DNA from: Dysgonamonadaceae bacterium
Lineage (GTDB): Bacteria; Bacteroidota; Bacteroidia; Bacteroidales; Azobacteroidaceae
DNA: 38,819 nt
Assembly (NCBI GenBank): GCA_031275735.1
Contig: JAISOJ010000056.1
Span: 1-38,819, forward strand
Reading direction: 5' to 3'
The position numbers and the translations under genes are program-made. This document shows positions 1 through 38,819 of this stretch, one piece after another; the first letter of the stretch is position 1; every line of letters begins with the position of its first letter. The notes beneath the pieces are model-generated. The model saw only the letters and a program-made list of their open reading frames with translations. It did not search any database and was not told the origin of the DNA.

Positions 1-6
1 CCTGTC

Positions 7-43
7 GACCAAAGGAGCGTAGCGACTGCGTGGAGACATCTAT
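7..43. repeat. Dispersed-repeat-like fragment at left edge
   Basis: This non-coding stretch contains GTCGACC, then GGAGCGTAGCGACTGCG and GGAGACATCT. It resembles part of the core of the inverted-repeat element at 24.04-24.15 kb (GTCGAC followed by GGAGCGTAACGC). It also resembles the degenerate GTCGAACGAAGCG...GAAACATCT stretch at 24.26-24.30 kb. It is probably the remnant of a family of intergenic repeats, cut by the window edge. The similarity is short and judged by eye. Confidence 0.3.
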
Positions 44-107
44 ATTATTTTCGTGCGTTTGCCCTGATAAATTTTGCAGATCGGCTGTTCGACCAAATTC
101 TTTTTGC

Positions 108-115
108 TATCTTTG
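108..115 (+). promoter_or_regulatory. Bacteroidota -7 promoter element for PBP1A
   Basis: TATCTTTG matches the TAnnTTTG consensus of the Bacteroidota primary sigma factor. It lies about 37 nt upstream of the first ATG of the PBP1A frame. The -33 region is weak (TGTTCG near 86-91). Confidence 0.6.
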
Positions 116-152
116 CACATAAATTGTAAAATTTTTGTCTTGCATCCGAAAA

Positions 153-2519
153 ATGAGTAGAAACAATATGAATACAAAAGATAAAACTTTTCTAAAAAAA
201 ATAATTAAATGGTTTTGGATACTTTTTATTGGGATAATAATAAGTATAGCTGTTTTTTTTATATTGATAGCAAATGGTCAAATAGGTTATGTACCTCCGG
301 TAGAGGACTTAGAAAATCCAATAAACAAATACGCTTCCCAAATCATTTCCGCTGATTTGAAGAATATGGGTACTTACGCCGAACGCAAAGAAAATCGTAT
401 TTATGTCAATTACAAAGAACTTTCACCGACCATTATCAATGCATTAATTGCTACGGAAGACGCCCGCTTCATGGATCATTCCGGAATTGACATATACGCT
501 TTGTTGCGGGTATTTATTAAACGGGGTGTTTTATTTCAGAAAAGCGGCGGCGGCGGAAGCACTATTTCCCAGCAATTAGCTAAATTATTATATACGGAAT
601 CAGCTCATAATGTGGTAGAACGGTTGTTTCAAAAACCGATTGAATGGGTAATTGCAGTACAGTTGGAACGTTATTATACCAAAGAAGAGATCATCAACAT
701 GTATTTAAATAAGTTTGATTTCTTATATAATGCAGTGGGTATTCAATCGGCTTGTTGGGTGTATTTCGGAAAATTACCCAAAGACATTACCATAGAAGAA
801 GCGGCTACTTTGATCGGCATGTGCAAAAATCCATCCTATTACAATCCATTGCGCCAGGTTGAACGCACAAAAGGGCGGCGGAACGTGGTTATTGATTTGA
901 TGTGTGAAAATGGATATATTACCAAAGCCGCATCCGATTCGTTGAAAAATCTTCCTTTAACCACTCATTACAACAAAGTGGACCACAAAGAAGGTATAGC
1001 TCCTTATTTTCGCGAATATTTACGGGCAACTATGAGCGCTTCCAAGCCGGAAAAAAAGAATTATGGAGCATGGCAAAGCCAAAAATTTATCGAAGATTCT
1101 ATTGCATGGGAAACTAATCCTTTGTACGGATGGTGTAATAAAAACAAAAAAGCAGACGGTTCGTATTATAACTTATATACCGACGGGTTGAAAATATATA
1201 CTACGATTGATTCGCGTATGCAAAACTATGCAGAAGAAGCTGTTGCAGAGCATATGGGTAATTATCTCCAGGATATTTTTTTCAAAGAAAAAGCCAAGAG
1301 CAAAACGGCTCCCTTCACTCGTTCTTTATCCCAAAAAGATGTTAACCTGATAATGGAAAATGCTATGAAACAATCGGAACGTTATTATACATTGAAGAAA
1401 AAAAATGTTGATGAAAAAAAAATACGGGAAATTTTCAATACGCCGGTCGAAATGAGCGTTTTTACATGGAAAGGCTTAAAAGATACAATTATGACTCCTA
1501 TGGATTCCATTCGTTATATGAAACATTTTTTACGAGCCGGTTTTATAGCGATGGATACTCGCTCAGGGGCTGTAAAAGCTTATGTTGGAGGTATTAATTT
1601 TCAATATTTCCAATATGATATGGTTAACACAGGTAAGCGGCAAATTGGTTCGACAATTAAACCATTTCTTTATTCTTTAGCAATGGAAAGCGGCATAACT
1701 CCTTGTGATGAATTGCTTCACGTACAACCGGAATTAATTACCGAAACAGGAGAACCGTGGACTCCTCGAACCACTACAAATAAGCGAATAGGAGAAATGG
1801 TTTCGGTTCATTGGGGCTTGCAAAATTCCGACAATTGGGTAACGGCCGCTTTAATGAAACACTTATCTCCCTACACATTTGCTCGTTTATTACATTCGTA
1901 TGGCTTGCATGGAAAAATAGACCCCGTAGTTTCTCTTTGCCTGGGTGTTTGCGACGCTTCATTGAATGAAATGGCATCGGGGTATTCCACTTTCGCCAAT
2001 GGAGGAATTAGGGTAGAACCCATCTACGTAACTCGGATTGAAGACATGAATGGTAATATTATTGCAACATTTGCACCTCGATCGTATGAAGTAATCAGCG
2101 AAGACGCCAATTATAAGATGTTAGGTATGTTGCAAAGTGTTATTGACGGCGGAACGGGAAACCGGATACGCAGGATATACAAAATAACGGCTCCAATGGG
2201 AGGAAAGACAGGAACTTCCCAAAATCATTCCGATGGATGGTTTATGGGATTTACGCCCTCATTAGTAGGAGGTTGCTGGATAGGAGGAGAAGATCGGTCG
2301 ATTCATTTTGACCAAATAACAGAGGGGCAAGGCGCTACTATGGCGTTACCTATTATGGGTCTATTCCTTCAAAAAGTTTTTGCTGATCCCCTGTTAGGAT
2401 ATTCTCAATCGGAAAAATTTAAAATTCCACCGGCATATGCAAATCCCTGCCATTCTTCTTCGTCGATTGAAGAAGAAATGAATTACTCTTCCGGCGAATG
2501 GGATGATATTTTTAACTAG
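153..2519 (+). CDS. Penicillin-binding protein 1A, bifunctional peptidoglycan synthase
   Basis: This inner-membrane class A PBP polymerises lipid II into glycan strands and cross-links the peptides. After a basic N-terminus there is one transmembrane anchor (residues ~20-45). The family 51 glycosyltransferase follows, with the EDARF motif and the G-rich STISQQLAK motif. The transpeptidase carries its three signature motifs in order: STIK (codons starting near 1650), SDN (near 1827) and KTG followed by TS (near 2204). Length (~790 aa) is normal for the family. The frame is open from a TTG at 135. I chose the ATG at 153, though the ATG at 168 is equally possible. The promoter at 108-115 gives a short leader for either start. 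The gene ends in TAG, which matters for interpreting the transketolase gene. Confidence 0.95.
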   Translation: MSRNNMNTKDKTFLKKIIKWFWILFIGIIISIAVFFILIANGQIGYVPPVEDLENPINKYASQIISADLKNMGTYAERKENRIYVNYKELSPTIINALIATEDARFMDHSGIDIYALLRVFIKRGVLFQKSGGGGSTISQQLAKLLYTESAHNVVERLFQKPIEWVIAVQLERYYTKEEIINMYLNKFDFLYNAVGIQSACWVYFGKLPKDITIEEAATLIGMCKNPSYYNPLRQVERTKGRRNVVIDLMCENGYITKAASDSLKNLPLTTHYNKVDHKEGIAPYFREYLRATMSASKPEKKNYGAWQSQKFIEDSIAWETNPLYGWCNKNKKADGSYYNLYTDGLKIYTTIDSRMQNYAEEAVAEHMGNYLQDIFFKEKAKSKTAPFTRSLSQKDVNLIMENAMKQSERYYTLKKKNVDEKKIREIFNTPVEMSVFTWKGLKDTIMTPMDSIRYMKHFLRAGFIAMDTRSGAVKAYVGGINFQYFQYDMVNTGKRQIGSTIKPFLYSLAMESGITPCDELLHVQPELITETGEPWTPRTTTNKRIGEMVSVHWGLQNSDNWVTAALMKHLSPYTFARLLHSYGLHGKIDPVVSLCLGVCDASLNEMASGYSTFANGGIRVEPIYVTRIEDMNGNIIATFAPRSYEVISEDANYKMLGMLQSVIDGGTGNRIRRIYKITAPMGGKTGTSQNHSDGWFMGFTPSLVGGCWIGGEDRSIHFDQITEGQGATMALPIMGLFLQKVFADPLLGYSQSEKFKIPPAYANPCHSSSSIEEEMNYSSGEWDDIFN

Positions 2520-2592
2520 GGAACATTTTCTAAAGGAAACGGGAATCATTCAGGGAGATTTTGCCATATTATACAAAATTTTTATCCATTTG

Positions 2593-2623
2593 TTGGTACT
2601 ATGATTTATTTCATGTAAATTTG
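2593..2623 (+). promoter_or_regulatory. Promoter of the outer-membrane barrel gene
   Basis: TTG at 2593-2595 and TAAATTTG at 2616-2623 are separated by 20 nt, a near-ideal Bacteroidota -33/-7 pair. Transcription would start near 2630, leaving a ~70-nt leader before the ATG at 2699. Confidence 0.75.
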
Positions 2624-2698
2624 CACTGCAAATACAACAGCGTTATTACGTAGTTGTGTAGTTTATTGTTAAATATCATTAATTTAAACTTTAAAAAA

Positions 2699-3202
2699 AT
2701 GAAAAAAACATTTTTGATTATGTTGGTTGCCGTATTCGGCGTCGTAAGTGCAAGTGCTCAATTTGAAGCAGGTAAAAAAACCCTTTCCGGAAAAGTAACC
2801 GGTTTTAATTTCGGTTATACAACCGGTGAAAATGATTACAAAGAAATTAACGTTGATTTAGGCGTTGCAGGCTCTTACTTTATTATTGACAAATTGGCTA
2901 TAGAAGCTTTAGTAGGACTTAGCAGCAACAAAGTAGGGGATGGCGATGCGGCTACCGGCTTTGAGTTCGGGATTGGCGCCCGATATTATTTCTGGAATGC
3001 CCTTTATGGAGGTCTGGCTTACAAAGGAGCTAAATTTCAGGATATTGATTTACAAAATTTTCTCAATGTAGAAGTAGGTTATGACTATTACATTACAGAT
3101 AATGTATATTTTGAGCCGGCGATTTACTTTAACAAAGGATTCAGTGACATTAACAAAAATTCAACTTTTGGCTTATCAATTGGTATTGGTGTAAATTTCT
3201 AA
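2699..3202 (+). CDS. Small outer-membrane beta-barrel protein
   Basis: The 167-aa protein starts MKKTFLIMLVAVFGVVSASAQ, a clear signal peptide with a cleavage site after ASA. The mature part alternates hydrophobic/aromatic and polar residues, as in OmpX/OmpW-type eight-stranded barrels, for example IGARYYFWNALYGGLAYKG, VEVGYDYYITDNVYFEPAIYF and the terminal FGLSIGIGVNF. The final aromatic residue is the usual signal for barrel assembly. The frame extends 15 codons further upstream, but the ATG at 2699 directly precedes the signal peptide and follows an A-rich tract. It is monocistronic, with its own promoter and a terminator at 3227-3258. It may be a porin, adhesin or structural barrel; I cannot assign a ligand. 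Confidence 0.8.
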   Translation: MKKTFLIMLVAVFGVVSASAQFEAGKKTLSGKVTGFNFGYTTGENDYKEINVDLGVAGSYFIIDKLAIEALVGLSSNKVGDGDAATGFEFGIGARYYFWNALYGGLAYKGAKFQDIDLQNFLNVEVGYDYYITDNVYFEPAIYFNKGFSDINKNSTFGLSIGIGVNF

Positions 3203-3226
3203 AATCAATAGATTAAAAAATTCAAC

Positions 3227-3258
3227 AAAAAGGTAGGGAAAAATTTCTCTACCTTTTT
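3227..3258 (+). terminator. Rho-independent terminator of the barrel gene
   Basis: AAGGTAG at about 3229-3235 pairs with CTACCTT at 3249-3255. An inner GAAA/TTTC extends the stem, and a run of T follows to 3260. It sits 25 nt after the barrel gene stop. Confidence 0.85.
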
Positions 3259-3267
3259 TTAAAGGCT

Positions 3268-3290
3268 TAGCTTTGTTCTCTTTAGATTTG
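3268..3290 (+). promoter_or_regulatory. Two closely spaced -7 elements before the M49 peptidase
   Basis: TAGCTTTG (3268-3275) and TAGATTTG (3283-3290) both match TAnnTTTG. Both lie just upstream of the ATG at 3305. The second would give an almost leaderless mRNA (~8 nt), so the first is the likelier start. Confidence 0.5.
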
Positions 3291-3304
3291 TTAAAAAAAA
3301 GTAT

Positions 3305-5350
3305 ATGAAAAAGATATTTATTATTATGGCGGTAGCGTTATTAAGCTTTTCCTGTAAAAATCAGCGACAAGGAATAGTACAGGACAATTTTGATTACAAC
3401 GTAGAACAATTTGCCGACTTAGGCATTCTCCGTTATCAGGTAACTGACTGGGACAGTCTTTCCCTGAACCAAAAAAAATTGATTTATTACCTCAATGAAG
3501 CCGCAATGGAAGGTCGCGATATTTTGTTCGATCAGAATAATCGCTACAATTTGGCTATTCGCCGCACATTGGAAGCTATTTACACTAATTACACGGGCGA
3601 CAAAACCGTTAAAGATTATGAAGAATTTGTCGTTTACCTAAAGCGGGTCTGGTTTTCCAATGGCATCCATCATCATTACGGAGAAGATAAATTTGTTCCC
3701 GGATTTTCGCAAGACTTTTTCACCCAGACTGTCCGGTCGCTTCCTACTCCTTTGATTCCGGTAAGAGAAGGGCAATCGGTGGATGCTTTCTTAGATGAAA
3801 TCGTACCCGTCCTGTTTGACCCTAAGCTATATGCCAAAAAAGTAAACCAAGACAGCAGTATGGATGTGATTATCTATTCCGCCAATAATTATTATGGAGA
3901 AGGGATAACACAACAAGAAGTAGAAAAATTCTACGGCGCTATGAAAGAACCCAACGATTCTACTCCGGTACCTTATGGTTTGAATAGCCGCTTGGTCAAA
4001 AAAGAGGGTAAGTTGGTAGAAGAAGTCTATAAAATCGGCGGATTGTACTCCCCAGCTATCGAACGAATTGTTTATAACTTGGAACAAGCCGCTCAATATG
4101 CGGAAAATGATCAGCAAAAATTAGTTATCGACTTATTGATTGATTTTTACAAAACCGGTTCATTGAAGAAATACGACGAATATTCTATCGAATGGGTAAA
4201 AGATACGCAATCGGTAGTAGATTTCGTCAACGGTTTTACCGAATCGTATGGCGATGCTTTAGGTATCAAAGCGAGTTGGGAAGCTTTGGTTAATTTTAAA
4301 GATCTGAAAGCCACCGCTCTTACCAAACTGATCAGCGAAAATGCCCAATGGTTTGAAGACAACTCTCCGGTCGACCCGCTTTTCAAGAAAAAAGAAGTAA
4401 AGGGCATTTCAGCTAAAGTAATTACAGCCACTATCTTAGGTGGCGATTGTTATCCGGCTACTCCCATCGGTATCAACTTACCTAATTCTAATTGGATTCG
4501 CAAGGATTTCGGTTCAAAATCGGTCACTATTACTAATATTACGCAAGCCTACGAAAAAGCGGCGGCAGGCAGCGGATTCAATGACGAATTCGTTTACGCG
4601 GCGTACGAAAAAGATTTAATGAACCGTTACAGTACACAAACAAATGATTTACATACTAGTTTGCATGAATGTCTGGGACATGCTTCCGGTCAATTGCTCC
4701 CCGGAGTAGATCCGGACGCATTGAAAGTGTATGGTTCAACCATTGAAGAAGCGCGTGCCGACTTATTCGGCTTATACTACATCGCTGATCAGAAAATGTT
4801 GGAATTAGGCTTATTGGATAATCCGGACGCTTATAAATCCGAATATTATAAATACATGATGAATGGAATACTCACACAATTGGCGCGAATTGATTTAGGC
4901 AAAGATATTGAAGAAGCTCACATGCGCAATCGGGCCTTGATTGCACATTGGGTTTTGAAACATGGACAAAAAGACAAAGTAGCCGAATTGGTCAAGAAAA
5001 ATGGTAAAACCTATGTGATAATCAATGATTACACGAAGATGCATATATTAATCGGAGAATTGTTGGCTGAAATTCAACGGATTAAATCGGAAGGCGATTT
5101 TGAAGCAGCTAAGCAATTAGTCGAAAATTATGGAGTAAAAGTTGATCCGGACATTCACAAGGAAATCTTGGATCGCTACGCTACCTTGAACATCGCTCCT
5201 TATAAAGGATTTGTCAATCCCTATTACGAAATGATAAAAGACGTTACGGGTAATATCACGGATATCATTCCTACATACAACGAGGGTTATGCCGAACAAA
5301 TGCTACGATATTCAAAAGAGCATTCGCATTTGCCAACTTATAACGATTAA
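3305..5350 (+). CDS. Dipeptidyl-peptidase III (peptidase family M49), predicted lipoprotein
   Basis: This zinc exopeptidase removes dipeptides from peptide N-termini. The M49 signature is present as HECLGH at residues 454-459 (codons from 4664), with the second zinc motif EEARAD at 481-486. Bacteroides DPP III also has the HECLGH form with Cys in the motif, whereas eukaryotic enzymes have HELLGH. Length (681 aa) is typical. The N-terminus reads as a lipoprotein signal with Cys at position 17 (LLSFSC), so the enzyme is probably anchored in the periplasm or outer membrane. It is followed by a Fur-family gene and purA on the same strand, but each of its near neighbours appears to have its own promoter. 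A role in peptide nutrition is likely. Confidence 0.93.
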   Translation: MKKIFIIMAVALLSFSCKNQRQGIVQDNFDYNVEQFADLGILRYQVTDWDSLSLNQKKLIYYLNEAAMEGRDILFDQNNRYNLAIRRTLEAIYTNYTGDKTVKDYEEFVVYLKRVWFSNGIHHHYGEDKFVPGFSQDFFTQTVRSLPTPLIPVREGQSVDAFLDEIVPVLFDPKLYAKKVNQDSSMDVIIYSANNYYGEGITQQEVEKFYGAMKEPNDSTPVPYGLNSRLVKKEGKLVEEVYKIGGLYSPAIERIVYNLEQAAQYAENDQQKLVIDLLIDFYKTGSLKKYDEYSIEWVKDTQSVVDFVNGFTESYGDALGIKASWEALVNFKDLKATALTKLISENAQWFEDNSPVDPLFKKKEVKGISAKVITATILGGDCYPATPIGINLPNSNWIRKDFGSKSVTITNITQAYEKAAAGSGFNDEFVYAAYEKDLMNRYSTQTNDLHTSLHECLGHASGQLLPGVDPDALKVYGSTIEEARADLFGLYYIADQKMLELGLLDNPDAYKSEYYKYMMNGILTQLARIDLGKDIEEAHMRNRALIAHWVLKHGQKDKVAELVKKNGKTYVIINDYTKMHILIGELLAEIQRIKSEGDFEAAKQLVENYGVKVDPDIHKEILDRYATLNIAPYKGFVNPYYEMIKDVTGNITDIIPTYNEGYAEQMLRYSKEHSHLPTYND

Positions 5351-5396
5351 ATTTGCAATTATACATCAAATATTTCAACTATTCATAAAAAAACAG

Positions 5397-5404
5397 TACT
5401 TTTG
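5397..5404 (+). promoter_or_regulatory. -7 element for the Fur-family gene
   Basis: TACTTTTG fits TAnnTTTG and lies 23 nt before the ATG at 5428. No convincing -33 box is visible. Confidence 0.5.
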
Positions 5405-5427
5405 TTCTCCGCTGTAATGTCATCAGC

Positions 5428-5913
5428 ATGGATAAAGAAAACAAAGTAAGAGAAATAGTCAAACAAAAATTTACAGAATATTTGACTATCAATAAATGTC
5501 GAAAAACCCCCGAAAGGTATGCGATCTTAGATCTTATTTATACCGAACCGGGGCATTTCGACATGGATTCACTATATAAAGCAATGACTGAAAGACATTT
5601 CAGAGTTAGCCGGGCTACACTTTACAACACTATGCAGCTTCTGTTGGAGTGTAAACTTGTACTTAAACACCAGTTTGGTAAAAACTTATCTTTCTACGAA
5701 AGAGCTTATAACAACGATTTTCATCATCATTTGATTTGCACGGTTTGTAATAATGTTAAAGAATACAAAGATCTCAAATTAAAAATGATTATTCAAAATA
5801 AAAAAATAAAACAGTTTACGCCATCCCTTTACAATTTGTATATATACGGCATTTGTAATTCTTGTTCGCGTAAACTCAAAATAGATAAAAATCAGGCAAA
5901 TAAAAAGAAATAA
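5428..5913 (+). CDS. Fur-family metal-responsive transcriptional regulator
   Basis: The 161-aa protein has a winged-helix DNA-binding half (residues ~25-85, with SRATLYNTMQLLLE as recognition helix region). A dimerisation/metal half contains HHH at 99-101 and two CxxC pairs, C104/C107 and C143/C146, typical of the structural zinc site. Family members (Fur, PerR, Zur) repress iron-uptake, peroxide or zinc genes. The sequence alone does not tell which metal this one senses. The second CxxC pair is kept, which is common in PerR and Zur as well as Fur. It lies 15 nt upstream of purA and is probably cotranscribed with it. The C-terminal tail is Lys/Asn-rich. Confidence 0.9.
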   Translation: MDKENKVREIVKQKFTEYLTINKCRKTPERYAILDLIYTEPGHFDMDSLYKAMTERHFRVSRATLYNTMQLLLECKLVLKHQFGKNLSFYERAYNNDFHHHLICTVCNNVKEYKDLKLKMIIQNKKIKQFTPSLYNLYIYGICNSCSRKLKIDKNQANKKK

Positions 5914-5928
5914 CTAACTATAGCAAGA

Positions 5929-7200
5929 ATGAAAGTAGATGTTTTACTTGGTTTACAATGGGGCGATGAAGGAAAAGGAAAAATTGTAGATGTTCTTACC
6001 CCAAATTACGATATCGTAGCTCGCTTTCAAGGAGGACCCAATGCCGGCCATACCTTGGAATTTGAAGGGCAAAAATATATTTTGCGCTCTGTTCCTTCGG
6101 GAATCTTTCAAGGAGGAAAGATTAACATCATTGGCAATGGCGTCGTTTTAGATCCGGCACTTTTCAAAGCGGAAATAGAAGCATTGGAACTTTCCGGGCA
6201 TAATCTGACCGAACGGTTGTATATTTCAAAAAAAGCGCATCTGATTCTTCCATCTCATCGTTTGCTGGATCAGGCGTCTGAAGCGCTAAAAGGAAACGCT
6301 AAAATCGGTACTACCGGCAGAGGAATCGGTCCGGCATATACCGATAAAATAAGTCGTAATGGATTAAGAGTTGGCGATATAGAACATAATTTCGAAATAA
6401 AATACAAGCAAGCGATCGAGCGTCACAAAGAATTGTTGTCGCGGATGAATTTCGAATATGAAGAGCTGGTTTCTATTGAAAAAGATTGGTTAGAAGGAAT
6501 TGAAAGTATCAAACGATTCAAGATCATTGATAGCGAACATTATATAAATAAGGAATTAAACAAAGGGAAAAAAATCTTGGCCGAAGGAGCGCAAGGTACG
6601 TTACTGGATATTGATTTCGGTTCTTATCCTTTTGTCACAAGTTCAAATACGATTACTGCAGGCGCCTGTACGGGTTTAGGCGTTGCCCCTTCCAAAATTG
6701 GAAATGTTTACGGTATTTTCAAAGCGTACTGTACACGCGTAGGTAGCGGCCCGTTCCCTACCGAATTGACGGATTTAACCGGTCAAAAACTACGGGATTT
6801 AGGCCGCGAATATGGGTCGGTTACCGGACGACCTCGCCGCTGCGGGTGGATCGATCTGATCGCTCTTCGCTATGCCATTATGATTGATGGAGTTACTCAT
6901 TTAATTATGATGAAATCGGATGTTTTGGATACTTTTGATACAATCAAAGCTTGTGTTGCCTACAATATAAAGGGAAAAGAAACAGAAGATTTTCCATTCG
7001 AAATCAACGACTCCATTAAACCTGCCTGGGTGGAATTAGCCGGATGGAAAACCGATATGACAAAAATGCAAAATGAAGATGAATTTCCCGAAGAATTTAA
7101 TGCCTATTTGTCATTCCTGGAAGAATTTTTAGGGATAAACATCAAAATTGTATCGGTAGGCTCCGACAGGGAACAGACCATTGTACGATATAACGATTAG
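5929..7200 (+). CDS. purA: Adenylosuccinate synthetase
   Basis: PurA uses GTP to join IMP and aspartate, the first committed step of AMP synthesis. The N-terminus has the GTP loop WGDEGKGK (residues 11-18) with the catalytic Asp13. His41 in GGPNAGHT matches the second catalytic residue of the family. Further conserved blocks are GTTGRGIGPAY, EGAQGTLLDIDFGSYPFVTSS and VTGRPRRCGWID. The 423-aa length is standard. It ends in TAG. It follows the Fur-family gene by 15 nt, suggesting cotranscription. Confidence 0.98.
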   Translation: MKVDVLLGLQWGDEGKGKIVDVLTPNYDIVARFQGGPNAGHTLEFEGQKYILRSVPSGIFQGGKINIIGNGVVLDPALFKAEIEALELSGHNLTERLYISKKAHLILPSHRLLDQASEALKGNAKIGTTGRGIGPAYTDKISRNGLRVGDIEHNFEIKYKQAIERHKELLSRMNFEYEELVSIEKDWLEGIESIKRFKIIDSEHYINKELNKGKKILAEGAQGTLLDIDFGSYPFVTSSNTITAGACTGLGVAPSKIGNVYGIFKAYCTRVGSGPFPTELTDLTGQKLRDLGREYGSVTGRPRRCGWIDLIALRYAIMIDGVTHLIMMKSDVLDTFDTIKACVAYNIKGKETEDFPFEINDSIKPAWVELAGWKTDMTKMQNEDEFPEEFNAYLSFLEEFLGINIKIVSVGSDREQTIVRYND

Positions 7201-7299
7201 GCATGATATTTGTAATAAAAAATTGAGCGGGAAGATTTGAAAATTTTTCCCGTTACAAAGAATATATAAGAGTAAAACAACATTAATTATTAAAGAATT

Positions 7300-7992
7300 A
7301 TGTCAACGTATTGGATTTTATTTATAGGAATTGCTATTGCAAGTTGGTTAGTCCAATTGAACTTCAAGCACAAATTTGAAAAATATTCCAAGATGCCTTT
7401 AGGTAATGGAATGACAGGCAAAGAGGTAGCAGAAAAAATGTTACGTGAAAACGGAATCTATGATGTGCAAGTATGCTTGACGCGAGGAATGCTTACAGAT
7501 AATTATAATCCCTTAAACAAAACAATCAGTCTAAGCGAAAATGTTTATTCGAGCCAAAGCATTGCCGCAGCAGCCGTAGCAGCACACGAAACAGGACATG
7601 CCATTCAACATGCCCAAGCGTATGCTCCGTTGAAAATGCGTTCGGCGCTGGTTCCGGTAGTAAGTTTTTCATCTCAATGGGTAACATGGCTTCTTTTAGG
7701 CGGCTTACTTCTGATGGGCAGCGGAAAAGGAATAGGGTCGAGTATTTTATTGATGGGTATAATTCTGTATGCTACAATCACACTTTTTAGCTTTATTACT
7801 TTACCTGTTGAAATCAATGCCAGTCAAAGAGCTTTAGCTTGGTTAAGCAGTTCGGGACTTACCAATTCGTACAACGACTCCTCTGCACGCAGCGCCCTAA
7901 AGGCTGCTGCTTATACGTATGTTGTTGCCGCCTTAGGCTCGTTGGCTACTTTACTATATTATGTAATGATCTTTCTTGGACGAAGAAACTAA
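7300..7992 (+). CDS. Membrane-embedded neutral zinc metallopeptidase, YugP family
   Basis: The 230-aa protein contains the zinc-binding HETGH motif at residues 96-100, followed by AIQHAQAYAPLKMRSALVP, the hallmark of the YugP/DUF2226-like putative neutral zinc peptidases. It has a membrane segment at the N-terminus (WILFIGIAIASWLVQ) and three more around 120-165 and 205-228. VEINASQRAL carries the conserved downstream Glu. The substrate is unknown in this family. The gap upstream (7201-7299) holds a weak GC stem (CGGGAA 7228-7233 with TTCCCG 7247-7252) without a T-run and no clear -7 element. Confidence 0.85.
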   Translation: MSTYWILFIGIAIASWLVQLNFKHKFEKYSKMPLGNGMTGKEVAEKMLRENGIYDVQVCLTRGMLTDNYNPLNKTISLSENVYSSQSIAAAAVAAHETGHAIQHAQAYAPLKMRSALVPVVSFSSQWVTWLLLGGLLLMGSGKGIGSSILLMGIILYATITLFSFITLPVEINASQRALAWLSSSGLTNSYNDSSARSALKAAAYTYVVAALGSLATLLYYVMIFLGRRN

Positions 7993-7993
7993 T

Positions 7994-8059
7994 TTGAATT
8001 ATGAATTATGAAATATCATGGAAATTTCATTAAATCATTATTTGTAACTCATAATTCAA
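7994..8059. repeat. Inverted repeat spanning the gap before the DUF151 gene
   Basis: TTGAATTATGA at 7994-8004 is the exact reverse complement of TCATAATTCAA at 8049-8059. The arms are separated by 44 nt of AT-rich sequence that itself contains ATGAAAT/ATTTCAT. Nearly the entire gap between the two genes would fold into one arm. It could be an mRNA structure that affects the GTG start 13 nt later, or a degenerate mobile hairpin. Confidence 0.45.
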
Positions 8060-8072
8060 TAATATCACTTTT

Positions 8073-8669
8073 GTGGAAAACAATAAAATCAGATTAAAAA
8101 TACTTGGGATTACTTTCAGTCAAGTACAAACAGGCGCTTATGCTTTAATTTTAAAAGAAGAAAAAGGCTTGCGGAGGTTACCTATTATCATAGGAACTCC
8201 GGAAGCACAATCTATTGCCATTTTTTTAGAAGGATTACTACCTCCTCGACCGCTTACCCACGACTTGTTTATCTCTTTTGCTCAAGCAATAAATATCGAA
8301 TTGACGGCAGTTGATATTTATAAATATGAAGATGGCGTTTTTTTCTCCGAATTACTTTTCAGTAAGAAAGGAAAAGAATTGCGCATTGATTCCCGAACTT
8401 CCGACGCGATTGCTTTGGCCGTTCGCGCAAATGCGCCTATTTTTATTACCGAATCTATAATGGACGAAGTAAGTATTATTATGGACGACGACGATTTATT
8501 GGAAGAATTGGAAAATCCCGATTTAAAAAAGAAAACCCAATCATCATGCGAAGGCATGAATCTGGAAGAACTTCAAAAAAACTTAAATGAAGCTATTACT
8601 TCGGAAGATTACGAAAAAGCTTCTCGTATACGAGATTTGATTAATAAAAGACAAGACGAAAAACAATAA
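8073..8669 (+). CDS. Bifunctional nuclease (DUF151) domain protein with C-terminal UVR motif
   Basis: Residues ~5-140 form the BFN/DUF151 domain, with the characteristic LPIIIGTPEAQSIAIFLEG and DSRTSDAIALAVRANAPIFI blocks. The C-terminus (~160-195) is a UvrB/UvrC-type coiled motif (LQKNLNEAITSEDYEKASRI RDLI). This two-domain arrangement is common in Bacteroidota. DUF151 proteins have been linked to nuclease activity, but the physiological role here is unknown. The start is a GTG at 8073; no upstream ATG is in frame. It ends 4 nt before the next gene, so the two are cotranscribed. Confidence 0.85.
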   Translation: MENNKIRLKILGITFSQVQTGAYALILKEEKGLRRLPIIIGTPEAQSIAIFLEGLLPPRPLTHDLFISFAQAINIELTAVDIYKYEDGVFFSELLFSKKGKELRIDSRTSDAIALAVRANAPIFITESIMDEVSIIMDDDDLLEELENPDLKKKTQSSCEGMNLEELQKNLNEAITSEDYEKASRIRDLINKRQDEKQ

Positions 8670-8673
8670 GAGC

Positions 8674-9591
8674 ATGAAAATAGTAAATATTGCTAACACT
8701 AACTTAACATCCTCCAATATCATCATGGGATGTATGCGAATCCATACACTTTCGCTCCAAGAAATTGACACATTAGTAAAAACTGCTATCGAACAAGGAA
8801 TTAACTTTTTCGATCATGCAGATATTTATGGCGGCGGCGCTTCCGAGACCCTTTTCTCGCAAGCCGTCGGAATGAAAAGCTCTCTACGCAAAGAAATGAT
8901 CATTCAAAGCAAATGCAGCATTCGGAAAGGTTTTTACGACCAATCCAAAGCCTATATTCTTCAATCGGTAGAGGGTATATTGAAACGCTTGAATACGGAA
9001 TATTTAGATATTTTGCTATTGCATCGTCCCGATGCTTTAGTCGAACCTGAAGAAGTAGCCGAAGCATTCGACATACTCCATGACACAGGAAAAGTAAAAT
9101 TTTTCGGCGTTTCCAATTACAATCCTTTCCAAATTGAATTATTGAAAAAACACATCTCCCATCCATTGATTATCAATCAATTACAATACGGCGTAGTACA
9201 TACGCCGATGATTGACGAAGGAATGGCAGTAAATATGCTTATCAATCAAGCTGTCGATCGTACCGGATACATATTAGATTATTGCCGGTTAAACGATATT
9301 ACGATTCAAGCTTGGTCGCCTTTCCAAAAAGGATTTTTCGAAGGGCCATTCTTTCTCAAACCGGAATATGCCGGATTAAACGAAGCATTAACCGCCTATG
9401 GAGAAAAGCACGGACTCGATATAACCGGGGCTGCCGTAGCTTGGATAACCCGCCATCCGGCAAATATTCAAGTAATTTTAGGGACAACAAAACCCGAACG
9501 CTTGATAGCGGCATGTCAAGGTTCGGATGCGCCTATGACCCGCGAGGAATGGTATGAAATATACAAAGCCGCCGAAAATATGATTCCTTAA
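8674..9591 (+). CDS. Aldo/keto reductase (YdhF-like oxidoreductase)
   Basis: This 305-aa NAD(P)H-dependent carbonyl reductase has the full AKR catalytic tetrad: Asp47 and Tyr52 in FFDHADIYGG, Lys80 in IIQSKCS and His117 in ILLLHRPD. The C-terminal cofactor region includes VILGTTKPERL. The LVEPEEVAEAF and VKFFGVSNYNPFQIELL blocks place it near E. coli YdhF. The physiological substrate is not known. It starts 4 nt after the DUF151 gene and is followed by a strong terminator, so the two form a short operon. Confidence 0.92.
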   Translation: MKIVNIANTNLTSSNIIMGCMRIHTLSLQEIDTLVKTAIEQGINFFDHADIYGGGASETLFSQAVGMKSSLRKEMIIQSKCSIRKGFYDQSKAYILQSVEGILKRLNTEYLDILLLHRPDALVEPEEVAEAFDILHDTGKVKFFGVSNYNPFQIELLKKHISHPLIINQLQYGVVHTPMIDEGMAVNMLINQAVDRTGYILDYCRLNDITIQAWSPFQKGFFEGPFFLKPEYAGLNEALTAYGEKHGLDITGAAVAWITRHPANIQVILGTTKPERLIAACQGSDAPMTREEWYEIYKAAENMIP

Positions 9592-9644
9592 TTGCCTGCG
9601 GAAGCATGTCGGAGCTAAAAGCTCATTTGACAAAACTGTACGGT

Positions 9645-9670
9645 CCGCTCCCAAAAAGAGCGGTTTTTTT
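9645..9670 (+). terminator. Rho-independent terminator after the aldo/keto reductase
   Basis: CCGCTC (9645-9650) pairs with GAGCGG (9658-9663) around a CCAAAAA loop. Seven T follow. Confidence 0.9.
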
Positions 9671-9724
9671 ATGACTTTTCCAAATTTTTTATTGTTATTA
9701 ACGAGATCATCTAATTATTTTAGC

Positions 9725-9732
9725 TACATTTG
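9725..9732 (+). promoter_or_regulatory. -7 element for the large T9SS protein
   Basis: TACATTTG matches TAnnTTTG, 39 nt before the ATG at 9772. No TTG stands at the expected -33 distance. Confidence 0.55.
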
Positions 9733-9771
9733 CAAAAAAAAATCACATTATAACTAAAAAAGTACGATACT

Positions 9772-12700
9772 ATGACAACTTTTCTGAAATTTGTTTCAAA
9801 ATTTGTTTTAATCGTTGTAAGCAGTCAAATACTTCAAGCTCAGCTATTACCTCCGCAAGCGTTAAATTATGAACGCACGGGAAGGTCCTCTGTTGAACTT
9901 ACTTGGTTGGCTCCTAATAGCGGCCAGTCTTATCCGTCCTACAATTTAACCGATTGGATTCCTAAGAGTTATTTTTATACTAAAACCGGAAGTCCGCGAT
10001 CGCAGGATTGCGCTATATCGGATGGAACATTTATTTACACTTCTTCTGTCAACTTTGAAGAAGGAGAATTAATGAAATTTGATTTAAACGGCAATTATAT
10101 CGAAACTTTCATTATTCCGGGAGTACCGCATATTTATAAAATGGCCTACGACGGCGTCTTTTTTTATGCCGTTCAATACGAAAAACCGGGAATCTATCAA
10201 TTGAATATGGATGAGAAGAAATTGGTATCCATTATTCCGACGCCAATCAACATTTACCATATTTGTTATATTCCAACCTTGGACAATGGAAACGGCGGAT
10301 TTGAAGTCGGAAATCCCGCACAAGGGTATTATTTAAGGAAAGATGGGACTTACTTGTCGTATGGACCTTCTTATTCGAATTACGTAGGTTGTTCTGCCAC
10401 AGCTTGGTATGATGGAAAATTATATGCGTTTTGTCAAATTGCCGGTTCATACAAAGGAATTGTCGAGTTTAACGTGGAAACGGCCCAACCCACAGGAAAT
10501 ATACTGGACTTGGGCAATTTAATCGGTCAAGCAGGCATAGCGACAGACCAGTTGGCTGATGATTTGAATTTTTACGAATATCCGGACGGGACTATGAATG
10601 CTTTAATGACTTTGTATTATTCAAATACTTCAGAAACAGGGACAATTATCAGTATTTTTGAAACGGGTAAACGTCCTTTACCGCCCGGATTGCAAGGATA
10701 TAATGTTTATAAAGAAAATGTAAAGCAAAACAGCAATTTATTAAATGCTTCGGTTTATACTTATCCAAGCAGTGGGTTGAACGAAGAAACCGATTACGAT
10801 TATCATTTAACAGCTGTATACGACGGAGAGGAATCTCCTGCCGGTCAAGCGCTAACTGTTCGCTTACCTGCAACCAATCATTTACCTTTGCGGGAAGATT
10901 TTTCTTCCGGTAACTATCAGAACCCTAATTTCTGGGAAATTAGCCCTACACCGACTTCTACCGTATGGAAAGTTATACAAACACAGGCAAGCCTGGGCGA
11001 ATACCTCCCCAGTTTATCTTACACATATGCTTATTATACGGATTATAATCAAACTTTTGTTTCTAAACCTTTGCGATCTGTTGGTTCAATCATAAAATTA
11101 CGTTACGATATCGCTTGTATTTCAAGAGGTTTGACTAACGAAAAATTACATGTAGAAGTATTGGTAAACGACATATGGCATACGATTTCGACCGAGAGTT
11201 CGGCTGATATATCTTCTTGGCAAACGAAAGAATACGATATTACTTCGTTGGTGCAAGCGAAGGATTTTCAATTGCGTTTTCGCGTTTCGGGAATTTCCGG
11301 AACAACATCTTATTATTGGTATTTGGATAATATCCGTATTTGGGAACCGGAGTATCTCCTTTTCGGCGGAATTATCGAAACTATTGATTTACCGGTTGCC
11401 GAGGCGACTATTCAATTGACAAAATCGGATGATCCGGGTTTGGTTTACGAAACCGTTTCGGACGAAGAAGGTAATTTTTTATTTACAAGTATTGAAAAAG
11501 GAACCTACCGGATGAATGTTTTCCAAAATGGTAAGGAACTATATGCAAATCCGGATTATCCAATTGAAGTGGAAAATACAAACGTTTCTCTCGTTTTGCC
11601 CGCCGCTCGTTTACAAATAGACGCCACTCCTATACAGGTTTTAATGGGAAAAGGCAAAACCAAAACCGTGCGTTTACCTTTATCCAATACCGGAAATGCT
11701 CGTTTAGAATGGGATACGGAGATCCGCTATGAAACGTTGGGTAATGGAAATGAAATAGGAGAAAGCAATATTCAGGGACCTCCTTATTGGGAATCAGAAC
11801 ACATCTTCGACTTAGATATTCCCCGCGAAACATCGCTTGTATTCCATAAAAATTATTTTTACACAGTAGGTGAAATATTCTATGCTTCTCCGGCATTTGT
11901 ATTAAAGGAATATACGACGGAAGGAGAAATGATTCATGCCGATACTATTACGACGCCCGAATGTATTATTGCCGGTTTAGTGAGCGATGGCGAAATATTG
12001 TATTTGATAACCTATCCGGAAGACAGAGGCGATTTTTCTCCATCCTTGCCGGGTAAACTAATTCCGATAGACAGGGAAAATCATAGGGCCGACGAGAGCA
12101 ATGCCATCGTTACCGACATAGAAGAAATAAGCGCTATGTCGTGCGCTGCTTATGATCCGGTTAACGATGGGTTTTACATCGGAAGTAACCACGCACTTCA
12201 CCGCATTGATCGTACCGGAAAAGTGCAAAAAACTTACGATGGGATTATCTATTCTTTTACGAATAAAATAGTTTTAGATACTTTTAGCGAAGGAGGTCCG
12301 TACATGTGGCTGTTTTGTCGGAAAACGCTTCCGGGATACGGAGGAACGAACGATCAGGCGAGTATTTTGCAATTTTCATTGAAAGAGGAAACGATGACTA
12401 ATGTTTTCCATTCGGTAATGGATGTGCCGGATTATGATACCTCTTTGTATGCCGCGCCAGCCGGATTTTTCGGAACAACTGCTTTAGTACCGGGCTATTT
12501 TGTGCTTGGCGGCGCTATCTCTTTTGCTAACAACGTCATGAATGAAAAAGTTTCGGTTTTTACTTATAAAATGTTTCCTTACGAAAATTGGCTTTCTTTA
12601 CAAACAAGTACCGGTGAAGTAACTCCCGGATCGTTTGGAGAACTCTCTTTTGATTTGAATACACAATCGCTTGAAGATGGAGAAGAAAGACAAGCAAGCC

Positions 12701-14862
12701 TTATTCTAAAAGCTAATTCTCAAGATCCGGCAGTAGAAATACCGGTCAAGCTGATTGTTAACGATGCTTCGGAAGCAAATTGTTATGCGCCGGAAAATCC
12801 GCAAGCCGCGCTAACATCCACGTTTGATGTGCAACTTACTTGGTCTTTACCGGAAGGAACGCCCCAGATAAAAGGATACCAAGTTTTTGGAAACGGAAGA
12901 CTTCTTCAAGAGAAATTAATTACCGGCGAATCGTTTGTAGATACGATTCCGGGAATGGGTATGCAAACTTATACGGTAAAAGCTTTTTATGAATCAGGAT
13001 GCGAATCGTATGAATCCGATCCGGTTGAAATTTTTGTGAACGATCCGGAAATTGTTTTGCCGGTCAAACTAACAACTTCTGTGGTTAATAAAAAACACGT
13101 TTTGTTGAAATGGGATGCGCCACGCTATGGAACAGGCTTATTTGATGACTTTGAGGCGTATCCGGCTTTTACTATCCATGATATCGGCGATTGGAAGTTA
13201 GTGGATGGCGATAAATCGTGGACATATTACGATAATTCGATTTCATATTTAAATGCGGGAGAACCCATGGCTTTTATGGTTTTTAATCCTTCGGCTTCTT
13301 CGCCGGCTTCGCCCACCATAATGCCATGCGATGATAAAAAACAATTTTTGGCCTGTTTTAGCGCCAATGTAGATAAATTGGCGAATAACGATTGGTTGAT
13401 AAGCCCCGAATTAGATTTTAACCGTCCTTTTTCGTTCTCTTTTATGGGCAAAACCCATTCGCTACAATATGGATTTGAAAAAATCAATATCGCTTACTCG
13501 CTTACAGGAAATAATCCGGAAGACTTTATTTTTGTCAACGGAGATACTCCTGTAGATATAACGGATATTTGGTGGAAATATGAATATTCTATTCCTGCCG
13601 AAGCGAAATACGTAGCTATTAATTGTGTTACTCTTAATGGTTTTATCCTTTTCATTGATAATATCTACATCGGGTATCCCGAATACTATTCCGGATTGCA
13701 AGGATATAATGTTTATAAAAACGGACAAAAGCTTAACCCCGTTTTATTACCAGCCAATCTATACGTCGATTCCGATTTGGAAAACGGCTCTTATACCTAC
13801 GAAATAGAAGCTTTATTTGCTAATGGAACTTCTTCGAAGGCTGTGGCTGTTGTAGATATCAATTATTCGTATGAAGCAGGGCCTCCGCGTGATTTGGAAG
13901 CTGTGAGGCAAGATAATACGATTCAATTGTCATGGCTGCCCCCTTTGAACTACCAAACCGAAGACTTGCAATATGATAGCGGTATCACAGTCAATAGTGT
14001 GGGAGCAGACGATGGACAATTGGTAGGTGTTCGTTGGAATGCTTCGGACTTGGAAGCTTACTTGGGTTATTCCATTACAGGAGTGAAATTTCATATTTCA
14101 GAACCGGTTTTATATGTGATTCCATTTTTATATAAAAACGGAAATTTAGTGCGAGGGGGGATGGAAATGACGGCAGAAGTAGGTGAATATACAATTTTCC
14201 GGTTCGATACGCCGTTAATTATCAAGCCTGCCGAAGAATATATTGCCGGATATTATTATTTACCTGCGGCAATAGGCTATTATCCGATTTCACATGACGC
14301 CGGTCCGAGCGTTGCCGGTAAAAGCGATTTAATTTCCTCAGATGGAAGTACTTGGTATTCAGCTTACCAATTATGGGGAGAAGAATTTAATGTGAATTGG
14401 AATATAGCGATGCTGGTTGAATGGAATGAAGAAGGTGATTTTCAAGGATATAACCTATATCGTAACAATACAAAGGTCAATAATAATTTGTTGATTGAAC
14501 CGGTTTATACCGACGAAGACGATAAGACACGCAAGGATTATTTTGTATCGGCAGTTTATAAAACGAATGGTGAAAAAAATTCCAATCACGTAATCGTGGA
14601 AGAATTAGGAATAAATAGCTTAAATAATTCTTTAGTAACTGTTTATCCAAATCCGGCAAAAGACAAGTTGTTTGTTAAAGGCGATTACGATACCTTGGAA
14701 TTATTGTCTTTGGATGGGAAAAAAATACGTAAAATACCATTCAAGGGAGAAACCGTCAACGAAATAGACATTCAAAATATTCTTCCGGGCGTCTATTTGC
14801 TTGGTGTAAAAAAAGATTCGATTATGGAATATTATAAAGTGATTGTGAAAGGAAACGAATAA
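9772..14862 (+). CDS. Large modular adhesin-like surface protein with T9SS C-terminal sorting domain
   Basis: The 1696-aa protein starts with a signal peptide (to ~residue 24, ending LQAQ). Modules visible in order are a fibronectin III-like start (~27-60), a propeller-like stretch (~60-300) and an Fn3 module ending in GLQGYNVYK (~306). A jelly-roll 'choice-of-anchor' domain follows (~374-525, ending YWYLDNIRIWEP). Then come a carboxypeptidase-regulatory-like Ig fold (~528-612), a second propeller-like stretch (~660-950), Fn3 (~1004-1095) and a cleaved-adhesin-type domain (~1124-1305, FDDFEAYPAF to LFIDNIYIGYPEYY). More Fn3 modules precede a type IX secretion tail (~1618-1696, VYPNPAKDKLFV to YYKVIVKG). 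That tail predicts export through the outer membrane and surface attachment or release. Cleaved-adhesin domains occur in Porphyromonas gingipains and haemagglutinins. No protease catalytic domain is recognisable, so an adhesive or binding role is inferred. It is monocistronic. Confidence 0.88.
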   Translation: MTTFLKFVSKFVLIVVSSQILQAQLLPPQALNYERTGRSSVELTWLAPNSGQSYPSYNLTDWIPKSYFYTKTGSPRSQDCAISDGTFIYTSSVNFEEGELMKFDLNGNYIETFIIPGVPHIYKMAYDGVFFYAVQYEKPGIYQLNMDEKKLVSIIPTPINIYHICYIPTLDNGNGGFEVGNPAQGYYLRKDGTYLSYGPSYSNYVGCSATAWYDGKLYAFCQIAGSYKGIVEFNVETAQPTGNILDLGNLIGQAGIATDQLADDLNFYEYPDGTMNALMTLYYSNTSETGTIISIFETGKRPLPPGLQGYNVYKENVKQNSNLLNASVYTYPSSGLNEETDYDYHLTAVYDGEESPAGQALTVRLPATNHLPLREDFSSGNYQNPNFWEISPTPTSTVWKVIQTQASLGEYLPSLSYTYAYYTDYNQTFVSKPLRSVGSIIKLRYDIACISRGLTNEKLHVEVLVNDIWHTISTESSADISSWQTKEYDITSLVQAKDFQLRFRVSGISGTTSYYWYLDNIRIWEPEYLLFGGIIETIDLPVAEATIQLTKSDDPGLVYETVSDEEGNFLFTSIEKGTYRMNVFQNGKELYANPDYPIEVENTNVSLVLPAARLQIDATPIQVLMGKGKTKTVRLPLSNTGNARLEWDTEIRYETLGNGNEIGESNIQGPPYWESEHIFDLDIPRETSLVFHKNYFYTVGEIFYASPAFVLKEYTTEGEMIHADTITTPECIIAGLVSDGEILYLITYPEDRGDFSPSLPGKLIPIDRENHRADESNAIVTDIEEISAMSCAAYDPVNDGFYIGSNHALHRIDRTGKVQKTYDGIIYSFTNKIVLDTFSEGGPYMWLFCRKTLPGYGGTNDQASILQFSLKEETMTNVFHSVMDVPDYDTSLYAAPAGFFGTTALVPGYFVLGGAISFANNVMNEKVSVFTYKMFPYENWLSLQTSTGEVTPGSFGELSFDLNTQSLEDGEERQASLILKANSQDPAVEIPVKLIVNDASEANCYAPENPQAALTSTFDVQLTWSLPEGTPQIKGYQVFGNGRLLQEKLITGESFVDTIPGMGMQTYTVKAFYESGCESYESDPVEIFVNDPEIVLPVKLTTSVVNKKHVLLKWDAPRYGTGLFDDFEAYPAFTIHDIGDWKLVDGDKSWTYYDNSISYLNAGEPMAFMVFNPSASSPASPTIMPCDDKKQFLACFSANVDKLANNDWLISPELDFNRPFSFSFMGKTHSLQYGFEKINIAYSLTGNNPEDFIFVNGDTPVDITDIWWKYEYSIPAEAKYVAINCVTLNGFILFIDNIYIGYPEYYSGLQGYNVYKNGQKLNPVLLPANLYVDSDLENGSYTYEIEALFANGTSSKAVAVVDINYSYEAGPPRDLEAVRQDNTIQLSWLPPLNYQTEDLQYDSGITVNSVGADDGQLVGVRWNASDLEAYLGYSITGVKFHISEPVLYVIPFLYKNGNLVRGGMEMTAEVGEYTIFRFDTPLIIKPAEEYIAGYYYLPAAIGYYPISHDAGPSVAGKSDLISSDGSTWYSAYQLWGEEFNVNWNIAMLVEWNEEGDFQGYNLYRNNTKVNNNLLIEPVYTDEDDKTRKDYFVSAVYKTNGEKNSNHVIVEELGINSLNNSLVTVYPNPAKDKLFVKGDYDTLELLSLDGKKIRKIPFKGETVNEIDIQNILPGVYLLGVKKDSIMEYYKVIVKGNE
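10685..10713 (+). repeat. 29-nt exact intragenic direct repeat, copy 1
   Basis: This stretch encodes (P/S)GLQGYNVYK at the start of an Fn3 half-module. It is identical at all 29 nt to 13691-13719, although the surrounding modules have diverged. Confidence 0.85.
13691..13719 (+). repeat. 29-nt exact intragenic direct repeat, copy 2
   Basis: Second copy of the sequence at 10685-10713. It follows the cleaved-adhesin-type domain. A third, diverged version (FQGYNLYRN) is near 14440. Confidence 0.85.
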
Positions 14863-14913
14863 GTGTGAATAAATAAATTTATTTCCAACTTATTCTGATT
14901 GGAAATTTCAATG

Positions 14914-15000
14914 TATTTTTGCAAAATGAGAATATTCCTGCTGAAAAACATCATAAAAAATTTGTTATTTATTTAGATAAGAGTTATTTTTGCAAAATGA
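14914..15000 (+). promoter_or_regulatory. Tandem promoters upstream of greA
   Basis: TATTTTTGCAAAATGA occurs exactly twice, at 14914-14929 and 14985-15000. Each copy contains a TAnnTTTG -7 element. The second also has TTTG at 14961-14964, giving a 20-nt spacer to its -7, a near-perfect promoter. The first copy has only a TTG at a short distance (14899-14901). A 16-codon open frame (14926-14976) lies between them and may be chance. Confidence 0.7.
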
Positions 15001-15012
15001 ATGATGGAAATT

Positions 15013-15051
15013 AGAGTTCCGATCCTTTGATCGGAATTCTTGTTTTTTTTT
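15013..15051 (+). terminator. Terminator-like hairpin in the greA leader
   Basis: The arms at 15013-15024 and 15029-15040 form a 12-bp stem (one G-T pair, core TTCCGATC/GATCGGAA) around a CTTT loop. TTG-type sequence and nine T follow directly. It lies downstream of the strong promoter at 14961-14992 and 40 nt before greA, so most transcripts could end here at about 50 nt. Confidence 0.8.
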
Positions 15052-15090
15052 GAAAAAATAAAACATAATTAAAAAATAAAAGATATAATT

Positions 15091-15561
15091 ATGAGTGTAA
15101 GTTACATGACAAAAGAAGGGTATAATAAATTGCTTGAAGAAGTTAATTATCTTGAAAATGAAAAACGACCGGCTATTTCCAGACAAATTGCAGAAGCTCG
15201 CGATAAAGGCGATTTATCGGAAAATGCCGAATACGACGCAGCTAAAGAAGCACAAGGACTTTTAGAAGCCAAAATAGCCCAATTGAAAGGATTGATTGCC
15301 AAGGCCCGGTTGATTGACGAAAGCCAAATTTCGACCGATTCCGTGCAAATTATGAATAAAGTAACCATACGAAATACTAAAAATAACCAACAAATGGTCT
15401 ATACTTTGGTTTCCGAAAGTGAAGCAAATCACAAAGAAGGCAAAATTGCCGTGAATACGCCTATTGGAAAAGGTTTGATGGGTAAAAAAACCGGAGATGT
15501 GGTAGAAATTACAGTTCCGGGAGGAGTCATGAGTTTTGAAATAATTGATATATCGTTATGA
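15091..15561 (+). CDS. greA: Transcription elongation factor GreA
   Basis: GreA rescues backtracked RNA polymerase by stimulating cleavage of the 3' end of the nascent RNA. The 156-aa protein has the N-terminal coiled coil with the acidic tip motif DLSENAEYDAAKEAQG, whose D/E residues act in the polymerase channel. The C-terminal globular domain contains VNTPIGKGLMGKKTGDVVEITVPGG. Length is standard. The ATG at 15091 follows a long AT-rich leader containing the hairpin at 15013-15051. The last four bases overlap the start of the HIT gene (ATGA), so the two are translationally coupled. Confidence 0.97.
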   Translation: MSVSYMTKEGYNKLLEEVNYLENEKRPAISRQIAEARDKGDLSENAEYDAAKEAQGLLEAKIAQLKGLIAKARLIDESQISTDSVQIMNKVTIRNTKNNQQMVYTLVSESEANHKEGKIAVNTPIGKGLMGKKTGDVVEITVPGGVMSFEIIDISL

Positions 15562-15950
15562 CTATTTTCAGTAAAATAATTGCAGGTGAAATTCCAAGCT
15601 ATAAGATTGCCGAAGATGAGCGTTTTTTTGCTTTTCTGGATATTAATCCCTTGGTAAAAGGACACGTATTGGTTGTTCCCAAAAAAGAAGAAGATTATAT
15701 TTTTGATTTGGACGACGACACCTTGATGGAAATGATGGTTTTTTCCAAACGGGTGGCTAAGGCGATAAAAAAGGCTATCGATTGTCGAAAAGTAGGAATC
15801 ACCGTCATTGGCCTGGAAGTTCCTCATGCCCATATTCATCTGATTCCCATTACCAAAGAATCGGATATTTATTTTAACAATCCAAAGAAAAAGTTAGCAC
15901 CCAAAGAGTTTGAAAAAATGGCTTCGGTAATTGCCGGTCATTTCGAATAA
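15558..15950 (+). CDS. HIT-family nucleotide-binding protein
   Basis: The 130-aa protein carries the histidine triad HAHIHL with His90, His92 and His94, preceded by GLEVP. The N-terminal block is MTIFSKIIAGEIPSYKIAEDE, typical of the Hint/protein-kinase-C-interactor-like branch. Family members hydrolyse nucleoside phosphoramidates and related adenylated compounds; His92 would be the nucleophile. Its ATG overlaps the greA stop by 4 nt. It ends 43 nt from the stop of a convergent gene. Confidence 0.93.
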   Translation: MTIFSKIIAGEIPSYKIAEDERFFAFLDINPLVKGHVLVVPKKEEDYIFDLDDDTLMEMMVFSKRVAKAIKKAIDCRKVGITVIGLEVPHAHIHLIPITKESDIYFNNPKKKLAPKEFEKMASVIAGHFE

Positions 15951-15993
15951 TCCGGAAAATTTCCTATTTCGTTTTTGTTCTGTTTTCCCTGTT

Positions 15994-17160
15994 TTATTTC
16001 AAATATTTTCCAATTTCTTTTTCCATATCTTTTACCGATTCGATCCGAGAAACGATTTCGCCTTCTCTGTTTCGGAGAAAAGAGGTGGGTATTTTGCTTA
16101 CATTATACTTTTTTAATACCTCAGAATAAATGGACTGATGATCGCGAACACAAATCCAAGGTAAATTAACGCTTGCATTTTTCCAGAAATGTTCATCTGC
16201 ATCGATGGATATTTGATAAATTTCGAACCCTTTCGATCGGTATTTATTGTATATTTCAGCTAAAAGAATATTATGAGTAGGAGATTCTTTCATACTGTAT
16301 GCTGTAAAATCAACCAAAACAAGTTTTCCATCCCCTGCATCAGACAATTTGATGATTTTCTCATCTATCGAAGGAAGAGCTATGTCGAATAATTCTTTTG
16401 CGTTTCCTTCGGTAACCTGAATTGTCCTCTCGCCTCGCAAAACAGCCATCGAATTGGCAAACAATTTATATAGCTGGATGGTACGAGGCGAATTCGGATA
16501 ATGCTGGTACCAGCTGTTTGCCACCGCGCCATACGCCTTGGCATCGGTTTTGTCGTAAAGATCAAATATTAATAATTGGTTGATTTGCTGGAATAAAGCA
16601 AAGTAGGCCGAAGGTGACAAAGGATTGGAATAAATGTATTTCCGCGCCTCTGTTTTATAAGCTTCTACAACTTTATTGATTTGCTCTGCGTATTCGTCTA
16701 TTGGAATCTCTTTGGCTTCGTATTGCTTTTGTAAACGATTGTATTTCTTACTTGTATTTAATTGTAAAAGAGTCAATTCTTTAATTTTTTCACTTTCTAA
16801 AGAACCTTCGATCGTATAATCTTTGGCAAAATGCGCTGCATCTCCGGTTATTTTTATTGTTTCAGTACTGTCAATCGTTAAATTGATAACCTGCGTTCCC
16901 AGTCGAAGACGGTAAAAATCAGGCACGTCCGGTCGTTTATATCGAAACTTAAAAAAATCGTTACTTGCTATTTTCACCGAATCTAAAAGAGTAAGGGTAG
17001 AAGTCCCTACATTTTCCAGAAACAAAGTTTTACCTGCGGCATTTTTGATTTTTCCTTCAATGGTAAAATGGTCTTTATTTCCCGAACAAGAGGTGAATAA
17101 ACCAATAAATAGAATAATAGTAGCGAATAACGAATAGCAAAGAACTTTTTTCATTTTCAT
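15994..17160 (-). CDS. Lipoprotein with DUF4369 and a cysteine-less thioredoxin-like domain
   Basis: The N-terminus is a lipoprotein signal (FIGLFTSCSG). Residues ~30-130 (HFTIEGKIKNAAGKTLFLEN onward) look like the DUF4369 beta domain that precedes TlpA/ResA-like thioredoxin domains in many Bacteroidota proteins. A helical linker follows. The C-terminal thioredoxin fold (from GKLVLVDFTAYS to IPTSFLRNREGEIVSRI) is intact, with the cis-Pro loop KIPTSF. Where TlpA proteins have WCxxC this one reads DFTAYSMKESP, so both redox cysteines are missing and oxidoreductase activity is unlikely. I started at the ATG at 17160; the frame is open to another ATG at 17190 just downstream of the promoter. Confidence 0.78.
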   Translation of the reverse strand: MKMKKVLCYSLFATIILFIGLFTSCSGNKDHFTIEGKIKNAAGKTLFLENVGTSTLTLLDSVKIASNDFFKFRYKRPDVPDFYRLRLGTQVINLTIDSTETIKITGDAAHFAKDYTIEGSLESEKIKELTLLQLNTSKKYNRLQKQYEAKEIPIDEYAEQINKVVEAYKTEARKYIYSNPLSPSAYFALFQQINQLLIFDLYDKTDAKAYGAVANSWYQHYPNSPRTIQLYKLFANSMAVLRGERTIQVTEGNAKELFDIALPSIDEKIIKLSDAGDGKLVLVDFTAYSMKESPTHNILLAEIYNKYRSKGFEIYQISIDADEHFWKNASVNLPWICVRDHQSIYSEVLKKYNVSKIPTSFLRNREGEIVSRIESVKDMEKEIGKYLK

Positions 17161-17207
17161 AAGCGTATAATACATGATTATTTCATACATAAATAAATAT
17201 CGAAATA

Positions 17208-17215
17208 CAAAGATA
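17208..17215 (-). promoter_or_regulatory. -7 element for the DUF4369 lipoprotein
   Basis: On the minus strand this reads TATCTTTG, matching TAnnTTTG. It lies 18 nt before the outer ATG and 48 nt before the chosen one. It is divergent from the pnp promoter about 90 bp away. Confidence 0.55.
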
Positions 17216-17299
17216 CGCTATTTCATTTTTGTTTATTGAAAAAAATATAAAAGAAATCATATTTTCCCTTATTTTAAGGAAAATAGCTTATATTTTTAC

Positions 17300-17307
17300 T
17301 AACTTTG
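17300..17307 (+). promoter_or_regulatory. -7 element for pnp
   Basis: TAACTTTG fits the consensus, 27 nt before the ATG at 17334. The -33 box is not clear. Confidence 0.6.
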
Positions 17308-17333
17308 CATGATTTTAAAAGAAAAGAAAAAAT

Positions 17334-19508
17334 ATGATTAATCCTATTGTAAAAACAATTGATTTGGGTGATGGAAGAACCATTACTCTTGAGACCGGGA
17401 AATTGGCTAAACAAGCTGATGGAGCGGTTGAATTACGAATGAACAACACAATGATGCTGGCAACCGTTTGTGCGGCAAAAGATGCTAATCCGGGTGTAGA
17501 CTTTATGCCGTTACAAGTTGAATATAAAGAAAAATATTCTGCTTTTGGACGTTTTCCCGGAGGTTTTACGCGGCGGGAGGGTCGCGTATCCGATTATGAA
17601 ATCTTAACATGCCGTCTGGTTGACCGTGCTTTACGTCCTTTATTCCCGGATGATTATCATGCTGAAGTTTTTGTAAATGTAATTTTATATTCTTCCGATG
17701 GAGAAGATATCCCCGACGCTTTAGTCGGCTTGGCTGCTTCGGCAGCTTTGGCTGTTTCTACGATTCCTTTCAACGGCCCTTTGGCAGAAGTGCGCGTAGC
17801 TCGTATTAACGGACAATTCAAAATCAATCCCACTTTCGATGAGTTGGAAAAAGCCGATATGGATATTATGGTGGGTGCTACCATTGATAATATCATGATG
17901 GTAGAAGGCGAAATGAAAGAAGTTTCCGAAGCCGAATTGTTGGACGCCATCAAATTTGCACACGAAACAATTAAGGTAATGTGTCAAGCGCAAATCGAAT
18001 TCATGGAAGAATTGGGTACTACCGTTAAACGCGAATATTCGCATGAGGTAAACGACGAAACTTTACGCGAAGATATTAAAGCAAAATTGTACGATAAAGT
18101 GTATGCCATAGCTAAATCAGGGCAAGGTAAAAAGGAACGGAGCGAAGCTTTCGAAGCAATTGTGGAAGAATATAAGGCGCAATTGACGGAAGAGGAATTG
18201 ACGGAAGAAAAAATTACTTTGATTAGTCGTTATTATCACGAAGTAGAAAAAGAAGCTATGCGCCGATGTATTCTTGATGAGGGAATCCGGTTGGATGGCC
18301 GCAAAACTACGGATATTCGTCCGATTTGGTCGGCAGTAGATTATGTTCCCGGACCTCACGGCTCGGCTATATTCACGCGAGGCGAAACGCAAGCCTTGGC
18401 TACTGTTACCTTGGGCACTAAATTAGACGAAAAAATTATAGACGATGTTTTAAACAATGAAAAAGAGCGATTCTTGTTACATTACAATTTTCCACCTTTT
18501 GCTACCGGCGAAGCAAGACCACAAAGAGGAGTAGGACGGCGTGAAATTGGTCACGGCAACTTGGCGCACCGGGCGTTGAAGCCGGTGATTCCTGAAAACT
18601 ATCCATATGTAATCCGTATTGTATCCGATATACTGGAATCCAATGGTTCATCGTCAATGGCAACTGTTTGTTCAGGAACGCTAGCGTTGATGGACGCCGG
18701 TGTGCAAATCAAAAAACCGGTTTCGGGTATTGCCATGGGTTTGATTTCTGAAAACAAAGGTGCAAAATATGCTGTACTTTCCGATATACTTGGCGACGAA
18801 GATCATTTAGGCGATATGGATTTCAAAGTGACCGGAACGCGAGACGGAATTACGGCTACTCAAATGGATATTAAAGTAGACGGGCTTTCGTATGAAATTC
18901 TCGAAAATGCATTAGCTCAAGCTAAAGAAGGAAGAGAACATATCTTAAACAAACTTTTGGAAACCATCTCCGAACCTCGTGAAGATTTGAAACCTCATGC
19001 CCCAAGAATCGAAGTGATTATTATTGCCAAAGATTTTATCGGCGCAGTGATTGGCCCGGGTGGAAAAATTATCCAAGGGATGCAGGAAGAAACCGGCACA
19101 ACGATTACTATTGAAGAAATTGAAGGAATCGGTCGTGTAGAAATAGCTGCTAATGATAAGAATTCTATTGATGCTGCCATCGCTAAAATTAAGGCGATTG
19201 TTGCTGTGCCAGAGATAGGGGAAGTATATCAAGGGAAAGTACGTTCCATTATGCCTTATGGCGCTTTTGTAGAATTCCTTCCCGGAAAAGACGGATTACT
19301 CCACATCTCCGAAATTGATTGGAAACGCTTGGAAACCGTTGAAGAGGCCGGATTAAAAGAAGGCGATACGATTGAAGTAAAATTGATAGATATTGAATCC
19401 AAAACAGGTAAATTCAAGCTTTCACGCAAGGTTTTATTGCCTCACGCTGAACGAGAGGAACGCTATCGAACGGAAGGCAACGGATTTAAAGCAAGAAAAA
19501 GGGAATAA
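17334..19508 (+). CDS. pnp: Polynucleotide phosphorylase
   Basis: PNPase degrades RNA 3' to 5' by phosphorolysis and takes part in mRNA turnover. The 724-aa protein has both RNase PH core repeats; the first has [14 protein letters not shown] and the second [23 protein letters not shown]. An alpha-helical linker lies between them. A KH domain ([17 protein letters not shown], near residue 573) and an S1 domain ([31 protein letters not shown], ~625-690) follow. The order and length are canonical. It is monocistronic by promoter placement, with rplS starting from its own promoter downstream. Confidence 0.98.
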
Positions 19509-19546
19509 ATCTGTTATTTATCATTTCGTAATTCAAAAAAAAGTAT

Positions 19547-19554
19547 TACCTTTG
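19547..19554 (+). promoter_or_regulatory. -7 element for rplS
   Basis: TACCTTTG matches TAnnTTTG. The expected start near 19560 coincides with the beginning of the structured leader at 19564-19607. Confidence 0.65.
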
Positions 19555-19563
19555 CCCCGCTTT

Positions 19564-19607
19564 ACGTAACCGCTGACGGAAAAAAGAGTGGTCCGTGTAC
19601 GTTACGT
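19564..19607 (+). ncRNA. Candidate structured leader of ribosomal protein L19 mRNA
   Basis: ACGTAAC (19564-19570) pairs exactly with GTTACGT (19601-19607). Inside, ACGGA (19576-19580) pairs with TCCGT (19592-19596) around an A/G-rich loop, with unpaired CGCTG and GTAC strands forming an internal loop. It starts about 10 nt after the promoter -7 box and ends 33 nt before the rplS ATG. This is the position expected of a ribosomal-protein autoregulatory leader. Binding of L19 is an inference from location and shape. Confidence 0.55.
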
Positions 19608-19640
19608 TTGGTTATACAAACTACTAAAAAGCTAATAATC

Positions 19641-19994
19641 ATGGATTTAATTAAAGCGGCAGAACAAGCTTTTGCCAATTCAAAAGAGCAAGAATTTCCT
19701 AAGTTCAAAAGCGGCGATACCGTGACGGTAGCCTATCGAATCAAAGAAGGAAATAAGGAGCGTATTCAATATTACCGGGGCGTAGTAATTAAAATTGCCG
19801 GTCATGGAGACCAGAAACGCTTTACAGTACGAAAAATGTCGGAAAACATTGGCGTCGAACGTATATTCCCTTTAAATTCGCCGTTTATCGACAGCATAGT
19901 TCTTAATAAAGTAGGGAAAGTACGCCGCGCTAAATTGTACTATTTGCGCAGTCTTACCGGTAAAAAAGCGAGAATCAAAGAAAAAAGAGTATAG
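19641..19994 (+). CDS. rplS: 50S ribosomal protein L19
   Basis: L19 lies at the 30S-50S interface. The 117-aa protein has the family blocks [48 protein letters not shown] and the basic tail [25 protein letters not shown]. The frame is open to a TTG at 19608, but the ATG at 19641 (MDLIK) is the expected start. The extra codons would overlap the leader hairpin. The gene ends in TAG and is followed by a strong terminator. Confidence 0.98.
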
Positions 19995-20010
19995 ACTCAA
20001 GATCTCATGC

Positions 20011-20048
20011 AAAAACGTCTGGAAATCAACGATTTTTAGACGTTTTTT
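20011..20048 (+). terminator. Rho-independent terminator of rplS
   Basis: AAAAACGTCT (20011-20020) pairs with AGACGTTTTT (20038-20047). The stem continues inward through two G-T pairs and AAATC/GATTT to a short AAC loop. A T-run follows. Confidence 0.9.
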
Positions 20049-20108
20049 ACATATATATGCATCCGAAGGATAAGGATTTTTTATGAAAAGGGACGGTTCG
20101 CAACAGAT

Positions 20109-20573
20109 CTAGAGAGGTATATCTCGAATAATAGGAATGGCGTCTATTCTTGCCTGGTGCCTTCCGCCGTCAAAAGGAGTGCTTAGGAAAACAGTCACTA
20201 TCTTTTCCGCTAAATCCATCGAAAGAAACCTGCCCGGAAGCGCTAAAATATTGGCGTCGTTATGTGCTCTTGCTAAACGAGTAATTTCTTCATTCCAACA
20301 CAAAGCCGATCGAATGGCAGCATGTTTATTGAGGGTAATATTAATTCCATTTCCGGAACCGCAAACGCCGATGCCCCTTTGTATTTCACTTTTTTCAACC
20401 GCTTCGGCTAATTTATGTCCAAAAACGGCATAATCAACGCTTTCAGCGCTGTAAGTTCCATAATCAATGTAGGGGATATCTTTTTTGTCCAAAAGAACCC
20501 GAATAAACTCTTTTAATTCATAACCCGCATGATCGGACGCCAATCCGACTATACCTCGATTCGTATTTTCCAT
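20109..20573 (-). CDS. rpiB: Ribose 5-phosphate isomerase B
   Basis: RpiB interconverts ribulose 5-phosphate and ribose 5-phosphate in the non-oxidative pentose phosphate pathway. The 154-aa protein has the LacAB/RpiB family motifs LASDHAGYELKE (Asp14-His15), GIGVCGSGNGINI with the catalytic-base Cys71, and RAHNDANILALPGRF with His104. No -7 element is visible immediately upstream. It lies downstream of transketolase on the same strand, so it is probably read from the tkt promoter. The ~105-bp inverted-repeat element at 20602-20714 separates the two. Confidence 0.96.
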   Translation of the reverse strand: MENTNRGIVGLASDHAGYELKEFIRVLLDKKDIPYIDYGTYSAESVDYAVFGHKLAEAVEKSEIQRGIGVCGSGNGINITLNKHAAIRSALCWNEEITRLARAHNDANILALPGRFLSMDLAEKIVTVFLSTPFDGGRHQARIDAIPIIRDIPL

Positions 20574-20601
20574 TTATATTATGTGCAAATCAGTGAAAAA
20601 C

Positions 20602-20714
20602 AGGGCGACTCTAAAAACCCCAAACTTTGCGTTACGCCCCGTCGACAAAATGCTCATATTTTACTCCGCTTTTGTCTCTGTCGCAAGCCTTGATTTTGGG
20701 ATTTTTAGAGGTCC
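20602..20714 (-). repeat. Inverted-repeat-ended element, copy A
   Basis: The core (20609-20710) begins CTCTAAAAACCCCAAA and ends TTTGGGATTTTTAGAG, a 16-bp terminal inverted repeat with one mismatch. An inner GACAAAA/TTTTGTC pair is also present. It is a reverse-oriented copy of 24043-24152: the right arm (20670-20710) matches 41 of 41 bases and the left arm (20609-20657) 45 of 49, all differences being transitions. Only the centre differs in length, by about 8 nt. Similarity may extend to an outer AGGGC. It carries no reading frame of note and sits 22 nt after the ancestral tkt stop. It looks like a non-autonomous MITE-like element or a mobile RNA hairpin. Confidence 0.85.
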
Positions 20715-20736
20715 GGTAATAAATACAATTTACTAT

Positions 20737-20829
20737 TCACAGAATTAATTTAACTTGTTTATAAACATTTTCTCCGGTAAAACCTAATTTCTCATCTAAA
20801 ACTTTATACGGGGCAGAAAAACCAAACGA
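20737..20829 (-). pseudogene. Conserved but untranslated transketolase C-terminal tail
   Basis: Directly after the TAG that ends transketolase, the same frame stays open for 30 codons to a TGA at 20737-20739. It encodes a tail starting SFGFSAPYKVLDEKLG and ending VYKQVKLIL, which is the expected end of bacterial transketolases. With it the protein would have 673 residues plus the TAG position, the normal length. Confidence 0.88.
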
Positions 20830-22761
20830 CTACAATCCCCAGATTTTACCTTCGCTACCAACCAAACCCAAAAGGTTGACAGGTAAGCCGGCGGTCAAAC
20901 CAAAGATTTTTTTACCCGGAATGATTACTGAATCTTGATATTCTTTGGGTTGACTACGAAACAAACCTTCAGAGGGAACAGAAACAATCCGGACTTTTAT
21001 TCCTTCTTTTCTTAATAGTGCAGCGCCTTCGAGTAAAGTAGCTACTTCTGAACCTGAGGCTAATAAAATAACATCTGCATTGCCATCACATTCAACTACA
21101 TACGCGCCTTTGGCAGCTTTTAATGCTTCGTTATAACGGTTTTCTTCAGCAGGTAAATCGCTTATGTTCTGCCGGGAAAAGATAAGTCCTGTAGGCGTGC
21201 TTGTATTTTCCATAGCTAACTTCCAAGCAACAGTAGTTTCATGAACGTCGGCAGGACGTAATACTAGCATTGAATTGCGTCCTTTGTGATTCTTTAATTT
21301 TTCCATTAACCGGATTTGCGCTTCTTGTTCCACCGGTTCATGAGTTGGTCCGTCTTCTCCCACACGGAAAGCATCGTGCGTCCAAATAAATTTAACAGGA
21401 AGCTCCATTAATGCCGCCATACGAATAGCCGGTTTCATATAATCCGAGAAAACAAAGAAAGTGCCACATGCGGGAACAACTCCGCCATACAAAGCCATTC
21501 CTATGCATAAACAAGCCATAGTCAATTCGGAAACGCCTGCTTGTAAAAAAGAACCGGAAAAATCGTTCTTCGTAATCATTCGTGTTTGTTTCAAAAAACC
21601 ATCTGTTTTGTCCGAGTTGGATAAATCGGCTGAAGAAACAATCATATTTTCCACCTGTTTTGCTAAAACGCTCAAAACGGTAGCGGAAGCGGCGCGTGTC
21701 GACTGATTCGGTTTCTGTTCAATAGCCGCCCAATCAATAAAAGGTATTTGCCCTGATAACCAAAAAGCTAATTTTTTTGCTTTCTCAGGATGGGCTTTTG
21801 CCCAGATTTCGTGCTCTACATTCTTTTGAGCAACAATTTTTTTCAATTCTTCACTTCTTTCTTTGTATAATTGCTCCACTTCCGGAAATATTTGAAAAGG
21901 ATTTTGTGGGTCTCCTCCCAGATTTTCAATGGTTTTTTCGAAAGAAGCGCCGGATTCTCCTAATGGCATTCCATGTGTAGCACATTCATTTTCAAAAGAT
22001 TTGCCATCGGCTTTAAGAGCTCCTTTACCCATAATTGTTTTACCTATGATAAGAGTAGGACGTTCTTTTTCGAGTTGTGCTTGGGCAAGAGCTTCTACAA
22101 TGGCTTCCGTATCATTTCCATTGATTTCGATCACATTCCATCCCCATGCCTGATATTTGAGTCCTACATTTTCACTGCTAACGGCGCTTACGGTAGTTGA
22201 AAGTTGTATATCATTGGAGTCGTAAAACATAATTAGATTATTTAGGCCCAAATGTCCGGCCATACGACCGGCGCCTTGGGATATTTCCTCCTGAATTCCT
22301 CCATCGGATATATACGCATAAATTTTTTGCTTGGATGGTCTTCCGGTTTTTGCATCCAAAAATTTAGCGGCGATGGCGGCTCCTACGGCATAAGTATGCC
22401 CTTGTCCGAGAGGACCGGACGTATTTTCAATACCATGTAAAACATCAACTTCAGGATGTCCGGGAGTAATACTCCCCCACTGGCGGAATTGTTTCAAATC
22501 GTCTAAAGAAAATTTACCAGATAAAGTCAGAACAGAATACAACATTGGCGACATGTGTCCCGGATCTAAAAAGAAGCGATCGCGTCCTTCCCAACAGGGA
22601 TTCTCAGGATCATATATAAGAAATTTACTGTAAAGTACATGGATAAAATCGGCGCCACCCATTGCTCCTCCCGGATGTCCTGATTTAGCTTTTTCTACCA
22701 TAGATGCAGCCAAAATACGGATGTTATCGGCGCCTTGATCAAATAGATTCTTTTTATTCAT
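20830..22761 (-). CDS. tkt: Transketolase, interrupted by an in-frame TAG near the C-terminus
   Basis: This thiamine-diphosphate enzyme transfers two-carbon units in the pentose phosphate pathway. The 643 residues before the TAG include the N-terminal AKSGHPGGAMGGADF block and the ThDP/Mg motif region (SDGGIQEEISQGAGRMAGHLGLNNLIMFYDSND). The pyrimidine domain has FIWTHDAFRVGEDGPTHEPVEQ, and the C-terminal domain runs to GLVGSEGKIWGL. The stop at 20830-20832 replaces a residue between WGL and SFGFSAP. TAG is a normal stop for several genes here (PBP1A, purA, rplS), so general reassignment is unlikely. The truncation removes the last part of the C-terminal domain; activity could survive, be rescued by readthrough, or be lost. 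A sequencing error is also possible. Confidence 0.93.
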   Translation of the reverse strand: MNKKNLFDQGADNIRILAASMVEKAKSGHPGGAMGGADFIHVLYSKFLIYDPENPCWEGRDRFFLDPGHMSPMLYSVLTLSGKFSLDDLKQFRQWGSITPGHPEVDVLHGIENTSGPLGQGHTYAVGAAIAAKFLDAKTGRPSKQKIYAYISDGGIQEEISQGAGRMAGHLGLNNLIMFYDSNDIQLSTTVSAVSSENVGLKYQAWGWNVIEINGNDTEAIVEALAQAQLEKERPTLIIGKTIMGKGALKADGKSFENECATHGMPLGESGASFEKTIENLGGDPQNPFQIFPEVEQLYKERSEELKKIVAQKNVEHEIWAKAHPEKAKKLAFWLSGQIPFIDWAAIEQKPNQSTRAASATVLSVLAKQVENMIVSSADLSNSDKTDGFLKQTRMITKNDFSGSFLQAGVSELTMACLCIGMALYGGVVPACGTFFVFSDYMKPAIRMAALMELPVKFIWTHDAFRVGEDGPTHEPVEQEAQIRLMEKLKNHKGRNSMLVLRPADVHETTVAWKLAMENTSTPTGLIFSRQNISDLPAEENRYNEALKAAKGAYVVECDGNADVILLASGSEVATLLEGAALLRKEGIKVRIVSVPSEGLFRSQPKEYQDSVIIPGKKIFGLTAGLPVNLLGLVGSEGKIWGL

Positions 22762-22854
22762 AGAAATATGTATTATTAAATTTTAGATTACACGATAAAT
22801 CTTCTTGTAAGAGTTATTTGTCCAACATTTCAAAGTAAATTCAAAATAACAAAA

Positions 22855-22862
22855 CAAAAATA
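22855..22862 (-). promoter_or_regulatory. Possible -7 element for tkt
   Basis: On the minus strand this reads TATTTTTG. It is about 94 nt upstream of the tkt ATG in an A-rich region with no clear -33 box. It is weak and offered only because no better match lies in this gap. Confidence 0.3.
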
Positions 22863-22896
22863 AGGAAAAAGATTGAATTTACATATAAATTCTAAT

Positions 22897-23703
22897 TCAT
22901 TTATTGCTTTTTTTTACATTGTTTTTAAAATCCGAAATCCACACATTCAAACTATCTAATAAAACGGGGGATGTTTTCCTGACAGCCCATGCTTGTAATT
23001 GGGTAAAACTAATATCTGTTTCAATATCTATTTCAGGAAAAAATACGCTATTTTTCATAGCTAATTCCTTATCCAGTACAGCGTAATCAATTTCCTTACT
23101 GGCTACCATATAAATTAATTGTTCTGTAGTACATTCCATTTCTTTAACGTAAATGGGTTCCGCTATTTCTTCGGAAAGATTTCGCAATCGTAAAATAGAA
23201 GAAGAATTTTGCGAGACATATACTTCTTTACCGGCTAGATCTATCTGATTACGGATAAAAAATACGGTGTCGCCCGGAGCGGGTTGCCTCTGCACCAAAA
23301 CCTGTTTACCTAAAGCAATAGGGACAGTAAAAGATAAAATTTTTCTATTTTCATTGGTTATCGGAATATTGTGCGCTATAACATCATAAGTATTATTTTC
23401 TAATTTTTTGACGCATATTTCCAGGTTATTTTCTAGAAAGATATTCACAGTCAAACCGGAACGCCTTTCAATATATTTACACAAATCGTACTGTAATCCG
23501 GTTATTGTATCTCCTGAAACACAATAATTAACTAAATTATATTCCGTTACTACATTCAGTATTCCTTCTTGATTGATGTGGGAAAAATCTCTTTTGGAAC
23601 GGGTATTCTTTTCTATTATATTATTCATTAGTATGCTAAAAACGATAATAACAAAACTACTCAATAAATAAGGAAGTATATTACTAATCTTTGTTATTTT
23701 CAT
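22897..23703 (-). CDS. Periplasmic solute-binding-like protein (SBP family 3 fold)
   Basis: The 268-aa protein has one N-terminal membrane anchor (ILPYLLSSFVIIVFSILMNNII) and then an extracellular solute-binding family 3-like domain. Visible landmarks are GILNVVTEYN, TGLQYDLCKYIERRSGLTVNIFLEN, the YDVIAHNIPITNENRKILSFTVPIALGKQVLVQR block, LAGKEVYVSQNSSSILRLR and KEIDYAVLDKELAM. This resembles the sensor half of MltF-type murein lyases or amino-acid-binding proteins, but there is no lytic transglycosylase domain. No transport genes are adjacent, so a tethered sensor role is as plausible as uptake. It has its own promoter and lies upstream of tkt on the same strand with a 135-nt gap. Confidence 0.72.
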   Translation of the reverse strand: MKITKISNILPYLLSSFVIIVFSILMNNIIEKNTRSKRDFSHINQEGILNVVTEYNLVNYCVSGDTITGLQYDLCKYIERRSGLTVNIFLENNLEICVKKLENNTYDVIAHNIPITNENRKILSFTVPIALGKQVLVQRQPAPGDTVFFIRNQIDLAGKEVYVSQNSSSILRLRNLSEEIAEPIYVKEMECTTEQLIYMVASKEIDYAVLDKELAMKNSVFFPEIDIETDISFTQLQAWAVRKTSPVLLDSLNVWISDFKNNVKKSNK

Positions 23704-23743
23704 GAGTATTTCATTTTATAATTTTGATATTTACATTACCCCG

Positions 23744-23776
23744 CAAAGTTAAGATTTTTTATTTAATATAGACAAA
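23744..23776 (-). promoter_or_regulatory. Promoter of the solute-binding-like gene
   Basis: Minus-strand TTTG (23773-23776) and TAACTTTG (23744-23751) are separated by 21 nt. The ATG at 23703 follows about 40 nt later. Confidence 0.75.
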
Positions 23777-24037
23777 ATATATACAAATTTGCGATGTAGT
23801 GATGATCACCGGCTTCCTTCTTGCTCTAATAAATGGTTAAGCTCTACGTCCAATCAAATTCTTCGCCTTTGTTAGGAGAACAGGAGGAAGGAGGCAATTT
23901 GTTTTTTTGTCGCGAATACACTAATTTTTACGAATAAATCAGTACCAAATTCGTGTATTAGCAGCAAAAAATTTCAGATAATTTATGGGCGAGTCAGGAA
24001 TTGGAAACTCTGTTATCTCTGAATCTTCAATAATATG

Positions 24038-24158
24038 GGTACCTCTAAAAATCCCAAAATCAAGGCTTGCGACAGAGACAAAACAGAGTTTACTTAAAAG
24101 TAAATGAGCATTTTGTCGACGGAGCGTAACGCAGGGTTTGAGGTTTTTAGAGATGCCC
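24038..24158 (+). repeat. Inverted-repeat-ended element, copy B
   Basis: The core at 24043-24152 (110 bp) begins CTCTAAAAATCCCAAA and ends TTTGAGGTTTTTAGAG. It is the inverted counterpart of copy A between tkt and rpiB: 24043-24083 matches copy A at 41 of 41 positions, and 24104-24152 at 45 of 49. Its centre contains an extra small palindrome, TTTACTTTTAAGTAAA. Outer flanks GGG...CCC extend the palindrome by a few bases. No open frame of note lies inside. Confidence 0.85.
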
Positions 24159-24200
24159 TTATATGATAACGCAGTTTATGACTGGGCATAGTATAAGTAA

Positions 24201-24231
24201 AATCGGTTGGCGGCAAAGCCGCCGACCGATT
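24201..24231 (-). terminator. GC-rich hairpin, probable terminator of the susCD operon
   Basis: AATCGGTTGGCGGC and GCCGCCGACCGATT form a 14-bp stem with one G-T pair and an AAA loop. On the minus strand TTTTAC follows. It lies about 137 nt beyond the stop of the last operon gene. Confidence 0.65.
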
Positions 24232-24367
24232 CCACTCCCTTTATTTATGCGGGTTTCCCGTCATGTCGAACGAAGCGCTTAAGTGCATATTTGAAACATC
24301 TGCCTTGAAGCTGATACGACTGAAATACACCCTTTGAACGCTCTCTTGTCTATTCAAAAACGTTTGT

Positions 24368-26365
24368 TTAGAAAACCGGACCCGGCTTCATACCTTTTTG
24401 TAACATCTTTTTAACGGATGTTTTACCTTGAACGGCAAAGTTGTTTTTTAAACATTTTTGTTTTTTAGCCACAGAATCTTTTTTCAAGATTTTACTTGTC
24501 AACTGCCGAGAAACGGTATTTTTCTGTGTCAAAGCTCGTTCTTTGGACTGAGGAGTAAATTTCAAGTTGTAATATCCGTCAACCCAACCACCTGCAGCGT
24601 CACTTCTGAGGAGATAACCGTCCGCTTCAGATGTCGCTGTCATTATCAGATTACCAGCCATATTGAAATTAAAGTCCATAGTAGCAGTTGTACTGACATC
24701 GCCTTCGGGAGTAGTGGTATATAAGGTAATATCAAACGTTTCATAATCAGCCAATTCTTGCGGGGCGATAGACAATGTACTTGTCCCCGGATCAAATGTA
24801 GCCTTTACTTCTTCGGCAAGATCAATACCTGTGATTACAAATGTATTTTCCGATTCTCCGGCGGCAATTGTAACGTCCATATCAGCATCGGGGTAGCCGG
24901 CAAACTGACTTGATGCAGTTAATTTGTAATTGCCTTGGAAATCGGTTATTGCATACGAAACCGGATCTTTTGAATAGTAGAACGTTTCGGCAAATTCGCC
25001 TACAACCGTTCCGTCTTCGTAATGGAATTTTAATCCGAAAGTATAAATTGTAACACCTTTATTGCTAATTTGTACACTCGATTCAATATTGTCACTTGGA
25101 GATATATAAATATCATTTCCATACACTTTTCTACCTGTTTCCTGTCCTGTAGGAATAGAAATAGACTTACCGTTGTAATAAAATGCTAATCCAAAACCAT
25201 CTGCATATAAATTTGCCAAATAGAACAAATCTTTATATTCGCTTTCTTCATTATCCGGATCAATATCTATTGCTTTTGAAAAACTCTGACTCCAACTTTC
25301 ACTGTATGCAGCAGATTCGAATTCGCTTACAACTCCTTCTATTTCTTCATATTCAATTCCGTTAAAATCATCTATTTTCAGATTAGCCGCAATATATGCC
25401 GCTTTGGTTGTGTAAATAATCGTTGGAGTGGAACATGGATATTTACCTCCATTGTTGTAATTTTCCATACTTACGTACAGTGAATTTGCAGGGAAAGTAA
25501 TTATATCTCCGTCTTCTCCTTTTTCATAAATCCCCAAAGGATAAGAATCAATATCGGTGGACAAATTACCATAAATAGAGCCGATGCTGAACATTCCGTC
25601 ACCCCATGTAACGCCTAATTCGCAAGGAGCCATAGAAACGTTCCCGTCTTTATCTATTTCAATAACGGTGTAATAATTTTTCGTTTCATCTACATCTCCC
25701 GGCCAATTATAATAATAACCGTTATATATGCCGTCGGCATCCGCTTCCGGTATATATTCATCGCCTTGCCAAGCGCCGGGGGTCGCAACCCTGTACGCAT
25801 TTTTAAAACGATAACGCACGGCATTTCCTACCTCTGCTTTTTCAGTTTCTACATACATCGGAAGTTGGCCTACTCCATAAAAAGTAAGGAATGTTCCGTC
25901 GACATATACAAACGGGTCTACTACATTCCATTTGATACGCGTTACATTTGTTGACAAAAAAGGAGATGCTTGGGCATATTCATCCACAAATTCACTTCCC
26001 GAAACAGACAATTTCAAGTTGTAAGTAATCCCTTCGGCAGCTGTTGGGAAAGTTACCGTAAATGTTGTTACTTTTTCCTTGTCGGCAAAAGCCGCTTTTT
26101 CAGGAACAACAAATACATCTTCATCGTTTACGTCTACTGTAATAGGCACTTCAATATCTCCAACCGAATCGGTACGGGCAATCGTAATTGTTATTTCAGT
26201 CGGTTCGGTGGGTTCCAATTCCACAGTCGCCTGATTGTTTGTCGGAAAATATATTCCCTTGCAATTTTCGGGAGTAACAGGCGATGTTTCCCGTTCGGGG
26301 ATGTCCTCTGTACAAGCGGCAAAACCGAACAATATCAAACTTATTGCTAAAATACATTGTTTCAT
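24368..26365 (-). CDS. SusCD-associated surface lipoprotein with basic C-terminal tail
   Basis: The 665-aa protein has a lipoprotein signal (LILFGFAACTED, Cys18). Residues ~45-130 form a Calx-beta/cadherin-like Ig fold (VELEPTEPTEITITIARTDS onward), and the rest is beta-rich without a fold I recognise. Its place, 30 nt after susD in the same operon, suggests a surface ligand-binding protein that helps SusCD, like SusE/SusF in position but not clearly in sequence. The last ~59 residues (607-665, SKERALTQK to MKPGPVF) are unusual: 14 Lys and 2 Arg against two acidic residues, while the protein before it is strongly acidic. The tail may be a real extension, or result from a frameshift or fusion near 24545. 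Confidence 0.7.
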   Translation of the reverse strand: MKQCILAISLILFGFAACTEDIPERETSPVTPENCKGIYFPTNNQATVELEPTEPTEITITIARTDSVGDIEVPITVDVNDEDVFVVPEKAAFADKEKVTTFTVTFPTAAEGITYNLKLSVSGSEFVDEYAQASPFLSTNVTRIKWNVVDPFVYVDGTFLTFYGVGQLPMYVETEKAEVGNAVRYRFKNAYRVATPGAWQGDEYIPEADADGIYNGYYYNWPGDVDETKNYYTVIEIDKDGNVSMAPCELGVTWGDGMFSIGSIYGNLSTDIDSYPLGIYEKGEDGDIITFPANSLYVSMENYNNGGKYPCSTPTIIYTTKAAYIAANLKIDDFNGIEYEEIEGVVSEFESAAYSESWSQSFSKAIDIDPDNEESEYKDLFYLANLYADGFGLAFYYNGKSISIPTGQETGRKVYGNDIYISPSDNIESSVQISNKGVTIYTFGLKFHYEDGTVVGEFAETFYYSKDPVSYAITDFQGNYKLTASSQFAGYPDADMDVTIAAGESENTFVITGIDLAEEVKATFDPGTSTLSIAPQELADYETFDITLYTTTPEGDVSTTATMDFNFNMAGNLIMTATSEADGYLLRSDAAGGWVDGYYNLKFTPQSKERALTQKNTVSRQLTSKILKKDSVAKKQKCLKNNFAVQGKTSVKKMLQKGMKPGPVF

Positions 26366-26395
26366 AATCTAATTTTTTACTTAATTTAACAAAAT

Positions 26396-28018
26396 TTAGT
26401 CTGTAACGCCATCTTTCAGGTTAGCTCCGTCTCCTTCAAAAGGTTGAGTTCCTCCTGTATTTTGTATCACCTCCGGATTACTATTGGTTTCCTGTTGCGG
26501 AAAACGCAACAGCAACCATGGATCGTTAGCTGCAATGTTGAACTGGAAAGCGGGAGACAAATTGGACTCTTTTCCGGGTATCACCCTTACCATATTTTTG
26601 TTCAACCGCATAATATCGGACATGGCAAATCCTTCTCCCCAAAGTTCGATACGGCGTTGTTTCCAAACTTCATTTTGGAGAGCTTCACCTGATGCTGCCG
26701 GGCAAACATACGACGGATTACGATACGTTTTCACAAAATTTTCAAGCACGCTTTTACCGTTGCCTCCGCTCATTGCCAATGCTTCGGCCTTGATCAGGAT
26801 CATTTCTTCGGCACGCATGATACACCAGTCGCCTGCATTCGTCGTGCTGCCGGGGCCGCCATATTGTGCGAATTTTACATTCGTATAAGGAAGGAATTTT
26901 ACTTTTACACCTTCAATTTCCAATGTTGCTATATTGTTGCCGCTAACGCCCGCCCATGTTACGGAAGCCAGGTTTTTGGAACGCAAATCTCCATCTACCC
27001 ACCATCCTTTACGTACGTCGGTATCCGGGATTATATCGAACAAAATTTTATTTATGGTTTTATAACAACCAACAGCAGCAGTGTAAGAGTCTCCGGAAAA
27101 TGAACTTATCTTAGCCGGCCACGAGGGATAGGCATCAGGAACTTTGTCAGGGCCTATCAGTAATCCCCACATCCAGTTATGATCGTTTGCATCAATAAAT
27201 CCGGGTTTGGAAATTTCTGCTGTCGAATAAGGTTCATATCCGTTTAAAGCTTTATCGGCATCATTAGCTGCATCTTCCCAGTTTTCCATATAAAGATTGG
27301 CACGGGCGCGTAATCCGTAAGCTACATTCTGATCAACTTCCGCTTTGGATGTGCGGGTATATCCTTCCAATCCTTCAATGGCGGCGTTCAAATCGTCCAT
27401 AATCAATTTGTACAAATCTCTTAGCGATGAACGGGGAATAGAAGCGGAAATATCGCCGCTTACAATCGGCACCGAAGGTTCATCTTCATGACCTTTGTAT
27501 TTGAATTGATAGTAGGGGGCTAAACTCAAATAATCGAATGCCCTTACTGCTTGCGCCTGCGCACGGTAAATTTTCAGAGTAGGGTTATCCGTATCCTCGG
27601 CAATAGAAGAGAGAATGCTGTTGGCTGCTTGAATTTGTTTGTAAAAAACAGCAAAGCGCATATAGGGATTAGCATACGTTTCGGTACGATCGCTGTAATC
27701 ACTGGAAACCGTAAACCAATTGTAACCGTCATCGACACAAGTCATATCAGGACCGTTTAGATCTTGAGAGAGACATACCGCCGGATAGCCGAAATCATCA
27801 TCTCTACTTTGCACACTCCCATAGATACAATACTGTTTTCCTATAACATCATACATGCCGGATATTTGAGCTGCCACACGTTCGGGAACTGCATCTCCAA
27901 TCGTTTTATTCTGGTCGACGGTAACAGATCCACCTTCAGGCAAAGTATCCAAATCACTGCAAGAATACAATAAAGCAAATCCTGCAAGAATAATTCCTGT
28001 TTTATTTATATGTTTCAT
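26396..28018 (-). CDS. SusD/RagB-family outer-membrane lipoprotein
   Basis: SusD proteins are the lids that capture substrates above the SusC pore. The 540-aa protein has a lipoprotein signal (GFALLYSCSD, Cys20). Typical family features include the TPR-like helices (FYKQIQAANSILSSI, RAQAQAVRAFDYLSLAPYYQ, ARANLYMENWEDAANDADKAL). The C-terminal block is AEEMILIKAEALAMSG ... EVWKQRRIELWGEGFAMSDIMRLNK. It starts 24 nt after the susC stop, in one operon with it. The substrate cannot be read from sequence; no glycosidase or peptidase lies in the operon. Confidence 0.96.
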   Translation of the reverse strand: MKHINKTGIILAGFALLYSCSDLDTLPEGGSVTVDQNKTIGDAVPERVAAQISGMYDVIGKQYCIYGSVQSRDDDFGYPAVCLSQDLNGPDMTCVDDGYNWFTVSSDYSDRTETYANPYMRFAVFYKQIQAANSILSSIAEDTDNPTLKIYRAQAQAVRAFDYLSLAPYYQFKYKGHEDEPSVPIVSGDISASIPRSSLRDLYKLIMDDLNAAIEGLEGYTRTSKAEVDQNVAYGLRARANLYMENWEDAANDADKALNGYEPYSTAEISKPGFIDANDHNWMWGLLIGPDKVPDAYPSWPAKISSFSGDSYTAAVGCYKTINKILFDIIPDTDVRKGWWVDGDLRSKNLASVTWAGVSGNNIATLEIEGVKVKFLPYTNVKFAQYGGPGSTTNAGDWCIMRAEEMILIKAEALAMSGGNGKSVLENFVKTYRNPSYVCPAASGEALQNEVWKQRRIELWGEGFAMSDIMRLNKNMVRVIPGKESNLSPAFQFNIAANDPWLLLRFPQQETNSNPEVIQNTGGTQPFEGDGANLKDGVTD

Positions 28019-28042
28019 ATTCTTTTTTACTTTTTGCGTTAA

Positions 28043-31000
28043 TTAAAATGTAATTGAAATTCCACCCGAAACGGTACGCAATAAACTGTATACACTGCCC
28101 GATGAATAATCCGAAGTAGTGCTTCCTAAAGCAATATTGGCGCGAGGGTCAAATCCCTGACGGGCAGAAAATAAAGCCAGATTGTCGCCGGAAACGAAAA
28201 GACGCAGAGTTGCAATATTTGCTTTTTTAAGCCATCTTTCCGAAAAAGTATAACCTAAGGTAGCGCTGTTCAAATTCAGGTAATTGGAACTGGTCAGGAA
28301 ACGTGACGATGTCAACTGACGGGTATCATCGGATGATGCCAGACGGGGAATACTTGCATCCGGATTTTCGGGAGTCCAGGATTGGAGAATATCTTTATGC
28401 CAATTATAACCCGACATACTGCTTTGTCCCGAATGCATCAATTCCTGATAAATATCATCATACAAACGACCTCCCAACTGATAGGCAAATTGAAGGCTAA
28501 AGTCGAAACCATAAGCTTTAACGGTGGTTCCGAAGCCTCCATACCAGGGAGCGTACGTTGCACCTAAATCCGTTTGTTTGGCCTTATTCTTATCGTCGGT
28601 TGTTGTAAAATCGCCATTATCCGGATCAACATAAAAGAGCTCTTTCCCCGTAGTTTTGTCTATCCCTGCATGTTCAAGCATATAAGCGTTATAAATGGAG
28701 CCGCCTTTTTTCAGGATATACGTACTCGTTTTAATGTCGCCGGTAATACTTGCCGAAGCGGGAATGTTGGTGATTTCATTGTGAAACCAGGTGAGATTGG
28801 CAAAAACATCCCATTCGACATTCTGATTTTTGAATACAATGCCTGTTAAATCAATTTCCGCGCCATGATTAATCATATCCAAGGCATTGATAGGCATTGT
28901 GCGGAATCCCGAACTTGCAGGAAGCGGTTTATTATACAACATATCCTTGGTAGTGCGGTAAAAATATTCAAGGCTACCGTTTAAACGACTATTGAACAAT
29001 TCAAAATCGGCGCCGCCGTTCCAGGAATAAGATGTTTCCCAACTAATATCTTTATTTCCCTTAATGATAGGAACAAGGGAAAAGGCGTCATTCCCGTCAT
29101 TTTGGATTTCAAATTGGTCGGCATAATTGTAATAGTTCGTTAAGGATAATTTATCATTACCCTGTACGCCATAACTGATTTTCAATTTCAACATATTTAC
29201 TTTTTCTTTGAGTGAAGAAAAGAAATCTTCTTTGCTGATCAACCATGCCAAACCGGCGCTGCCAAAATTACCCCAACGATTATCGGGATGAAACCGGGAA
29301 GACGCATCGCGACGATACGAAGCGCTTGCAAAATATTTTTCATCATAATTATACTGAATCCGGCTCAAGAAACCTTGTGTAGCATACTTGTCGGTAGAAG
29401 AATACATATCGGATGGCGGCCACTGGATACCATTGCTGAGTTCGCCTACCCACGGATTATACAAATTTTGCCGTGTTCCTCCCAAAGTTTGCATGGTCCA
29501 TCCGAAAGACTCGAAACCGGCCAATATATCGAAGTTATGAACATTATCAAACGTTTTCGTATAATTTGCCAAATATTGTTGATTAATTTCGACGTCCCGG
29601 TCATGTTCTACTTCTGCTATACCGCCTGCTCCGGCAGCGCCGCCATGGAAAGGATTGTAAAGATAACTGTATCGCCGGTTGAGTAAATTTGCTCCTAAAT
29701 TCGCAGTAATCGTTAATCCTTCGACGGGAGTAAGAACAGCATACCACTTGGATATAAGAGCGTCCGTCAAGGTACTGTATTTGTCTAATGCCAATGAACC
29801 CAAAGGATTTGACATAGGTAAAAAACTACGTGTAAAATTAGTGGTATTACCATAGTCGTACATGGTTTGTCCCTGCTCATCTCTCAAAATATAGGGATTC
29901 CCTTTTTCATCCAAGCTTCGCATATACATGGGATAAACAGGAGCAATCATGTTGGTATTGTAAAACAAATTACCGCTCGAACCCCAATCGGTTTGCAAAG
30001 GAGGCGCTTTCATGTCGTATTGAGTTACAGCTATACTGGATCCTACTTTCAACCATTTTTTTGCCTGGTAATCTGCTTTAGCCAAACCCGAAAAACGAGT
30101 AAACCCGGAGGAAGGAATAATCCCTTTGTCATCCAGATAACCGACCGAGAGGTAATAATTCAGCTTATCGGTGGAACCCGATACTGAAACATTATATTCC
30201 TGACGCAGGTTTCCGCCGCTAAAGGTTTCCTTATACCAATCATCCGGCGTATAATAATATTCACCGTCATAATAACCGAGCGTAGCATTCGGATTCAGTT
30301 TGAAATTCATCCCGATTAGTTTCTCACCTTCAGGAACCGTATAAACCAAATATTTAGCCCCTCCGCTACCGGCATACAAAGTAGCATCGGCATATGCGTA
30401 GGCATCGGATGCCGAAAAACCATTGTATGCTCTTGAATTATACAACGATTTGTATAAAGTTTCGTAATACATGCCCGGATCGGTCATTACAGCATAGTTG
30501 GGCACAGCCCTGCTGTTCGACCCCCATTTGGCATCTACGGTAATTTTAGCATCGCGCGTATTCCCTTTTTTGGTAGTAACAAGTACTACTCCATTGGCGC
30601 CGCGAGCGCCATAAATAGCATTGGCAGCTGCATCCTTCAATATGGTTATACTTTCAATATCGGCCGAATTGATACTGGAAATATTTCCTTCAAAAGGCGT
30701 TCCATCAACCACATATAACGGAGAACTACTTGCGCTGAACGAACCGAAACCACGAATACGAATTGTTGCTGCCGTACCCGGTTGACCACCGCCTGTATTG
30801 GAAACTTGTACTCCAGCAGTTTGTCCCGACAACGCATTGGTTATATTCGATACCGAACGAGCAGCCAATTTATCACTTTTGACAATAGAGGCCGAGCCGG
30901 TAAACGAACTTTTCTTCGCTGTTCCATACGCTACCACAATCACTTCGTCCAAAATAGACTCTAAGGGCAGGAGTGTAACCGTTACATTCGAAACTGCTTC

Positions 31001-31249
31001 CACTTCCTGATCCTGTTTCCCAAGAAACTTTATAACAAGCGTCTGAGTCGAAGCTGGAACATTCAATGTAAATTTACCATCCAAATCGGTCGCCGTGCCT
31101 ACCGATGCATTTCCCTTAACTACAACCGAGGCCCCAATCACAGGTTCTCCGGTTTCATCCACCACGGTTCCGGAAACCTGTTTGTTTTGGGCGATTGCCA
31201 AACTCACGCTTGTTAAAAAGCATGTAAACAATAAAGCCAATCTTTTCAT
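28043..31249 (-). CDS. SusC/RagA-family TonB-dependent outer-membrane transporter
   Basis: SusC proteins form the 22-stranded import barrel that is energised by TonB. The 1068-aa protein has a signal peptide (to ~21, ending LAIAQ). A carboxypeptidase-regulatory-like domain follows (~24-95, VSGTVVDETGEPVIGASVVVKG), then a TonB-box-like DEVIVVAYG at 101-109. The plug (~115-230) contains the SusC signature ADIESITILKDAAANAIYGARGANGVVLVTTKKG, and the barrel ends with an aromatic residue (GGISITF). No N-terminal extension for anti-sigma signalling is present. It heads a three-gene operon. Its predicted promoter is far upstream, so the transcript would carry a ~480-nt leader including the dinucleotide tract at 31451-31526. 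Confidence 0.97.
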   Translation of the reverse strand: MKRLALLFTCFLTSVSLAIAQNKQVSGTVVDETGEPVIGASVVVKGNASVGTATDLDGKFTLNVPASTQTLVIKFLGKQDQEVEAVSNVTVTLLPLESILDEVIVVAYGTAKKSSFTGSASIVKSDKLAARSVSNITNALSGQTAGVQVSNTGGGQPGTAATIRIRGFGSFSASSSPLYVVDGTPFEGNISSINSADIESITILKDAAANAIYGARGANGVVLVTTKKGNTRDAKITVDAKWGSNSRAVPNYAVMTDPGMYYETLYKSLYNSRAYNGFSASDAYAYADATLYAGSGGAKYLVYTVPEGEKLIGMNFKLNPNATLGYYDGEYYYTPDDWYKETFSGGNLRQEYNVSVSGSTDKLNYYLSVGYLDDKGIIPSSGFTRFSGLAKADYQAKKWLKVGSSIAVTQYDMKAPPLQTDWGSSGNLFYNTNMIAPVYPMYMRSLDEKGNPYILRDEQGQTMYDYGNTTNFTRSFLPMSNPLGSLALDKYSTLTDALISKWYAVLTPVEGLTITANLGANLLNRRYSYLYNPFHGGAAGAGGIAEVEHDRDVEINQQYLANYTKTFDNVHNFDILAGFESFGWTMQTLGGTRQNLYNPWVGELSNGIQWPPSDMYSSTDKYATQGFLSRIQYNYDEKYFASASYRRDASSRFHPDNRWGNFGSAGLAWLISKEDFFSSLKEKVNMLKLKISYGVQGNDKLSLTNYYNYADQFEIQNDGNDAFSLVPIIKGNKDISWETSYSWNGGADFELFNSRLNGSLEYFYRTTKDMLYNKPLPASSGFRTMPINALDMINHGAEIDLTGIVFKNQNVEWDVFANLTWFHNEITNIPASASITGDIKTSTYILKKGGSIYNAYMLEHAGIDKTTGKELFYVDPDNGDFTTTDDKNKAKQTDLGATYAPWYGGFGTTVKAYGFDFSLQFAYQLGGRLYDDIYQELMHSGQSSMSGYNWHKDILQSWTPENPDASIPRLASSDDTRQLTSSRFLTSSNYLNLNSATLGYTFSERWLKKANIATLRLFVSGDNLALFSARQGFDPRANIALGSTTSDYSSGSVYSLLRTVSGGISITF

Positions 31250-31448
31250 AAATTTTACTTTAAATTAAACACTATTATTTAAACAACTCACTATAATTAA
31301 AATATTTATACGAAATAAAAGTAAGAGAAAACAAACAAATGCTTTCCGAAAACAAAAGCAAAAAAAGATATAGGGAAAACGGCTTAACTTTTGGATAAAA
31401 AAGCAAGCTGTATTTGTTTTTTTGGAAAATTTTTTGTAAATTACGCCG

Positions 31449-31627
<179 letters not shown>

Positions 31628-31738
31628 TACTCATAATCAAATAAAAAATACATATTGTTTGATAACTCCCATCAAATACAATCAAATTTCGTAAAAAAGA
31701 GAATAATACCTATTATATTGACATGTATATTGGAACAA

Positions 31739-31770
31739 CAAAGATAAGTAATCTTTTTTAATTATCCAAA
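31739..31770 (-). promoter_or_regulatory. Predicted promoter of the susC operon
   Basis: Minus-strand TTTG (31767-31770) and TATCTTTG (31739-31746) are separated by 20 nt, an ideal Bacteroidota promoter. It lies about 70 nt beyond the trmD stop and reads toward susC. I saw no equally good match closer to susC. Confidence 0.7.
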
Positions 31771-31837
31771 AAAAATTTCAAAAAAAACAAAAACAAACAA
31801 AAAAAAAGGCACTTTTACAAAAAAATTACACTTTTTG

Positions 31838-32509
31838 TCACTGCAAATCCGGACGCAAACGTTTTGTTCGTTCAAGGGATTGATGTAATTCCCATTCGCG
31901 TATTTTAGCTTCATGCCCGGAAAGAAGAATTTCCGGCGCCTTCCACCCTTTATAATCAAAAGGACGGGTAAAAACAGGGGGGGCCAATAAATTATCCTGA
32001 AAAGAATCGGATAAGGCGGATTGTTCATCGCCAATGGCGCCCGGAATTAAGCGAACAATGGCGTCGGACATAACCATTGCCGCCAATTCGCCTCCGGTTA
32101 AAACATAGTCGCCAATGGATATTTCCCTTGTGACGAGGTGCTCGCGAATCCGGTAATCAATGCCTTTATAATGTCCGCAAAGGATAATCAGATTTTGGCA
32201 TAAAGAAAGTTGATTAGCCATATACTGGCAAAAAGTTTCCCCGTCGGGCGAAGTATAAATTACTTCGTCGTATGTTCGTTGTTCTTTCAAAAAAGTAATC
32301 GCCCGGTCGATGGGTTCGCATTGCAAAACCATACCGGCTTGTCCGCCGAAAGGATAATCGTCCACCCGCCGGTGTTTATCTAAAGAATAATCCCGCAGGT
32401 TGTGAACGTAAATTTCTACTAGTCTTTTTTCTTGCGCCCTCTTCAGAATAGAAGTGTTCAGCGGACTTTCCATTATTTCAGGAAGGACGGTTATAATATC
32501 GATTCTCAC
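31838..32509 (-). CDS. trmD: tRNA (guanine-N1-)-methyltransferase
   Basis: TrmD methylates G37 of tRNAs using S-adenosylmethionine, preventing frameshifting. The 223-aa SPOUT-class enzyme has [12 protein letters not shown] at the start, [18 protein letters not shown], the knot motifs [13 protein letters not shown] and [29 protein letters not shown]. The C-terminal [15 protein letters not shown] block is also present. Length is normal. It is divergent from dsbD with its start only ~70 nt from the dsbD promoter; no strong -7 element was found for it in that gap. Confidence 0.97.
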
Positions 32510-32555
32510 TTTAAAACTTGAATTTTTCTTTTATTCCAAAATATAAAAAAGAATT

Positions 32556-32585
32556 TTGTCATGCATCTATTAATTTATACCTTTG
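32556..32585 (+). promoter_or_regulatory. Promoter of the dsbD-like gene
   Basis: TTG (32556-32558) and TACCTTTG (32578-32585) have a 19-nt spacer. The ATG at 32608 follows 22 nt later, which also supports that start over the longer open frame beginning at 32518. Confidence 0.75.
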
Positions 32586-32607
32586 CAAAATTAAACAATT
32601 AATTAGT

Positions 32608-34650
32608 ATGAAAAAGTGTTTTAATATTTTTATTTTTCTTTTATTTGTATGTTTATCTGCTTTTTCGCAGACACAAGAACCTGTCAAGTGGAAAATTTCT
32701 TTCAACGAAACCGGCGAAATTTTATTTGCAACTTCAATCACATCCGGCTGGCATATCTACGGCATGGATCTTCCTTCGGGCGGCCCGAACCCAACTTCTT
32801 TTATCTTTGAAAAAATAGAAGGGTCTCAACTATCAGGTAAACCTTTTACCTCTACAAAATTGAAAACCGAATACGATGATCTGTTCGGAATGAGTGTAAG
32901 CTGGTATATAGGTAATCCTATTTTTATTCAAAAACTGAAAATAACCGACCCGGAGCATTTCAGCATCAGCGGTTATATCGATTATATGAGTTGTAATGAC
33001 GAATCTTGTATGGTTGGAAAAGAAGAGTTTGCTTTTTCTAAAAAAGACTTACCGCCCTCGCTGGCTTCAATAAAACCGGAAGCAAAAGAACAAAAAACGG
33101 CTATACTTGCCGATACGGAGAGCGGAGAACGGAGAGCAGAGAATGGAGAAGGGGAAATAGCTAGTGGTGAAACAATTGACTTAACTAATGAAGGAGTCAA
33201 AGAAACCGAAAATACTTCCGAGCTATGGGCGCCGGTCATCGACGAATTACGAAAATACGGAACCGATGGTTCATCCGAAAATAAATCTTGGCTGGGAATC
33301 TTTCTTCTCTGTTTTGGAGGTGGATTCGTTGCTTTATTAACGCCTTGTGTCTGGCCAATTATCCCTATGACGGTTAGTTTCTTTTTAAAACGATCCAAAT
33401 CCAACCGTAAAAAAGCAGTTACCGACGCGATCACTTACGGTTTATCCATCATGGTTATTTATTTAGTACTTGGTTTATTAATTACCATCCTTTTTGGAGC
33501 CAGCGCTTTGAATGACTTGGCGACCAACGCCTTGTTCAATCTGTTATTTTTTGCTTTATTAGTACTTTTTGCCATTTCTTTTTTCGGCGCTTTCGAATTA
33601 ACTTTACCTGCTTCATGGACTACCAAAATGGATAGTAAAGCAGAATCTACAACCGGTTTAATCAGCATTTTCTTTATGGCTTTCACTTTGGTACTGGTAT
33701 CATTTTCATGTACAGGGCCGATTATCGGAAGTTTGCTGGTACAAGCAGCCGGTATGGGAAATATCATCGGGCCGGCGATCGGCATGTTCGGATTCGGACT
33801 GGCATTAGCCATCCCTTTCGCTCTTTTTGCTATCTTCCCTTCTTGGCTGCAAAACCTTCCTAAATCGGGAGGCTGGCTCAATTCCGTTAAAGTCGTATTG
33901 GGATTTTTAGAATTGGCTTTGGCTCTTAAATTCTTATCAGTAGCTGATTTAGCTTATGGATGGAGATTATTGGACAGGGAAGTTTTTCTGGTATTGTGGA
34001 TTATCATTTTTGTTTTGTTGGGATTGTATTTATTGGGTAAAATCAGGTTTTCGCACGACAGCGACTTAAAGCATGTCGGCGTCGTACGATTGTTCCTTTC
34101 CATTCTTTCGTTTGCTTTTGCCGTTTATATGGTTCCGGGACTATGGGGTGCACCCTTAAAAGCTATCAGCGCTTTCCCTCCCCCACTCTACACTCAGGAC
34201 TTTAATTTGTATGACGGCGAAGTGCATCCTCAGTTTCGCGATTACGACGATGGAATGGCTTATGCAAAAAAACACAAGAAACCGGTTATGATCGACTTTA
34301 CCGGTTTTGGCTGTGTCAATTGCCGAGAAATGGAAGCAGCCGTATGGTCCGATCCGCGCGTGAAAGGAATTATTGACAACGATTATGTTTTGATATCTCT
34401 TTATGTGGACGATAAAGCCAAATTACCGGAAACTGTCGAGATAGAAGAATATGGAAAAATAAGCAAATTGAGAACTATCGGCGATAAATGGAGTTATCTA
34501 CAGAGATACAAATTCGGAGCAAATGCCCAACCTTTTTATGTATTATTGGATAACGACGGAAAACCGTTGGCGCCTTCCCGCGCATATAATAAAAACATTG
34601 AAGAATACATTCGCTTTTTAAAAGAGGGAATAACTCAATATAATAAGTGA
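32608..34650 (+). CDS. dsbD: DsbD-family thiol:disulfide interchange protein
   Basis: DsbD carries reducing power from cytoplasmic thioredoxin to the periplasm. The 680-aa protein has a signal peptide (MKKCFNIFIFLLFVCLSAFSQ) and an N-terminal DsbD-alpha-like beta domain (~25-150). The membrane domain has about eight segments and conserved cysteines at 247 (LLTPCVWPIIPM) and 368 (SFSCTGPIIG). The C-terminal thioredoxin-like domain has the active site C569-V-N-C572 (GFGCVNCREME). All redox cysteines of the membrane and C-terminal domains are present. The linker at residues ~170-182 is encoded by a heptanucleotide repeat. It is followed after 1 nt by the cytidylyltransferase-kinase gene. Confidence 0.93.
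   Translation: MKKCFNIFIFLLFVCLSAFSQTQEPVKWKISFNETGEILFATSITSGWHIYGMDLPSGGPNPTSFIFEKIEGSQLSGKPFTSTKLKTEYDDLFGMSVSWYIGNPIFIQKLKITDPEHFSISGYIDYMSCNDESCMVGKEEFAFSKKDLPPSLASIKPEAKEQKTAILADTESGERRAENGEGEIASGETIDLTNEGVKETENTSELWAPVIDELRKYGTDGSSENKSWLGIFLLCFGGGFVALLTPCVWPIIPMTVSFFLKRSKSNRKKAVTDAITYGLSIMVIYLVLGLLITILFGASALNDLATNALFNLLFFALLVLFAISFFGAFELTLPASWTTKMDSKAESTTGLISIFFMAFTLVLVSFSCTGPIIGSLLVQAAGMGNIIGPAIGMFGFGLALAIPFALFAIFPSWLQNLPKSGGWLNSVKVVLGFLELALALKFLSVADLAYGWRLLDREVFLVLWIIIFVLLGLYLLGKIRFSHDSDLKHVGVVRLFLSILSFAFAVYMVPGLWGAPLKAISAFPPPLYTQDFNLYDGEVHPQFRDYDDGMAYAKKHKKPVMIDFTGFGCVNCREMEAAVWSDPRVKGIIDNDYVLISLYVDDKAKLPETVEIEEYGKISKLRTIGDKWSYLQRYKFGANAQPFYVLLDNDGKPLAPSRAYNKNIEEYIRFLKEGITQYNK
33117..33151 (+). 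repeat. Five heptanucleotide repeats inside dsbD
   Basis: GGAGAGC, GGAGAAC, GGAGAGC, AGAGAAT and GGAGAAG follow in tandem. They encode a hydrophilic Glu/Arg/Gly linker between the N-terminal and membrane domains. Seven is not a multiple of three, so loss or gain of a single unit would shift the frame. Confidence 0.8.
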
Positions 34651-34651
34651 A

Positions 34652-35803
34652 ATGAAAAAGAAAATTTTCGTGTCGGGGTGCTATGACTTATTACACAGCG
34701 GACACGTGGCATTTTTCAAAGAAGCTTCTCAATATGGCGATTTATACGTAGGCATTGGTTCCGACTCTACCATCAGAGACTTAAAAGGAAGGGAAACCAT
34801 TAATAGCGAACAAGAAAGGTTGTACATGGTCAAAGCGATCCGCTATGTAAAAGACGCCTGGATCAATACAGGTTCGGGAATTATGGACTTCGAAGAAGAT
34901 CTGATTCGTTTTCATCCCGATATTTTTATCGTTAACGAAGACGGTCATTCCCCTCACAAAGAAACAATTTGTAAGGCATTAGGTATTGAATACAAGATAT
35001 TGAGCCGTATTCCGGATAAAGGTTTGCCTTTGCGCTCAACTACGGATATCCGGACTACGGTTTCGTCGCGATTGCCTTACCGTTTGGATTTGGCCGGTAC
35101 TTGGATCGATCAACCGTATGTGTCCCAATATCATCCAGGATGGGCGATTACGATTTCGTTGGAGCCTATTATTGATTTCAACGAACGTTGCGGCATGTCT
35201 ACCTCTACCCGGAATGCAGCCGCCCGTTTGTGGCCTTACGAGCTACCCACTATGCACCCCGAAAAATTAGCCCAATTGCTTTTCCGTTATGAAAATGAAC
35301 CGGGAACAAAAGAAATTTCCGGCGCTCAGGATGCTATCGGTATCTGTATGCCCGGCTTGAATCGCCACTACTACGACAATACCTATTGGCCATGCAAAAT
35401 AGAATCGATTTTGGATGAAGCGATTCTTTCGTGGTTGGAAAACAATATTTACCTGGTTCTTCTGTGGCCGCGCCCCATGGAAACAAATCTTTTGAAAGAA
35501 ACTTATATTAATAAGGAAAATGTGAAATCCCTCGCAGATGCAGCCGATACCTGTTGGGAAGGAATTTTGAAAAAAGATTTGCAGCAATTGGCCGAAGGAG
35601 CGCGGAAATCTTTCGACGCTCAGGTACGGATGTTTCCGGCAATGGTTCCTCCTGAAGTGAAAACGGCAATCGAATCCTATAAAAATAAAGCATTGGCATG
35701 GAAATTGGCAGGCGCAGGCGGAGGCGGTTACCTGGCTTTAATCAGCGAAAAAACCATACCCAATGCTATACGGATAAAAATCAGAAGAAAAAACGGATTT
35801 TAA
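34652..35803 (+). CDS. Fusion of a cytidylyltransferase-like domain and a GHMP-kinase-like domain
   Basis: Residues 1-~135 are a nucleotidylyltransferase of the cytidylyltransferase/RfaE2 type: GCYDLLHSGHVAFF with the HSGH (HxGH) motif at 15-18 and the INSEQERLYMVKAIRYV block. From ~140 the protein reads as a GHMP-superfamily sugar kinase: PYRLDLAGTWID, a phosphate-loop variant GMSTSTRNAA (usually P-x3-GLGSSA), and the C-terminal AGAGGGGYLAL motif. A kinase joined to a nucleotidylyltransferase suggests synthesis of an NDP-sugar or related activated compound from a free sugar, as in FKP or the heptose pathway. The order of domains and the substrate are unassigned. It starts 1 nt after the dsbD stop. 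Confidence 0.78.
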   Translation: MKKKIFVSGCYDLLHSGHVAFFKEASQYGDLYVGIGSDSTIRDLKGRETINSEQERLYMVKAIRYVKDAWINTGSGIMDFEEDLIRFHPDIFIVNEDGHSPHKETICKALGIEYKILSRIPDKGLPLRSTTDIRTTVSSRLPYRLDLAGTWIDQPYVSQYHPGWAITISLEPIIDFNERCGMSTSTRNAAARLWPYELPTMHPEKLAQLLFRYENEPGTKEISGAQDAIGICMPGLNRHYYDNTYWPCKIESILDEAILSWLENNIYLVLLWPRPMETNLLKETYINKENVKSLADAADTCWEGILKKDLQQLAEGARKSFDAQVRMFPAMVPPEVKTAIESYKNKALAWKLAGAGGGGYLALISEKTIPNAIRIKIRRKNGF

Positions 35804-35876
35804 AAAATTTATGGGTTATAAATTGGCTGAGGCGCAAAAATAAATCCTAATTTTAATTCTTAAAATTTATATAGCA

Positions 35877-36659
35877 GTGAATACAAAAGAAATAAAAATG
35901 CAGTCCTTCGGACAGTTGCTTGATATTTTGGATGAGCTACGGGTGAAATGTCCCTGGGATAGAAAACAGACCAACGAAAGCTTACGTACCAATACTATCG
36001 AAGAAACATACGAGTTATGCGAAGCCATTATTAACGACGAAATTCCGGAAATAAAAAAGGAGTTAGGCGATGTGCTTCTCCATGTTATTTTTTATGCCAA
36101 AATTGCTGAAGAAAAAGGGCAATTCGACATAGGCGATGTTTGCAACTCCTTGTGCGACAAACTGATTTTCCGTCATCCGCATGTTTTCGGAACAGAAAAA
36201 GCAGATACGGCAGGCCAGGTGGAAACTAATTGGGAACAAATCAAGTTGAAAGAAAAGGGCGGTAATAAAACGGTTTTGGAAGGCGTGCCGTCTTCTCTAC
36301 CCAGCATGGTTAAAGCGCATCGCATACAAGATAAGGCTCGGAATGCAGGTTTCGATTGGGAACAAAAAGAAGATGTTTGGGAAAAAGTGCAGGAAGAATT
36401 TCACGAATTGAAAACGGAAATCGGCGTTATGGATAAGGACAAAATGGAAAACGAATTCGGCGACTTATTTTTCAGCCTAATCAATGCGGCGCGCCTCTAC
36501 AAAATCGACCCCGATAATGCTTTGGAAAGAACTAATCAAAAATTCATTCGGCGATTCAATTATATGGAACAGAAAGCAAAAGAGCAAGGCCAATCGTTAA
36601 AAGAGATGAAATTGAAAGAAATGGAAGCGCTTTGGCAAGAAGCAAAAGATAGTAACTAA
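35877..36659 (+). CDS. mazG: Nucleoside triphosphate pyrophosphohydrolase MazG
   Basis: MazG hydrolyses (d)NTPs to monophosphates and pyrophosphate, cleaning abnormal nucleotides. The 260-aa protein has two MazG repeats. The first (~10-125) has CPWDRKQTNESLRTNTIEETYELCEAI with EELGDVLLHVIFYAKIAEE-type metal-binding acidic residues (here KKELGDVLLHVI). The second (~165-250) has VQEEFHELKTEI and ENEFGDLFFSLINAARLYKIDP. The frame begins at a GTG (35877); an ATG seven codons later (35898) is the alternative start. It lies 73 nt after the fusion gene and may share its transcript; no -7 element is seen in the gap. Confidence 0.95.
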   Translation: MNTKEIKMQSFGQLLDILDELRVKCPWDRKQTNESLRTNTIEETYELCEAIINDEIPEIKKELGDVLLHVIFYAKIAEEKGQFDIGDVCNSLCDKLIFRHPHVFGTEKADTAGQVETNWEQIKLKEKGGNKTVLEGVPSSLPSMVKAHRIQDKARNAGFDWEQKEDVWEKVQEEFHELKTEIGVMDKDKMENEFGDLFFSLINAARLYKIDPDNALERTNQKFIRRFNYMEQKAKEQGQSLKEMKLKEMEALWQEAKDSN

Positions 36660-36678
36660 GGGATGAAAAAGAACAGGT

Positions 36679-36732
36679 TGGGCAAATAATTACGGATTTT
36701 TATAAATAACATAACCCGTAATTATCTGCCCA
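36679..36732. terminator. Bidirectional hairpin between convergent mazG and aldolase genes
   Basis: TGGGCAAATAATTACGG (36679-36695) pairs with CCGTAATTATCTGCCCA (36716-36732) over 17 positions with one mismatch and a 20-nt loop. No T-run follows on either strand, so it may end transcription weakly or protect both mRNA 3' ends. Confidence 0.65.
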
Positions 36733-36757
36733 CATCTGTGTTATCTACGTTCTATCT

Positions 36758-37750
36758 TTATGCCTTACCTGCCGAACCCAATACATAAACAAGTTTATGT
36801 TTGTAAAGTTCTCTCAGCGATTCGCGTGCGGGACCTAAATATTGGCGAGGATCGAACCATTCCGGATGCGCAGCAAAAACCTCACGAATAGCGGCTGTCA
36901 TAGCTAAGCGACCGTCGGAATCAATGTTGATTTTACAAACCGCCGATTGAGCTGCTTTACGCAATTGTTCTTCGGGAATACCAATAGCATCTTTCAGTTT
37001 ACCGCCATATTGATTGATGATTGCCACTTGCTTCTGCGGAACGGAGGAAGAGCCATGCAACACAATAGGAAATCCCGGTATCTTTTTTTCGATGGCTTCC
37101 AAAATATCGAAACGCAAAGGAGGCGGAACCAGCACGCCATCGGCGTTGCGAGTACATTGTTCGGGCTTGAACTTGTTCGCTCCGTGGGAGGTGCCGATAG
37201 AAATAGCCAACGAATCGACGCCTGTTTTCGATACGAAATCTTCCACTTCTTCCGGTTGGGTATAGGTGTGATGCTCGGCGACCACGTCGTCCTCGATTCC
37301 AGCCAAAACGCCCAATTCGCCTTCAACAGTCACATCGTACTTATGTGCATATTCGACCACTTGGCGGGTTAATTCTACGTTTTTGTCATAAGGATGATGC
37401 GAACCATCAATCATCACGGACGAAAAACCGTATTCGATGCAACTTTTGCAAAGTTCGAATGTGTCGCCATGATCCAAGTGAAGAACGATAGGAATATTTT
37501 TCCCCAATTCTTTCGCATATTCTACGGCTCCCTGTGCGAGATAACGCAAAATTGTCTGATTGGCGTATTTACGCGCGCCGCTCGAAACCTGAAGGATAAC
37601 CGGTGAACTTTCTTCCACGCAAGCTTGAACGATGGCCTGCAATTGCTCCATGTTGTTGAAATTGAATGCAGGAACCGCATATTGTCCTTCAATTGCCTTT
37701 TTGAAGAGCTCGCGACTGTTTACTAAGCCTAATTCTTTGTAATTTACCAT
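36758..37750 (-). CDS. fba: Class II fructose-bisphosphate aldolase
   Basis: This zinc-dependent glycolytic and gluconeogenic enzyme splits fructose 1,6-bisphosphate. Visible motifs are YAVPAFNFNNMEQLQA, the metal/catalytic segment IVLHLDHGDT, FSSVMIDGSHHPYDKNVELT, VEGELGVLAGIEDDV, the phosphate-binding ISIGTSHGANKF and IVLHGSSSVP. The 330-aa length fits the class IIB long form found in Bacteroidales. The frame extends 14 codons upstream, but MVNYKELGLVNSRELF at 37750 is the family start, about 50 nt after the promoter. Confidence 0.97.
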   Translation of the reverse strand: MVNYKELGLVNSRELFKKAIEGQYAVPAFNFNNMEQLQAIVQACVEESSPVILQVSSGARKYANQTILRYLAQGAVEYAKELGKNIPIVLHLDHGDTFELCKSCIEYGFSSVMIDGSHHPYDKNVELTRQVVEYAHKYDVTVEGELGVLAGIEDDVVAEHHTYTQPEEVEDFVSKTGVDSLAISIGTSHGANKFKPEQCTRNADGVLVPPPLRFDILEAIEKKIPGFPIVLHGSSSVPQKQVAIINQYGGKLKDAIGIPEEQLRKAAQSAVCKINIDSDGRLAMTAAIREVFAAHPEWFDPRQYLGPARESLRELYKHKLVYVLGSAGKA

Positions 37751-37800
37751 TTTGTATAATTTTATTACATTTATAAAAACATTGTTATTCAATGAAGTTA

Positions 37801-37808
37801 CAAAGATA
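37801..37808 (-). promoter_or_regulatory. -7 element for the aldolase gene
   Basis: On the minus strand this reads TATCTTTG, matching the consensus. It gives a leader of about 45 nt. The -33 box is not evident. Confidence 0.6.
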
Positions 37809-37928
37809 CAATTTTCGCTTAAAATATTAGTTTTCCGTAGAATTTTATCAGGGAAACCGCATCAAAATATTTATTTTGCAGCATGAAACATCCATGTATT
37901 TCACACACCCAAGAGCATGAAAATAAGT

Positions 37929-37968
37929 ACTCGTTTACTTGTTTACTCGTCAACTCGTTTACTCATCT
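37929..37968. repeat. Five tandem octamers
   Basis: ACTCGTTT, ACTTGTTT, ACTCGTCA, ACTCGTTT and ACTCATCT stand in a row, just beyond the 3' end of the decayed regulator gene. Consensus is ACTCGTTT. Confidence 0.8.
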
Positions 37969-37990
37969 CCGCATGATATGATTCGAATGA

Positions 37991-38676
37991 TTATGGACTG
38001 CTATATTCGCTCGGGCTTACCCCAAACTGCTTTTTGAAACTTGCCGAAAAGTGCGATAGCGTGCTGAAACCCGTGTAATCGGCTATTTCCGAAACATTCA
38101 TTTTGCCTTCGGCAATCAGTTCTGCGGCTCGATTGAGCTTGTAGGTTTTAAAAAACGTGTTCGGATTGATGCCTGTCAGCCCTTTGATTTTGTAGTAAAG
38201 TTTAGTGCGGCTGATTTTCAGTATGTCTGTTATTTTATTGATATTCAGTTCGCTGTTCGACAGCTCGGTTTCCATTAGCTTGTAGAGTTCGGTCATCAGG
38301 GCGTTGTCGTGCGGCGACAGAATTTTTTCCACCGATTGGTCGGTTTTGGTTTTGTGCGAGAGAATATTGCGGATTTTCTCGCAGTTGCTAAGCTGCAAAT
38401 CATCTTTTACGGCGCGGCAAAACTCGTAGCCGCTCACGCCCGGCATTACCACGTCCGAAATAATCAAATCGGGCATTTCCTCTTCGATGGCCTTGTGTGC
38501 GCTGTCGATAATTTGATAGTAGCGCTCAAAAAATTTTCGAGCTTGTCGGAAGGAATACTGCGCCCCGAATCCGCAACGGTTATCTTGACACACTCATTCT
38601 GCAAATCAAACGCCACCGTAATTTTTCCGCCCGCAGGAGTGAATTTCAGCGCGTTAGACAGTAAATTTCCTTTGAC
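37991..38676 (-). pseudogene. Decayed hybrid two-component system regulator (kinase, receiver and AraC-type HTH remnants)
   Basis: Remnants of a one-protein hybrid regulator lie in order on the minus strand. A piece of the kinase ATP domain (NLLSNALKFTPAGGKITVAF and VKITVADSGRSIPSDKLE) occupies one frame, about 38545-38670. A switch of frame follows at the A6/T4 run near 38528-38537. In the next frame FFERYYQ joins directly to a receiver (MPDLIISDVVMPGVSGYEFCRAVKDD), skipping the rest of the ATP domain. The receiver breaks off after DDLQLS without its Thr/Lys half. The C-terminal AraC-type HTH (ISRTKLYYKIKGLTGINPN to FGVSPSEY) is complete. Intact homologues have a periplasmic sensor of hundreds of residues, which is missing. 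A 200-aa frame (37991-38593) remains open but starts out of frame in the kinase part. Confidence 0.85.
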
Positions 38677-38718
38677 GGGATGTGGTATTAATTTGATGTG
38701 AATTACCCAAAAAACACT

Positions 38719-38726
38719 TATCTTTG
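38719..38726 (+). promoter_or_regulatory. -7 element for the gene at the right edge
   Basis: TATCTTTG matches TAnnTTTG. TTTG at 38692-38695 is the nearest upstream box, with a 23-nt spacer. The ATG at 38751 follows 24 nt later. Confidence 0.5.
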
Positions 38727-38750
38727 CGCCAAATTTTTAGATAAAATCAG

Positions 38751-38819
38751 ATGGATGCAAAAATAGTAAAGTCAGATTCCACAGGAATCACCCTTCAGGT
38801 AACGATACCTTATACAAAA
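38751..38819 (+). CDS. Start of an unidentified gene, cut by the window edge
   Basis: Only 23 codons are present, beginning MDAKIVKSDSTGITLQVTIP. The frame stays open to the last base, and a -7 element lies just upstream. The segment has no recognisable motif. Its position at the broken end of the regulator gene makes a transposase plausible (an ISKra4-like N-terminus came to mind from memory), but I cannot support a function. Confidence 0.4.
   Translation, partial: MDAKIVKSDSTGITLQVTIPYTK

Follow-up and report, generated by a model that had tools for sequence, protein, structure and literature searches.

Opposed copies of an ERIC-like inverted-repeat element flank the tkt segment of a Dysgonamonadaceae genome

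Two copies around the tkt segment

The window analysed here is a stretch of 38,819 nt from a Dysgonamonadaceae bacterium (contig JAISOJ010000056.1); a repeat scan of the window revealed that the segment containing tkt and a solute-binding gene is flanked by two reverse-complement copies of an inverted-repeat element of about 110-130 bp. Copy B (20602..20712), identified by the repeat scan and by R1, a covariance model of the core, fills most of the gap between tkt and rpiB; its forward strand, which reads TCA..CTC, lies on the plus strand and is antisense to both genes. Its core (GCGTT ... GCCTTG; 20628..20693, plus strand) is matched by R1 with 48.2 bits and E 2.9e-10, and in this alignment the tip stem is mostly lost, 3 nt standing in place of 11 model positions. 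The core is enclosed by a left terminal inverted repeat, AGGGCGACTCTAAAAACCCCAAA (20602..20624, plus strand; inverted pairs I1 and I7), and by a right one (20695..20712, minus strand; inverted pair I7).

Copy A (24033..24162), found by the same two approaches, has its forward strand on the minus strand, co-directional with both flanking genes, and is located upstream of the solute-binding gene. Its core (24060..24133, minus strand; 57.8 bits, E 8.2e-13 with R1) comprises both internal loops and an intact tip hairpin, TTTACTTTTAAGTAAA (24089..24104, minus strand), with a 5-bp stem, TTTAC/GTAAA, read from the sequence; on either side of the tip lie the two halves of the TCA/CTC internal loop (24105-24107 and 24086-24088, minus strand), which is conserved across copies. 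One terminal inverted repeat, ATAAGGGCATCTCTAAAAACCTCAAA on the minus strand, was delimited by the repeat scan at 24137..24162, and the other lies at 24033..24058 on the plus strand (inverted pair I3). The 16-mer GTTTTTAGAGATGCCC (24143-24158, plus strand) occurs identically at one end of a Pseudomonas copy, L335.

The two copies are complementary at 43/43 nt in inverted pair I2 (20670-20712/24041-24083) and at 89% over 56 nt in I1 (20602-20657/24104-24159), while the terminal repeats within each copy are 94% complementary over 16 nt in copy B (20609-20624/20695-20710) and 81% over 26 nt in copy A (24033-24058/24137-24162). The original prediction of two reverse-complement inverted-repeat copies around the tkt segment is thus borne out, and its values (41/41 and 45/49 bases, 16-bp ends) are close to those measured here, with the ends of copy A reaching further (GGG at 24037-24039, CCC at 24156-24158); the difference in length that it noted lies at the tip, intact in copy A and mostly lost in copy B. 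When the window copies were folded as single-stranded DNA, only 1 and 2 of 200 dinucleotide shuffles folded equally well or better (z -3.1 and -3.3). After the two copies, the next R1 match in the window has an E-value of 1.7, and neither copy is covered by an ORF of 80 aa or more. A simple scan of 20401-24400 for intrinsic terminators (G+C stem followed by a T run) gave one site, located at neither copy; Rfam searches at the gathering score gave no match in the window and, in eight other loci, two matches, neither of them at the element.

It had also been proposed that the opposed copies could drive inversion of the segment that carries tkt. Beyond the opposed geometry nothing was found in favour of this proposal; copies A and B diverge at the tip and along one arm, and elsewhere the copies are scattered over both strands of many contigs, so that such a switch appears highly improbable. 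The two copies probably arose by independent insertion, and their effects are probably mild at most.

Distribution, ends and target duplications

The expectation that the element has spread in several copies, can form a hairpin and is bounded by terminal inverted repeats was right, and the search for further copies, on which the original prediction had made itself depend, found them in the same and in related genomes. The element is present at five places in its own genome (G000), and R1 detected the core in 73/295 genomes (own included) and 58/183 genera of the window's order, taken to be Bacteroidales. The exact tip pattern was found in at least 120 stretches of genome contigs, of which at least 51 belong to Gammaproteobacteria, at least 37 to Bacteroidia, at least 18 to Betaproteobacteria and at least 8 to Mariprofundia; the rarer classes among the matches listed are Oligoflexia (at least 2), Cytophagia and Chitinophagia (at least 1 each), with at least 2 further stretches lacking a class, and a reversed control of the pattern gave none among the matches listed. 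The proposed family spans Pseudomonadota, Bacteroidota and Bdellovibrionota (Oligoflexia), combining exchangeable ends with a fixed pair of internal loops. Many copies are about 118-150 bp long; genome G123 gave 51 matches, with 40 of 166 candidates scored. The window element used as a query matched no plasmid or phage record, and a Pseudomonas copy matched 15 plasmid records, no phage record and, at E<=1e-5, none of 20,395 E. coli records. Among viral contigs, three stretches were matched.

The terminal repeats mounted on this one core differ between groups and even inside a single Pseudomonas genome, from which 40 retrieved copies, classified by pattern matches, have ends of type a (17), type b (16), both (2), types c, d and e (one each) or unassigned (2). 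Different ends go with different target duplications, of 4 and 8 bp and perhaps of 5 bp. All six AGTG-ended copies rechecked are bordered by 4-bp duplications (ATAT, ATAT, AAAT, AAGT, AAAT and AATT). An 8-bp duplication is clear in several GTAAC-ended copies; in copies of the Mariprofundales type it is exact in L091, L104, L132, L172 and L175 and matches at 7/8 positions in L128. Three copies of the Nitrosomonadales type have 5-bp repeats, ATTAG in L145 and L193 and AATAA in L146, which need the ends to be shifted by 1-2 nt; L076 and L138 have none, and on recheck L139, L192 and other pairings gave no target duplication. Being palindromic, the YTAR flanks that border the Pseudomonas copies are weak as duplications. 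In a scripted test, most copies with an alignment score of at least 34, those of the window included, lacked a clean target duplication; target duplications, which the original prediction had suggested looking for, are clear at AGTG-ended and several GTAAC-ended copies elsewhere and were not seen at the window copies. No empty site was recognised among the matches listed in plasmids.

A full-length version with a transposase was sought as well, but G000, G336 and G327 yielded no complete IS whose ends match. In G000 the end pattern with up to 3 mismatches occurred at 13 places (14 with the reversed control); known copies account for 6 of the 13, and the rest are unpaired on separate contigs; the searches of G336 and G327, by end pattern or sequence, cover the matches listed. 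In G123, where a partner IS would have the ends AGTGTCAGCAAGAAAAC, the only stretches among the matches listed that have the terminus without the core are two identical ones at contig ends, and the end pairs of G245 are of MITE size (139 bp apart).

Size within 50-500 bp, terminal inverted repeats, dispersed copies and the lack of an internal transposase gene are among the generic traits of MITEs, and these were found here. The window repeats are thus likely to be insertions of a MITE, a DNA transposon that does not move autonomously, belonging to a superfamily that includes ERIC and in which the hairpin core is conserved and the ends are exchangeable. Resident transposases, differing from group to group, would act in trans on the ends of each group. 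Were the element a pure passenger, i.e. an old MITE owing the conservation of its core to recent horizontal spread alone, its high copy number, with near-identical copies within single genomes (G123 and G208), and its patchy presence (2/33 other genomes of the same genus were matched at the DNA level) would be explained; however, stems and ends differ between and within genomes and the loops mostly do not, which weakens this reading and makes it unlikely.

The hairpin core and its relation to ERIC

The architecture common to the copies consists of the tip hairpin, the TCA/CTC internal loop, a variable complementary stem, the GTT/GCCTT loop and the terminal inverted repeats. Across copies the loops stay mismatched while the stems vary; the perfect conservation of one arm, indicated by the original prediction, is true of the two window copies, but across the family conservation falls on the tip and on both internal loops, rather than on one arm.

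R1 was built from 52 seeds, including copy A and none from Enterobacterales; these are the aligned ones of 60 cores, the other 8 having been omitted as indel-rich or variant-tip rows or near duplicates. In the seed alignment (A1), 94.5% of the cells are paired, vs 83.0% after shuffling, with double changes in 9/15 pairs; conservation of the tip in A1 is partly due to selection, because the seeds were found by exact tip pattern or DNA similarity. A second alignment (A3) was made from 63 additional copies that R1 had detected, their position being set by a tip pattern in which each half could have up to 4 substitutions (63 of 64 chosen; L398, which ran off its locus, was omitted). Here 87.0% of the cells are paired, vs 70.3% shuffled, and compensated double substitutions occur in 19/21 pairs, with 195 double-change cells vs 51 in shuffled alignments; for pair types, one of five measures, the value was reached by 28 of 500 shuffles. 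G-U intermediates are rare, with 7 one-sided vs 195 two-sided cells in A3 and 13 vs 86 in A1, and the wobble strand test of G-T vs A-C gave 8 vs 5 in the A stem, which does not tell the strands apart. The G-C part of this test (34 vs 5) was set aside, being dominated by one variant tip type.

The core may be a DNA hairpin site to which a protein, either a host factor or an accessory of transposition, binds when the DNA is single-stranded or forms a cruciform, with the arms held complementary by hairpin-templated copying and by selection on the mismatched loops. Double changes that are almost only Watson-Crick, loops that remain mismatched on varying stems and the occurrence of one core with different ends all agree with this possibility, which we entertain with reserve; no binding protein is known to us or was found, and the 2:1 orientation bias described below is left unexplained by it.

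ERIC, first recognised decades ago, serves as a tool in strain typing. When R1 was run on ten ERIC loci, ranks 1-6 were all ERICs (E 5.8e-5 to 0.0081), and 8/10 loci were matched on the same strand and at the same place with E up to 0.47; two were missed, and one unrelated match (E 0.15) outranks the two weakest ERICs. With strict filters, which lose weak matches, R1 detected no ERIC in four plasmid records that contain them. Conversely, R2, a model of ERIC only, gave nine matches at E<=1 in 150 kb, all of which are cores of the present elements; it matches 7/20 sources, missing 13/20 and both window copies. The element, which the original prediction did not recognise, thus has the core of ERIC, as indicated by model matches in both directions; since R2 is silent at the window copies and the Pseudomonas copy has no match in E. 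coli, it is called ERIC-like and not ERIC. These data show that a single core is common to ERIC and to copies in three phyla, the terminal inverted repeats around it being different.

In detail, ERIC (or RU-1, about 127 bp) shares the tip made of TCA, 5-bp stem, loop and CTC, the CAG/CTG-type stem below it, the outer pair GCGTT...GCCTT and the multi-copy, long imperfect hairpin. Unlike the window element, which ends in GGGYAYCTCTAAAAA, ERIC ends near TATAC/GTATA, as also seen in its sequence, and the stem sequences and the host phylum are different; the available part of a review reports ERIC from Enterobacteriaceae and Vibrionaceae and cites a 2011 paper that deals with it in Gammaproteobacteria (PMC10969869). 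The open-licence literature searched contained no work joining ERIC to repeats of other phyla, and papers retrieved with 11- to 15-mers of the core were all unrelated by title and abstract. To our knowledge, ERIC and these repeats have not been described as one superfamily.

Gene context and possible roles of the core

Orientation was examined in a set of 230 copies with at least 4/5 tip pairs, of which 173 were used, the rest having short flanks or a repeated context; genes were mechanical ORFs, and 16 copies lay inside ORFs, 8 were far from them and 2 were incomplete. Of the copies lying between co-directional genes, 51 have the forward strand in the sense orientation and 26 in the antisense one (two-sided p 0.006), a ratio of about 2:1; with longer ORFs the count is 51 to 25 (p 0.004). 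Copy B, being antisense to tkt and rpiB, represents the rarer arrangement; the original prediction had suggested that its RNA hairpin could set the ratio of these two genes. With fixed, approximate element bounds, the median distance is 13 nt to the 3′ end of an adjacent gene and 64 nt to a 5′ end.

Both the sense bias and the closeness to gene 3′ ends would be expected if the core were an RNA element, folded and processed with the transcript of the upstream gene, that sets the mRNA stability of its neighbours (here tkt and rpiB) and is conserved for this reason; the available part of the same review (PMC10969869) cites effects involving RNase E that ERIC has on transcripts of Yersinia, which point in this direction. 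However, the G-U intermediates are fewer than expected of an RNA helix, the wobble test does not tell the strands apart, and copy B has the antisense orientation; a role in RNA is a tentative possibility. Returning to the MITE interpretation, the core may be kept as a folded hairpin that helps the element to persist next to genes, and the hairpin could act either in the transcript or at the DNA level, when the DNA is single-stranded or extruded. It is plausible, though somewhat short of probable, that the hairpin module of the three phyla, familiar as ERIC, is itself the evolving unit, repeatedly framed by unrelated transposon ends, and that its loops are kept, so that an ancient and widespread protein or RNA process would read them. 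The loops provide a concrete target for finding the factor that reads the core, and the family offers many hosts in which the element may still be active.

Among other known elements, REP/REPIN sequences with their RAYT transposases are also conserved imperfect hairpins in high copy, a likeness based on description and not on alignment. Correia/NEMIS, RUP, YPAL and TIMEs, compared here by description, are likewise short inverted-repeat elements that lack autonomous mobility, and several of them fold as RNA; we know of no core common to them and the present elements. MITEPsy1 of P. syringae, in the accessible part of its description, is 100 nt long, with a 4-nt CTAG/YTAA duplication and IS5-like ends, and transposes according to its authors (PMC3189936); compared by this description and not by full sequence, it is of the same size class, has ends with GTCTGAAAAA and shares the YTAR-type 4-nt flanks of the Pseudomonas copies.

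Window copies of the element and its spread

The two reverse-complement inverted-repeat copies originally noted around tkt are real: the copies agree at all 43 nt of one arm and at 89% over the 56 nt of the other. Copy B (20602-20712, forward strand of the element on +) fills most of the tkt-rpiB gap and is antisense to both genes; copy A (about 24033-24162, forward strand on -) lies between two minus-strand genes and is sense to them. Searching the window with R1, a 73-position covariance model built from 52 cores, including that of copy A, found the tip hairpin full in copy A and mostly lost in copy B. When folded as single-stranded DNA, the two copies were equalled by only 1/200 and 2/200 shuffles. 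The proposed conservation of one arm holds between A and B, but a side-by-side comparison of copies places the best-kept part at the centre; inversion of the tkt segment between the opposed copies, also proposed, found no support. The tkt gene itself (20735-22761, minus strand) has an in-frame TAG at 20830-20832 with 30 further open residues behind it (...KIWGL*SFGFSAPYKVLDEKLGFTGENVYKQVKLIL*), which may reflect either a genuine truncation or a mistake in the assembly. Another near-perfect hairpin, AATCGGTTGGCGGCAAAGCCGCCGACCGATT, adjoins copy A at 24201-24231, and a CACACA-type microsatellite at 31275-31685, adjoining a SusC-like gene, reads as a TH run in an ORF.

Further copies occur in the same genome (2.43 Mb, 76% complete), where the element is found at five places: two in the window, one each on contigs C80 and C31, and a partial one on C28. 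At the DNA level, matches were obtained in 6/58 genomes, the own one included, and in 2/33 other genomes of the genus, and the presence of the element is thus patchy. The tip pattern was present in 7/295 genomes of the order Bacteroidales, with none for the reversed control among the matches listed, and in at least 120 stretches of genome_contigs, comprising by NCBI rank at least 51 from Gammaproteobacteria, 37 from Bacteroidia, 18 from Betaproteobacteria and 8 from Mariprofundia, the remainder being 2 from Oligoflexia, 1 from Cytophagia, 1 from Chitinophagia and 2 without class. None of these 120 stretches is assigned to Enterobacterales (11 lack an order); the 80 that were listed include Pseudomonas, Halomonas, Chromohalobacter, Nitrosomonas, Gallionella and Mariprofundales, together with Alistipes, Rikenellaceae, Tannerella, Chitinophaga, Flammeovirgaceae and an Oligoflexia bacterium. 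The R1 core was detected in 73/295 genomes of the order (61 of the 243 of good quality; 58/183 genera), in a scan with stricter filters and 16 candidates scored per genome, so that its copy numbers are floors. In 11 genomes reached via listed loci, R1 gave from 7 to 150 matches per genome at E<=1, the highest value being the number scored and hence at least 150. One Bacteroidales genome, G123, yielded 51 matches to one of its own copies after scoring of 40 out of 166 candidates. What surprises is how broad the family is and that its ends are exchangeable.

Relationship to ERIC

The letters of the core resemble those of ERIC, and an ERIC query matched 5373/5426 E. coli genomes and 410 plasmid records, mostly enterobacterial. 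No R1 seed came from a record assigned to Enterobacterales, a few being placed only as Gammaproteobacteria. When R1 was run without filters on 19 kb spanning ten ERIC loci, its six best matches were ERICs (E 5.8e-5 to 0.0081), all on the same strand and all at the tip; two more ERICs followed at E 0.39 and 0.47, after one unrelated match at 0.15, and the two of the ten that were missed comprise one without the tip and one with an aberrant tip. A strict-filter R1 scan of whole plasmid records gave no match. Conversely, R2, a model built from eight ERICs alone and searched over 150 kb from 20 sources, gave nine matches at E<=1, all nine being cores of ERIC-like elements; two of them lie outside the R1 seeds and are confirmed by R1. 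These matches came from 7/20 sources, the window being among the 13 without a match. R1 matches ERICs and R2 matches the cores of these elements, and we conclude that the core is common to both. The window copies are ERIC-like and not ERICs. The observation is genuine, and the element represents a new branch within a kind already known.

Structure and maintenance of the core

On the forward strand, the 5′ half of the element runs from the terminal repeat through GCGTT, a stem, AAAA, TGC, TCA and TTTAC to a short loop, and the 3′ half continues with GTAAA, CTC, CGC, TTTT, a stem and GCCTTG towards the other terminal repeat. In the 52 seeds, 94.5% of cells pair, vs 83.0% with shuffled partners, and 86 cells carry two-sided changes vs 24.5 shuffled. 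In another 63 copies, drawn from Pseudomonas, Nitrosomonas, Halomonas, two Bacteroidales genomes, an Oligoflexia and a Flammeovirgaceae genome, compensated double changes occur at 19/21 pairs (195 cells vs 51 shuffled), and slid structures score far lower than the core structure; the number of pair types, one measure of five, was matched by 28/500 shuffles. The TCA/CTC and GTT/GCCTT internal loops remain mismatched in most aligned rows. Many copies of G123 and G208, both of Bacteroidales (L206, L381-L391), bear a variant tip, CAG-TCA...CTC-CTTG in place of TGC-TCA...CTC-CGC, which by eye is the nearest to the ERIC tip.

One-sided changes are rare beside two-sided ones (7 vs 195 cells in the 63 copies; 13 vs 86 in the seeds), which suggests that the helix is kept Watson-Crick, a behaviour that DNA folding, or copying of one arm from the other, would explain no less well than RNA. 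That G-U intermediates are lacking points to a core maintained as DNA. Copies lie at a median distance of about 13 nt from gene 3′ ends vs 64 nt from 5′ ends and, between co-directional genes, have the forward strand sense in 51 cases and antisense in 26; this proximity and bias point to a role or a cost of the core in transcripts. The two readings carry about equal weight.

Terminal repeats, target duplications and mobility

Different terminal repeats are found on the one core: GGGYAYCTCTAAAAA in copy A, AGTGYYNGCAAGAAAAC in G123, CAGGCYGTTGAAAAAC in Pseudomonas, GTAACTACTCAG in Mariprofundales, CTTACTGTGTCAC in Nitrosomonadales, GAGACCTTTGCACGG in Nitrosomonas and GAGRSTGAATAAAAAG in Alistipes. 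Within the single genome of P. xionganensis (G336), no fewer than five end types are present among the 40 fetched copies (17 of type a, 16 of type b, 2 with both, one each of types c, d and e, and 2 unassigned). Type c is the end of copy A, the 16-mer being identical between copy A and locus L335, and close forms occur in Bacteroidales (L073), Pseudomonas (L079 and L106), a member of Chromatiaceae (L163) and Tannerella (L178). Core and ends are thus each common to different phyla, though not always together.

The search for target duplications had a mixed outcome, clear at AGTG-ended and several Mariprofundales-type copies, while a scripted test found no clean duplication for most printed copies, those of the window among them. 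AGTG-ended copies, rechecked at their stated ends, have a 4-bp duplication in 6/6 cases (five of G123, one of G277). Exact 8-bp duplications flank the Mariprofundales-type loci L091 (AAATCTTC), L104 (ATTTTAGG), L132 (CATTCTGG), L172 (GGAATATC) and L175 (GATGACTT), some of these loci containing several copies close together that pair in more than one way; at L128 7/8 bp match, and L139 and L192 have no duplication at the stated ends. Among Nitrosomonadales-type loci, L145, L146 and L193 give 5-bp repeats only with ends shifted by 1-2 nt, and L076 and L138 give none. The YTAR sites in which Pseudomonas copies sit are palindromes and therefore less telling as duplications.

By their anatomy and target duplications, the elements are MITEs, probably moved in trans. 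A full-length version with a transposase was looked for, and the own genome, G336 and G327 yielded no IS whose ends match. In G123, the contig ends at L197 and L200 (C53 and C81) share the same ~85 nt, starting with the MITE terminus AGTGTCAGCAAGAAAAC, which other sequence follows in place of a core; this suggests that a longer repeat is missing from the assembly, and the two are probably ends of an unassembled IS. On plasmids of plant-associated Pseudomonas, copies at L249 and L250 adjoin coronafacate genes and are CTAG-flanked, with a transposase gene of the IS630 family adjacent to L249 and one of the IS5 family about 1.2 kb from L250. On a P. veronii plasmid (L245:2659-2804), a second repeat lies to the right of the element and matches stretches annotated elsewhere as IS5-like transposase genes.
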